This document shows positions 1 to 64,000 of a DNA stretch of 64,000 nucleotides, in pieces. Position numbers and translations under genes: made by a program. Each line of letters starts with the position of its first letter. The first letter of the stretch is position 1. The notes under the pieces were generated by a model that made no database searches, had not been told where the DNA came from, and worked only from the letters and a program-made list of their open reading frames with translations. This DNA comes from Hawksworthiomyces lignivorus (Eukaryota; Ascomycota; Sordariomycetes; Ophiostomatales; Ophiostomataceae), in contig NTMA01000059.1 of assembly GCA_002917075.1 (NCBI GenBank), positions 312,097 to 376,096 of the forward strand, in the 5' to 3' direction.

Positions 1-124
1 GAACAGCCTATAAAAATAGAGAGTGATAAGACTTACTACAGTACAGATGCTCTCCGCAGTCAGGCGTCAATGCACATAGATTGATTGCATGGCACCAATG
101 GCACGCACGAAAGAGGCTGATTTC

Positions 125-169
125 GCCGTATGTGCCGTATGTGCCTGATGTGCCTGATGTGCCTGGTTG
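125..169. repeat. 9-base tandem repeat, five units
   Basis: Five consecutive 9-base units of the form gccgtatgt / gcctgatgt / gcctggttg. They are followed at about 179-218 by a looser 10-11 base repeat containing cagtcga. The unit length is a multiple of three but no gene is evident around it. Confidence 0.85.
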
Positions 170-623
170 ACGTTGCATGAAGCAGTCGAAAAACAGTCGA
201 GAAGCAGTCGAGAAGCAGGAATGAGACAATGGGAAACGAAAGAGAAAAGGAGCGACGAAGGCCATAGAACTGGCTGCATACCGCGATAACACGCGACATA
301 AACATGGCCAGTTTAGATTAGAGCCGCACGTGTCTCGGCGGACAGCTGTTTGTGACCAAGCAACACCAAAAAAAAAATGCGGCAAAGAAAGGCAGCCATA
401 CAAAGATGGCAAATAGCGTTAGTTCGCAGACACCAGGCCTCTGGGTCCTCCGAGGAAAGCCGTCGAATTGGAGGAAACCCAATTGAACTGCCATTGCTCG
501 CTATCAACTATCGGCCGCTCTTCGCAATCACTAATCGCCCCTAATAGCTTAATAGTCGTACGTGCCTGAGCAGCGCAAAGTCTCTAAAGAGCTATCGCCG
601 TTGAGTCCGTGAAGAAAGAGACC

Positions 624-652
624 AGGCCGACTTCGGCACGCGGGGTCGGCCT
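624..652. promoter_or_regulatory. Inverted repeat upstream of the leucine gene
   Basis: The arms aggccgac (624-631) and gtcggcct (645-652) are perfect reverse complements around a 13-base GC-rich spacer, about 320 bases upstream of the isopropylmalate dehydrogenase start. It contains CGG/CCG triplets of the kind bound by Zn2Cys6 factors such as Leu3, but it does not match the yeast Leu3 site exactly. A regulatory role is inference. Confidence 0.3.
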
Positions 653-871
653 ATTTTCGCAGCAGAAATCCAGAGCTTCTTTTTCTTTTCTTTTCTTTTT
701 TTTTTTCTTGTTCGTTTTGCGGGGTCCTCTTTTTCTTTGCCGAATGCTTGTGCTGTTACTTATACCATCTGTTTACCGATTTAGCAAAAAGACTGCTTCC
801 CCATTGACTGTACCCCCTTAGATCTAAGTACTTTGAAAAGTTGTTCTTAATTTCGCCCATATTTCTCTCTC

Positions 872-906
872 TCTTCTTCTTCTTCTTCTTCTTCTTCTTC
901 TTCTTC
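872..906. repeat. CTT trinucleotide repeat in 5' leader
   Basis: About eleven uninterrupted CTT units inside a pyrimidine-rich tract that ends some 65 bases before the leucine-gene start codon. Such tracts are common in fungal promoters and leaders. Confidence 0.9.
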
Positions 907-972
907 TCTGTTTTGAGCATTTCAAAGATTCACTCATCCTCCCTTCAGAAGCAGACACAACCGTCACCAAAG

Positions 973-2413
973 ATGTCGGCATATAATATCGTGGTTTTTG
1001 GTGGTGACCATTCCGGTCCGGAGGTGCGTCTAAGAATTTTCTCAATTGATCACACAAGAACGAGTAGCCTACTCCGTGTCTAGATTTTCAGACTGTTAGC
1101 TAACCATTCTTTTTGGCTTTGAATAGGTTGTTGCTGAAGCGATCAAGGTGAATTTTGCCGCAGCCTCCTCGATGGTGTCGTCATAATTTTTTTTGTCTGG
1201 TTCCCACGTATTAATCATTGATGAAAACGACAGGTCCTGCAAGCAATTGAGGCCCACAGCCCGTCTAAGCCGAAGTTCAACCTGCAGGAGCATCTCCTGG
1301 GTGGTGTATGTCTCTATTTCCTCCTGTTTATATTTCGAATTCCGCGTCTCCTCCGACCCGATACCTGCTCTTCTCTCATGGTTGCTCGCAATTAATCTTT
1401 TTTTTTTTTTTTTGCTCTCTTTTCCCGTTCTGCAGGCCTCCATCCAGAAGACCGGCTCGGCGCTGACCGACGAGGCCCTGGCCGCCGCCAAGGGCGCCGA
1501 CGCCATTCTGCTGGGCGCCATCGGCGGGCCCGAATGGGGCCCCTCGGCTCCCGTGCGGCCGGAGCAGGGCCTGCTGAAGCTGCGCAAGGAGCTGCAGACG
1601 TTTGGCAACCTGCGGCCGTGCTCGTTCGCGTCGGACCAGCTGGTCGAGTACTCGCCGCTCAAGGCCGAGGTGTGCCGCGGCACCGACTTTGTCGTCGTGC
1701 GCGAGCTGACGGGCGGCATCTACTTTGGCGACCGCCGCGAGGACACGGGCGACGGCACCGCGCTGGACACGGAGCCGTACTCGCGGCCGGAGATTGAGCG
1801 CATCGCGCGGCTGGGCGGGCAGCTGGCGCTGGCGGGCGCGGACCCGGCGACGGGCAAGCCGCTGCCCGTGTGGAGCCTCGACAAGGCCAACGTGCTGGCG
1901 ACGTCGCGGCTGTGGCGCAAGGTGGTGACGGAGGTGTTCGCCAACGAGTTCCCCCAGCTCGAGCTGGGCCACCACCTGATCGACTCGGCCGCCATGCTCA
2001 TGGTCAAGAACCCGCGCGCGCTCAACGGCATCGTGCTGACGAGCAACCTGTTTGGCGACATTATCAGCGACGAGGCCAGCGTCATCCCGGGCAGCATCGG
2101 CCTGCTGCCCAGCGCCAGCCTCGGCGGCGTCCCCGACGGCAAGAGCCGCTGCAACGGCATCTACGAGCCCATCCACGGCTCCGCCCCGGACATCTCCGGC
2201 AAGGGCATCGTCAACCCCATCGGCACCATCCTCTCCATCGCCATGATGCTGCGCTACTCCCTCCAGCTGCCCGCCGACGCCCGCGCCGTCGAGCAGGCCG
2301 TCAAGGCCGCCCTCGACAGCGGCATCCGCACAAAGGACCTCGGCGGCACCGCCGGCACAAAGGAGACGGGCGCCGCCGTCGTCGCCGAGCTCGTCAAGCT
2401 GTACAAGCAGTGA
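973..2413 (+). CDS. LEU2: 3-isopropylmalate dehydrogenase
   Basis: Oxidises and decarboxylates 3-isopropylmalate to 2-oxoisocaproate with NAD+, the third step of leucine synthesis. Four exons: 973-1023, 1127-1147, 1234-1305 and 1436-2413. They give 373 residues, the usual length for the family. The N-terminus begins [17 protein letters not shown]. The family signature around ELTGGIYFG lies near residues 137-145, the segment with the catalytic lysine (SLDKANVL) near 190-200, and the metal-binding/cofactor block [12 protein letters not shown] follows. Exon 2 is a 21-base microexon encoding VVAEAIK. The last exon is strongly GC-biased. The gene converges with the CorA-like gene. In Neurospora the same function is called leu-1. 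Start chosen because it gives the conserved N-terminal beta strand; no other ATG fits. Confidence 0.96.
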
Positions 2414-2957
2414 GCGAAGAAATGTGGCGGGGCGGCTTTTTTTGCTACCGAGAAGGGGGGAGGGAAAGAAATCAAAAATAAAGTAAAATTAAAAAAGTGC
2501 AAAAAAGAGTCAAAATTAGTAAAAAAGGAAGCCTTTGTGGCAGAAAGACAAATTAGTTAAAAAAAGTTGTTCACTACCACTGTTTTATGAGAAATAAAAA
2601 AAAAAATTTATGTGTTGGGTGACACTGACAAAGGTGGTGGTAGCAGTGTATCTCAAGAGGCGAATCAAGAATGTCCTCAAAAGCTTCTAGCTGCTGGTAA
2701 TTCAATCCATGATGGTGTGGTTTTTTATCTTATTTTATTTTGCCTATCCTGGATGATGCTATCATAAAATATTTTGTCGTCATGTCATAATCGTCGTGTC
2801 TGGGGAACATATATACACGGCTATATATATGTACAAATATATGAACACAGAAAGCAGTGGTATCTTGCGCATTTTTGTTGTCTGGGGCATAAGTCGTCTC
2901 GTCTCCTTTCGAGCCACTCCTGCTTCTCCCCGTCACTTCTACTCCCCCCCGCTCTCG
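2414..2957. other. Convergent intergenic region
   Basis: AT-rich spacer between two convergent genes, with many A/T homopolymers and a stretch of atata near 2810-2840. It presumably carries both 3' untranslated regions and poly(A) signals. I see no gene in it. Confidence 0.6.
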
Positions 2958-3476
2958 TCATATGGAGTCCCATCGCTTCGTGTCCATGCTGTTCAGCCCC
3001 GTGCGCTTCTCCCGCAGCGACGTCACCACCCGCCGCTCCAGGTCCGGCAGCGTCGTCTGGATCTGCTGCTCCTCGGCGGCAAACTCCTTCTCCCGCTTGC
3101 GCTCCCACCAGAGCAGCGCGCCGAGGACGATCAGCGTCAGCGGCACGGTGATAGCAAAGTAGATCCACAGCGTGGGCGCGACGGTGGGCGGGTTGCCGTC
3201 ATCGCCACCACCACCGCCGCCGCCGCCGCCGCCGCCGTTGTTCTGAAAGTTGAAAAAGGTCATGGAGAAGAGCGAGGACAGCAGCGTGGCCGGCAGGAAG
3301 AGGGCGCCGACGACGGACAGGGCCCGCATGCTCTGGTTGTCGCGCTTAGAGGCGAGGGCGAGCAGGCGCTGGTGCTGCGACATCTCGAGGTTGAGCTTGG
3401 ACTCCTTCTGAGCGATGATGTTGTACAGCTGTTCGGGCGCGCGTGTCAGCAGAAAAACTATAGAAATGCAGATGAA

Positions 3477-3519
<43 letters not shown>

Positions 3520-4822
3520 CGGCGCCGCGCTGGATGTCCAGGCGGGCGACGGTGGTGTGGGCGTAGTGCTGGATGCCCTTGAGCTTCTGCCGGAAGAAGT
3601 CGAAGCGGTTGCTCATGCTGCGGTGGAGCTTGTCGAGGGCATCGCCGACGGCCGGGTCGGCGTGGTGGTCGTCGAGCTCGCCGTCGCGCAGCAGGCGCTC
3701 GCGGCAGTCGCGGAAGCGGTCCATGGCGCGGGCGATCTCGTCGAGGGTGTCGACGTAGGCCTGGGGCCGCTTCCACAGGACCTGGCTGTGGCACTCGACC
3801 AGCTCGCGGTTCATCTCGTCGAGGTCAAAGTCCGAGTAGCGCTCCGACGCGTCGATCTCGTTGCGGTCCGTGATGGCGTGCTCCAGCCGCCGCAGCCAGT
3901 GCCGCGCCTTGCGCTGCTTGTCGTCCATGGTGCTGTCCACCTCGTGGCCCAGCACCACCGCCGGCAGCAGCAGCGGGTGGCCCACGTGCGCCGCGCACCC
4001 CCCGCGCAGGTGCTGCTCCACGATCTTGTCCAGCTGGCTCGAGTCCGTCCCCTTGGCGTACCCCGTCGTCACCCCCGTCCGGAACCGGTGGCTCAGCATC
4101 AGCTCCCACCCCCGCGTCAGCCCCTTCTTGCGCACGTCCGACTTGCGGAACACCATCTGCAGGTGCGGGTCCGCGTCGTCCAGGTCGTACGCGCTCCAGA
4201 AAAACGGGCCCACCACGCTCGTCCCCTCGATCGCGCGGAACGGCAGGTGCAGCTTCCGCACCATGTCGATGTAGTTGGCGTGCGACAGCGAGATGTACTG
4301 CGCCGTGAACGTCTCCGGGTGCTTCGCCCCGAGCTGGAGGCTGAAATGGTTCACCTTTGTGTTAGCAAAGCCGGCTGAGCAGCGCACGCAGAATGTGCTG
4401 TTATGGGAGGAAAAGGGAGGGGAAAGATGCGCACATGAGCCGTATGCCGCTGATGATCTCGACGCCCGGTTTCTTTTTAGGAGGCTCGAACACGCCCTAT
4501 TTTTTTTTTTCTCTAGAGTCAGAATTGGACCAGCAGGTGACAAAAAGGCAAAATGCAAGAACAGCAGGAAAAGAAAGCCTGCCTTTTGATTTAGAAAATT
4601 GCTAAATTCGCTCATAGGTAGGGCGCCTTTGTCGTTGTAGATTTCGCCATTCTGCGGAGTGCCTGTTAGCTCGGGATCGGGGACAGGAGTCGGGAGATGT
4701 GAGACAAATAGGACTAGAAGACAGCATAGACGGACCGAGAAGTTGAAGATTTGTAGGAAGCTCGTGCTCTCCGTGACCTCCTTGCAGGACCGCACATGGT
4801 TTTCAAAAAAGTAATCATCCAT
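2958..4822 (-). CDS. CorA-like Mg2+ transporter family protein
   Basis: Five exons on the minus strand: 4736-4822, 4583-4651, 4435-4496, 3521-4340 and 2958-3428, giving 502 residues. The middle is soluble and rich in charged helices (HRFRTGVTTGYAKG; FRAIEGTSVVGPFFWSAYD). The C-terminus has two membrane segments at about 382-407 and 432-454, joined by an 11-glycine loop. The first ends in FSMTFFNF where classical CorA has the GMN filter, as is typical of the fungal CorA-like/ZntB-like branch. A divalent cation transport role is inferred from family and topology; the altered filter makes the substrate uncertain. Intron 2 appears to use a GC donor (AAAG|GCAGGC). Intron 4 contains a long CT microsatellite. 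The model is in frame throughout, and all internal acceptors but one have a CTAAC/CTGAC-like branch point. Confidence 0.85.
3480..3514. repeat. GA/CT dinucleotide microsatellite in an intron
   Basis: About 17 GA units on the plus strand, lying just inside the 5' end of intron 4 (3429-3520) of the CorA-like gene and beginning right after the GTATGT donor on the minus strand. Confidence 0.95.
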
Positions 4823-6291
4823 CGCTATTAACCAGGTAGGAAAAATTGAGAATGGGAACAGAAGAGAAGGGGTTTCTGGTTAATTGCCAAAATGAAGAAG
4901 ATCCAAGCCGAAGAGTCCAAGTGAAGGCGTAGGGCTGAGAAGAGGTTGGGAGACTAAAGAATGAGCCAAAATGAACAAACAAACCCGTTTCGCTTCAACG
5001 CTGTCGATGCTAGAAAGAAACATGAAATCCGAAGAGCACGGCGGTCAAAATGGAGAGATTATACGACGGTCTGCTCACTTGTGAGATGCTTTCAAGAGAG
5101 GAAGAAACCAGGAGACACACTAAAAAAAAGAAAGAAAGATAAAAGAGGGCGATGGGCCAGAGCTTCTTTTCTTCCCCCCAATCCCCAGTCGCTCTTCTGC
5201 AGCACCCATGTTCAGACCCATTTTAGTACTGGTTCGTAATCTGCTGTATGGAGTACGACGTACGTGTATGCATAACCATTCTTCGCAGAGAGCCTCTTTA
5301 CTCGGTACAAAAAGCAGAATTTCCTTAATAGAACAAGCCCCGCTTCTCACCACCTATATTATTTTTTCCCTCTGTCTTCGTTCTCCACTTCTGCTCCAAC
5401 CTGGGCTCCCTCATCCTCTGCGGTTTTCGTGCCGTTTTATTGGCGTGGGGGAGAGACAGATTAATGGCGGACTTTGGCCGTCCACGGTTCGGGAAGTGTC
5501 GCCGCTGTGGGGGAAGGCCCCGGCCAAAATAAAGTGGCTGAACTGATAGTTTTTTGGTAGTGGACGATGTCTGCTCAAAAAACTGACACGTCTCAAAGCG
5601 GCTATCATCGTTTCTTCCCGTTCCTCATGTAGTTGACAGCAATTGTCCTCTTGTTGGAGCTCTTTATGAGGCTCCTGGAAGCGTAAAAGTGAATCATTTT
5701 TGACATAGTACCCATCGAGACTCGTGAGAACTGAGACATGAGTCTCTTTTGAGACGTTCGGTGAGCATCTCCATATGTACGAAGATGCACTCTTGTGTTG
5801 GCTGAAAATAATCCAATAGCAGACATCGGAGTGAATCAGAATTTTACTAATCGTCTCAATGCGGAACGTTGAAAAGGACGGTCCCTTGTAGTGCACCTTT
5901 AGAGACACTCGAGCGCTCTTCTCTGCCAAGGAGCGGGGGCTTGTTCCGGGAAATGTCTGGTTACTCTCTTCAATTATAAGAACTCGCCGAATATGGTTTT
6001 TTCTCAAGATATGTCAAAATGCAAGCAAAAAGCAAAAGCAATAGACACCGACATCCCTCACTGCCTTTCCACTCCCTGTTACTCTGCAGTATTCAAAATA
6101 GAAAGATGTGCGGAGGGGATGATCAAATAAGAACGATTCAAGAAAACGAGACGGTGGTTTCCTGAAAAAAGAAAAAACATGCGCCCATGCCCTGCTACAA
6201 TGCTTGCCGTGAGCATAGCAGGAAAATATTCTACCAAAGAAAATGTTCATGTCATAGGAACAGAAGAAGCTGCTCTGTACCCGTCTCATCG
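4823..6291. other. Intergenic region, CorA-like leader and PKA 3' end
   Basis: No supportable gene. The right part should contain the 3' untranslated region of the PKA gene and the left part the leader of the CorA-like gene. ORFs here are under 200 codons with no recognisable domain. Confidence 0.5.
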
Positions 6292-8234
6292 TTAAAAGTC
6301 TTCAAAAAGATGTCCATACCTGGAAATGTTTGTCAGCATACGGCATGCGGTGGTCACGCAGTCTGTCGAGCGGAGAAAACTTACTCGTCATGCCCCGGCT
6401 CTCCATATCTATCCGTCTCCTCGGGATAGCGATCGAACTGGCTAGCATCGCCCGCGCCGACCTTGACTGGCGGGGTATACGGCGCGTCGATGTCCTTGCG
6501 CGCCAGGCGGTCCCAGGTGACCTCGGCGAACCAGGCGTGGTTCTTGACGTCCTCCGGGCCGCCGTACAGGTTGCCCAGCCGCTTGGTCAAGTCCGCCGTG
6601 ATCAGGCGTTCCAGCAGGTCGCGGGCGTCGGGGTGCATGTACGTTGGGTACTTGACGTTCCCCTTGAGAATGTTCTCGTAGATCTTCATCGGGCTGCCGC
6701 TGTCCCAGAACGGCGTGTAGCCGCACAGCATCTCGTAGATTAATATACCCAGAGACCACCTGCGCCAAATTAGCATACAAAAGCAAATCCAGCGCAGCTT
6801 GGCAGGATGATTCGCTGCAGGCACTTACCAGTCTACAGATTTGTTGTAGCCTTTGTTCGATACGACCTCTGGGGCCAGGTAGTCGGGTGTGCCGCACAGC
6901 GTCCACGTCTTGTCTGGCACCCGTTTTGCGAACCCAAAATCAGTGATCTTGAGGTGGCCGTGGTGGTCGAGAAGCAGATTTTCTGGCTTCAGATCGCGGT
7001 AGATGATGTTGCGGGAGTGCATGTACTCGAGCGCCAGCGTGACTTCTGCTGCGTAGAACTTGGCGACTGGATTTGGGAAACGCTATACAAGGAACTCTGT
7101 CAGACATTCCTGCTCGGCCTAGCACCGTAGTAACTCAATTCCCTCCCCTCTCCTTCTTCTTTCTCCCTAACTTACCGCTGATTTGCGCAGCAGCGAGAAG
7201 AGCTCGCCGCCCTCGACAAAGTCCATGACCATGTAGAGGTTCCGCGGGTCCTGGAAGGTGCCCCACAGCGTGATGAGGAACGGGTTCTTGACCTCGCCGA
7301 GCATGCGCCGCTCGTCGTTGGTGTGCTCGACCTGCTTCATGCGCACCACCTGCGCCTTCTTGAGCACCTTGACCGCGTAGAACCGCTGGTTGTGCCGCGA
7401 CTGCACCAGGTGCACCCGCCCGAAGCTGCCCGTGCCGAGCGTCCGCAGGATGTTGAAGTCGGCCAGCGAGTACTTGCCCTTGGTCACCCGCGGCTGGCTC
7501 GCCACGTCCTGGTAGTGCTGCTGGTGGTGGTGGCTGTGCTGCGGGTGCGCCTGCTGCACCGGCTGCTGCGGCGGCTGCGACTGCGGCAGGGCCTGTCCCG
7601 CCGCCGCCTGCGTGGCTGCCGCCGCTGCTGGCAGAGCGGCGCCGCCATTCACGGGCGCTTCCGTATAGGGTGGCGGCTGTGAGGGGGCCTGCTGCTGTGA
7701 AGGGTTGATCAGGTTGGAGATGGTTGGTAGGTTTTGGCCGTCGACGGTGCCCGGAGACGGCGTCGTGGCCGGCGGCGTGATCTGCGCATACTGCGGCTGC
7801 TGGACCTGCGTGGAGTCCATGGCGGCCGCGGGGGTAGGAGTGGGAGCAATTATGGGGGCTGGTTCTGATGCCGGAGTAGAAGCCGGAGCCGGAGTAGAAG
7901 AGGGGGCCGGAGCTGGAGCTGCGGTCAATGCAGGAGCTGAATTTGCAGCTACTGGAGCGGAGACAGGATCCTTTTGAGCTGGGATTTCCGGCTGGCTTTT
8001 CGCAGCGGGCTGCGGCGCTGCTGAAGCCGGTGCCGATACTGGTACAACAGCCGGCACTGAGACTGTCGAGGATGCTGAGGCTGTGGATGCCACGGACTTG
8101 GAGGGAAGAAAGGCCTGTTCAAATGTCTTCGTTGCTGTTGGCGCTACAGGACTGGTTGGCTGGCTACTAGATGCGGGGTCTGGATTGCTGTCCCTCGTGC
8201 GTTTCTTCCGAAGAAAACCTAGACTCGGCATCAA
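6292..8234 (-). CDS. pkac-1: cAMP-dependent protein kinase catalytic subunit
   Basis: Serine/threonine kinase released from its regulatory subunit by cAMP, controlling growth, development and carbon sensing. Four exons: 7176-8234, 6829-7082, 6385-6759 and 6292-6319, giving 571 residues. Residues 1 to about 255 are an Ala/Pro/Ser/Gln-rich low-complexity extension, as in other ascomycete PKA-C proteins. The kinase domain then shows the Gly loop GTGSFGRV (267-274), catalytic Lys 289 (FYAVK), YRDLKPEN with Asp 383, DFG at 401-403, and the activation-loop Thr 414 in [14 protein letters not shown]. The C-terminus ends YGHLFEDF, matching the conserved AGC tail; the last 9 residues come from a 28-base exon. 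Start is [12 protein letters not shown], close to the start seen in relatives; the second Met (8231) is equally possible. Confidence 0.95.
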
Positions 8235-11200
8235 GATCGAGAAACGCGGCGAGGCCCAATAACTCAGGCCAAGCTCAAATCAAGGTTGAGCAGGTAGATT
8301 GGCAAGAGTGCTTTTGGCAAAGCGCAAAGCACACAGACACAGACGTAGGAAGCGGGATCGTAGTGCTTCCAGCGAGATTTGCTTTCAGTTAACTCAAAAA
8401 GGAGATACTGTCGTCTGTGGATGTGACTCGAGAGATGTATAAGCGTACAACAAAGTATCGTAGTCTGAACACGGTCAGGGTAAGCTCTTAGGCGCAAACT
8501 AGACCGAGCGAAATGCTTGATCCGCACAGATTGAAGAAAATTGAAAGAGGTAAAAATTACGGCCCGCTGGAATGTGATTATTACCAGGAACGTGCTCTAA
8601 GGTAGGCGGTAGGAACGTCTCGAGGGTCGCGGTGAAGCAAAAAAGCCAATATTTCTCCTTTGGATTGGTGATGATCGAAAATAGTGGGAAGCGTTCGTCA
8701 GGTTAGCAAACTGCAAAAATCCCCGACCAAATTCGTGGGCTTGACTGAGGACCAGTGCGAGAAATGGTTTATGTTCTCTTTTTTTCCCTCTTTTTTTTTG
8801 CTGTATGTCTCACTCTCTCCCTGCTGTCTTTTCTCAGCGTGCAGAAATGCAAGCAAGAATACTCCGTAATGCGCAGAGTATGCACCTGTGCGCACAGTGT
8901 ATCGAATTGGTCTATCAGACAACGCGGGCAAAACGAGACAGGAACTCTCGGGCGGAAATAGGAAAGAGTCAGAAAATGGAAGAGAAGACCACGATGCAGT
9001 GTAAATTGTGTCCAGATCTCGTGCAGATAAATGAGGACGGTTAAGGCGGGAGATGGAGAGGCGGAGAGATAGCTCAATGTTAAGAGCTAAACGATCAGGT
9101 AACAGAAGAAAATCAGGGTTCCTTCGAGATACGATTGGCTATTGGGTCTATTTTTGAAGCAGAGGCGTCTTTCTGCTTTCTGTAAGATGCAATAATGGCA
9201 GTCTTTGTCAATTGAGAGGGAATTTCATGCGAGAGGCGAGTTGATGACCAAGGAGGCAGCTTGAGCGGTTGCTTAGTAGGATCAAAGTGTGTCTGCGGCC
9301 TACGTATGTGAACGGGGAGTCCCTTCGGGAACAACAAAGACGGCTGTGGGAAGATAGTCCGATAGGAATGTATGATAGTGCGATTCACAATGATGCATAA
9401 AAAGCCGCACCAAACGGAAGAGTGACGAAGTTGGACGGCTAGGGATGGGTGGGCGAGACAACGCAGGTGACTGGCTCAATGGTGCAGTTCTGTTCAACAG
9501 CGGCCGGAGACGTGGTAGTCCACAACTGTCCAAGTAATTGAGGAAGGAAATGGTAAGGGGGAGAGGGGGAGACAATTGCTCAGTCCCAAAGGCGGCTTTG
9601 GCTGCTAAAGTCAATCGGGGATCTGGTCTATCAAACAGGGCGCAGGTGTAGAAAAGGCAGAATAAGAGGAGTCGAAGGATAATGGGGTAATCGGGGGAGA
9701 AGATCAGAGGAAAGAAGTCGGTGCCACATACGACATACGACAGGATTGAGGGGAAGCTAGAGATAGAAGACGATAGCTCAGAGCTGAGCTGCGAGGGAGG
9801 GAAATGGACCTAGGGTGCTTCGCATAGAGAAGTGGATGCGAAGAGGTAAGCCGGTGGCGAAGGAGGCGACTAAAAAGTCTGTTTCCAGGAAGATGGCAGA
9901 CGAATTCGGTAGTGCTGAACTTAGATGGCGGAGCCAAGATGGTGCCGGTTCTTCGTTGGTTGGGACATTGTCGGTAGGGCTCTGGGCAAGAGAAGAATAA
10001 GAAAAAAAAACACCTATAAAAAAAGAAAACAAAAAAGAACCGAGAAGACCCCAAAACGAAGAAGAAAGAGAAGGAAAAAGCCACTGTTGCGACTGGCACG
10101 AGGTCTCTTGATTCGACGCTGAGAAGCCCTCTTTGTGCGCCAAGGTGGAAATGAATGCTTGTGTGGGAAAGAAGGCGGATAGAAGAGGCTTTGTATATGA
10201 AGGCCGTTTTCTGGCGTCTTCCCTTTCTTTCTGCCTGGGCAGAGAGGAGACGTCAAGCTGCTCGTTGCTCGCCTGCCGCCAGGAAGGGTGGCTGGGGAAA
10301 GGATGCGCGAGAGGAAGCAGAGAGAAAGGACACAAACAGAGCGCAATGGTTCATTGGGTAGAGAGAACGAGCACTGGGACGGCAACAGTTGGTCAAAATC
10401 AAGACCCGGAGAGAGTGGTAAGCCGTTTTTCTTCCAATAGAGGGGCAAAAACCAAGAGAAAACCCTCGAATGGGTCTCTTGGCCAGTTAAAATTACGGTA
10501 TATTTTTATTTTTATTTTTATTTTATTTATTTTAAATACAAGGATATACTGGCCTGCTGGGGAGATACAACAGACGAACGAGTAACTATTATGGAGTAGC
10601 ACGGATGCAAAACCTGGTCGTAAGGCGGAAAGCCCAGGATTGAGAAAGGGAGGGGTAGTGGGGGAACGGGGACAGAAGCAAGCCTGGCACAAGGTGGACG
10701 GAGACAAGGGAAGACCGAGATCGCCGAGATGGCGGGTTGGCAGCTTTATACAGCTGTCAATTGGGAAGAATAATTGCATAGAGACTCTGCGAAGGATGAT
10801 GTGGCATGGCTATGGTCTGGCCATGCGTGCAGCTCAAGTTCTGGCAGAGAAGAGGCCAGATGCAACAAAGCAAATTGCGCTACAACATGAACGTGCAAAT
10901 AGGGCGTCGAAAGGAGGGGCATTCTACGGAGTAATAGCAGGTAAGACAGAAAAAAAAATGCATATTGCATCTGCGTCGACCCTTTGGATCACGCGGCAAT
11001 GGCACTCTATGGTTTTCAGAATTGGCAAGGTCCGGATTTAAGAAAGATAGGATGAAATGAAGTAATAAAGAGAGAAAGCAAACAAGATGAGCTCTTCCCT
11101 GGAGCCGCTTCATTGGATCGACCGAAAGCAGATTGCTTAGCAGCGTGGTAGGGAATGGGTAAAGGAGAGGGGCAGACGAACTGCCTGTGTAAGTTCCCCT

Positions 11201-11994
11201 AGCGCTAATAGCTGCATAAGCTTAACAGCTGTCTGTAAGACATACAACATATGTAAGCGATTTGCCATACAAAGCGTATCACAGCTCATATGTCCTTGTG
11301 AGAACAAAGCTTCGTAGATCCTTTCTAGGAGAAAGAGACAGGGAAACAAAGACGTGCCATTAGAGGGATCGACCTTGTCCAAAGCCTCAATCGCGGCCTC
11401 AGATGAATGATAAACACGATTTTCAGCCACTCATTGGCGTCATCTCAGGTGCTTGCGGGCATTCAGCTGCATGCGACATATGCGGGCTTTTTGAAGCTGT
11501 TATCATCTGTGCTCCGCAAGGTATGCGGCATAAAAGACCATGTTTTGATAAGCGCGCCCATAATTATAAAAGCTCGATTCGATGCACCTCGATGGGCTTG
11601 ATCGTAACGCTAGGCGTACGACCACCAATGCCAAAGCTGCTGTGTGGTCTCCCCAGCCATGGCGATCCATAGCCAGCATCTCTGCCGAGCTCTGCGCCAG
11701 CCGGCCCTGCAGGTAGGTATGAACAAATATGAAATTTCGGTATGTATGTATACTCTTATACATGCTGGCAAAAATACCCAACGCCCTTCCAGTGGTATAC
11801 AGTCTCTGGCATACAGTATTTTTTTTTGGTCGCAACCCCCCTTGGTGTGCTTGTTTGTGGTTGATTTGCGTATTTTCCCGTCCAGCTTCACTTACTCTGC
11901 CTCTCCAAGGCCCTTTCGTCGTCTTCAAAATAATACCCAGCATATGCCTGCCAGTCGCTCTTTTTTTTGTGGTCCCCCAGTGCCGCCGTCCTCT
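8235..11994. other. 3.8 kb intergenic region upstream of PKA
   Basis: No gene can be supported. The minus strand is pyrimidine-rich next to the PKA start, consistent with a long transcribed leader. An A/T simple repeat lies near 10500, and two copies of TACGGAGTA/TACTCCGTA occur at 8860 and 10925. The ORFs (under 190 codons) are repetitive or lack any family resemblance. Confidence 0.5.
10500..10536. repeat. TTTTA-type simple repeat
   Basis: A short tract of repeating atttttatttttattttatttt units inside the PKA upstream region. It is low-complexity A/T sequence. Confidence 0.85.
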
Positions 11995-13312
11995 TCAGAA
12001 TCTGTGCGAACGCTTGTTCGTCCGCCATGCCGTGTAGCCAATGTAACCGCCGCCGATAACCACGCCGACCAAGAGGATCTTGGTGAAGAACCAGAGCCAG
12101 CTGCCGCCACGCTTCTTCTCCTGGGACGCGCCGCTGCCCTTCAGCCGGTGTCCGCTGGTGCTGGCACCCTTGCTGCCCGGAGTCGACTTGGAGTCGAGGG
12201 GCCCGCCGTAGAGGCTGCTGACGGAGATGGAGATGATGTCGTGGTTGTCGCTCAGCTCGCCGGTCTCGGCGCTGAAGCCGAGGAAGGCACCGGGGGGCAG
12301 GTTCGGGGGCTCGCTGGTCTCGAAGCACAGCGTCCAGTCGTTCTCGTTCTTGTACTGCAGCTCCACCTTGAGCGACTTGTCCTGGAAGTAGGTCGCGCGC
12401 AGCTTGGTGGGCGTCTGGGCCCCGCGCAGACCCCGCGCCGAGCAGCCCGCCAGCTCGTTGCTCTTGCCGTCCGTGTCCTTCTCGTACGACGTCTTGCCGT
12501 CGCCTACCATGGCCATGACAAAGGGGAACACTACGCCCGGCCGGTTGTTCTTGTACGTATCAATGAAGATGCCCAGACCCTCGAACTTGTCCACGCTGCC
12601 GAATACGGGACCCGGCTGCGCGCGCTCTTTGGTCAGCCACATCGCCATGCCGTCGCCGAAGAGCGTGTTCTTGCCGTGGATCTTGAACTCGAACTCGATC
12701 TCCCAGTTGGTCGCCGTCAGCGGCACGCGTGACCACAGCCAGCCCATCTGCGAAGGGCGGTCCGCAGTAAGACGGATGTACCTGCAAAATAAGAAAGAAG
12801 TAGAACCGCGTTAGAGGACATGCATCCTAGGTCATGCGCGCGGAGAGAGGGGAGAGAGAGGAGGGAGGAGGGGGCAAAGAGACTTAGCCCTGGAAGAGCA
12901 ACGTACTGGTCTGTGCGAATCACTGTATCACCTCCAAAATCGTACCACCGGCTCTGCATGTCCGAGTCGAGATATGGCTAGATAGCAGAATTTGAAACGT
13001 TAGCCGAACAAACTCCGCGCCGCATACTGGTCCTGCTTCCGTCCGGTTCCTCTTCTTGTCTGCGCCATCCGGCGGGACTCGTAGTATCGATGCGGTATGC
13101 GTACCTGGCCAATGGAGTGCGTCCGAAGCTACCAAAAGCAAGAAACGAGTTAGTTTGTGCTAAGTTTTAAAGGGGAAAGCTGGAAAACGAGCTCTAGGCG
13201 AAGCCCTGAAGCTCTCATTTGAACCTACCCCGATGCTCTTGATCTCGGTGTCCTCGCCTGCCGCCCAGGCGCCTGCGGCCAGGCCCAAAGGCAACAGGTT
13301 GGAAAGCCGCAT
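11995..13312 (-). CDS. L-type (legume-like) cargo lectin, VIP36/Emp47 family
   Basis: Type I membrane lectin expected to bind high-mannose glycoproteins and help cargo move between ER and Golgi. Four exons: 13229-13312, 13105-13128, 12907-12977 and 11995-12781, giving 321 residues. A signal peptide covers residues 1-18 (MRLSNLLPLGLAAGAWAA). The lectin fold starts with LRTHSIGQPYLDSDMQSRW and contains the DGMAMWL block (Asp 102) and FIDTYKNN (Asp 133, Asn 137), which provide Ca2+ and sugar ligands in the family. A membrane span lies at about 287-312, followed by a short basic tail ending RTNKRSHRF, similar in layout to VIP36 tails. Exon 2 is only 24 bases (LRTHSIGQ). The start was chosen because it opens the signal peptide; in-frame upstream ATGs would bury it. 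Confidence 0.92.
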
Positions 13313-14263
13313 GATGCCTGTCTGGTCTCTGTGAGACCGTAAAATATAATAGATTGCTATTGGGACAAAAGAAAAGGCGAGAGGGGGGAGGAACAAAAGA
13401 GAAGTCGTTGACTGTGAGAATGCGGAGTACCGAGAAATGAAATGAAGGTGGCTGTAATATAGAGCAAGGCGTCGATGAAGTCGCAAATGCAAGAAATTAA
13501 CGAGAATGAGGACAGAAAGGAGACAAATGGAAAAGACAAGACTAGCAAAGGAAAAAGAAAAGAAAAAGAAAATCGAGAAGCTCGGTCTCGTGCGGTTAAG
13601 GTCGACCGTCAGCTAGGGGCAAGTATTTCGGTCTGGGTTTCGATATTGGTTTTAAGAAACCTGAGGCGACTACCAAAACAGGCGCAACTGTGGTGTGGCT
13701 GTGGAGAGTGTAAGCTGGCCTCTTCTTTTTAGCTTTGGCTACTGCGACCCTGAATTGGCGGGCTACCTTCCTAGCGTGGATCGATAATAAAATAAAAATG
13801 AAATAAAAATAAAAATTAGAATAAGAGTAAAAATAAAATAATAAAAATAAAATAAAGTAAAGAACTACTGCCAATGGAAATCTTTAAATATCATTAGTCA
13901 TCGAAGCGCACGTGGCGAAATTAAGCCTCGCAGCAACCACAATAACGAAATGACGTCCGTTAGTTTCTTCAGAGGAAGCGCATAAATATCATCAATCTCT
14001 TTGTACCAATGGTGGCTGATGCGATCAACTAATCTATGCTCCATGATTTTACGAATTGTTGTTGTGAAAGTTTTGGTTCTAAGTTTTAATTTGCAAAAAC
14101 TAAACAAGAGGGAAATTGCAAAAAAGGCTCCCCCGCGATGACCATTGTCCTTGAAGGTAGACAAACTAACTCCTAAAGAAACTCACTTATGACCATGAAA
14201 ACGCTCTTTCTTATAATACCAACCAGGTCATTAAGATTATTTTTTTTATCGACAAACAACCCC
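13313..14263. other. Intergenic region between lectin and NLR
   Basis: Contains the lectin promoter side and the NLR 3' side, separated by A/T simple sequence. An 88-codon minus-strand ORF at 13898-14164 has no recognisable domain and is not called. Confidence 0.5.
13785..13860. repeat. AAAAT/AATAA simple repeat
   Basis: About 75 bases made almost only of a, t and rare g in aataaaat-type units, between the lectin gene and the NLR. It marks the left edge of the less GC-biased NLR block. Confidence 0.85.
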
Positions 14264-17200
14264 TCAGCTTGTGGAGCTTGACAAAAGAGTAATTACATCC
14301 TGGTTCCCAGAGGCCCAATTGATGGCCGTCCGACCGTCCTTGTCTCGGATTTCTGGGTCCGCCTGCGAACCCAGCAGTTTCTTTACCACCTCCTTGTGGC
14401 CGTTTTCAGCTGCCAGTGACAGTGCTGTCCGATCAGCCTTGTCCCTTGCATCAATATTGACAAGACCTGTCTCGAGAAGCGCTTCAACTACCTCTAGGTG
14501 GCCATTCTTTGCCGCCAGTTGAAGTGCCGTACGATTGAGGTCGTCTTTCTTATTTACGTCGGCCTTTCCATTTTCCAAGAGCTCATGAGCAACCCATTTG
14601 TGGCCGTTCACCGCAGCCCACATAAGCTCTGTCCAACCTTGAGGGCCCTTCGAGTCAACCTCGGCTTGGCCCGTTCCGAGAAGCACTCTTACCACGGAAA
14701 GATGTCCGCTCAGTGCCGCCAATGACAGTGCCGTCAGGCCGTGCTCGTCACTCAGGTTTATTAATCTAGCCTCACTGTGACGAACAAGCTCCGCAACGAC
14801 TTCCGTGTGCCCGTTTGCTGCCGCTAGGAAAAGTGCTGTCCAGCCGAAGTTGTCTGTCTTGTCCATGTCGGCCTTATGTGTGAGGAGCGACTTAACAACG
14901 GCGATATGTCCTTTGTCTGCAGCTCGACAGAGTGCCGTACGGCCATATTTATCTTTCGCATTGATTTCGACGCCGGGTGTGTCGAGCAGCGCATCGACTA
15001 TGTGATGATGGCCACTACCTGCCGCTAAGATGAGTGCAGTTCGGCCCGCTTTATCCTTGACGTTAAGAGGAGCATTTCCTGTAGCAAGGAGATCTCTGAC
15101 AGCATTTATGCGACCATCTCGAGCTGCCCACAAGAGCTCCTTCGTCCGATCGTCTGTACTGTTGGTAGGACTCTCCGTCTTCGCTATATGGATAAGCCTC
15201 CTGGCAATATCAGTATGACCATCTTGAACCGCTAGTGAAAGAGCGCTTAAGCCGTATACTGTCTTCATCCCAATTCCAAGCTGGAGAATGCCACTAAGCG
15301 CCTTTACCACCCCAACATAGCCTCTCCACTCCGAAAGGGGGAGCGCAGGTGTTTGCCCAGACCTGCGTATTCTCTGGGCAACATTGATATAGGCTGCCCA
15401 CCATTCCCTAGAGATTCTCACCGGGCTGTACATGGCTACGCCTGTGCGAAGAAAGAATTTTACCAGGTCGGTGCGGCCACTCATAGCTGCTTTGTAGAGT
15501 AACTTCAGCTGACCTTTGACGATTTGATCATTGACAACTTCGAAAGAGAAGTTTGCTCGGTGCCCACGTACAATCTGACCAAATTCGACCCGTTCAGCCA
15601 TTCCGTCCCTAAGCACCTTCACCACATCCGCATGTTTTTCTTTCTCTGCACGCCGGAGTGCGTTTTCCATCGTATCGATGCTAGCATTTCCATCATCGAT
15701 GAGGAGCTTAACCATCTCGGCATCACGCCTTTGCACCGCCCAGCTGAGCGCAGTTTCGCCATTGTTATCCGTGACGTTAACATCAGCATTGCCACTGACA
15801 AGAAGATCACAGACCACCTGCTTGTATGCTACCTGAACTGAGCGCATAAGTGCGGTCCAGCCGTGTCTATGTTCAGTAACATCAACATCAGCCCTCCCTG
15901 TTTTGAGAATCTTTTTAACCACGCCGGCATGCCCATTCCACGCCGCCATAATAAGAGCTGTCTGACCGTTCTGGCTTTTCACGTTAATGTCGATTGCGTC
16001 AGTGCGAAGAAGTGCGTCAACGACACTAGCATGGCCTTTTGCTGCGGCGTGCATGAGTGCAGTCCAGCCACTGATACTTGTAGCATTGATTTGGTCCTCG
16101 TCCATGCTAGCCATGAGCACCTCGACTGTTGCGATAACGCCGTTCTTCGCTGCCAGTGCAAGTGCTGTGTCGCCGTTATAGTCCTTTGTGTCGATCTTCG
16201 CCTTGGCCAAGAGCTCCTTGACCACGTCAACATGGCCTTTTTGTGCCGCCTGCATAAGTGGCGTCAGGCCATAGTTGTTTTTGGCGTCAGGGTCAATCAC
16301 TACCATGCTAACAAGCTCCTTAACTATGTTTGCATGGCCATTACTCGCTGCGCAGAAGAGTGGTGTACAATAACAATGATCTTTTGCATTAATGTCGATC
16401 CCACTTTTTTGCAGAAGCTTCTTCACCACATCAACATGACCATTCTCTGCCGCCCGTAACAGCGCGGTCCGGCCATGTATATCCTTCGCGTTGGCGGCGG
16501 CGGTCGGTATTGCATCAAGCAGCACTTGGACAACGTTGGTATGGCCACTCTTTGTTGCCAGTGAGAGGGCGGTCTGGCCATCTTTGTCTTTTACGTTCAC
16601 ATCTGCCTTTTGCTTCAGCAGCTTTTGAACCACCGCAACAGAGTTGTGCCGCGCTGCAAACATGAGGGCTGTGCGACCTTCTTCGTCTCTCGCATCGATG
16701 TCTACTTTCCGGTTCTTGACAAGTACGTCAACGACGCTATCGTAGCCCTTCCATGCTGCTAATAAAAGTGCAGTGCGATCCTGGCTGTCCTGCACATTGA
16801 TCTCGGCCTCACCTACGTGGCGAAGAATCTGCTTGACCTTGTCCACGCTGCCATCCCAAGCTGCTTGCAGAAGAGGAGGCCAGCCATCCATTTCCTCTGG
16901 GTCAATTTCAGCAATTCCTGCATCACGGAGCACTTTGATGACATTGTCATGATCTCCGGCTAAAGCAAGTGCAGTTTGCCCGTTGTTATTTTGCTCATTG
17001 ATATCGGATTTTCCTGTGTCGAGCAGCGTCTTTACAACGTCTGAATGCCCATTGCTTGCAGCTCGTAGAAGCGCTGTCCAGCCGTCCTTGTCCTTGGTGT
17101 TGACCTTAGCTCTTCCCGTTTCAAGAAGTTCTAAGACGACATCCATATGACCTTTTCCTGCTGCGCGTGCGAGTGCAGTCCAGCCATCAGCGTCTCTCAA

Positions 17201-20200
17201 GTTGATCATGATCGTTTTCATTTTAAGCAGTTCTCTGATCACGCCCACATGGCCATTTACTGCTGCTAGTATGAGGGCCGTGGAGTTGTTTTTGTCGCCG
17301 GTGTTGATACTGGCCTTGCCAGAGTCAATAAGCACTCGCACTACGTTCGCAGAGCCAATCCCCGCCGCTAGCATGAGCGCTGTCCGACCATCCTTGCTTT
17401 TCACATTAGCATCAACTTTATTAGTGTCGAGGAGTTCTTTAGCTATATCAGCGTAGCCGGCCTCGGCCGCGAGCATTAGCGGCGTCCTGCCCGTCTCATC
17501 TTCAGCGTTAAATTCAATTGTGTCTCTGGCGAGGAGTTCCTGAACGACCTCAAATTGGCCGTTTAAAGCTGCCAGAGCGAGTGCTGTCCAGCCATTGTCA
17601 TTTTTTACGCAGATATCGACTGTTTCTGCGCTCAGAAGAGATTTCACAACGTCTTGATGACCCTTCGATGCTGCATATAGAAGTGCCGTCATACCATCTT
17701 TGTCTTTTCTATTGACATCGGCATTCTGTTTCTGAGCAAGGACTTTGACCACGTCTGGATGATTTCTCTCTGCTGCCAGTGAGATCGCGGTACGGCCAGA
17801 GCTGTCCGTCACATTAATATCGACGTCGTCGTCGTAGAGAAGTCTCTGAATCATAGATATATTGCCGTTCTGGGCCTCTTGCAGGAGCCTCTCTTCGTTG
17901 ATTACGTTCGGATGTTCGCTGCGAATTTCCGTAACTAGGCTCTTGTGGCTATCCTGAGCGAGTGAAATAGATGTCCTACCTTGTTTTTCTGTCGCTTTGG
18001 CATCTGCCCCTTTTCTGACAAGTTCTCTGACTACCTTCGCGTGGCCATTCTCTGTCGCCCATGAGAGCGGCGTCCGGCCGTACTCGTCCTTTGCGTTGAC
18101 TTTGATCTTCTCTTTTCCCAGACGGAGAAGGACCTCAACCACAGCTTCGTGCCCTCTCTCCGCTGCCCAGGAGAGGGCTGGTCGACCGTCCTTGTCCTTG
18201 ATAGTGATATCTGCTCTCTGGTTGTTGATGAGCTCTTCGATCACTTCGACATGGCCGTTCTCTGCTGCTATCGAGAGCGCCGTGCGGCCGCACACATCCG
18301 TCACGTCGATCCCTCCTCCGCCATTGATGAAATCAGCTATCGTGCGTGAAGAGGCGAGCGCCCGCACTACGCCTATGTGGCCTTTCCTAGCCGCCAACAT
18401 AAGTGGGGTCTGGCCCTTCTTGTCCCTCGCATCCACATCAGCTTTTCGTTCTTTAAGCAGTTTGACTATATCGTCAAATCCGTTCTGCGATGCGAGGGAA
18501 ATTGCCGTCTGGCCATTCTCATCTTTGACATCAATCTCGACCCTTCTTCTTCTGAAAAGCTCAGTAGCTTTCGTCTCTCGTGGTCCAAGAAGCTTCTCGA
18601 CCACTTCCTTGTGACCATTCCACGCCGCCAGCAAGAGAGGCGTCCGCTTGTTTTTATCTCCTGCGTTGATCTCTACCATTCCCGTACCAAGAAGCCTCTC
18701 TACGATATCGGAATGTCCATTTGCTGCTGCCAATGAGAGCGCCGTCCGGTAGTGTTCATCCTTGGCGTTGATATGCTGCTTTTTCATTGACTGGAGCAAT
18801 GCGTCCAGTGTCTTTGTCAGTTGGTATTGCGACGCAAGATGCACCATAGTTGTTCCTTCCGGCAGGCTATGCCTTGGATCTACTCTGCGACAATGTAGAA
18901 TGGATCTTTTCCAAAAGTCTTCTGATGGCCAGTCTGGATTGTTCGCGAGACAGGTCAAGAATTCTTCCGTCTGTCCCAGTTTGAGGTGCGATATCCATGA
19001 TGTCGTCACGTAGTCCAGGAGAGGATATTTCAAGACCAATTTGTCTTGTTCAACCCCTTCTATGTCCACCGTATCTAGATACTGAATGCAGCTTCTCAGC
19101 AACCGAAAGTGGGACATTTTGGCAACCGGATCTGTCTGGAAAATGTCGAGCTCAAGCAAACCTTGGCGCTTGCTCAGGGTTGATATGCCCCGTCCAACAA
19201 AATACTGCCTGACTGACTCGTGAATGAATTGCACCACACCCGCATCGCATGGGCTCGTTATCTCGACAAGGCCACTGCTAAGTGTTGTAATCATATTTTT
19301 CATATTGCAGTCGGCCCAAGAGGTCCCCGGGGCAGGGGATGATTGCTCTGGGCCGTAAGAGAGGTGGCCATCCAAACTCATTGCATACCGAAGTTCTAGC
19401 ACGGTTAGAGGTCGCATAGAAAAGGAGATCCATTGAATCAATTTCATGGAATCGGAGACATTTTCCATGCCATCGACGAGAGTTTCGTATAAATTGTCCA
19501 ATGTTGACCCCATAGAAGGGATTCTGCCTTCGACCTGGCGCCAACTATATCCTTGGTCGCGGAGTTTTGTAATGTGTTCTACGGTGAGACGTGCCCACAA
19601 GAACATGCCAGAAACCTTGCTCAAAACTAACCGCGGAATTTTTGGTGGAACTGGGGACAATGAGCGTAATTTGGTTTCCACAAAAGTCTGGATGTCTTTT
19701 GTGTTTTGGTCCTCGAGAACGATCAACAGGTCTTGTTCTAAGACCGGATAATGGCGGCAAGCACAGCAGACACGAAACTTTTGATGGGCAGGTGGGATCT
19801 TGTAGAGTAGGTTTTTGAACCATTCAACCAAGCTCTTTGCCTGGTCATCGCCACACTCGTCTAGGGCATCGATGAACAGCAGGACCGGCCGATCGGCCAG
19901 GACCGTCAAAATCGACGACTCAAAGAGGGCCTTCAGTTCTGGCAGTTCCCATTCCCACTTCTGGCCTTCTTTTCCCAGAGAATCCTGCTTTTCTTGAAAA
20001 GCTCTCAAGACAACTTGCTTGGCGTCGGGGTCGAAGCGGAGGAGCTGGTGAAGGAGCGACCGGAACAGGCCCAATGGCGATTTTTCGATGCCTTCGCCGC
20101 GGCCGTGGAAGAAGAAGCGGAGGACCAGGGTTGTCGCCTCGACGGCGCTGGCTTTCGAGATGTTGTCGACTGCGTACCGGAGCAGCGTTGATTTTCCCGA

Positions 20201-20644
20201 GCCAGGCTTTCCCTTTATCATCAGCAGCGCGCCTGGGCTGCTCTTGGTCCACTCGACAAATGTGCCGGGCTCGAACAGCCACTCATATGTTCCGCTGGCG
20301 GGACTGGCAATCTCTCCATATCGACTGTCCATACGAGGGAAAGCCAGGGACTGCATGCACTCTTTTACGCTTTGGAAAGGCTCAGGCGGTGTTTGCCAGC
20401 CAAAGTCTAGAACATGTGTTAGCTGGGTACATGTGCTTGAACGACAAAAAGAATGCAAGCTCTTACAGATATTTTGAATTTTGGCATTGTATTGGCCCTG
20501 ACCATGAAAGAGATTGTTCTGGGTGCCTTCGCCTGCGTTTAGAGCATGATTACCTGGCAGCTCGTGGGGGATGAGCAAGTCCACGATTTGTGAGTTGCCT
20601 GGCTGAGCTTGGCTCCTCCCAAAACGTTTCCGAAGTGACTTCAT
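14264..20644 (-). CDS. NACHT-ankyrin NLR (STAND) with N-terminal sigma-type amyloid motif
   Basis: Predicted intracellular sensor of the fungal NLR class that controls regulated cell death. Exon 1 is 20467-20644 and exon 2 is 14264-20406, giving 2106 residues. Residues 30-58 hold a Gly/Asn/Gln motif, NAGEGTQNNLFHGQGQYN, matching the C-terminal motif of the divergent SesA-type protein. The NACHT domain follows: Walker A GKPGSGKST at about 125-133 and Walker B LLFIDALDEC near 235-244. From about residue 640 to the end come roughly 40 ankyrin repeats (DKDGRTALxLAAxNGHxxVVxxLL type), interrupted for about 90 residues around 15250-15560 by degenerate sequence. The 60-base intron is a multiple of three, so unspliced RNA also stays open (2126 residues). 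Codon choice is visibly less GC-biased than in neighbours. Ligand unknown. Confidence 0.9.
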   Translation of the reverse strand: MKSLRKRFGRSQAQPGNSQIVDLLIPHELPGNHALNAGEGTQNNLFHGQGQYNAKIQNICKSLHSFCRSSTCTQLTHVLDFGWQTPPEPFQSVKECMQSLAFPRMDSRYGEIASPASGTYEWLFEPGTFVEWTKSSPGALLMIKGKPGSGKSTLLRYAVDNISKASAVEATTLVLRFFFHGRGEGIEKSPLGLFRSLLHQLLRFDPDAKQVVLRAFQEKQDSLGKEGQKWEWELPELKALFESSILTVLADRPVLLFIDALDECGDDQAKSLVEWFKNLLYKIPPAHQKFRVCCACRHYPVLEQDLLIVLEDQNTKDIQTFVETKLRSLSPVPPKIPRLVLSKVSGMFLWARLTVEHITKLRDQGYSWRQVEGRIPSMGSTLDNLYETLVDGMENVSDSMKLIQWISFSMRPLTVLELRYAMSLDGHLSYGPEQSSPAPGTSWADCNMKNMITTLSSGLVEITSPCDAGVVQFIHESVRQYFVGRGISTLSKRQGLLELDIFQTDPVAKMSHFRLLRSCIQYLDTVDIEGVEQDKLVLKYPLLDYVTTSWISHLKLGQTEEFLTCLANNPDWPSEDFWKRSILHCRRVDPRHSLPEGTTMVHLASQYQLTKTLDALLQSMKKQHINAKDEHYRTALSLAAANGHSDIVERLLGTGMVEINAGDKNKRTPLLLAAWNGHKEVVEKLLGPRETKATELFRRRRVEIDVKDENGQTAISLASQNGFDDIVKLLKERKADVDARDKKGQTPLMLAARKGHIGVVRALASSRTIADFINGGGGIDVTDVCGRTALSIAAENGHVEVIEELINNQRADITIKDKDGRPALSWAAERGHEAVVEVLLRLGKEKIKVNAKDEYGRTPLSWATENGHAKVVRELVRKGADAKATEKQGRTSISLAQDSHKSLVTEIRSEHPNVINEERLLQEAQNGNISMIQRLLYDDDVDINVTDSSGRTAISLAAERNHPDVVKVLAQKQNADVNRKDKDGMTALLYAASKGHQDVVKSLLSAETVDICVKNDNGWTALALAALNGQFEVVQELLARDTIEFNAEDETGRTPLMLAAEAGYADIAKELLDTNKVDANVKSKDGRTALMLAAGIGSANVVRVLIDSGKASINTGDKNNSTALILAAVNGHVGVIRELLKMKTIMINLRDADGWTALARAAGKGHMDVVLELLETGRAKVNTKDKDGWTALLRAASNGHSDVVKTLLDTGKSDINEQNNNGQTALALAGDHDNVIKVLRDAGIAEIDPEEMDGWPPLLQAAWDGSVDKVKQILRHVGEAEINVQDSQDRTALLLAAWKGYDSVVDVLVKNRKVDIDARDEEGRTALMFAARHNSVAVVQKLLKQKADVNVKDKDGQTALSLATKSGHTNVVQVLLDAIPTAAANAKDIHGRTALLRAAENGHVDVVKKLLQKSGIDINAKDHCYCTPLFCAASNGHANIVKELVSMVVIDPDAKNNYGLTPLMQAAQKGHVDVVKELLAKAKIDTKDYNGDTALALAAKNGVIATVEVLMASMDEDQINATSISGWTALMHAAAKGHASVVDALLRTDAIDINVKSQNGQTALIMAAWNGHAGVVKKILKTGRADVDVTEHRHGWTALMRSVQVAYKQVVCDLLVSGNADVNVTDNNGETALSWAVQRRDAEMVKLLIDDGNASIDTMENALRRAEKEKHADVVKVLRDGMAERVEFGQIVRGHRANFSFEVVNDQIVKGQLKLLYKAAMSGRTDLVKFFLRTGVAMYSPVRISREWWAAYINVAQRIRRSGQTPALPLSEWRGYVGVVKALSGILQLGIGMKTVYGLSALSLAVQDGHTDIARRLIHIAKTESPTNSTDDRTKELLWAARDGRINAVRDLLATGNAPLNVKDKAGRTALILAAGSGHHHIVDALLDTPGVEINAKDKYGRTALCRAADKGHIAVVKSLLTHKADMDKTDNFGWTALFLAAANGHTEVVAELVRHSEARLINLSDEHGLTALSLAALSGHLSVVRVLLGTGQAEVDSKGPQGWTELMWAAVNGHKWVAHELLENGKADVNKKDDLNRTALQLAAKNGHLEVVEALLETGLVNIDARDKADRTALSLAAENGHKEVVKKLLGSQADPEIRDKDGRTAINWASGNQDVITLLSSSTS
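20407..20466 (-). other. In-frame 60-base intron after the sigma motif exon
   Basis: On the minus strand it begins GTAAGA, contains the branch-like GCTAAC and ends TTCTAG. Splicing joins I59 to YFGWQTPPE. Retention adds 20 residues including three cysteines between the motif and the NACHT domain without a stop. The intron falls exactly where the motif ends. Confidence 0.7.
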
Positions 20645-22823
20645 TATTAAGTGCGCGCGTAGTAGACCGAATCGAGAAACGTTAAAACGGAGTAACTGGG
20701 CTGGCTAGGAATCCCAGCTGAGAAGCTTTCGTGTCTCAAGGGGGCGAAATCATTCCGTAGAATTCATCGATCTAACGATCTTGTTCAAATTATGGGCCTT
20801 GGACTGCGAAGTTGATATGAGCATTAGTACTTCTCCTAGAAGAGCATGCAGAGACCCGGATTCACGATATCACACCTTTTTATGAATAATGCAAATCACA
20901 AACCTGAATGTTGTCTGGTTGTGGAAAGGACAAGACCCTTGGGCGACGATACTGGACTACGGAATTACACAAATACACTAGCTAGGCTTCCAGCCTCCAA
21001 GGAAGAGGAGAGCACTCAGCAGAGAAATATGTCACTAACACCTTTCAAACACGCTCATTCCAGAAAGCAAGAGAAAGCCTGATCAAAGACGTAGCCAGAG
21101 TCCATACTCAGCGCCTCCAAGTCATGTCTATTGGCCAGAGAAAAAGCCAGAAACCAGAAACTACCTTGTTCAGAGACTACCTCGGATTCGCATTCTCTGC
21201 AGCCCTCTCATGAAGTTAGCCAACGTGCCAACTTCTTCGCCTCGCTGTCTCACCAGAGCCGCTTCTGCCGGCACCAAGACAGCCCTGCCGGTTCCCCTCC
21301 CCAGGAAAAGATAGGTTGCAGAGCCCCTTTTAATCCAGGCAGGAATGGGGAGACTGGGAAATCAGCTGGATGAGTAAGAGTCAGACACAAGAAACATTTG
21401 GAAACAACTTCTCCAATCATTTTGCAATATTTTCAAATCGTGGCGCGCTCCACCCCTGCACTCGCCGGAAGGATTTGCGCAAGACGCTCTGTCTGCAGCC
21501 CTGGTGTTCGTGTTCAAGGAGGCTGAAGGAGCCTACGGGGACTCGGGGACCCTGAAAAGCAAAATGGATGTCCGGCATTTCAGCTATCACCGTTCCCTGG
21601 CACGCCCCCAACACCCCACTAGCACACCACTGACACAACGATGTCAGGTGCCGCTCTGCTACACCAGCACCAACGGGATGGTCCGCTTCGAAAAAACTTC
21701 TGGTCTTCAGCCTTAATTCTTGGCATTCTTGCCGAGCCTGGAACTTCTCTAGTAACAGCTGCTGCCACTTTTTGCCAGCCTGGCCGATGTCTTTTTTTTT
21801 TTTTAACCCCTTTTAAGGTATATCAGCAAGCGGGATGTGCACCAGTACCAGCCTCATCTATGTTTGTCGTAGTTACTTTTGACCTACCAAGATTTTGTAG
21901 GAACAAACAGAAACATGCATATCTTAGCAGGATGTATGTAGTAACCAGTAACATTTCCGAAGATCCTTGGGGGGGATATGCCAGGAATGACAAATAGAGT
22001 CTTGCAGAAAAGGTTTGAATGTTCAATTTTAAATCGTTTTTCAGTGGCGAGTCTCTCCAGAAAGTCAGTCCCATGCGGCTGGCTGCAGGTTGGTTGGCGG
22101 ACCCCTGTCCGTGGTGGTAATTTGCTGGTCTCGGCAGCCCTAGGCAAGTGGCTCAGACGTGACACAGCGTCTTATTATGGATGGCGCAGGATTCTACAGA
22201 GGGTGCCGAAAAGACGAGGCTAGCGTCAGTTTCTCTGCAAGCAGAAAAAAAAAAGGACCACAAAGGACTGTAACAAAGATGTAAATCCACTCTCCTGATT
22301 CTGGGCATGTAGTCGTGGCGCATCCTCGACCGGATATCTAAAACTAGGAAATGACTTTTCATTTTTTAGGTGTATATAACGAAGCTGCGGCCCGACATTT
22401 GGGGTAATAAGGCTGATTCGAGTCGGCAAGTAGAGCATCCGACAACTGGAGAGGGTGAGATGCGCCACACTGCAGCTGCGTAGCTGCTACAGGATTTTCT
22501 ATAGGTAGCTTGTCCAGGCGCCATGCCGCAAGCTGATACTGCGCCTCAGATGGAGGATTTCCCCCTAACCCTTTTTCAACGGTGATTTGATGGTTGTCTT
22601 TTCTATAAGTGCAGCGAATTTTTGCACCTTCAGTTTCTTGTGAACATGATATGGCAGAAATAGTCTACACTCCGTAGAAGCATATTTCTCCTATTTGTAT
22701 TCCAGCCTGTTTGGGCGAGGGATTCGCAGCGAGCAAGCGGCTGCTTTATTTTAGGATCACCTCAGCTAACAAAAGCTCTTTTTGAAGCCCGTCTTTCAGG
22801 TCTTGGCAAGGAATCTCCAAGAC
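20645..22823. other. Divergent intergenic region between NLR and SesA-type effector
   Basis: 2.2 kb separating the start codons of the NLR (minus) and the SesA-type gene (plus), so it must hold both promoters. I find no gene, no second motif copy and no clear transposon remnant. There is a T-run near 21790. All ORFs are under 120 codons and unrecognisable. Confidence 0.55.
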
Positions 22824-23474
22824 ATGGACCCCCTCAGCGTTATAGCGTCCGTAATCGGCATCATCGAAGGTGTTGCATCTGCGTATGCTGCCATCAAGCA
22901 TCTCAAAGGCCTGCCCAAAGCCTTCGACGAGGTCAACAGGTGCCTTCCTATCGCGCTCGACACTCTCAATGCTGCCAAGCAGGTGACGCTAGACGAGGTA
23001 TCAAAAACAGTGGTCTTGCCTATCATTACAAACTGTGACAAGAAGGCCAAGAAGCTCCAGGCCGTCTTCAAGGAAGTCGAAGAGAAGGGCAAAAAGGACG
23101 GGCTCTGGTCCAAGGCCTATCCCTTTCTGCTTCGGCTGGGAAAAGCAGATCGAGTCGAGAGCCTGATGAAGGCCATTTTGGAGGACCTGCGACGGCTGGC
23201 AATCAATCAGTCATTCAAGACGGCAACCCGGGATCAGATTGCTGGGCTAGAGCAGTCCATCAAGAAGCTCGCTGAAGTCGAGCCATCGATTCCCGACTCG
23301 GAGTTCGACACCCCCGGAACAGTGAGCATCAGTCAGTCTGTGGCCGCCGGCGGGACGGGGCACCAGGCCGTTAATACCGGCTCCGGAACGCAAAATAATA
23401 CGTTCGGCGGCAACCAGTTCAACTCAGGTGGCGCACCGATGCACTTCGGTATGGGCTTTTTAGGAGGGAATTGA
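22824..23474 (+). CDS. SesA-domain protein with C-terminal sigma-type amyloid motif
   Basis: Single exon, 216 residues. Residues 1 to about 155 match the SesA domain otherwise found at the N-terminus of fungal NACHT proteins: a hydrophobic first helix (LSVIASVIGIIEGVASAY), then GLPKAFDEV, LPIALDTLNAA and VESLMKAILEDL. After a Pro/Ser linker, residues about 177-202 carry NTGSGTQNNTFGGNQFN, the same motif as the N-terminus of the divergent NLR. Family knowledge: such motifs form a beta-solenoid amyloid that passes the signal from NLR to effector, and SesA/HeLo-like helical domains are execution domains that may act at membranes. The cell-death role here is inference. The start at 22824 (MDPLSV) is the family start; an ATG at 22782 would add 14 residues. 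Confidence 0.88.
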   Translation: MDPLSVIASVIGIIEGVASAYAAIKHLKGLPKAFDEVNRCLPIALDTLNAAKQVTLDEVSKTVVLPIITNCDKKAKKLQAVFKEVEEKGKKDGLWSKAYPFLLRLGKADRVESLMKAILEDLRRLAINQSFKTATRDQIAGLEQSIKKLAEVEPSIPDSEFDTPGTVSISQSVAAGGTGHQAVNTGSGTQNNTFGGNQFNSGGAPMHFGMGFLGGN

Positions 23475-24091
23475 TAGTTAGTTTTGCCGCAGAAATCTCT
23501 GATCTAGAAGTAGTATTAATGAGATAGATAACAATAAAACAATATGGATTTAACTGTTAACCGTTTTCATCATCACAATAGATTTCTTTAGCAAGTAGGA
23601 TATTGAAAGGACTTGACGCAATTAGGTCATCCCTCTATAATTTGAGCACCGTAAAGTTTGAAGTACCTCTTGAGATGATTCCCTGCCAACTCTTCCAATT
23701 GCTTCATTTCATAGAAAATTTCCTTGCACTATTGCTATCAATATTTTCTTTAGTATTTCTCCACCTAGTTACTATTGCCTACCTACTATATTATTGTGTA
23801 CGGGTCCATTCTTTGTAGGTTTATAACAGCATCTCGAGATCTGTGTGGAGCTGCAGAGCCTTGTCTTAGAGTGGGTATCCCGCTCTCAAGCTATGTATGT
23901 AGCTGGCGATAAGATAAGAATTAGCAATTTTTGCCCCAGTTTTCTCCAGGCCAAAGGCCTGCAAATTCTCGCGGGCTGTCTATTCGGCGTAAATTTTTGG
24001 AGTTTTCATTTTCTCTCTGGAGGATTTTTTGACGTCACCCCCTGTGCTCTGCCTACATCCCACTTCCTCTTACTCTCTTCCATCTGCAACA
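23475..24091. other. Intergenic region and TIM13 promoter
   Basis: AT-rich left half (SesA-type gene 3' end) and pyrimidine-rich right half leading into TIM13. It contains a perfect TGACGTCA palindrome close to the TIM13 start. No gene is seen; a 71-codon ORF at 23603-23818 is unsupported. Confidence 0.55.
24030..24037. promoter_or_regulatory. CRE palindrome TGACGTCA
   Basis: Perfect ATF/CREB-type binding site 55 bases upstream of the TIM13 start codon. Function is inferred from the sequence alone. Confidence 0.45.
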
Positions 24092-24513
24092 ATGGTCTTC
24101 TGGGGCAAGTCCAAGTCCGACGAGGGGTCTCCGGATACCCTGCCCGCTGGCACCGCTCCCGTTGGCAACGCTCCCGTCTCGTCCGGCAGCTCAGACTCCG
24201 AGTCGGTGAAGAAGGCCATCATCCAGCAGATTCTGGTCGAGTCGAACACGAGCAACGCGCGGCAGCTGATGGACGTAAGTGTGCTTCCGCGGGAGGTTGC
24301 AGGGCGCTGTATTGGCCCGGTCATAGCTGACGATCTCCACAGAACATGAACCAGCACTGCTTCGACAGCTGCGTCCCGAAGCCCGGCTCGTCCCTGTCGT
24401 CCGGCGAGCAGACATGCGTCAGCCAGTGCATGGAGAAGTACATTGCAGCGTGGAACCACGTCAACTCGGCCTACATGCGCCGGATACAGCAAGAAATTGG
24501 CAACAGCAACTAA
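24092..24513 (+). CDS. TIM13: Mitochondrial intermembrane-space chaperone Tim13
   Basis: Small Tim protein that, in a hexamer with Tim8, escorts hydrophobic precursors across the intermembrane space to the TIM22 or SAM machinery. Two exons, 24092-24274 and 24343-24513, giving 117 residues. The twin CX3C motif is complete: Cys 67/71 and Cys 86/90, 14 residues apart, imported and oxidised by Mia40 in the family. The C-terminal helix EKYIAAWNHVNSAYMRRIQ resembles Tim13 rather than Tim9 or Tim10. The N-terminal 30 residues are a Gly/Pro/Ser-rich extension. The intron has a GTAAGT donor and a gctgac branch sequence. Confidence 0.93.
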
Positions 24514-24852
24514 GGAGATTGGCCAAAGGATGGCATAGGGCGAAATGGCCAGTGGTCGCGTGAGCACGCGGTTTGGCGCAGGAAGGGAGGCGGGTTAAGA
24601 ATCTACGCACTATTTACGTCGATCATGGGGACATGGCGTAGTCTTGGGTACACAACTCGGATTGCTCAAATGGGTATACGGAAGGGAATAGGGCATCTCG
24701 ACGCTGTTCCGACTAACGATAAAAGGAGCCAAAAACGTTTAGTTGCCATTGTATGAATGTATATATATTTTACAAGACGTGTCAGGCCGGTATCAGGTCT
24801 GGCAAAGACAGAAATCCCAAAATAAAAAGGTCTCTGCTCGCTGCATTGCATT
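24514..24852. other. Convergent intergenic region
   Basis: 3' ends of TIM13 (plus) and the NSRP1-like gene (minus). No gene seen. Confidence 0.6.
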
Positions 24853-26286
24853 TTAAGAACCGCCGCCGCCGCCGCCGCCGGCCTCTTCTCGCTCTTTCTG
24901 TTTTGCCTCGGCCTCTGCGCGCTTCCGCGCCAGATAGCGCTCCTTGGCGCTGGAGATGTCGGCGGCGGTCTTGCGGGTCTTGGCGGCCTCCTCGGCGGCG
25001 CGGACCTGCTCCTCCTCCTCGTCGCGCGACCGCTTGAGCGCCTGCTCGTACTGCGACGCGAGCATGCGCGACTGGCGGTCGCGCATGGCCTGCTTGCCGC
25101 CGCCGCCGCCGCGTCCGCCGCCGGCAGAGTAGGCCTGGCCACCGCGCGGCCCGCCGTCCCGGCCCCGGTCTCTGTCTCTGTCGCGGCCGTCGCGCTCGCG
25201 CTCGCGCTCGCGCTGCCGCTGCAGGTCGGCCGTCTTGCGCGCGCTGAGGTTGAGGCCGCCATGCAGCAGCTGGCGCTTGTCGACGACCTCGCCCTCGTCG
25301 TTGACGGCGACGGCGCCGCCGCGCGCGTTGATCTCGCGCGCCCGCGCGGCGCTGGACTGCTCCAGGTCCTGGTCGTCATCGTTGTCGTCTGCGAGCTCGT
25401 CTGGTCCCCGAGCCTTTTCGTCCCTGCCCCCCTCCTTCTTCTGCTCGACCACCGCCGCCTGGATGGCCGCCTGGCGCTGCTCGTCGCGCGCCAGCAGCTG
25501 CTTGTAGAATCCCGTCATGCCGCCGCCGGCCGCCGCCGCCCGCGCCGCCTCGGCCTCCTCGCGCCGCCGCTCCTCCTCCTCGCGCAGGCGGTTCTCCGCC
25601 TGCTGCTGCTTGTACGCCTCCGTCACAAACTTCTCCTTGTCCGCAAAGGCGTCGCCCTCGGCCGCCCGCTCGCGCTGCACCTTCTTGTCCTCGGCCGCCT
25701 GCCGGTCGCGCTCGCGCACCTCGGCCATCTTGCGCAGGTTGCTCATGTACTGCGGCCTGCGCCGGTCTTGGTCGCCTTCTCCCTCCTCGCTGCCGCCCTT
25801 CTTGCGCGATGCCGCCCCCGCCGCCTTGAACGCGTCATACGAGGCGTCGTAGTCGTAGATGGACGGGTCCAGCGCCTCCGCGGCATCGGCGTGCTTGCGG
25901 GCCGACAGAGAGCTGGCCAGGTCGCCGTCAAACCGCGACGACGCCGCCGATGCGCTGTCGGCCTTGTACCTGCTCGGCGGCGGCTGCTGCGGCGGTGGCG
26001 CGTGGCCTTTCCGCTGTGTTGGCCTCCGGTCATCCCTCCGGTCCTCTCGCCTACTAGAAGACGATGTGCCGCTCATCATGAAATCGTCTCCAAGCTCTGT
26101 AATCTTCTCTGCAACCGGCCCGTCCTCGCCAGCCCGCTTGCGACTGCTAGTAGCCGTAGAGCCGTCATCGTCAGAGTCGTCGCCGCCGCCAAATATGGGT
26201 TTCCGCTTCGCTGTGGCGCCTGGGTTTGCCGACCCTGTCTTCTTAGACAGATTCAGGCCATAGGATATCTTCATGGAATTGGACAT
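24853..26286 (-). CDS. NSRP1-like nuclear speckle splicing regulator
   Basis: Single-exon gene, 477 residues. The N-terminus MSNSMKISYGLNL, the acidic FGGGDDSDDD stretch, the YDYDASYD block, and then RRPQYMSNLRKMAEVRERDR followed by KKVQRERAAEGDAFADKEKFVTEAY are the signature of the NSRP1 N-terminal family (formerly CCDC55/DUF2040). Animal members are SR-related proteins affecting alternative splice-site choice in nuclear speckles; the fungal role is less clear. Much of the protein is a charged coiled coil (Glu/Arg/Ala), and about residues 385-400 are an Arg-Glu/Arg-Asp dipeptide run encoded by a GC-rich simple repeat. It ends in a glycine run. Start 26286 is preferred; the frame is open upstream to 26382 but that part has no family similarity. 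Confidence 0.87.
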   Translation of the reverse strand: MSNSMKISYGLNLSKKTGSANPGATAKRKPIFGGGDDSDDDGSTATSSRKRAGEDGPVAEKITELGDDFMMSGTSSSSRREDRRDDRRPTQRKGHAPPPQQPPPSRYKADSASAASSRFDGDLASSLSARKHADAAEALDPSIYDYDASYDAFKAAGAASRKKGGSEEGEGDQDRRRPQYMSNLRKMAEVRERDRQAAEDKKVQRERAAEGDAFADKEKFVTEAYKQQQAENRLREEEERRREEAEAARAAAAGGGMTGFYKQLLARDEQRQAAIQAAVVEQKKEGGRDEKARGPDELADDNDDDQDLEQSSAARAREINARGGAVAVNDEGEVVDKRQLLHGGLNLSARKTADLQRQRERERERDGRDRDRDRGRDGGPRGGQAYSAGGGRGGGGGKQAMRDRQSRMLASQYEQALKRSRDEEEEQVRAAEEAAKTRKTAADISSAKERYLARKRAEAEAKQKEREEAGGGGGGGS

Positions 26287-26707
26287 GGTGGCTGTTTCTG
26301 CGGAAAGGCAGAAGAGAGAAACGGAGAATGGAAAAAGAGAAGAAAGCCTGGTGCGGCAGACTTTCGCCCCAGCAACGCGCAACTACAGTTAATTGGCTTG
26401 GCGGCGATTTCTAGAGCCGCAGCGAAATTTCTTATCGATAAGAGCTCTGTACGCTCACTGTAACCCCTCACTTTAGTGCTGCATCTCTGAAGAGCTCAAC
26501 CACTAAAGCGTAAGCTAGGCTTAACTAAATCTCACTCTGATTCATGCTGCATACATTGGCGCTTACCAACAATTGGAGCAGAGATGTCAGATTCATTTCT
26601 ATTTCTAAGTAATACTAAGTTCCGATCCGTCTCATGCGCTATTTAACGTTTGAAATTGTTTCTTCCTTGAAACCAAAGCCGCTTTCCTTCTTTCCAAGCT
26701 TCCATGT
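26287..26707. other. Intergenic region
   Basis: Leader side of the NSRP1-like gene and 3' side of the dienelactone hydrolase gene. No gene seen. Confidence 0.55.
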
Positions 26708-27758
26708 CTACAGGTACTTGCTGTAGAAGGCCGCGGCCTGCTCGTAGCCGGCGGCAAACTCCTTTTTGTTGGCCTCATTGGCCAGGTCAGCGCGGGCGCC
26801 CATCCAGCCGTGGTGCATCTCTGGGTAGGTCGAGACCTCGCCGACCTTGCCGGGCTGGGCCAGGATCGTCTTGTACTGGGCGACGACGTCGGCGGGCTCG
26901 CCATTGGACGCGAGCAGGATGTGCGGGACCGTGAGGGCCTCGGCGTCCTTGGCATCCAGCTGGCTGTACGCGGAGCGTTAGAAAAATGAAAATAGGTGAG
27001 CAGAGCGAGAAACGCGGAACGATGAAACGACGGGACGGAGCACGGCACGTCGGGGCGGGGTTAAGAAAACAGAGAGACAGAAAAAGAAGATGGGGAAAGA
27101 AAAACGTACCCAGGGTGCGCGGTGCCGCTGACGGTGAAGTGGCGGCCGGCGCCCTCGTTGCCGGCGCCAGTGGCGAGGACGCCGACCTTTCCGCCCCAGC
27201 AGAGGCCGAAGATGCCGACGTGGTCCTCGACGGCGGGGTACTTGACAGCGAGGTCCTTGCGGAAGACTAGCAGGGTGGCGACGGCCTTCTCGATGTTGGC
27301 CTTGCCGCCGGCGAAGCCGTACAGGAGCGACTTCTTCTCCTCGGTGTCGGGTGGCAGCCACTCGGGCTTGGCGCCGTCGCCCTCGAAGAAGTCTGGCACC
27401 AGCACCAGGGTGTCGGGGATCAGCGACGACAGCAGGTCGGCGCCCTGCAGCGTCTGGGACCACATGCCGAAGATGTCGTAGATGTCAATCAGCGCCTTCT
27501 TGGCACCGGTGGGGCCGACCACGTCTGCGGGAAGAGGAGGGGGGAGAGCACGCGGTCAGCGGGGGAAAACTAGAAAATGTCTGGAGAGCTTGCGGAATGC
27601 GCAGACAGCTGCAATTGCAGGGCAAGGCAGCACGGCAAGCACGGCAGCACGGCAGCACGGCACTTACAGGTCTTCAGGCCGCCGATGGTCTCATACCGGC
27701 CCTGCGTCGCATATTCGACGGTGAGGGGTGGGCGCTGGGCACAAGCTTCGCTGGCCAT
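26708..27758 (-). CDS. Dienelactone hydrolase family protein
   Basis: Alpha/beta hydrolase of the DLH family, 253 residues from exons 27668-27758, 27110-27524 and 26708-26963. Visible features: strand and loop around TYVVGPTGAKKALIDIYDIFGM; nucleophile Cys 139 in the elbow GLCWGGK; acid region LLASNGEPAD with Asp near 194; and His 220 in EMHHGWMG. This is the Cys-Asp-His triad of dienelactone hydrolases. Bacterial members open dienelactone rings in chlorocatechol breakdown; many fungal members (AIM2-like) have unknown substrates. Length is normal and all three catalytic residues are present, so it is probably active. Intron 1 holds an 8-base tandem repeat. The start was chosen to give the family's N-terminus; an ATG further up (27812) is in frame but unlikely. 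Confidence 0.92.
27625..27662. repeat. 8-base tandem repeat (ggcagcac) in an intron
   Basis: Four near-perfect units of ggcagcac plus a partial one, immediately inside intron 1 of the dienelactone hydrolase gene next to its donor. Confidence 0.85.
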
Positions 27759-28675
27759 GTTGGACAGGGGCAAAGGAGAGAAGTGAGAGGAAAATGGTGA
27801 TATGAAATTCAAAGGCAGCTTCTTTCAAAGAGCGCAGCAGCAAAGGCAATGCAATTGGAAGGCTAAAACGGACAGAAGACGGACAAAGAGAAAAGAGCAG
27901 AAGATAAATGGACTTTATTGCCTTTCCCCTCACGAGTTTCACGTTTCTGCAGCAAAATCGTCAACCCTTAAAATAGGCACATCGCTCTTTGGTGTCCCGC
28001 GGCAGCACACGCCGTCGGTTTCTTTGACACAGGCTTTGCAGCTTGGACACAATGGGGTTAACTTCTTAAAGACAGCATTAAGTCCGGGTGGCATTTATTT
28101 TTTTTTTTTTACGCGTAATCGGCGCCGACTATTGCGTGGATACAGAGGTGCACAAAATCCCAAGGACCAAGATATCTCTGCATGGCAATCGGGTATCGGC
28201 AAGTATGCAAATGGCATTGCAAAATTTGGCTGGTGCTACGGTGGGCGGGAACGGCGTCAACAGAAGGCTGCGGGTCGTTATACAGTGTGGAAAGGGGATG
28301 CACAATTATTAGGCTAGGCCAAGGGGGCCATAGACGGAAAGCTAGAGAGCTACAGTAGCAGAGAGAAGAAAAAAAAAATAATAACTGGCGGTCTTTCAGG
28401 AGATAATCTATACAAGCTTTCGGAGATCTGTACCCGTTCTTATCCCCTATTCCGAAAAAAATCACTGGGAACTCCTTGGATGCCCACCTGTGTCCATGAC
28501 TTTTTGAACCACAACGCTCTATCGTACAACAGAACTTCTTTTTGAGTTAACAGCACACGGAAGTAAAAAGAAATAATCTCCTCATCTGGACGGCCTTTAC
28601 GGAGCAGACCTAGGCTCTTTCTGATTGGGTCCTTTCTGGTTCGCTCCCCCGTAATTACAACCCGCCGCCGCCTCT
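27759..28675. other. Intergenic region
   Basis: Leader of the dienelactone hydrolase gene and 3' end of MRH4. Contains a T-run near 28100 and no supportable gene; the longest ORF (171 codons, plus, 27802-28317) lacks any domain. Confidence 0.5.
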
Positions 28676-30709
28676 TTAGACGAGGGCCTGGCCCATGTAC
28701 ATGCTCTCGCGGACTTCGGCGACGATGTCGCGGCGGTCGTCCTTGCCGACGAGCACGATGCCGCGGCCGCGGCGGCCCATGCGGCCGGCGCGGCCGAGGC
28801 GGTGGAGGAAGTCGATGGTGGTGTGGGGCACGTCGTAGAGGACTACGTGGCGGACGCCGAGGGTGTCGATGCCGCGCGAGGCCAGGTCGGTGGCGACGAG
28901 GACCTTAGTGTTAGGCAGGGAGCGGCCACCGGGGCCGCGCGGGGAAGAGGAGGATGCTGACGTTGTCGTAGTCGTAGCCGGTGTCGCCGCCTCGCCTCCG
29001 GCGCCTGCCTTGAGCGGGGCGGCCGAGGTGAAGAGGGCCAGTGTCTCGGCGTGGCGCACGGCGGAGGCGTCGCGGTGCAGGGCGACGGCGTCGATGCCCT
29101 TGCTCCGCAGAAAGTCGGCGACCTCCTGGGCCTTTTCGCGCTCGTTGACAAAGACCATGATGCGCTTGACGTCGTGGTCAGCGTCATCGGCGTCGCGCGA
29201 CGACCCCGACCCTGACGACGCGGCCTCGCGGCCGATGGACCAGATGGCGTCGGCGCAGGCCAGGTTCTTGTTGTTGCGGTAGGGCTCGCGGGCGACGTCG
29301 AGCACGCCCAGCTGGACGCGGCGCGGCACGGCGTGCAGGTTGGGGGTGGTGATGCGGCGCATGCGGGGGAAGTGGGCGGCCAGGTAGGTGTCGAGGCGGC
29401 GCGGGATGGTGGCGGAGCAGAGCACGAGCTGGCGCAGCGAGGGCCGGGCGCGCTCGAGCAGCGCCGTCGTGGCGGGCGCGAAGCTGCGGTCCAGCAGCGA
29501 GTCGGCCTCGTCGGCCACCAGATAGGTGACACGCGACAGCACGTTGGGGTCGGCGTCGGCCACGGCCGCCAGCAGGTGGGGGGTGGCCACCACCAGGTCG
29601 ATGCCCCGCGCGCTGTACAGGTTGCGCTCCAGCACGCGCGCCGGCACCTCGGCCGACAGCACCTCGGTCCTGAGCTTGACCGCGTGCGCCAGCCGCTTGG
29701 CCACCGCGCCCACCTGCGCCGCCAGCTCCGCCGACGGCACCAGCACCACGGCCCGCGGCCGCGCCGTCGTCGGGTGCGGCTCAAAGGGCGCTTCGGCGCC
29801 CTTCGCCGCCGCAGCCGCAGCCGCACCTCGGCTGTCGGCCTGTTGCTCCCGCTGCTCCTCCCGCCGGGCCTTCTCCGCCGCCAGCCGCGCGTTGTACGCC
29901 AGGATCTCCGGGTCCGCCGCCTCCGCCCGCTTCAGCGCGTCCACCACCGGCAGCAGATACGCCAGCGTCTTGCCCGACCCGGTCTCGGCCGCCAGCAGAA
30001 ACTCCTCGGCTGGCGGGGCAGCGGCGGTGACGCCGCTGCCGTCACCGTCGCCGGCCGTGTCGGCCGCGCGCGCCGGCCGCGCTGCTGACCGCCGCCCGTC
30101 CACCGCCTGTCCCAGCAGCGCCGGGATCGCCAGGCGCTGCACCGGCGTCGGCTTGACGTCCGCCATCCCGCGCAGTGCGTCCGACGCGATCGCCGCCTGC
30201 ACCACCGGCAGCAGGTCCATCTGTGCAAAGCTCTCCACCGCCTGCATGCGCGTCCGGATGTGCGCCCGCTGCCCGTAGCCGATCGTCGCCAGCGACTGCT
30301 GCATCCGCAGCGCCTTGAACGGCCGCTTGCCCTCGCTCTTGCCCTTCTCTCTGTCCCGGGGACGGCCTGTCGTGCTCTCGCCCGCCCCCGCCGCCAACGG
30401 GTTCTTCTCCCGCACGTTCGCCACCGTGCGATTCATGCCCGAGAACGGACCGTCTGCTCGCCGCCGCCGCGTGCCACCGCGGGAGGCGGATGCAGGCGAG
30501 CGTGCAACCGTGTCTGAGAGCACCATGCGCGACGGGGTCTTCCGCCGCGGGCGCTGAGATGTGAGAAACCGATGCTGCACCTGCTGCGTGGGCAGCCGCA
30601 CATGCTGGCCAGGCCGGGGCTGCGAGGCTGCCAGAACCGGCAGCGAGCTCCTCGGAGCGGCCACGAGCCGGCACACCGGGCAAATTGACCCAAGTGCGGC
30701 TCTCAGCAT
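28676..30709 (-). CDS. MRH4: Mitochondrial DEAD-box RNA helicase MRH4
   Basis: Single exon, 677 residues. An Arg-rich N-terminus without acidic residues for about 60 residues suggests a mitochondrial presequence. Helicase motifs in order: Q-motif region PTPVQRLAIPALL (about 187-199), motif I AAETGSGKT (240-248), DEAD in LVADEADSLL (400-403), SAT (432-434), and motif VI HRLGRAGRMG from 636. Layout and the FKALRMQQSL / GYGQRAHIRTRM preamble match fungal MRH4, which in yeast is needed for assembly of the mitochondrial large ribosomal subunit. Several Ala/Arg-rich insertions (near 201-235 and 290-310) are poorly conserved low-complexity sequence. Strong GC bias explains long open frames in other phases. 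Confidence 0.9.
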   Translation of the reverse strand: MLRAALGSICPVCRLVAAPRSSLPVLAASQPRPGQHVRLPTQQVQHRFLTSQRPRRKTPSRMVLSDTVARSPASASRGGTRRRRADGPFSGMNRTVANVREKNPLAAGAGESTTGRPRDREKGKSEGKRPFKALRMQQSLATIGYGQRAHIRTRMQAVESFAQMDLLPVVQAAIASDALRGMADVKPTPVQRLAIPALLGQAVDGRRSAARPARAADTAGDGDGSGVTAAAPPAEEFLLAAETGSGKTLAYLLPVVDALKRAEAADPEILAYNARLAAEKARREEQREQQADSRGAAAAAAAKGAEAPFEPHPTTARPRAVVLVPSAELAAQVGAVAKRLAHAVKLRTEVLSAEVPARVLERNLYSARGIDLVVATPHLLAAVADADPNVLSRVTYLVADEADSLLDRSFAPATTALLERARPSLRQLVLCSATIPRRLDTYLAAHFPRMRRITTPNLHAVPRRVQLGVLDVAREPYRNNKNLACADAIWSIGREAASSGSGSSRDADDADHDVKRIMVFVNEREKAQEVADFLRSKGIDAVALHRDASAVRHAETLALFTSAAPLKAGAGGEAATPATTTTTSASSSSPRGPGGRSLPNTKVLVATDLASRGIDTLGVRHVVLYDVPHTTIDFLHRLGRAGRMGRRGRGIVLVGKDDRRDIVAEVRESMYMGQALV

Positions 30710-31436
30710 CGTGGGGCGCTACCTATTTTATGTTTAAAAAAAATTGTTTGTTTTCTGCAGATTGGTTTTTCGTTTCTCTTAGCTGTTCCGCCGTTTTCTA
30801 TTCTCTATTTTTTTTTTTTTTTTTTTTTGCTGCTGAAAATATATTATTTAGTTGAAAACGGTTTTAGCGTTAAAATTTTAGAGCGGCGACGCGCCATGCC
30901 ACAAACTCAGTAGCGTACGCCACTACACGTGACAGCGCTTCCAGTAGCTCTTTATGGATTCTCCACTTCATCTCACTATTATCGATAGAGTGCCGAGAGT
31001 GCGTCGATACGAACGGATTGCGCTATCCTTAGTGATAACAGAAGGCAGGTGGATCCCAAGCAACCCAAGCAGAGTCTGTGACGTAGGGTTCCACTACAGC
31101 TTTCTCTCTCGGCGGCCCCCCGGAGCAAACGCTGCGGTCCAGAAGGCGGGGAAGGAACGCCCAGTAGCCATTGATGCGTCTGGTCAGATTCGGCAGGAAC
31201 AAAGCAGATTTTCTCCAGTCGTCATGCATCTTTCTTACATCGTAGTGTCTTTTGAGAGCTTTGTTGTGCTTATGCACATACCGCCATCAGCATCAATTCC
31301 CAGGCCAGCTTGGCAGTGTTTCTTCCCGAGGGAGTATCCCGAACGGGAATGGCTCTCCCTCGTGTCAGGGTCTGGTTTGCAAGTCCTTTGAGAACCCGAC
31401 TGAAACAGAGAACAAACCAAGAAAAAGAAATGTGCA

Positions 31437-31526
<90 letters not shown>

Positions 31527-32549
31527 CAAATGGCCTTGGATAGTTCTCACATTCTGCGGAATCCGGGCAAATAAACTCTTCGCAAAAGAACGCAGTTTCC
31601 TACATATACATGCGAACTCCGCAGCTTCCTTGCTGCTCTTTTAAATGGTACTAGAGAGGTAAGTGCGCATAGTAATAGTATATAGTGCACATTCCTAAGT
31701 GCTATGCGTGCTAGATTGAGAACAAACGAGTCGTAGGACAAACGTGCGACCAGTCCGTCTTTCCTTCTGAGTACATTACGAATGTACCTAGCATTCGCAG
31801 CTTCCAAGTATCTTGTTATCTACACATACATGACATACAGTGGATAATAATATTAAGGAGCTGCTTGGAGGAGCAACCTCACACCACCACCACATCACTG
31901 CTACCTCCGCCGCCAGCAATAAACGCTCTGAAAGTCGGGTGGCGTATTGTTCTCTCCCTTTTCTCCTCTCCTCACCTGCAGACGTCAATTGGCTTCGCTT
32001 TCCCTTTTTTTTTTATTGCTCTCACCCCATTTCCTAGTCTGTCTTCCCATTCCCTCTCCCATTCCCGTTCTCATTCCTATTCTCAACTCTTTTCTCCTTT
32101 TCCAATTATCTCCAAAAACTCTCATCTGCTTATTTCTTTCTTTCTACTTTATTATTGCCTCTTACTTCTATTATTCGCCATATAATTATTTTCTTTCTTC
32201 TTCGTTTGCTTTATTCTCTTTGTTTCCTCTTCTACTCCGCTCTTCTCTTCCACTGCCGATCTCCACAAAAGCTGCCCAATTGGCTAATCCTCGTCTAACC
32301 ATCTGGTCACCTGTCGCCGGACAACTTCGTCACAAAGGGAGGCAAGGTACCCGTTGCGGCCCAGCTCGTGCTTGGGGTTCATTGACAAAGGACTTATAAT
32401 TCAAAGGGCTCAATTGCAACCTTTCCTTCTGTCCTTCTTGTTCTTCCTTTTTTTGTGTGTTTTGTGTGCAGCACCTCTCAGAACAAAATCCCAGTGTCTT
32501 CCCCTTGCCTGAGTCTACGAGGCTGTTGAAGAAAGCACCAACAGGAGCC
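30710..32549. other. 1.8 kb divergent intergenic region with poly(A) tract
   Basis: Lies between the divergent MRH4 and CBM48 genes. Contents: a 21-base T-run near 30808, a 145-codon ORF at 30954-31391 with no recognisable domain, an 84-base poly(A), and a pyrimidine-rich leader at about 32000-32460 leading to the CBM48 gene. No gene can be supported. Confidence 0.5.
31442..31525. repeat. 84-base uninterrupted poly(A) tract
   Basis: Pure A from 31442 to 31525, far longer than any other homopolymer in the window. It could be the tail of a retroposed sequence, slippage expansion, or an assembly artefact. Confidence 0.95.
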
Positions 32550-34316
32550 ATGGCCACCGACGATACAACGGTCGAAATCTCCTACCAATCAGCCGAGCTG
32601 CAGCCACCGCTGTTTGTAGCCGGCTCGTTCTCAAGCCCTCCATGGACCCCACAGGAAATGAAATATAGGGAGGCGGCAAACGGCGGGCATGTATTCACAA
32701 AAGTGCTTCATGTCAAGCCAGGCAGCACAATACAGTACAAGTTCCGCGTGGGTTCTGGCGACTGGTGGGTTCTCGACGAGAGCTCGCCTACCATGACCGA
32801 CGACATGGGCAATCAGAACAACGTGCTGAGAGTTGCTGACCATAAGAGGTAAGGCGGAGACGCGCCATTTTATCATGATAGTCAGCGATTGTGCGGTCAT
32901 TAACAAACAGTCTTATCAGCGCCATTGCCGAAAAGCCGCCCACTCCCCCGCCAGACTCGCCTCCTCTACGCGCAACTGACATCCAGCCAGGACAGTCGGA
33001 AGTGCCCGAATTTGCTCTTTCAAAAGGCCCCGTAGAAACTCTGAAGCGGGAACTTGCTCCGCCACCGCCGCGCTCAGATGCCAGCACGCCGAGCTTTGTG
33101 CGGACAACAATCGAGGTGGCCGACTCTGCCGCCCAGATTGATAAAGAAGCCCCAGAACCCGTCATTCCCGATGACGAGGCCGGCAAGCTAGGCCTCAGGA
33201 GACTGTCATCGACCCCAATCTCCGAAGTAGCCGACACAGCCGCAGAGGTTGCAGATACGGCAGAGCTGATTGATTACCCCACTGCAGTAAGAGCAACACA
33301 GGTGTAGTTCTGCTAGGATAGGAGGTGTGGAAAGATTGGTTGCTAATTTTAGCACCTTGTCACAGGCGGACATCGGCCCCGAATTCTCCTATGAGCACCC
33401 TGGAGAAGATGATAACGACGATGACACAGCTCCCACATTTGCATACGAGTTTGCAGGTGGGCAGGACAAGCCGCCCAGCGAGAGCGAGTTCACGCCAGAG
33501 CCATATCCAACCCACGTGCGGGACGACAAGTACTTCGATCCCAATGACCCGACCTTGGAGCGATTCCCGTCAAACCGTGTTGATATCCTCGAGCGCGTCC
33601 GGACGATCGAGACCGGCTTGAACGAAGACCGAACGTCCTTTGACGGGTATCCAGCCTCACCAATAATCAGCTCAGGGAGGAAGAGCTCCGTCGATCTCGC
33701 CGGCGACATGCTCAGCATATCACCGACTGCCACGACGGCGAGGCATCCGCCGAACAGGCGGCAAGAGCCCCAAAAGAGCTCAAACGCCAAGGATAGGGAC
33801 AGCGTGCATTCCGCCGCGTCTCTGCAGTGCATCATGGAAGAGGCCGCGGCAGATGATCAACAAGGTGCGTTGCTCTCTACTGCAGCTACAGAACAAGGCT
33901 TGTCGCCGGCGGTATCGCCGAAGACGGCCCCTGAAGCAGCTATACAGCAGCTAGAACCTGCCGCAGCGGGAACTCTGGAGAGCCCTGCTATTGTCGTGCA
34001 TGATGCTGAAGAATCTGCCTCTTCAAAGCCGACGCCGATGGCGGAGCAAAGCCTTCCACGCGAGGACGAAGGAAGTCGCGTGTCCAGTCGCGTGCCTGAT
34101 CTCCCAGAGAACGCACAGCCCAGCGACCACTCCCCGCACACTCTTCCAACGTCACATAGCAGCGAGGAGCAGCAGCATGGCACGCCAGCGTCAAGACACC
34201 CGACTGGAACAGAGGTGGCTAAGGACTCCAACTGGATCGCAAGGTTCTTTAGGCTGGTCTTCGTCGACTGGGTCGGTAGGATCTTGGGCAAATTGTTTCC
34301 CTGGCGACGGTCGTGA
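32550..34316 (+). CDS. CBM48 (AMPK-type glycogen-binding) domain protein
   Basis: Three exons, 32550-32848, 32911-33286 and 33366-34316, giving 541 residues. Residues about 5-97 form a carbohydrate-binding module of the AMPK-beta type: LFVAGSFSSPPWTPQEM, then HVKPGSTIQYKFRVGSGDWW and the closing DDMGNQNNVLRV. The rest is long, Pro/Ser/Glu-rich and probably disordered. The last 30 residues (IARFFRLVFVDWVGRILGKLF, split here by the family's usual helix break) form a hydrophobic/basic helix that may attach to a membrane or lipid surface. It lacks the Snf1/Snf4-binding ASC region of true AMPK beta subunits, so it is probably a glycogen- or starch-binding scaffold. Role unproven. Start is the first ATG with a good context (gccatggcc). 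Confidence 0.8.
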
Positions 34317-34855
34317 AATCCCAAGGCTCTTCTTACCTTTACATTTCATTTTTGAAAAGTGTATTTTTTTTTTTTTTTTTGAGTTTGCCGCATGCATCTG
34401 GATGTTTGATTTTGGGCAGCGAAACAAAAGGCATGTCCTTGCTGAGACCATACATATTGAAGACTGGACATGTCAGCGGCGAGAAAAGCGAATTGGCTGC
34501 CCTCTGCATTGATAGTACGGAGTATTAATACGGCGTAAGACTGCATCACTTTTTTATATGGAGCGCAAGCGAAATTGTGGGGCATCCCGTGGTGGTACCG
34601 CTCCAGCGATTTTTTTTTATTTTATTTTTATTTTATTCCATTTTTTTGGTCGCCATGGCAAAACTTAATTTACTTATAGCTTCATCCGTCAAATAGCCTT
34701 GCTTTTCAGACTACCCTTCGACCCAACAAGAAAAGCTTCTGCTTTTGCGCTGCAGCTCACAGCTCTTGCAATCGTTCTTTCGATGTATTTTCTATAGGCG
34801 GTTTTATTTACCTTCTCGTTTGTCAGATTTTTGTCACAGTAGAATTTTGCTCGCC
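34317..34855. other. Intergenic region
   Basis: 3' end of the CBM48 gene and promoter/leader of IWR1, with T-runs and one TACGGAGTA at 34516. No gene seen. Confidence 0.55.
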
Positions 34856-36645
34856 ATGTCTCTCCCTCCGCAGGTCATCCGGGTCAAGCGCAAGCGCACA
34901 GAAGAGGGCCCAGTACCTTCGTTCTTGAGTACGTCTTTCTCTATTCTGCTACTTCTTTATTTCCGTTTCGGGAAGATCCTAATATACATCACCAGGGATC
35001 GAGCACAACACAAAGCGCCACCGCGGCGACGCCTTTCTTTACCGACGACATGACCCTGAAGAAGCAGCTGCCCGCGCAGCACAGCGCGCCACCGAAGACG
35101 ATGCTCGCACCACCCGCCCGCCCATGATCCAGGTGTCAAATCCTGGCGAGGAAAAGAAGCGCAGGAGTCTGGGGGGCGGTGCCGCCAAGACTGAGCCAGA
35201 AAGCGGATCACCAGCACCGGCAACACCGGCAGCAGAAGTAAAACCAGCAGAAGTGGCTACAACACCGCACAAGCCCGGACATACCACTGCGCCATCGGCT
35301 GAACCTCGCCGGTTCCATTTGTCGCGCGACTCCCTGCTAGTTGCACACGGTAGCATCTCGGCATCTGTGCTAGGTGTGAGCGGCGCGGCAGGTGTCCGAA
35401 AGCGAGTGCGGTTCGGAGCCAACGGACAGGTGGTGCTACCCTCCCAGACAGCCGTATTTGTAGAGCGGAGCAAGCGGCGGCGGCGGCTCGACGTACGCAA
35501 GCCCATCCGGGACGATAAGGCTGCAGCGGCCCACGCGGGAGGCAGCTTGGGCTTGACGCCAAAGAGTACAACAGCGTCCCCGGCCGTAGCCCCGCTGCCA
35601 AAGCGACCCGGTTGGAAAGGGCCGGGTATAAAGCGCTCTATCAGCGGCCTGTCGACGGCCAGCACGACGACATTGGCGTCAGCGACGTCTGGTGATGAGA
35701 AGGCCCCAACTGCCGCGGCGTCTGGTGCTGATCCGAAGGCACAGGCACCCGGTACGGCGCCGGCACTGCCGTCTTCGGTCGCAAATCGCCAGTGGGACAC
35801 GGACATGGACCAGCTGGCGCGTGAGATGAACGAGTACACACTGGAGATCATCGGCCGCAACCTGGCCCAGATGCAGGATGACTCACGGGCTACTTCGGTG
35901 CGCCTGGAGGAGATGTCTCGACGGGAGGCGGAGCGCAAGCGCGCTTTGGCTGCCAAATTCAAGCCCAGCAAGCCCCGGTCGAGCAATGCCGGCGCAATTC
36001 GGGAGCCGGCGGCGGCGTCGGCAGCTGCAGGAGCTCATGGCATCAATCAGGATGCCGAAATGGCCGATGCTGCACATAATAAGGGAGATGTCGGCGGCGA
36101 AGGCGGCGGCGAAGACTACGACGACGCGGCCAGCGAGACCGACGAAGAAGACTACGTCACAGAGACGTACGTCCGCATCCCGGGCCACGAGGTGCTAATA
36201 GCCCAAGCTACCGCCGCCGCACCGGGCAGTGTGGGTCTGCTCGTCTTCGACAACGAGCCCGACATGGAGTTCTTCTACGGCGAGGAGGAAGAGAGCGACG
36301 AGGAGTTCGAGGATGACGAAGATGAGAACGGTAAGCTTGGTCTACCCCCTTTCCTAGTCCTAATTCACATGTTTTTTCATGTTCTCGCCCCCTCCCCCTC
36401 ATGCTGGAACACAAGAATGAATGATTTTGGCTAACTCGCGCTCAGCGGAAAATTACTACACGCACGACTACCCAGAGGATGAGGTGTCGTCCGACGACGA
36501 GTTTGACCGCGACGCCTATCACTACCGCACTGGCAACGCATCAGACCTGGAAGAGTTTGTGGACAGCGCCGGGGAGGACAGCGACCAGGACGACGCTGGC
36601 AGCCGGCTGCCCCCTATCCGTCTTACCCGACCTGGAGACCTTTAG
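34856..36645 (+). CDS. IWR1: IWR1-type RNA polymerase II nuclear import factor
   Basis: Three exons, 34856-34928, 34996-36330 and 36446-36645, giving 535 residues. The N-terminus PPQVIRVKRKRTEEGP is the basic nuclear-localisation type start of Iwr1. The Iwr1 domain lies at about 405-510: DYVTETYVRIPG, then LLVFDNEPDMEFFYG, an acidic run and ENYYTHDYPEDEVSSDDEFD. In yeast Iwr1 binds between the two large Pol II subunits and carries the enzyme into the nucleus by importin alpha. The middle part (about 60-390) is Ala/Pro/Thr-rich with little conservation; PGIKRSISG near 250 looks like a phosphorylatable basic patch. Splice phases check: F-L-R-I-E and E-N-A-E-N are restored across the two introns. 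Confidence 0.9.
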
Positions 36646-37392
36646 ATTTGGATTTTTTTTGCACTATTTTTTTTAATGAGACAGCATATAGACCCTCGGC
36701 ACTGAGAACGCCATTTCGCCACTGATGGACCGGCAGTTGGCAGCATAGAAAAATAAATAGTCACTTTTTGAAAATTGTGTGATAGATCATAATATCCGAC
36801 CGCGTTTAAGCAATGCCTGATATATCGAATGTTGGAGGCCCCCCTTACAGATGCATGTCATCCCATCGATTTGCATGTTTTCGGTGAGCCGATGTTGACT
36901 TAAACAAGCATGAAAAAGCAACCCTGAAAAGGTGCAAGCAGTGCAAATCATTTCCAAAAAATAATAAATAATTTTTTCTAAGGCGTCTTCATATGACAGG
37001 TTTCTTTTCCATAGACACATAATCTTACATACATCAAGCCCGTCGTTCTTCTCATGCTTTAGCTCTCTTGTAGCCGAGCTAATTCGTAAACTAATCAGTC
37101 AAATACCACCCATCCACACATTTTGCGCCGTCTGGTTTCCACAGCATTGAAGTCAAATAAAAGATTTTTTTTAGAAGGCCGGCTGGGACAAGCTTGCCTT
37201 TCAGCTCACGTTGAGGTGAGACACTGCGAGGCAAGCTTAGACGGAAAGAAATAGAAGAAAATGACAGCGAGAAAATGACAACCCAGACAAAAGAAAAAGG
37301 AAAAGCGTAAAAGGGGAATAAAACTGAAAAAGGAAATAAAGGAAAAAGAGGCTAGAGGCAATAATAGTACAGTAGGCATACAAAGAGACGGC
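36646..37392. other. Convergent intergenic region
   Basis: 3' ends of IWR1 (plus) and the unidentified regulator (minus). AT-rich; no gene seen. Confidence 0.55.
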
Positions 37393-39590
37393 CTAGGCCT
37401 CCTTGCTGCGGATGAGGATACCCGTCTCGGGGTCATCGCTGCCCGGCTGCCACGCTGGGAGACCGCGCTGGGCTCTCTGCATGTTGCGGTCATAAGCTGC
37501 GAGAAAGACATGTTAGCGCTCACTGGGAGAATAGATGCGAGAGGACAGGAGCGAATTACGTACCACGCTGGCGAGCAAGATTCTTGTCTTCCTCGGAGAC
37601 GAACCAGTAGTCGTAGTAGGCCACGCGCTCCGGGAAGTAGAGCACCAAGTGCACGCGGGTGTCGTCCGGGTTGACGCCGGCGCCGGCGCCGGATGCCTTG
37701 TTGCCGCTGTAGGCGGCCCCACCGGCAGCGCTGCCGACGCTGTTCAGCCGCCGCATCTTCTTGCGGCTCTTGTCGTCGCGCACCATGACCTCGGTGAACA
37801 TTTGCTTGCCCGTCTGGGGGTCAAAGACCAGCCGGCCAGCCTCGTCCAGCAGCGGCAGCGCAAGGCGCTGGCGGTAGTACGACGCCTGCAGGCCGGGCGT
37901 CGTGCGCTCCGGCCGCGGCCGGTACCGGTCCATGGCGTTCTTGCCGTCGTTGCTGCTGTTATTATTGTTGTTGTTGCTTCCGCTGCCGGCAAGGTGGGCG
38001 TAGTCCATCTCAGCGTACTGCCGCAGGCGCGGCAGCGCCGCGTTGAACGAGGCGGTCACGTCGTCCCACGCGCGGTTCTTGGTGGTGCGCTGGTACATGA
38101 TAAAGTCGAGCTCGGCCGTCTCGTACTTGACGTTGCAGTGGGGCTTGGGCAGCGACGCCTTCTTGGACGAGGGCGGCGACAGCGTCGACGACAGCGACGA
38201 CTGCCGGTCCTTGCGGTCGGCCATGCACGCCGCCGCCGCCGCCGGGGTGACCACCATCTTGGGGCTGCTGCGAGCGCGGATAAAGGTGGCGGAGAGAGCG
38301 AGAGGCGAGACCGGCGTGAGAGGTTCTCTGGCCACCACCGGCGGCGGCAGCGTCACGACAGTCGTGGAGATGCCGTCCATATTGTGACCGCCGGTGGGCC
38401 CCACAGGCTGCTGCTGCTGCTGCGGGTACTGGCTGAAGTACGACTGGCCGCGAGTCTGGGATTGGTGCTGCGGCAGGTGCTGGTTCTGCTGGTACTGGTA
38501 ATGTTGCTTCTGCTGCTGCTGCTGCGTGGGACCCATGGGGGCAAGGGGTGGAGTGGGCAGTGCACCTGCGTTGAAGCAGTACTCGCCCGGCCGTCCGGTG
38601 TCTGTTGGAGACTGTGGCGGAGAGGGCATACCGTTGGAGCCGGCCACTCCACTGTGCTTACGAGAGATAGAAAAATAATTGTTCTCGTACGTCGCAAATG
38701 GGCTCAGATGGTGGTGGCTGTGGATTCCATCGCCGTTGGCAATGCTCTTTTTCCAAGCGTCATATGGAGGGGGCGGGGGACCTGGAGCGTATGGCACATG
38801 TGAATATTTCGCTGCAGAAAAGCACATTAAAACTACCTTTGGATAGAAACAAACCTTGGACAGGAGAGCCGGCTGAAAATGAAGATCGGACACTGCTTGC
38901 CGAAGAAGAGAGAGCTGGCGTCGCCGGGCTGGGAGAGGATTCTGAATCCAGATCCATATCATCGAAATCGTCACCGTTGCCAGCGGGCGGCAGGCCGTTC
39001 TCAGATCGCCAGCTCTGAAGCATAATGTTTGTCTGCTGCATGCTTGGCAGAGCAACTTCTGACGGCTTGACATCATCCTCTGATATCGAAAGGTCAGTTT
39101 AGAAGAACCACTTGTTGATGAAATTACGGTGAATTTTTTGCAACTTACGACCTGCCAGGCTGGACCTCGGAGACACACCAGCGGACTTGCTCTCGTCACT
39201 GGAGAAAGCATTCCCAGATCCAGACTGCTTCTTTTCGAGAAGACCGCTCATATACAGAGTTGCCAGAATGTCGGCTGCCGTTCTATCGTTCTCGTCATAG
39301 TTCCGAACAAGCATGTTCTGCAGAGCTGCCTGGTTCTGTGAGGCAGGACGCTTTTCATCATTCTGGTTGACTCGTTGCTCAGTTGTAGCCTCTGGTGAGG
39401 AGCTGCTGCGCTGTTCCAGGTTGTGCTTATCAGCACTCTTGCGCTCTTCGTACTTGGCGCTCTTCATGGCCATGAGGCGAGCAGCCAGCTTGCTGTTCTT
39501 CCGCTTCATTGAGAGGAGAACATGCGGCTTGAGACGGCGTCGAACACCGCGGTGCTGCAGACTGGCAGCTGAAGTAGTCTTCAAGGCCAT
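37393..39590 (-). CDS. Unidentified protein, probable nuclear regulator with SANT-like segment
   Basis: I do not recognise this protein. Four exons, 39149-39590, 38855-39079, 37564-38811 and 37393-37496, sum to 672 residues in frame. It opens with a very basic stretch (RGVRRRLKPHVLLSMKRKNSK), followed by Ser/Asp-rich, Pro-rich, His-rich and Gln/Asn-rich regions. A segment at about 447-485 (ELDFIMYQRTTKNRAWDDV, then FNAALP) looks like the acidic-start helix-turn-helix of SANT/Myb-like fungal regulators, and a downstream block (TTPGLQASYYRQR, LVLYFPERVAYYDYWFVSEED) looks folded. Last exon ends ETGILIRSKEA. Composition suggests a nuclear or RNA-linked regulator; that is inference. Intron 2 (38812-38854) is only 43 bases. 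A Met at 39662 in frame would add 24 residues. Confidence 0.7.
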
Positions 39591-42500
39591 TGAGGAATGT
39601 GAACCCTCGTTGCCAAGGGAGAAATTTATATGATGATGGATAGCAGGAGAAGACAACAACAACGACTGGCACGAAGAAAGTTAACGTCTATAACGTGGTA
39701 AGTGGAGCAGGTCAAAAGCAACAGTCAAAAGGGATGAGATCAGTAGAGACAGGACCAGGGAGGAGACAAAAAAAAAAGAAACTGGAAATGAAAGACGACA
39801 ATCAACAATCAGAGAGCGGGCGGGACTGCTATATAAAATAGACGATGTGGGTTTCGAGGGAGCAATAGTGCACTTATAGATAGAATAGAAAGAAACATTT
39901 GATATAAAAATAAAGAGACGATGAGAGAATGAGAGAGAGAGAGGCGGATCCACAAAACAGGGCAGGGGAGGAAGATCAGATGGGTGGATCGACGAGCGAG
40001 GGGATTTTGAGGAGGGAAGGGGGGGTACCTTTGCCATCAAGAAAGTCAAGTGAAGGCACGGACTAGCGGAGTACCTGGGGGAAGAGATAATAGGAGGCTT
40101 GCTTCTTCTCAGTAGACATGTTTAGCAGCACTTTCTTATGATCCAAAAAAGAAAAACGTAGCGAATCAGGACAGGGAGCAGTAAGAGGGTGAAGGCCGAG
40201 AAAGTACAAGAAGAAAAACAAAAGAAAAAGAAAAAATTGTGCATATTCAGTCTTCTGCAGAAAAGAGGAGTCTTCACTCGCAGGAAAAGAAGCAGAGGAT
40301 CAAGCAAGAGAATCAAGATTCTCACACAGAAGTCATGAAAGTCTCACTCCCTTCTCTACCAGCTCTGTTCAGCAGCATTCTCCTCTGATCTCCACTGATT
40401 GCCCCCGAGATCTTCTTACAGCCCATGCGGTCGCCAGTGCCGGGAGTATTTACGTGAGCTTGATGGTGCATCTCGCAGCTTCTATTTCGGTAAATTTAAA
40501 AAGAGCAGAAAAGTAGAAAATCCGTGCTGAGCATCAGATCAACGAGCCAGAATCAGGTACAAACACTCGACTTCTGCAGATGTGATATCGTGGGATGCCC
40601 TGCTGCGTATCTTCCGCCCTGCCTCGAATGCGACCTCTCGTCGCAATTGCCTCTTCACGGCCCCTAGCTTGCCTATTCGAGTGTACCTATCTCCGTCTAC
40701 AACGCAGGACAGGAGTCCTCCAATTGCCAGAATAGGCTCTCGAGAGGCTGAATTTAGTGTACGGAGAAGCAGCAGTGGCATTACAAGGGGTGAAGTGAGG
40801 TTGAAGTTGGGTAAAAATAGCCGCACATTGGACGTAGTTTCCCTTAGGCTATACGTTACGTAGCACTCTGAGAATAAACTTGCATCCGAAGTTTACTCAA
40901 AGTAACACAATACACTAATCTTGAATATTTGGTGCCAGAGAGAGAGTATGGGGCAGCTGATGAGCAGGGGACAGTGACGAGGGACAAGGAAAGCTACGCA
41001 GAGAATGAAAAAAGTGGGAACTCTCCCTTGGTGTGTCGACCTGGACAGGGGAGGGGCTGGGCATTTGAGCTACTGATGCTCTGCTTGTCGATCGCTGCAC
41101 GGGCGGATCCTCCAAGCGAGTTTGTGAGTAGCTAACAGGGTGGGTGGGCAATAGAAAAGGCAGATGCGTGTTTGAGAAAGGAAGATGAGCATGCAAAAGA
41201 AGAGAGAAGTGACAGAATCACAGCTGTCTACAGAGCAGATTGATGAGAGGCCTCTTGAAAAAATAAGCGATAAAAAAAAAGATAAAATTGTAAAGCGCTA
41301 CTTGGACGAGCAAAGTGGAATTAGAGACGATGTAATCTATAATACAGCAAATATATGCCATGACTACAGCAGGCAAAAAAAAAAAAAAAAAAAAGAAAAG
41401 AAAAGAGGACAATACCTAATATGTACGGAGTAGGTACAAAACGTGAGTAGGTGGGAAGACAAAAAGAGTACTGTGCTTAGAGCAGGGAGAATCTGTACCG
41501 AGGAACAGTAACATGCAAAAGGCCCAAAATGACATGGAAATGACGGATATGGAACTCAAAACTCCCATCGGGTCGAGCTGTCTTCATCGTACGGGGGAGA
41601 GGAAGACGAGAGCAAAGTACAAAACAAGGGCATTCAGCTCCAGGATCTTGGCCAGGGCGATTGGTGGTGTAAGGCTTAATCATCTCACAAAACCCAATTG
41701 AACTAAGCCTGATAAACATGACAGAGTACACACCTGTTTAAGCTCGAATCATTGTGCCCTGGACTACATGACGGGGAAGGCTGCTAGTCTCAGGCGCTAC
41801 TCCGAAATGGTTGGAGTAGGCCCGCAAGGGGGAGGGGATGGAGGCAAGACGAACAAAATAGGCCAATGTGAGGGCCAAACCAGAGGCCTACGAGTACACT
41901 ACAATTGCTAATTACCTCCTTTGGGAGTAGCTGCCAACGAAATGTGATACAGTATCCTTCTTGCTGGGTTTTGGGCCACGTCCGATAGGAAGACGAAAGG
42001 GTCCGGATCACGCATTAGTTGACGAGAACAAGGAAATGTTGCGGACAATCATCATGTCTGGCGGGCGTCCCCTTGCTTCGCTCTCGATCCGTCCACCTCC
42101 TTCCTTTCCCAGTCTTCAGAGTGATGGCTAGCGATATGTTGTGTGCAGTCTCTTGATGTGCGCAAAGATCAAGCAAAAGTCAAAATATACGTGCCACGCA
42201 CGCTTCAGGAAAGCAGGACGAGGAGCACGTACATGGTGGGGGAGAGAGAACAAAAAAGGAAAGAAAAACAATGAAGCTATTCCTCCTTAAGCGTGATATT
42301 CCAAATTCGAAGGCGTTCTTGGTGTGTGGAGACAACAAAGACACACAGGAAGAAGTTCGCCGACCTGGAGAAGAGGGAGGTGCCCGGAAGGAAGCGAGGC
42401 TTGATCTGTCTTCTTCTGAGAACTAAACCAAGGTCTTGAGGTTATACCACAGCCTCTCGATGATACCTGCCTTTGTCGTGATGTTTCTTCTTCGACAATA

Positions 42501-45500
42501 AGGCTTACGTCAAAATCTTTCTGTAGAAACATGTGACATTTGGGCAGCAAAGGACTTTGTTGTCGTAATTTTGATTTGTCTCTGTCTACTCTGTTCAACT
42601 CTAGCCTTTGCCCCCACCGTGTCTCCTCAGAGTCTTGTACGTCGTATACGATGAATCTTGTCCTGCATACGGCATGCAACAAGTGCAGCACAATTACTGT
42701 GGTCCGCGCGACTGGACGACTTCGCCTAAACTCTTCTCTGGCATTTAGTTTAGAAGATCTCCTCTACGGCCAAAAAAAAAAAAAAGAATACCCAGTCACG
42801 TCAGAGGAATATCTCGGTTACGGGCGATCAAACCGGGGTCAACCCACCGCTCTCACTTTTTCCTAAATGAAGCAACTGTCACCCCCGGAATCAAAACTGT
42901 TCCGCGCATCTTGGATTGCTCTCTCAGAGATAAGATATCTGATCTAACTCAGCCCGCAAATCGATATCCATACTTTTGCGTAGCGCACCATCAAAAAACA
43001 TATGCCGACCGCTTGCTGCGGCACTTCCCCCTAAAACGCGACTCAGCTGGGTGCATCGCTCGGTGCCAGTGTTTTATTTATTCTTACATTATACACCACG
43101 TTTATATTTACAAGCGAAGCGGCCGACATCGTGTCCTGCCCGACGGAGGCCGCTTGATTCGAAAGATGACATGTCGATTGTCGGCAGTCTAGCACAAAGC
43201 GTTGCAAGCTGACAAAAAAAAAAAAAAAAAAAAACAGATGCCCAGCTGCACATCCCATCTCCACGGATCGATGGCGGGAGTCAAATGAAGCTGGTATTGT
43301 CATCCCCTTTGTCTACATTGTCCACGGCCTTCCCGTTTCATCTTTGCCTTCCCTTTTCATCATTGCCTCCCTTTTCCACCTCTGGCTCCCCTCCTGTCCC
43401 TGCATCAGTGCCTCTCCCTGTCTTGCCGTTTACCAATTGCGGGTCCTCGTCTGTACCCGCCCTATAGCGCCCGGCCTTGTGCTATCGACAGCCTAGCAAA
43501 AAGCTGTGGAGCCGCCACCGCCTCCACCAAGACATAGCGTTACGTACTCTGGCCAATCTGCGTAAGCAATGCAAGTTGTGCCTCTTTGCCAAGGCAAACC
43601 CACCGAGGTGGCATAGTGTGCTGAGCAAGCCTCTCCGGAGGATTGCTTCCAAAGAAAGGAGGGGGTTGTGGGCTGGAATGCAGAAGACGCAAAAGCCCAT
43701 CTTTACAGACTGTCCACAGGAGAACCTGCACTTGTCTATTTGCTGCTAACTAGAGCGGAAAACGGCATTTGTCTTGCCATGGAACTAGCGGACGACGAGC
43801 GGCGCAATTATTTAATGAAAAATGCTACGATGCATCGTATCTTACATACGCATACGGAAGCGATCTGCCTCGCGTAGCTTTGGCGTACTATTCCCCTGCT
43901 ACGGAGTACAATGCAGAAACTCGAATGACAACCTTATGACGTTCATTCTTTATTTATTTCTCTATCCCTCTCAACATGTGTCACCACATCTGTCCCAGCG
44001 CCTCATGTACCTTGCGTCTTCTCCCTTGCTATTGCGTACTCCATTTCGTATCGAGCCTTCACTTACAGTAAGTCCTGTTTAGGATAAGTAGAAATTCAGC
44101 TGACTGTCTTTTAGCAAAAAAAGTTGGTATTTCGCGCGGGACCGGACCGTAGTTGAAAAGCGGGCAAAATAGCGGACAGTTACGAATGTGCTTCTCCACA
44201 CTTTGCCAAAACTTTAGCACGACGAATAGCTCGTCTTTTGATCGGCCAAATCCCGGTGAAGCAGGTACCTCAGCAGTAGAGGCCCCTATCTGAGCTGTGC
44301 ACCCGAGGTAGAGACGGGGAAGCAGGAAAGCGGCGCCACAAAAAAAAAAGGGCACAGACTGTGAAGTCTTGTCTAATGCGGCTTAGGTGACGACACACCG
44401 GTTGAAAATAAAAACAAATAAAATATAAAGTTGTGCACCGTTGCATCTATTGTCACAGTCTGGCATGATTTGGTCAAGATGTTCACTGCTTTACATATGT
44501 TGAATTTCTGCGTTGCATGATGTGAATATGTCGCAAGACCAAATTACAAGACGAATTTAGCAATTATGTTGATGAAGATATGCCCAGCAAATTTACCGTC
44601 GCAAGTGATGACTTTTTGTTAGTGGCGAAATGGTTGTGCGGTGCAATCTTAAATCTTCCGGGCTTGGGTACAGAGTAGCATTCGGGATGGGCGACCGGGT
44701 TTTTGACTCGGCGAGCTGAACTTGTGACGAAGATTGATGCTGGTGGCGCAAAAAAAGCAACCTTTCTACAGCATGAAACTGATTCCAGCAGAACATGACA
44801 GTACATACATGTACGGGAAAAGCGGTCATGGGCGAAACGCTCTCCCCGGCTCTGATATTTGCACGCCAGGTCAACGTTGTTTCTGCCCTTGCAAGGTAGT
44901 TGCTTATCTGCAAGTGTTTTTCTTCATGCGCTGAAGACACGCGTTGAGCGGGGAGGTGCTGCGGTAGGGATAAAGAAAGTACGCCAGCGGTGAGAGTGCT
45001 AACATCTGCGCGCTGTCGAAAAAGTAACGAGCAGTCCAGAGTACTAAAGAAGCGTGTGTATACGACTACTTACTACGACTACAACTACGACACACCTCCT
45101 AGTGGTGTGGTGCTTGGTGGATGCACATCAAGGATCATATCCAGTAAACGACGGCCGCGGCTACGGGTCGGTATCCGCTGGACCCAGACTGTCGGAAAAT
45201 TATGACGAATGAAATGACTGCTTGGCTTATTAGTGAAATAAATAGGTATTTCTACTTCACATAGCTAGTCCATGCGCTAATTTATCGTGTCGATATACCA
45301 ATGAGAACATGTGACTTTTGCTAACATTGTGATCCACTTCCTGTCGCATTGGAGATCTTCAGCTGGTTGGGGCACCATGCCCAGTGGTGGTGGAAAAAAA
45401 AGGCATCTTTTGGCGTCGACGTTGCATTTCTTGTTATCAACCAGGTGAAGTGCTATTGTACTACTGTAATTACACCGTACGGCGGCCGTGATTGTCAACA

Positions 45501-47668
45501 CACCATTTCGGCTTCCCGAGGCTAGACGGAGAGACGAAACATATTTTGCTCTACCGTCGGTGTACGAGAAGGCTTACGCGGAGGCTAGAGGTGCTGAAAG
45601 CTAGGCGGTCATGGTTTCTTTTTCTCCTGTTTTGTTTCTTTTTCGTGTATTTTCCCTCTTTCCCTTCAGCATCGATAGCTTTCTCTCCCTTGGCCACAAA
45701 AAGACGGTCTTTTTTCCCCTTTCTCCCTTGCGTGTTGTTTTCCATTTAACCAGCAGGACGTATATGCATCTTCACGGAGCAGGCCCAGCCAGCAAACGAA
45801 TAGTTTTCCTGGTGGAGGATGGCTCGGGTCTTCTCTCTTACGGCCACTGCCGCTGATCGCTCCTCACTTGAGTATAGGAGGTCTCAGCTGTGCTCAGACA
45901 GAAATGGCCAGGCCAGGTCTAAGGCCAGATGGCGAGAGAAGAAGGATAAGCCGGACGGCACTATTATGGAGAAGGCAGTGCGACAGCATGAGGGGGAGAG
46001 CGCCTTCTCTCTGTTCATTTTTAGAAAGGGGCGGAGGCAAGTCACCCAGACCAGACAACATCTTACCGCGGCGGAGGACAATACGAAGCGCTTTGTAGAG
46101 AGAGGTGGTGAGAGAATAAACGAAAAAAAAAAATGACAGAAATTCAGAAAATATGAGAAACCCGAGCTCTCACATTTACTAAAGCTACGCCACACATTAG
46201 CGCCTGAGCAGGACTCGTATCTTACACATAATAGGAGCAGATAATAACATCACCGAGGAAAAAAGCAAATACGGCCAAAACTTGCAAAATACAGTGGACT
46301 GTCACGGTCAGTTTTGCCCTCATTGAGAAGGAGATTATTCTGATGGTTTCTTTTCCCGCTTATCCCCCCCTCCACTCCCCCGCCAGCTCTGGCTTCTTCA
46401 CAGAGACAAGAGCAGAGTCCCCAACTTCAGGATCCGTAATTGCCGACAGTAGACTCCTATCTAGCGGTAGAAAGACTGATAGAACTCTGCTAGCATGCGT
46501 CTTCTTACTCATGCATATGCAGGCGGACTGTTGCGTTTTCCAGCCCTGCCGTTTATCGGTCATGCGCGTCTTGTGCCTGGCTCTAGCATGGACAGAAGCG
46601 ATGCAAAGATGATATTAGGATATTCTCCGACTTAAGACAGCTTTGCACATCTTCTGTAGCGTGCTGTGTGCTGTATGCAGAGACTTCGCTTCGAAATTCC
46701 TCCGATACGGCTTCCCCTTTGGAGACATCTGCGGGATTCCCATACGTAGCACGTGAATTTCATATGTCCCAGCCGGAAATGGGTTCGAAAAGGCTTATGG
46801 AAAAACTTCATCAACGGATGCAAATATCCTGATGCATACTAAAATTTTTTTCTCTAAAAAAAATGCAGTGGGTTTGTATTAGAAGGGGAACCCTTGGTAT
46901 GAAGCATCGAAAGGACCGGACAGACTACGACCGTCTTCAGATTTTAGGAGATGTCTAGCGGTTGATGTTCCACACTACAAATGAGTTTATTTTCTTCTTT
47001 TTCTTATTTCATTATTTATAATGGTATTCGTTGATTTATCATTCTGTAGGCGGATGAAAAAGGCGGAGAGACTCGTAACAAAGGGCCAAGCCGTCTCACA
47101 ACATTTGCATCGCTGGCCAGATAAACAAGCCTATCTGCACGCCAGAATCAAAAGACGAAACGAAGAGGGACAATGGACCACATACTGGAAACTCTGTTGA
47201 AACATAATCGTATACCGAATGCTTTTCTTTTTCATTTCCTTTTTTTTTCAGATTTAGGCCCTATATTAGTACTGCACAATGGCTAGCAAAAAGCCAAGGT
47301 GTGCTGCGTTTGTGACCACGGGTTGCCTCCTATTCGTGAATAAATTTGAAGTAGTGTCATTCGTATTTTGCTGCTAGAGTCCTGAAGCCCTAAGGTATGT
47401 CTCACTCTGGAATGTGATTTGGTGTCATTGGTCCAATGAGGAAAAGAAAATGAGCAGCTGCGGGAGTTGGGAAGCTCGTTTGCCGTAACAATCAACATCT
47501 GCAAGGAAGAAGGAAGAAAGAAAAGTAAAAGGAAAGAAAAAAAATACGAAACAAAATAAGATTCGCAATGTTTGGCTAGTTCATGCATAGGCGTTGCTTT
47601 TTATCATATTCAAAAGCAGGAAGAATAAATTACAAAATGCAAATTTCAGCTTGCATCTCAAGGCAAAG
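39591..47668. other. 8 kb gene-poor region
   Basis: No coding region is supportable: ORFs stay under about 135 codons, show no family motif and lack the GC3 bias of neighbouring genes. The right-hand 900 bases next to 39590 are purine-rich on the plus strand, consistent with a pyrimidine-rich leader of the minus-strand gene. Elsewhere I see scattered A/T runs (41380, 42773, 43215), two TACGGAGTA copies (41424, 43900) and a weak 5S rRNA-like fragment near 44650. It may contain non-coding transcripts or decayed elements. Confidence 0.45.
44648..44710 (+). pseudogene. Possible 5S rRNA 3'-half relic
   Basis: Contains GGATGGGCGACC at 44685-44696, matching the internal box C of 5S rRNA genes, preceded at the right distance by CTTAA and GAGTAGCATT, which resemble the fungal CTTAAGC and GTTAGTAGTT segments. 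The 5' half and the pairing 3' end are not recognisable. Dispersed 5S genes and pseudogenes are known in Neurospora-type fungi. Weak call. Confidence 0.25.
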
Positions 47669-49544
47669 TCAGAGGCGAGGGCCTGTCTTGCCTCGACCGC
47701 CGCCACCACTGCCACCGGACTTTCCGTGAGAGCCGTAATTGCTGCGATCACCGCCAATATCACCACCATCAGCATCGCGGCTTCTTGCCCCCTGCAGTGG
47801 TAGTGTTTTTGCCTGCGCTCGGTGCGTCGATCTTCCCTCGACCACGACGCCAAGTTCTAGGCCTGCATCGATAATGGGGCTACCAGTGCCATATGGTTCC
47901 ACTCCAGCAAAAGACTCATCATCGCCGCTGAAGCGCCTGCACAGAATGGCTCTCATGTCAGTTCTTCCTCCGTGATATTTCCTTAGCCTCTCTGAGCCAG
48001 GAGGGGGGGAGAGGGAAGGGGGAAGAGGCGAGGATATGTGTAATACGCATGGGAAGCCGAGACAATGCAGGTACCGATTGGCCACTAAGCTCTGTCTACC
48101 TATCTCTTGATCCCCTTTGTAATTAACAGATCGTAGAGTGCTCGATATAGCATGCATGGGGAGATTTATTGTGAGGTCTCACATTTCCGGCGTCGTCAGA
48201 CGTCGGATGAATAGATTGCCCATAGATTCCAGGGAGATAGCCAAAGAAAGGAAGGAGAGAGATGTGGATCGACCGGTAGAGAGAAGAAAAGAGAAAGGAG
48301 CCAATGCCAGAATAAGGAGAGGATGCATCAGAATCTGTCAGATTCGGGGGGGGGAAATCGACTCACCATCCACGTTCTTCACCTTGGCTCAGGAAGCTGC
48401 AGTCGCAGTTCACCACGCAGTCCCATCCGCCGCCCACGCCCCGCCCGCCTGTCCATGCCTGACCGGCCAGCGTGTGAAACTGATCGTCCCACGGCGGCAC
48501 GTGGAGGGAAGGATGACCGCTGCTGGTGCTGCTGGTGTTGTTGCTTCTGCTGCTGTCGTCAGCATCTCTCCTGCATTGCTGCTGCTGCTGCTGCTGCTGA
48601 TCCGGCCGCCGCCGCCGACGAAAGACGCTGAGCCCGCACGTAAAGGTGCCAAAGTCCTCCTCCTCGACGTCGTCGGGCAGGCGGCCGGTCAGGGCGCGGC
48701 CCATGGCGATGATGGGCGCGGCGTGCGAGCAGAGCAGGATGGCGCGCACGCCGTCGGCGTCGCACTGGCGCACGATGTGGGCCAGGGCGTCGGCCACGCG
48801 GGCGTGCAGCTGGGCCATGGACTCGCCGCAGCGCGGCGGCACCGCGTCCGACGAGCGGTAGGCCGGGTCGATCCAGGGGAAGAAGCGCGCCCGCAGCTCC
48901 GCCAGCGGCGCCGGCTGCGGCTGCTCAAAGGGCGCCGGGCCGAACCAGTCCACCAGGCCAGGATCGCACCGCACGGCCCACCAGGGGGAGGGCGCAGCGG
49001 CGGTGGCGGTAGCGGACGACGGTCGCTCCTCTGGCTTTGCCCTGCCCAACGAGGCGTCTTCATCTGCTCGCGCCGCCTGCTCGACAAACGGCTGCACCGT
49101 CTCCAAGCAGCGGTAGTAAGGACTGCAGTAGATGCGCTCCACGGGCAGGAATCCCGCCGCCGCACCATCGGCGGTGCGCGCTCCGTTGACAGGCGCGCTC
49201 TCGGGCAGACGCTTCAGATGCGCTGCCAACTCCCGAGCCTGGTTCACGCCATGCGATGTCAGAGCGGGATCGGCGGCGATGCCCGTGGGCGTCCGCACAT
49301 ACGAGGTGTAGTCGCCCGTGGTTGGATTGACTACCCAGTTTGAGCGAAACTGTTTATTTTCGAGCTCTTGTCAGCCGAATTTGTTCTCTCGAAGCTTCCC
49401 CCATTCTTTGTGCTCTTAGTAGAGCTCGTTCACTTTTTTGTGTCTTCCTACTTCCTCTATTCGTATTATTTCTCCAGTTCTCTATTATTTGCATCTAGAC
49501 ATACTCACCCCATGGCGTGCCACATAGATATACTCCAAGACCAT
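47669..49544 (-). CDS. TFC7: TFIIIC tau55-like histidine phosphatase domain protein
   Basis: Exons 49509-49544, 48367-49349 and 47669-47936 give 428 residues. The N-terminus MVLEYIYVARHG carries the phosphohistidine RHG motif (10-12). Further family residues are Arg in SPYYRCLET (near 91), the Glu in CGESMAQ, and the second His in CSHAAP (near 220), so the phosphatase site looks intact. The C-terminal block WDCVVNCDCSFLSQGEERGW then RFSGDDESF is the TFIIIC subunit 6 signature that distinguishes tau55/Tfc7 from metabolic mutases. In yeast Tfc7 pairs with Tfc1 in the tauA module of TFIIIC, recruiting Pol III to tRNA genes. A Gln run (about 268-275) and an Asn/Ser/Thr-rich insert are low-complexity. 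Intron 2 is long, 430 bases. Confidence 0.82.
47937..48366 (-). other. Long intron (430 bases) of the TFC7-like gene
   Basis: Bounded by GTGAGT at 48366 and an acceptor at 47937. The splice restores W-R-F in the conserved block. It is about four times longer than other introns here; purine/pyrimidine-biased content, no ORF of note. Confidence 0.75.
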
Positions 49545-50925
49545 GGTAGATCAGCTGTCGCCGGCGTCCGGCCAACAGAAACCAGGGCGTTGCAACAAAA
49601 ACGAAAGAGGACGACAAACGTCTTGTCACCTGCAGACCATAATGAGAAGCAGAGAATTAGAGTCTAAAGATATGCCAAATAAAAGGCAAGTCGATATAAT
49701 CTGTTTGCTGTTTGAAATGAGACAACAAACGACCACCAGCAGCATATATGAATTTCTCAGAAGTTGGGCAAGCTCATCTCATATGAGAGAGGACGTGTAA
49801 TATGTGAAGTGACCTTTTTAAACCTGATGTTGGAGATACCTCGGTCAAAACCAGTCGGCACCCTGAATTAGAGATCACGTGTGGTTACATCGTCTAAGCA
49901 CTGAAGAAAATCTGTGTTACGTCATGCCGTCTTCCTTGGGCACAATAGCCAGAGACGTCAGGTTGGACTAAAAATGCTGTGCAATAAAACAACCCGACTG
50001 TATCTTGACTTTTATTTACTAAATTTTTTTTATTGGTTCTTCATGAGTACAGGGTTGTGCTATTCCTCTGCTCCGTTTTTGGAATCTAGATTGCAGGCGC
50101 GGCAGATGGCACTTCTGCCCAAACGCAGACAATGTGCATCTTATATCACGAATATTCATATTCTTGGGTTCTTAAATGGTCTGTGTAGAGTGCACGCAGA
50201 CTGCGTGATCCGCTCCGATTTGATCGGTCCCTATCTACCAGATTTTAGACTTTACGTCTTTTGACCTCTTTTGCATCTTCCGTCTTTATGAGAAACCGCT
50301 CTGTCAGAAACTGGGCGGGCACGTGTAAAGAGGAGAAGACGGAGAAAAAAGATCTCAGAAGAAAATATCCTCAAGAGGATATAAACGGGGGGTATCGATT
50401 TTAAAGAGAGAATGAAAAGTAAAAAACCAAAAAAGACCAAAGGGGCCAAGCCCACCTAAGCAGTCCCATCGCTATACTACGACGGTAGCGGAAGGAAAAG
50501 AGAGATATATGTAATAATATAGGAGCAAAAAAAAATTGCCTCCTCTCTTCTCCTTTCATCTTCATCTCTTTCTTTTTCTATTCGATGCCAATCAAAAAAG
50601 AATCCAAGGTGAGATGTGGCGGACAGAAAACAACAAGAGCATAGGTAAGGGAAAGAAAAGAAATAGAATAGACACAAAAAATAAAGCATGCTGAATATGC
50701 TATCCGGGGGGCTCCTGGTTTGCCCCCAAAGAAAAAACTGGCCCACCACCAAGCCCAAATCCTGCTCCGGACATCCTACACATAATATACCTCCCTTCCG
50801 GTCGCCTTCGTGAAAAATCGTTGCAATAAAAAAGAATACTTTTTCTTGTCCCTTCCGTACAAAAAAATATACACAAAATCAAAACAGCAACACAAAAATG
50901 CCTGCTGTTTCTCATCTATTGTCTC
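49545..50925. other. Intergenic region
   Basis: Leader of the TFC7-like gene on the left and the long 3' end of the PAS kinase gene on the right. Nothing else is recognised. Confidence 0.5.
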
Positions 50926-53900
50926 TCAGTCCATCTGGCACCACGGGTGCTCCAGGACCTGGTCGATGGTGTAGCGCTGGGCCACTTCGCGGTCGAGCAT
51001 GTGCCGGATCAGGTCGATGCTATCGTCGCTGATGGTGTAGGGCACTCGCAGGTCGCGGTCCATGATCTCGTCGATGCTGTAGAAGGGGTTCTCCTTGTAG
51101 ATGATAGTGTACAGCAGGATGCCCAGCGCCCACACGTCCTGCTCCTTGCCCTTGTACGGCCGGCCAGCCAGCACTTCCGGCGCGGCATAATCTACGAAGA
51201 GTTAGTACAAACGGCAGGCACAAAAAAAAAAGAACAGGAAAAAAGAAAAGGTAGGTGGGTAGAAACTCACCAATAGTCCCGACAAAGACATCAAAGGGCC
51301 CGCTCTTGATGTAGGCGGCGCTGCCAAAGTCGATGAGCTTGATGTTGCCCTCGCCGTCGAGGATGACGTTCTCGTCCTTGATGTCGCGGTGGACGACCAG
51401 CGCCTTGGTGTGCAGGTGGTGGACGGCCTTGGCGACCTGCACAAAGATGCTGCGGCACTCGTCCTCCTCCATGTTGGTGCGCAACTCAATATAGTCGAAG
51501 AGGTCCATGCCCGGCAGGCCGTGGGGCGTCATCTCAATGTAGTAGTTGATGTCGTCCTCGAAGAAGTCCTCCATCTCGACAATGTTGGGGTGGCGCAGGC
51601 CGTCGCGCCGCAGGTAGTCGAGCACGTGGATCTCCAGCGGCACCGTGCCCAGCCGCCGGTCGCGCGTCCACGTGTCCACCAGGATGCGCTTCTTGGTCAC
51701 GTACTTGATCACCACCCGATGCCCCGTTGCCTTGTTTTTGGCCAGCTTCACCTGCCCGTACGCGCCCTGGCCCATCTCTTCCAGGATCACAAAGTCGTCG
51801 ATCGTCTTCTTCTTGTGCGGATCTGCTTGGCCCGTGGTACCGCCAGTGCTCTTCGCAGTCGCAGTCGCAGTCGCAGTCGCAGTCGTAGTCGGAGCAGCAG
51901 CAGCGCCGATGGGCGACGACTCCAGCTTGCTCACCAGGGCTCGCGTCGCCGTTCCCGCATTGGCGGAGGCCTGGGCGGCGGCGGCAGCGGCGGCGGTCGA
52001 CAGGAGGTCCGGTTTTGCGACGCTGTTGGGCGTGGCCGTCGTGACGGTCACGGACGGCGTCAGGATGGACGCGGCCGAGGCGGCCGCCTTGGGCGAGCCG
52101 TAGGCCAGTTTCTTGGACGGCAGCGGCGACGAGAGCGAGCCGTCTGCTGAGGAAGCCGCCGATGCAGATGCAGATGCCGACGGCCGCGAGAGCGCCATCG
52201 AGATCTTGGACGCGGTGCTCTTGGCAGCCTCCCGGAGCTGGCGGGTCAGGGACTGCGCCGTCGACGACGACATAGTCCGCGCCTGCTGCGGCTTCGCGGG
52301 CTCCGTCAGGGTGGCGGCGCTGATCTCCGGGGACAGCTCCAGGGGCGGCGAGTGCACGGGCGTCTGGCCCGGCGACGGCTGGTGCAGCGGCGTCGCCAGG
52401 CCGGACAGCAGCGGCGAGGCGGCGCCTAAGTTGTTGCGCGTCGCATGCAGGTGGCGCGAGTAGGTGATCCAGAGCGCGTAGACCATCTCGGTCTTGGTGA
52501 AAGCCGGTGCCGGCGGCCGGACCGCGGGGCCTGGGCTCCGGCCCGGGCTGGGGCTCATGCTCATGCCCGAACTGCCCGTGGCCGACGACGACGCGGCCCA
52601 CTCAGATCCTTCCTCCTCCTCGGTCGCCTCCGGGACGGTCTCCTCGTGGATTGTGGACTGCTTCTCGCTCTTGACGACGCGCATCTGGATGTCGATCTTG
52701 AGCTCGGAGCCGTCACGATGGCGGGCGGGCAGGCCCTCGGGTCTCAAAAAGGCAGTCGCCGCATCTGGGCGGCCCTCGCGCAGCGCGACAAAAGCCGACG
52801 CCTTGCGGAAGCTGTGCTCGGGGACGACGATGCCGTCTACCATGTGGACGTTGTCGACCTCGACGAGGATCTGCAGGATCTTGTCAAAGTCGGGCACGAG
52901 CTGGTTGATGGACAGGCCGTTGGGCCGCTCATAGCCGAAGAGAGCGCCGCAGAAGACCGAGTTGGAGCTCTTGATGGCCAGGGACTGGGTCGATACGACG
53001 ATGATGCCGGCAATGTGCGGAAAGCTGGAGATGCGCAGCGCCGGCTGGCCCCGCACCTGCTCGACGGTGGCGGGGATGTTGATGCGGTCGCAATTCCGGC
53101 AGGTGTAGTAGCGGCGGCGGGTGACCTCGGCGTAGTCGACCGAGCCGGCCCACGCGTTGATGCCCTGCCGGGGGATGCGCGGGAGAAGCTTGCCGATGTC
53201 CATGCCAGGTTGCAGCTCTTCGTCGCCCCAGATCGGGCCCAGCGCGCCAGAGATGTCGGTGACGTAGCCGTCGTCGTCTATGGTCACGGTGGCCACGTCC
53301 TCGTGAATTTCTTCGAGGACCCAAATCAGGCCGACGCGCTTCTCCTTTACCCACAAGCTGGCCGAACCCGTCAGCCCGTTGCGCTTCTGGATGGGCACCA
53401 CGTCGCCGCACAGGAGGACGCCGCGAGATTTGTTGTTATTGTGATTGTTGCCGCCGCCGGCTGCTGCCTTGTTCGATTTGGAATCCCCGCCGTGGGTGGT
53501 CATGGCGCGCCGAGCCATCTGCTGCGGGCTCTGGGGGCTCTGTGGGCTGCGCGGGCTCGTCAGAGGCGTCTGGGACCGGGAGTTGGGCTTGCTCAGCAGC
53601 TTCGCGGTGATGCCGTAGGAGCGAGCGCCCAGGATGGTGGACTTGGCGATCGGCTTGGGGAGAGGCGAGGCGATCGGGGGCGGGCTCTCGTCCACCTCGT
53701 CTGGGTCGCCGTGGAGGAGCTTCTTCTCTAGCCAGGCCCTCCGCTCCTCCTGGACGACTTCCAGGATGCCCATCTTGCGGACTTCGGCCTTGGTGACACC
53801 GAACACCAGACAAGCCAAGTCGTTGGCCGCCAAGATCGTCCATGGCGGCTTCGCCTCGGTGGTGAAGATGGCCTGCGCAGCAGGCACCCAGCGCGTCGGA

Positions 53901-54910
53901 TGTGTCGGCGCCACCGAGCCCAAGCTGCCTGGCACGCTGATGGGCGAGGAGAAGAACGGCTGAGTTGCCGACAGTGGCGCTGCTGTCGTGGTGTCTGACT
54001 TGGCGTCTGCCGAGATGGAGAGGGACCGCGGGCTGACGGCCCCGACGGGTGCGGCGGCCACGAAGGGCTTGGCGAGGGTGTCCAGCAGCCTCTGCTGCAC
54101 GGCCACGGGCGTCGTGTCGGTCAGGGTCCTCCGAAGCAGGAGGCTCGGGCGGCGAGAATCAGGCGGCGATGTCAGCTGCGTCATCCGGCTCTCGTTTGTT
54201 GGTGTTCGCGAAGAGTCGGCGGAGTCGGTGGCATCGACCACAGCGAGGTGATCGGAGAAGTCTCCAGGCTTGGAAGCGCCGCCTTTCATCTCGATGAAAG
54301 AAGACCTCTTCGCCTTGAAGTGGTCGCGGTCGGTCTCACCGATGGGCTCGGGGCTTGCCGTTCGTGGGATCAGCGCCTTGTCGAAGAGGTTCTCACCCGA
54401 GACGTCAGGCGGCCCCGTGAGCGGCCCAGAGGCGATGGCCTGGTCGGCATTGGGAAGGTTCTGCGCTCCTACAAGCTGGGCGCGGGCAAGAAGATCCAGC
54501 GCGTGCTGCGTCTCGACGTCACCGGTGGCCCGGGCGTGTGCGCTGGCGAAGCCAGCGTTTGTGGAGGCAGAATGGCCGATGCGATCCTTCATGAAGTCTA
54601 TAGAGCGCTTGACGACATTTTGGCGGTTGTGCAGCAGCTCTTCTGACTGGTGGGCAAAGGAGAACGAATGGAGGGACTCGGAGGGGAAGCGAGAAAGGTC
54701 TTCGGTAAAGGTAGGCGAGACTGCGTCGTGGGGGATGTTGAAGGCGCTGCCATATTGAAACATAGTGGTCATGGAGGCGGAGCGGGGCAGGACGAAGGAG
54801 GGACTGCGGGATGATGGATCGGACGGTAGTGTGGGAGCTCGGACGGGAGGAGCGTTCTGGCGGATTCGGCGTAGGCCAGAGAGACCAAGACCATGATCGT
54901 GGTCCGTCAT
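50926..54910 (-). CDS. PSK1: PAS-domain serine/threonine kinase (PAS kinase)
   Basis: Nutrient-responsive kinase; in yeast Psk1/Psk2 phosphorylate targets such as Ugp1 to steer glucose between glycogen and cell-wall synthesis. Two exons, 51271-54910 and 50926-51191, giving 1301 residues. Two PAS-like regions are visible, near 353-385 (PPWTILAANDLACLVFGVTK) and 620-690 (IAGIIVVSTQSLAIKSSNSVF), separated by linkers. The kinase domain runs from about 1036: Gly loop GQGAYGQV (1047), Lys 1069 (VVIK), HRDIKDEN with Asp 1176, DFGSAA with Asp 1194, and DYAAPEV across the splice. About 840-1030 is Ser/Ala/Thr-rich, with a Thr-Ala run encoded by a hexanucleotide repeat. Start 54910 (MTDHDHG) is chosen because a leader intron appears to separate the ATGs upstream. 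Confidence 0.93.
51852..51891. repeat. Hexanucleotide repeat (gcagtc) in PAS kinase coding sequence
   Basis: About six gcagtc units, encoding alternating Thr-Ala just before the kinase domain. A length-variable linker is likely. Confidence 0.8.
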
Positions 54911-54920
54911 AATGGGGGAT

Positions 54921-54996
54921 CTTTCCGGAGCAGGAGTGTTAGAAGGTAGAAGCAGAAGCAGCGAGGAGGAGAGGGGAGGAGGAGGGCAGGGCTTAC
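54921..54996 (-). promoter_or_regulatory. Probable leader intron of the PAS kinase gene
   Basis: On the minus strand the segment starts GTAAGC after CTCACTCG, has a TCTAAC branch-like site and ends GGAAAG just before ATCCCCCATTATG, 10 bases from the main start. It is 76 bases, so splicing changes which upstream ATGs share the main frame. Confidence 0.5.
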
Positions 54997-56091
54997 CGAG
55001 TGAGAGCATCATATTCGGCGGCAGCAGCACCGGCATCGAACGAGAAGCGCAGGCGTGCCTTGTCTGTGGTGTCGCCGACCACGGTGAGGTTGCCAGTGCT
55101 TCTGTTCTTTGGGATATATAAGGGAAGGCTGAGCTGGTTTGAGCTGGTGCGACCCAGCTGGGGTCCGTCGTTCTGCTCTGCCTCGTCATATTGTTCTTTG
55201 GCGCCTAGAGCAGGGGGGAGTGGCCATATGCCCGGTCAGCAAGAAGGCCATCTAGGCAGCCAAGCAGGCAGCTCATGAGCATGCCATCGAGTGAGATGCC
55301 CGCAGCAGCTGCCAGCAGGAGATGCTGTGAGGCACTCACCAGTCTCCGGTTTCCCATCGTATATATGGAGCATAATTGATGAAAGCCAATTGTCGAGGAA
55401 ATTCTTCGATCAATCTCAGGCTTGCCAGCAAAGGCAATTTCGAAGAATCGGGGTTGCAGACCACTGTTTGGTACACAGACGGGGGTTCTGGGGAGGGGCG
55501 GAGTGCCGTGTTGCTGCTCTTTGTCTCGTCGAGAGAGCCGGATCGGTCGGAAAAGAGGGAAGAGAGATGCGAGGATGACACGCAGCACAGCGCAAAAAAA
55601 GGGTCAAGAATGCCGAGGACAAGAGAGAAAAAGCAAATGGAAACAGTATGAGGTAAAAAAACCCAAAAAAATGACGTCGCCAGCAAAATATAAAAAGAAA
55701 TAAAAATGAAGTCCAGATCTAGCTCGAGAGGTGGAATACGACAGTGTCTGAAGGAGTGAGATTATTAGGAGAGAATGAAGAGGCAGAGATGAGAGAGAAT
55801 AAGGGAGAGAGAGAGTTGGAGAAAGAATAGCTGAGAGAGATAGAGAGTAGTAAGACGGACAAAGAGACTTCTGAAGACAATGCAGAGACGAGTTGAGGGT
55901 GTTTTTTGGTTGGTTCGAAGTTGGATTTCGGGGTAGAGAAAAAAAGTGTTGCCCTTTCCTTTGTTGCAGTTTGTGTGATGGTGGGCAGCGGTAGTGGTAA
56001 TGGCAGTGACGGTAGTGGAGGTGGTGGTGGTGGTGGCTTCCTCGCAGCGGAGAGTGGGGTAATTTTGTGGTTTTTTTCTCACTCGTGGTAG

Positions 56092-56173
56092 TGGACGTAG
56101 CGGACGTTAGTGGGCGTAGTGGGCACGGCGGGCACGGCGGACACAGCGGACACAGCGGGCATAGCGGGCGTAG
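56092..56173. repeat. 9-base tandem repeat, about nine units
   Basis: Degenerate units of the form tgggcgtag / cggacacag / cgggcatag in succession, one unit having ten bases. Same period as the repeat at 125-169, different unit. Confidence 0.85.
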
Positions 56174-56389
56174 CGCTCTTTGTGCCTTGCCAAGGCATCC
56201 GAGTACGAAAAATAAATACGTAAAATCATAGGCGGCAAAAGGGAGTCATGTGAAAGGTTTTGCAGCGCATTCGGAGGGTCTACGAGCCTACGGGTTCGAG
56301 TGTTGTCCGTTCGGGCGCTGTGTGCTCTTACGATTGACAACAAAAGCAGCGCTTTTCTGCGCGGTGTCTACTTGAGGCAATGTTAAGCG

Positions 56390-56413
56390 GAGAGAGAGAG
56401 AGAGAGAGAGAGA
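56390..56413. repeat. GA dinucleotide repeat
   Basis: Twelve GA units in the long intergenic region upstream of the PAS kinase. Confidence 0.9.
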
Positions 56414-59400
56414 AAAGTCATTCGACTGCTCGTCGAGAGACAATATCGAATGCAATTGAGAACGAAAGAAGACAAAGCAGCAAACAAATAGAATAGAGAG
56501 CGAGCCTTTGCGAGGGGGACATGCAACGCAGCCAGAAGTGTATGCCGCCGAGCAATGCTCCGTGTTTTGCCTCCAATGAGGAAGAATAGCACCACTGTAG
56601 CCTACCCGTTGCGCACTTCTTTAAGCCGACTTTCGCATAGAGCACTGCGTGACGCAGGCTGCGCACGGCTACGGGACAGGAACCCAGTGCGCTTGAGCAC
56701 TGCAGGGCGGCAGAAGAGGGAGAGAGGCATCCTTGGAACGGGGGGGGACGAAGAAGGGGAACCCTTGGGCAGGCTTTTTCCAATGTTTTCTAATGACCGG
56801 TGGACTGGCGAATGGGCGCGGATGATGCGGCATGTGGATCGACAGAGAGGCTGAAAGGGACGGCCGGGAGAAGTACGAAACGAGACAAAGAAAAACAAGG
56901 GACACTGTAGCAGTCGCCCAGGGTTTCTTCTATTTTGTGACAAAAATGCTGATACGCGTAAGATGCGTGTACGACTACGAGTACGCAGGGAGGCATACGT
57001 TTGCGCGAATAAGCCCTATACAGCGAGCACGGTGCAGGCCAGCCATGGCGTGAAAAAGAAAACGGCGCCAGCCAGAGCACTGGCGATGCTCACTTCGCAT
57101 CGTACGGACATGGAGTAATTAATGGGCTGCTGGAGTCGACTGAGGGAAAGGGCAAATTTATCGCTCAAGTGCGAGCACAAAACCAAGCTCGTATTTGACA
57201 CACTCAAAGAGCTTCACGTGGGTTTCCATACCCTAGGCATTAGCGGGGCTGCAAGGGTAGAGCTTCGGCTGGGTTTCGTACGAGCATTATAAAAAGTACG
57301 GAGCTGTAAGCGCACGCAAGGCTGTGTACATTTTGTACCCTTGCCTGCTGCTTTGAGAGAGGACAGTGTGGAGACAGAGAGAAGAGCTAAATGCGAGTAA
57401 GATACATACATAGGAGCGATGGCGGCGAGACAGGCGGAATAGCCGAAACAGACGGTCCGCCGACTTGGTAGGGGGGATCCACTGAAAAAGGGTTTTTGAT
57501 TTCTCCCGCGAGCCCAGTCGCGAAGGCGTCGCCGACCGTTGGCTGCAGGCGCTCCTCTTTTGTCCTCGGCAGTCTTGCAAAGGGCATGCGTTTACAGCCT
57601 GCAGAAGGACGGGCGGATCGATGTGTGCCAGATCGGAGCAGGCAAGGGAGCTCCGTCAAAGTGCAGCCACCTGGACAGGGAATGCGTGCCGATAAGGACA
57701 GCAGATAACAAGAATCAGCCGCGAAGGGAGAAAGGGGAGGCATCGGCAGCAACATAACAGATGGCAGCTGCTTGGGGCAAGATCTCCGAACGATTAAGCC
57801 ACAAGTGACCACAGACAAAGTAGAACAAATGCCGGACGGATCCTCTTGGATTGGTGTTCTCTTCCGAGTAGGGGTCCTTTCACAGATAGAAGCGCCATCC
57901 TCTCGACTCCTGGAGCCTTTTCCCACTCCACGTTTCCCCCCCACAGTCACATGAACTTTGCCGCATGGAGGGGGATAAAGTTTGTTTTTCTTGCTTGGTT
58001 CCACGAACAGATGCAGGTATTTGGGCATTTGAGCACTTGGCAATGCAAAGGAACAATATATGCATAAAAAGCCAGGAGGGTCCAACTGCATAGGCTCTCG
58101 AAGGATGGAGCCGAAGACGGTGGGGGAGAAGGGTGACTCGTCTTGTGAGACAGGATCTGTGATGGAAAAGTACCAAAGCAGCAGAGCTGCCATAAAAAAG
58201 CATCAGCTGGCCTCACCGACGGCAGTCTGGCAAGAACAGCAGTGATACGCGCAGAAGAAGCATTGCGTGCGATCAGCAGCAGAAAGTGTCGTCCATAGCT
58301 TTTTTTTACAGTCATCTCCTGAGCCCCTATGTCTTCTCCTTGACGCCGTTTGCCATCCGGCGGACTGTGCTGTGTTGTGCTTTGCTGTACTGCGCTGTGC
58401 TGTCAGGCTTTTGGGCATCTCGGCCCGTCTGATTCTGCTTCCTATTCCTCTTTTGTAGGTTCGGTCGCGCCTGGTTCGTCTCTGCCTTCATACGAGTGTA
58501 CGCTTCTCTACAGACCATTGTTGCATGGCCGCGCAAAAAATGGCTCCTCGCCTCGCTGCTAGCGGGCACACTTGAGTTGGACTGAAAACTACCCCCTGCA
58601 CTCGCAGTACATAGACCGTACCGACAGAGGGACGAGGGAGGGTCCTGTAGGCGTGGATTCGTGGTTCTCCGCACACTAGGACGACGCCAAGGATCCGCCA
58701 GCAAACGATAGCGGCTGCGTCAGTGTCTGATTGTGGCGTTGGGGACTGCAGAGCCAGTCAAGACCCCTAACGAGAATCCTGCCCGCGCAGTAGTGTAATT
58801 TGTGATCTTCACAGCACGTCCTATCAGGTCTTTTTTTTTCTGGACCTTTTGTGCATCTCACAGAGCGGCAGGATGGTCGTCCAGTGCTTGTTTCTCTATC
58901 GCAGAGCACGCGACTCATCAAGAGGTGCACGGGAACACTTCTCTCCAGAGCAACTGACCTGAATCCTTGATAAGGGCGAGACAAAACAATCAAAATAGAT
59001 AAAGAGCAAACCCACACCAACATACACTCTGAAGCATGGAACAAGAACCTGGGAGATACATATCCTCATATCTAAGAAAATCAATACAGGCTATGAGTGC
59101 TGCCCAATGGCCCGAATACTCTTTGCCTTGGAGGTCGCAGTGGCTGCTGCGGATGACCGCTTTCGGATAGAAGGCCCTTTTTGACATTGACTTTACTTGC
59201 GGTTGTGGCTTTCTTTTTTGTGTGGCCATCTTTGCCTCTGGATTAGTTTTTCCTCTGGAATATCTTTTCGATATATCGTCAGTACTTTTCCAGACTCAAA
59301 GGCGTATCGTCCTGTTCTCTGGAGCAACAAAAAACCAGCTATGAAATAATGGTCTGGGCTAATACCCGCAGAGACTAACAACGAGTCCTTTTTTTGACCG

Positions 59401-60230
59401 TTTTTTTTTTTTTTTTTTTGGTTTTTCGCCTGTCTCTCTGTTGGCTCGTGGCGACGCTCCAATGGACCTCTTGAACTATCGAATTACCATCCACCGCCAT
59501 CTCCGCCTGTCACGCCTGTCTCGCTTGTCTCGCCCGTCCCCGTCAACTCTGCAAAGGTTCCCCCCTCTTCTGCTGCGGTTCCTCTGCGTATCGATAACCC
59601 GAACCAAATCCAAGAAGACCCAGAACCAGCTCCACACTGCCCACCCCCAAGCTTGTTCCCTTGTCCTCCTCTCGTACCCCCCACCCACTGTTACTGGCAG
59701 CTGGTCGTATTCTGTACTGTGCGGATATCAACCCTTGCACCGGCTCTCTTGTAAGAGCGCCCTTTGCCAAGAGGTAATGGAGGGGATAAGAAACGATAAG
59801 AGCGGGGGATAAAAGGGCGCACACGCAACCAACCGCCACTGACACCCCTAACATCAATACTCACTCACAAGGGAAAACAGGAAAAAAGGGTGGGTGGAGT
59901 GATAAAAATGGGAACTAGAGAACAAGTCGAGTTTCCCAAACTGGTTTACTCGTTGGCATCCTCATTGGCAGCACTCTAAGAGGACCAAGCCCAAGCAATA
60001 CAGTACGCCACACAGTAGACGTAGGAGTCGAGTTGTATCTCCAAGCCAGGGAAGACATTCCGCAAGACTCGCAGGACTCTCGCAGGACACTGGCAGAGAC
60101 TGCAACACTCGCAATATGGGCTGCGCGACCTGTCTGGTTTGCATATGCGCTTGCCCTTTTCGCAATCGCTTCTCCGAAAGCGTAGTCGACGGTAGATTCA
60201 TCCATCGCAGGTGCTGAGACGTGCGTGTGA

Positions 60231-60247
60231 GTGTGTGTGTGTGTGTG
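60231..60247. repeat. GT dinucleotide repeat
   Basis: About eight GT units, upstream of the F-box gene leader. Confidence 0.9.
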
Positions 60248-61390
60248 CACGACGGGTAGCAGAAGAAACGTCGGGCCAGCCCAGTTGCACGTCAGTTGCA
60301 CGCCGAGTTGAGCGAATGAATGTACTTATCACCGCTGCTTATATCGTGTGCTTGTACTCCGTATTATCGTCTTGTCCCTCTGCATGTGTTTGTTGTTGCT
60401 GCTCCCTTTCTTTCTTTTCCTGTCTTCAGCTTTTATTCTTCTTTCACTTCTTTCTCCCTCCCAACGTTTGTTTTCCCTTATTTTCCTGATTCATCATTTT
60501 GGCACTCTTGTTTCTCTCTCAGTCAATTCTGATATCCTGGTCTCCTGGTCTCCCTCTTCCCTGCTTTTTAAACTCTTGACCATCTATCTCCGTATTCTTA
60601 TAACTATTCCTGTTATTCTTATCCTCGTCCACATTCTCATTCCACCGTCCTTCACCGTCTTCTGCACGACAGTCTTGCCACGCACATATCTGACGTTCCT
60701 GGCCCTGGTTTGTTTTGTCTTGTCTCTTGCGCTCTCCTCTCTACCCCGCGCGCACGCTTGGAGTTATCCTGTTTCCAGCTCTTTGTTCGTTTCTTTGTTC
60801 CCCGCGCCTCTTCTCTTCCGCGCTTTCTTCGTCTGCCACCATTTTCTAGAAGACGTCAGGACCTGCCAACGAAACAAAAAGAAAAGCAAAAAAAAAAAAA
60901 AAAAAAGCCCTCACTGCCCTCTTCTCTAAGCTGACGAGCTGACACCAGCGATCTCGTATTCGCCGAAATGGGCGTGTAGCCCGCTGCTTGCTGCTCCCTC
61001 GGACATCCATCCTTCTTTCAATCCACCGCCATCCATTTTAGTATTATAGGGAGACACAAATAGAGAGTCACGCCCCACTGACTTTCCGCTGCAACAACGC
61101 CACCATCTGGGGACAATCTTTCGACGACACCGGGGGGCTCCAGAAGAGCTGTCCCTGAGGAGCGAAGCGAACAGATTCAGAAAGAGAGAAATAAAGAAAA
61201 GGAAAAAAAGAAAGAGAAAATGTCAAAATTGTAAACATCTCAACAGCGTCTTGGTCTGCGATTGGATTTCTTGCCGATCCTCTGTGCATCGTCTCATTAT
61301 CGGCTCCCCTCGCCCTTTCCCCTCTCTCTCTGAGATCCTACACTTCCCGATTGGGCATATCGCTCCTCCTCTCGCTTTCTCTAAATCACC

Positions 61391-63667
61391 ATGGCTCAAG
61401 TCCAGTCCTCACCGGGCCCCGTCATTGACAGGGTCCTGACTGGCGATGCCCAGCAAATGCCGCCCGTAGCAGACGAGGAACTGCTACAGCAGTCTCCCTC
61501 TCACACGCCAAACGACGACCAAGGCGATCAGATTATCGATGTACCGCCAAGGCGGAAGGGCCGTCAACGCCTCTTCCGCGGCCTCTCTCGGATGGCCTCC
61601 ACCCCCAGTCTGGCACAGATCGGCGGCCGCGCTCGATCATCCAGCACACCATATACCCGCTCCGGGGCCAGCTTGTCCTGCATCAGCTTGGCCTCCAGTC
61701 CCTCTCCCTTCGCTCCATCGCCATCCGGCTCTGGTTTCGCCTTTTCTCCGCTAGCATCCCCATCTGTTGGTCGCTCTGCAGACGACTACCCTTCTTCCTC
61801 GACCTCTCTGTCTTCTCCACCAACACCGTTTCCTCTATTGCCGCACAGCAGCAGCAGCATTGCCATCCGGAAAGTCAACTTGGCGGTCGACTCTACCGCC
61901 TGCATATACGCCGGGGCCGGAACCAGCGGCACCGTTCCCGTACCGATTGACATTGTGCGGCCCCCACCGCCGCGGCCTAGGAAATCCTTCACCGAGATGT
62001 GGAAGGTTCTGCCGCGCGAGATCAAGATCCAGATCTTTGGCTACTTCCTGCCGAAACAGCTCGTGCGGCTGTCGCGGGTCAGCCGCGAGTTTCACAAGAT
62101 CTGCTTCGACGGCCAGCTGTGGACCCGCTTCGACGCCTCCGAGTTCTACCAGGACATCCCCGTGGAGTCGCTGTCCAAGATCATCACGACCGCGGGGCCG
62201 TTTGTCAAGGATCTGAACCTGCGCGGCTGCATCCAGATCGAAAAGTACCAGGACGCCATCGTGCTGTCCATGGCCTGCAACAACCTGGTGACGGCCACGC
62301 TGGAGGGGTCGCTGTTCAGCTTCCACAACCTGGAGAACCTGCTGCGGCGCAACAAGCGGCTGGCCCAGATCAACCTGACGGGCCTGGCGTGCGTCAACGT
62401 CAACAGCTGCGCCACGCTGGCGCAGACGTGCGCGCAGCTCGAGGTGCTGAACCTGTCGTGGTGCAAGAACGTGACGGCCAAGAACGTCGAGCTGGTCGTG
62501 CAGGCGTGCCCGCTGCTGCGCGACCTGCGCGTGGGCGAGGTGCGCGGCTTCGACGACCTGGGCGTGGCCGAGACGCTGTTCCGTACGAACCGCCTGGAGC
62601 GCCTGGTGCTCAACGGCTGCCAGGACCTGACGGACGCCGCGCTGTGCGCCATGGTGCACGGCGTAGACCCGGAGATGGATTTCTTTACGGACCGGCCCAA
62701 GGTGCCGCCGCGGCGCCTGCGCCACCTGGACCTAGGCCGGTGCCGCCGGCTGACGAGCCGTGGCGTGGCCGCGCTGGGCCACTTTGTGCCGGACCTCGAG
62801 GGCCTGGTGCTGAGCGGCTGCGCCGCGCTGACCGACGCCGCCCTCGAGCCCATCCTGGCGTCCACGCCGCGCCTGGCCTACCTGGACCTCGAGGACCTGA
62901 CCGAGCTGACCAACACCCTGCTGAGCGAGCACCTGGCCAAGGCCCCCTGCGCCCCGCGCCTCGCCCACCTGTCGGCCAGCTACTGCGAGAACATTGGCGA
63001 CGCCGGCGTGCTGCCGGCCCTGCGCGCCTGCACGGGGCTGCGCAGCCTCGACGTCGACAACACCCGCGTCTCCGACCTGATGCTGGCCGAGGCGGCGGCG
63101 GTCGTGCGCGCCCGTGCCCGCGCTCGCGCTCGCGCCAGCAACACAGCTACGTCCGCATCCGTGCGGCCCTATCCGGGCCTCAGCCTGACCATCTACGACT
63201 GCCCCAACATCACCTGGACCGGCGTGCGCGAGATCCTCTCGCGCAACGCCGAAATCCTCCTGCCCGGATCGTCTGCCACCACCGCCGCCGGAGCCGCCGG
63301 GCCGCCGCCCACCTTCCCCACCGAAATCATCACCCTCAAGTGCTTCTACGGCTGGCAGATGACCGTCGACGAGCACACCAAGCGCGTCCTGCGCGGCGAC
63401 TTTGCCGCCGCCGCCCGCCTCGAGCGCAAGTGGGCCGACTACATGCAGGCCAACGAGGAGGCCGGCGCGGGCGGCACCGCCGGCGCCAACGGCCGTCGTC
63501 GCCGCCGCCGCGCCCGCGAGGCCCAGCAGGTCCACGCCGACGAAGAAGAGGCCGGCGCTGCGGCCGGCCACGCGGGCGGTGGGGCCGGTGGTGGAGGCGG
63601 CGGCGGCGGCCCAGCCCTGGGCATGGGGCGCCGCCGCGCGCGCACCGCTACGTGCGCCATCATGTAG
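61391..63667 (+). CDS. F-box/leucine-rich-repeat protein with C-terminal CaaX box
   Basis: Single exon, 758 residues, start in a strong context (caccatggct). Residues 1-200 are Ser/Pro-rich and probably disordered. The F-box is at about 203-245 (WKVLPREIKIQIFGYFLPKQLVRLSRVSREF), binding Skp1 in an SCF ubiquitin ligase. From about 265 to 640 run leucine-rich repeats of the Cys-containing Grr1/FBXL type (LEVLNLSWCKNVT, LERLVLNGCQDLT, LEGLVLSGCAALT), the substrate-binding part. After a Gly/Ala/Arg-rich stretch the protein ends CAIM, a CaaX prenylation signal, suggesting farnesylation and membrane anchoring, as in animal FBXL2/FBXL20. Substrate unknown. Very GC-rich; a 560-codon open frame in another phase is a shadow. 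Confidence 0.9.
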   Translation: MAQVQSSPGPVIDRVLTGDAQQMPPVADEELLQQSPSHTPNDDQGDQIIDVPPRRKGRQRLFRGLSRMASTPSLAQIGGRARSSSTPYTRSGASLSCISLASSPSPFAPSPSGSGFAFSPLASPSVGRSADDYPSSSTSLSSPPTPFPLLPHSSSSIAIRKVNLAVDSTACIYAGAGTSGTVPVPIDIVRPPPPRPRKSFTEMWKVLPREIKIQIFGYFLPKQLVRLSRVSREFHKICFDGQLWTRFDASEFYQDIPVESLSKIITTAGPFVKDLNLRGCIQIEKYQDAIVLSMACNNLVTATLEGSLFSFHNLENLLRRNKRLAQINLTGLACVNVNSCATLAQTCAQLEVLNLSWCKNVTAKNVELVVQACPLLRDLRVGEVRGFDDLGVAETLFRTNRLERLVLNGCQDLTDAALCAMVHGVDPEMDFFTDRPKVPPRRLRHLDLGRCRRLTSRGVAALGHFVPDLEGLVLSGCAALTDAALEPILASTPRLAYLDLEDLTELTNTLLSEHLAKAPCAPRLAHLSASYCENIGDAGVLPALRACTGLRSLDVDNTRVSDLMLAEAAAVVRARARARARASNTATSASVRPYPGLSLTIYDCPNITWTGVREILSRNAEILLPGSSATTAAGAAGPPPTFPTEIITLKCFYGWQMTVDEHTKRVLRGDFAAAARLERKWADYMQANEEAGAGGTAGANGRRRRRRAREAQQVHADEEEAGAAAGHAGGGAGGGGGGGGPALGMGRRRARTATCAIM

Positions 63668-64000
63668 ACAGCTTATTTTGAAATTTTTTTGTTTGTTTGT
63701 GTGTTCGGAGTGAAAGGTAACGGTCAGCGCCGTCCTATGAGGTCTTCCTTTTTGGTTTTTCCTTTTATTTTTTCATTTGGGAACATTACATGCGTTTCCC
63801 ACTGTCAGGCTGGCTTTGATAGATCCGCTCTTTTTTGATTTGTTTGGTCTTGGCGTACAGTATGTTTTTGCTCTCACATTAGATTGGCGCATCTTGGCGT
63901 ACATCATCCTCGATTTATATAGTTTGCTGTTTGGAGGGAATCATTTGGGTAGGATAGCTTTGCCCACCTCTGATGTTTTTTGGATCAATTTTTTTTTTCC
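63668..64000. other. 3' region of the F-box gene
   Basis: T-rich downstream sequence, presumably 3' untranslated and intergenic. Nothing else recognised before the window ends. Confidence 0.6.

Follow-up and report, generated by a model that had tools for sequence, protein, structure and literature searches.

In the amyloid-signalling pairs described in PMC3321046 and PMC5485727, an NLR is encoded next to an effector, and the N-terminus of the former carries a motif matching the C-terminus of the latter. A divergent gene pair in Hawksworthiomyces lignivorus raises the question of whether it is a cell-death switch of this kind and, if so, whether the switch is confined to the two genes. The pair lies in a 64,000-nucleotide stretch of genomic DNA that was analyzed as a whole (the window), and an earlier note had interpreted it as a complete switch with an ankyrin sensor, a stand-alone SesA executioner and a shared sigma-type motif, which could support a prion-like state. 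Here, domain searches, motif comparisons and an in-genome comparison of receptors and effector tails were combined to assess this interpretation.

The divergent NLR and SesA genes

The NLR gene occupies positions 14264..20644 of the minus strand as a single open frame of 2126 aa (first Met at 20644, stop at 14264-14266) and encodes three successive regions: a short motif-bearing N-terminus, a NACHT/NPHP3_N NOD, and a long ankyrin array. The NPHP3_N (NACHT-type) NOD at residues 118-297 (19754..20293, minus strand) was recognized by Pfam PF24883 with E 4.8e-30, and contains a Walker A motif, GKPGSGKS, at residue 145 and a Walker B motif, LLFIDALDE, at residue 255; the NACHT model PF05729 gave E 1.6e-5 and 25.2 bits, slightly below its Pfam cut-off of 26.7. 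The ankyrin-repeat sensor region extends from about residue 680 to residue 2126 (14267..18607, minus strand, with an approximate boundary) and was matched by PF00023 in 35 stretches and by PF12796 in 20, the ankyrin-like repeat units spanning residues 711 to 2104. No effector family was found before residue 118 among the 25 of 26 Pfam matches listed, and none in residues 1-81.

On the plus strand, an intact ORF at 22824..23474 (22824-23471 plus the stop codon) encodes a SesA-domain protein of 216 aa, the putative cell-death executioner. Its SesA domain at residues 7-125 (22842..23198) matches PF17107 with E 2.3e-30 and 105.7 bits, against a Pfam cut-off of 26.3, and is predicted by AlphaFold2 to form a helical bundle, which is followed by a linker helix at residues 136-151 (23229..23276) and by a C-terminal tail at residues 165-212 (23316..23459). 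All residue blocks within 1-130 have a mean pLDDT of at least 83, whereas pLDDT falls below 50 from residue 165 onward, and the tail is predicted to be unstructured. The bundle resembles MLKL among other bundles; however, bundles without a death role equal the Z score of MLKL (dynactin, 12.0; THATCH, 10.9), within the tool's chance range for helical matches. Foldseek with the SesA model gave no match at E <= 0.001 (MLKL at E 0.55), and a SesA profile compared with solved structures gave six hits at E <= 1, the best of them a TFIID subunit (0.021) and none a known death domain.

The region between the two start codons (20645..22823) contains no recognized third gene, none of its five tested ORFs having a Pfam match at E <= 0.01, and no SesB is present among the frames listed around the NLR and SesA genes. 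Thus far the earlier description stands: both ORFs are intact and divergent, and a stand-alone SesA-domain protein is encoded next to a NACHT-ankyrin NLR that has no recognized effector domain of its own. SesA and NOD are located on separate genes here, in contrast to the all-in-one SesA-NLR architecture. Fused-looking SesA-NLR genes were observed on contigs 151 and 46, and in P0055.

The shared motif and its relation to sigma

The best local match between the two proteins joins residues 31-54 of the NLR (GNHALNAGEGTQNNLFHGQGQYNA; 20483..20554, minus strand) to residues 179-201 of SesA (GHQAVNTGSGTQNNTFGGNQFNS; 23358..23426, plus strand), so that homologous motifs are found at the NLR N-terminus and the effector C-terminus. 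The segments quoted in the earlier note, NAGEGTQNNLFHGQGQYN at NLR residues 36-53 and NTGSGTQNNTFGGNQFN at SesA residues 184-200, proved correct in their letters, and the match is longer than noted there. Both regions are biased in composition: the SesA tail (165-212) has 44% G/N/Q and 0% charged residues, and the NLR motif 54% and 4%, respectively. The alignment has a BLOSUM62 score of 65 with 13 identities. Shuffling the 117-residue NLR N-terminus 20,000 times never reached this score, and 20,000 shuffles in which the Gly/Asn-rich segments alone were permuted reached it once; the claimed similarity is thus beyond chance. Codon usage would predict 5.3 shared codons among the 13 identical residues, but only 2 were observed; the motif was therefore not copied recently at the DNA level, and recent duplication was ruled out.

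When the NLR N-terminus was compared with 45 tails, its own SesA ranked first (65; next, 52). Besides the window SesA, the tails compared were those of 32 SesA relatives from databases and of 12 ORFs from the H. lignivorus genome, the latter including two SesB, the contig-110 pair, and extensions on contigs 25 and 175 that were later recognized as NLR N-termini. In the reciprocal comparison of the SesA tail with 108 pre-NOD segments, which did not include the NLRs of contigs 25 and 175, the window NLR again came first, followed by P0044 (56), which is annotated with Pfam sigma. A protein search for other NLRs with the N-terminus of the window NLR returned none (8 candidates, 0 with E <= 10).

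Adjacency and similarity also coincide elsewhere in the genome. Among 10 effector tails, the best match of the window NLR is its neighbor SesA, and the same holds at three other loci. The four adjacent pairs are each mutual best among the four, motifs being more alike within than between loci, and in a small test of 24 permutations the true pairing alone reached the observed sum; the test covered NLRs with an adjacent effector, which the NLRs of contigs 25 and 175, with their higher scores against the window SesA, lack. The receptor-by-effector matrix omits 5 of 12 SesA places: contig 159 (TGA), C147:250662, C180, C14, and C170. One of the four pairs, that on contig 110, seems to have arisen by recent copying of DNA.

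In PMC3321046, the sigma motif is described as three repeats, each of type A (GxGxQFN) or type B (GGTQNINT), in the order AAA, ABA or ABB. Read from the alignment, the SesA tail has three repeat-like units (GTGHQAVN, GSGTQNNTF, GGNQFN), and the NLR motif has two clear units and a degenerate first one. The term sigma-type fits only in part: the SesA tail has a likeness to sigma repeats, but neither window protein has a listed Pfam sigma match above the cut-off. PF17106 (NACHT_sigma) gave E 0.35 and 11.5 bits in the SesA tail, far under its cut-off of 27.6, was absent from the Pfam matches listed for the NLR and from its first 81 residues, and genome-wide found eight places at E <= 1 that include neither window protein. 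Likewise, the NLR gave no significant score with a sigma profile constructed for this analysis (E 2.1 and 8.4) or with a SesA-tail profile (-0.8 bits), and profile-based sigma membership of its motif was rejected on PF17106 and the custom sigma profile. The NLR motif exon on contig 114, in a sesB-sesA-NLR cluster, has no Pfam match either. With the sigma profile, the tails of as many as 14 of the 32 SesA relatives do not outscore the best shuffled tail, so the sigma likeness of this SesA clade is uneven. The interpretation in the earlier note is supported in part; the window motif probably belongs to a divergent sigma-like family.

Unlinked NLRs and the choice of partner

Two further NLRs of this genome, a NACHT-ANK protein on contig 25 and an NB-ARC-TPR protein on contig 175, are unlinked to the window and have no recognizable SesA domain, and their N-termini begin with residues homologous to the SesA linker helix and continue into the tail. 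Local scores against the SesA tail were 170 for contig 175 and 121 for contig 25, versus 65 for the window NLR, and the SesA-tail profile gave 45.8, 37.3 and -0.8 bits, respectively. With these two NLRs compared, the window NLR was dropped as the best partner of SesA. Searches of the genome revealed no further SesA whose tail is similarly close, contig 137 being a distant second (E 4.5e-4), and in the 20-kb stretches around the two unlinked NLRs two motif profiles list only the extension itself. The anatomy of the pair is supported, but "complete switch" may be too narrow a term, because these NLRs match the window SesA better; SesA may serve several receptors, as a shared executioner reachable also by the two unlinked NLRs.

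The sequences upstream of the contig-25 and contig-175 motifs were searched for SesA remnants with 33 SesA queries, counting hits within SesA residues 1-130. Fused SesA-NLRs at these places were not borne out, the best upstream E values being 0.042 and 0.096. Some alignments that start from the contig-175 tail extend left to 117113-117158 (E down to 1.9e-8, tail included), where they may reflect either a decayed SesA remnant or over-extension.

We consider it fairly probable that the NLR and SesA of the window are a receptor and executioner signalling by amyloid-fold templating through a divergent sigma-like motif family. Binding of a ligand by the ankyrin array would cause the NACHT NLR to oligomerize, and the clustered N-terminal motifs (residues 31-54) would form a cross-beta seed. 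This seed would recruit and convert the disordered SesA tail (about 165-212), and clustering would activate the SesA helical bundle, which would attack membranes and kill the cell compartment. Oligomerization, amyloid folding, templating and killing at this locus are all extrapolated from published relatives. Rather doubtful is the extension of this scheme in which a convergent amyloid network has the window SesA as its only executioner, with at least three NLRs acting on the SesA tail, and in which the two unlinked NLRs derive from fused SesA-NLRs that lost the SesA domain and kept linker and tail.

A different assignment of partners, which we regard as unlikely, is that the adjacent NLR is not the main one, SesA being driven mainly by the contig-25 and contig-175 NLRs while the motif core of the window NLR is decaying or was independently acquired. 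The higher local and profile scores of the unlinked NLRs, the lack of a comparably close SesA tail elsewhere in the genome and the isolation of their extensions within 20 kb all point this way. Against it, the window NLR motif fits the SesA core GTQNN-x-F above nine other genome tails tested, the window genes are adjacent, and the motif codons are scrambled; moreover, four foreign SesA tails fit the contig-175 NLR, and five the contig-25 NLR, better than the tail of the window SesA does, and the true partner of each may thus have been lost.

It is also improbable, in our view, that the tail serves SesA proteins as a conserved, flexible extension, retained even in fusions to an NLR, and forms no signalling amyloid, the NLR match being a leftover of such a fusion. 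The tail does align across 32 SesA relatives, 14 of them with tails that are inconspicuous by the sigma profile, the genes on contigs 151 and 46 and P0055 look fused, and the linker helix, which is not an amyloid element, forms part of the contig-25 and contig-175 extensions. Nevertheless, two NLRs without a recognizable SesA domain keep the tail at their N-termini, the uncharged, Gly/Asn/Gln-rich window tail follows the sigma repeat pattern, and the local match of the window NLR comprises the motif without the linker helix. Chance resemblance of two Gly/Asn-rich disordered ends deserves mention because the segments are biased and the pair was picked after 64 kb had been scanned, but is very improbable in view of the biased-segment shuffles, the first rank of its own SesA among the 45 tails, and the differing codons.

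Known systems and biological meaning

A close counterpart is the sigma sesA/sesB/het-eN cluster (Secteur) of Nectria haematococca, in which, as described in PMC3321046 and PMC5485727, SesA carries a C-terminal motif next to a NACHT-ankyrin NLR without an effector domain; G-x-G-x-Q and GTQN-type repeats and the closest motif similarity within the locus are common to both. Unlike that cluster, the present locus has no SesB in the frames listed, a SesA under the PF17106 cut-off, an NLR unlisted for this model and degenerate in its first repeat, and additional unlinked NLRs sharing the SesA tail. The GDQN pair reported in 2025 from Fusarium oxysporum Fo5176, KAI8417719 (a probable NLR) and KAI8417720 (SesA), likewise joins NLR and SesA through a motif outside the known families (PMC12261475), its adjacency being deduced from consecutive accession numbers. 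Compared by the published pattern only (NxxxGxQYxxxGxGDQNxVSxxxxQxN), the window motifs share the spacing but do not match the GDQN motif: the NLR matches 7 of 13 fixed positions ungapped and SesA 6 of 13, or 8 of 13 with one chosen one-residue gap, and D, V and S of GDQN-VS are replaced by T, L/T and F. In HET-S/NWD2 of Podospora anserina, the NLR uses its N-terminal motif to template the one at the C-terminus of a neighboring executioner with a helical bundle (PMC3321046, PMC12881547). The scheme proposed for the window pair is alike, but the Podospora pair has a HeLo domain and a different motif, the 21-residue HET-s motif, which occurs repeatedly in HET-S. For HRAM/NLR12 with PNP_UDP effectors, several NLRs, some not adjacent, are suspected to act on one effector, as may be the case here with another motif and effector family, and some genomes have a mean of 5.7 NLR-side motifs per effector-side motif; for sigma, Table 1 of the same source counts 45 motifs on the NLR side and 43 on the effector side that occur together in genomes, a ratio of about 1:1 (PMC9815663).

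Whether split pairs arose by fission of fused genes, or fused genes by fusion of pairs, was posed as an open question in PMC3321046. The SesA linker helix and motif carried by the contig-25 and contig-175 NLRs favor an origin from fused genes whose SesA domain was lost, and the convergent network, if true, would show this in-cis-to-in-trans route directly. It would also unite two NOD classes and two sensor types on one tail: the adjacent NACHT-ankyrin, the unlinked NACHT-ankyrin and the unlinked NB-ARC-TPR proteins. In plants, sensor NLRs converge on a helper.

On the sequence comparisons, the two neighboring genes share a short prion-like motif and are likely a divergent form of a recognized type of death switch; new here is that two unlinked NLRs match the tail of the putative killer better than the adjacent NLR does. 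NLR/effector amyloid pairs can be too divergent for detection by the standard sigma profile and still be found by matching tails to receptors within one genome. The window SesA provides a concrete case in which NLRs of different classes may share one executioner.

Window gene pair and its shared motif

The earlier note had placed a receptor gene and a SesA gene as divergent neighbours, and both placements were borne out, with the two reading frames intact. The NACHT-ankyrin gene (14264-20644, minus strand) encodes a protein of 2126 residues with a short N-terminus, an NPHP3_N NOD (Pfam E 4.8e-30; NACHT slightly below the cut-off) possessing intact Walker A and Walker B motifs, and a long ankyrin array. 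The SesA gene (22824-23474, plus strand) encodes 216 residues, of which residues 7-125 form the SesA domain (Pfam E 2.3e-30). The two start codons are 2.2 kb apart, and the Pfam search of the five intervening ORFs gave no match. The surrounding genes are housekeeping-like: a legume-like lectin gene, an NSRP1-like gene, a DEAD-box helicase and, recognized by eye, a TIM13-like gene.

The top local alignment joins NLR residues 31-54 with SesA residues 179-201 (13 identities), and its score of 65 was never reached when the NLR N-terminus was shuffled 20,000 times, and once in 20,000 shuffles restricted to composition-biased segments. The codon is the same at only 2 of the 13 identical residues, versus 5.3 expected; therefore, a recent DNA copy was ruled out as the source of the likeness, which lies at the protein level.

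Relation to sigma motifs and known systems

Sigma motifs are described as three repeats, A (GxGxQFN) and B (GGTQNINT), in PMC3321046. In an alignment with sigma motifs from this genome, three sigma-type units can be read in the window SesA tail, and two units plus a degenerate first unit in the NLR motif. A sigma profile was built from 13 sigma and sigma-like motifs other than the window rows, nine from this genome (including two from contig 110) and four from database NLRs. Among 3,728 ORFs, the window SesA tail ranked first outside the training rows, with E 1.9e-6 without composition correction and 0.010 with it. The window NLR was insignificant (E 2.1 and 8.4), although its 6.4 bits exceeded all 33 shuffled tails (maximum 3.5) and all 101 other NLR segments (maximum 3.7), a comparison that omits the four NLRs built into the profile. 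Thus, the "sigma-type" label of the earlier note suits the SesA tail in its repeats and profile score, but the tail misses the cut-off of the Pfam sigma model PF17106, and the NLR, for which PF17106 does not appear among the matches listed, gains no significant support. The absent match is weak counter-evidence, since Pfam also finds nothing in the motif-bearing exon of the NLR on contig 114, which belongs to a sesB-sesA-NLR cluster like those already published. PF17106 was matched at E <= 1 in 6 of 33 SesA proteins (best E 0.0041), the window SesA among them. The sigma likeness of its clade is uneven, because 14 of the 32 relatives do not score above the best shuffled tail.

A 2012 paper (PMC3321046) described sigma pairs, their co-evolution within a locus and the fused alternative, and for another motif it is suspected that partners can be unlinked and that more than one NLR serves each effector (PMC9815663); predicted unlinked partners are also mentioned in a review (PMC7889193). 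In 2025, PMC12261475 added a SesA/NLR pair whose motif, GDQN, belongs to none of the known families. The window NLR fits the GDQN pattern at 7 of 13 fixed positions, and at least seven were found in 5 of 221,141 sequence windows of the examined ORFs, the other four being sigma-like motifs on contigs 110 and 114. Such systems having been published in these sources, the window pair is a variant of a known system type; a literature search with coverage of few subscription journals found no paper that treats this pair or a SesA executioner shared between receptors. For the window pair, we infer all steps beyond the shared motif by analogy with the HET-S/NWD2 model (PMC3321046): ligand binding by the ankyrin array would oligomerize the NOD, the N-terminal NLR motif would then seed a cross-beta fold, and conversion of the SesA tail by this seed would activate the SesA bundle.

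SesA repertoire and receptor-effector matching

The 43.7-Mb genome contains 12 SesA places, 11 of them above the cut-off, and eight PF17106 places, of which six above the cut-off are all on contigs 114, 118 and 133 and the remaining two on contig 110. Contig 114 carries sesB, sesA and a NACHT-ankyrin NLR, and contig 118 carries sesA and an ankyrin NLR whose first exon is above the PF17106 cut-off. The sesB/sesA pair of contig 133 (sequence stretch L043:6197-7381, and L043:9433 into L044) has sigma motifs above the Pfam cut-off and no NLR among ORFs of at least 200 aa in a 20-kb stretch around it; its receptor may lie elsewhere or have been lost. Apparent fusion genes of the SesA-NB-ARC-TPR and SesA-TPR types lie on contigs 151 and 46. 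On contig 137 (L036:201-2282), a HET-domain gene is convergent with a SesA gene whose tail has one GTGNQFN unit. On contig 159 (278617-279165), a SesA-like gene is interrupted by an in-frame TGA and looks decayed, its SesA match ending near residue 176.

Six receptors were compared with ten effector tails, taken from 7 of the 12 SesA places, two SesB proteins and the contig-110 SesB-like protein. For every receptor that has an adjacent effector, this neighbour provided the best tail: 65 versus 52 for the next in the window, 67 versus 47 on contig 114, 78 versus 57 on contig 118, and 104 versus 64 on contig 110, where the score may be due to a recent DNA copy. In the 4x4 sub-matrix, without the contig-25 and contig-175 NLRs, the true pairing ranks top of 24 permutations and all pairs are mutual best, although the test is small.

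The two unlinked NLRs, a NACHT-ankyrin protein on contig 25 (L049:9473-9665 into L050) and a TPR protein with a weak NB-ARC match on contig 175 (L047:9416-9635 into L048), begin with a homologue of the SesA linker helix and tail, and score 121 and 170, respectively, against the window SesA, compared with 65 for the window NLR. Their second-best tails in this genome reach 57 and 96; no second SesA with a similarly close tail was found, contig 137 being a distant runner-up. Each gene model, based on splice-site patterns and frame alone, has one short predicted intron between extension and NOD, and that of contig 175 a second within the P-loop. The homology starts ahead of the extension's first ATG, by 9 codons in the best match on contig 175 (117389 versus 117416) and by 3 to 19 codons in the three best matches on contig 25, which is what would be left of a truncated SesA-bearing gene. 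An unseen upstream exon is a possible alternative to such truncation; a SesA domain was not recognizable upstream, the best matches within SesA residues 1-130 having E 0.042 (contig 25) and 0.096 (contig 175). Possibly, the window SesA acts as an executioner for several receptors; alternatively, it may be no more than the surviving relative of lost partners. Foreign SesA tails scoring above it, five for the contig-25 NLR and four for the contig-175 NLR (Thozetella P0006, 236), count against a private partnership with these receptors.

A candidate membrane receptor on contig 110

Two genes lie on the same strand of contig 110 at 77747-80648 (L045:7747-8750; L045:9764 to L046:648). The first, by visual inspection a SesB-like hydrolase gene, codes for a sigma-like motif at the C-terminus; Pfam finds nothing in one of the two fragments of this gene and just a weak NACHT_sigma match in the other. 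The product of the next gene combines a pair of hevein-like 8-cysteine modules with a stalk rich in Ser and Thr, a hydrophobic helix and a motif-bearing tail, with Chitin_bind_1 (E 0.0095) and NACHT_sigma (E 0.46) each below the cut-off. The two motifs are identical at 17 of 23 residues, and 14 of those 17 share the codon as well, which points to recent copying or to gene conversion. This domain order possibly represents a non-NLR surface receptor with an amyloid signalling motif, a type for which the literature search found no case. If real, the protein would bring an amyloid motif to a membrane receptor that is not an NLR.
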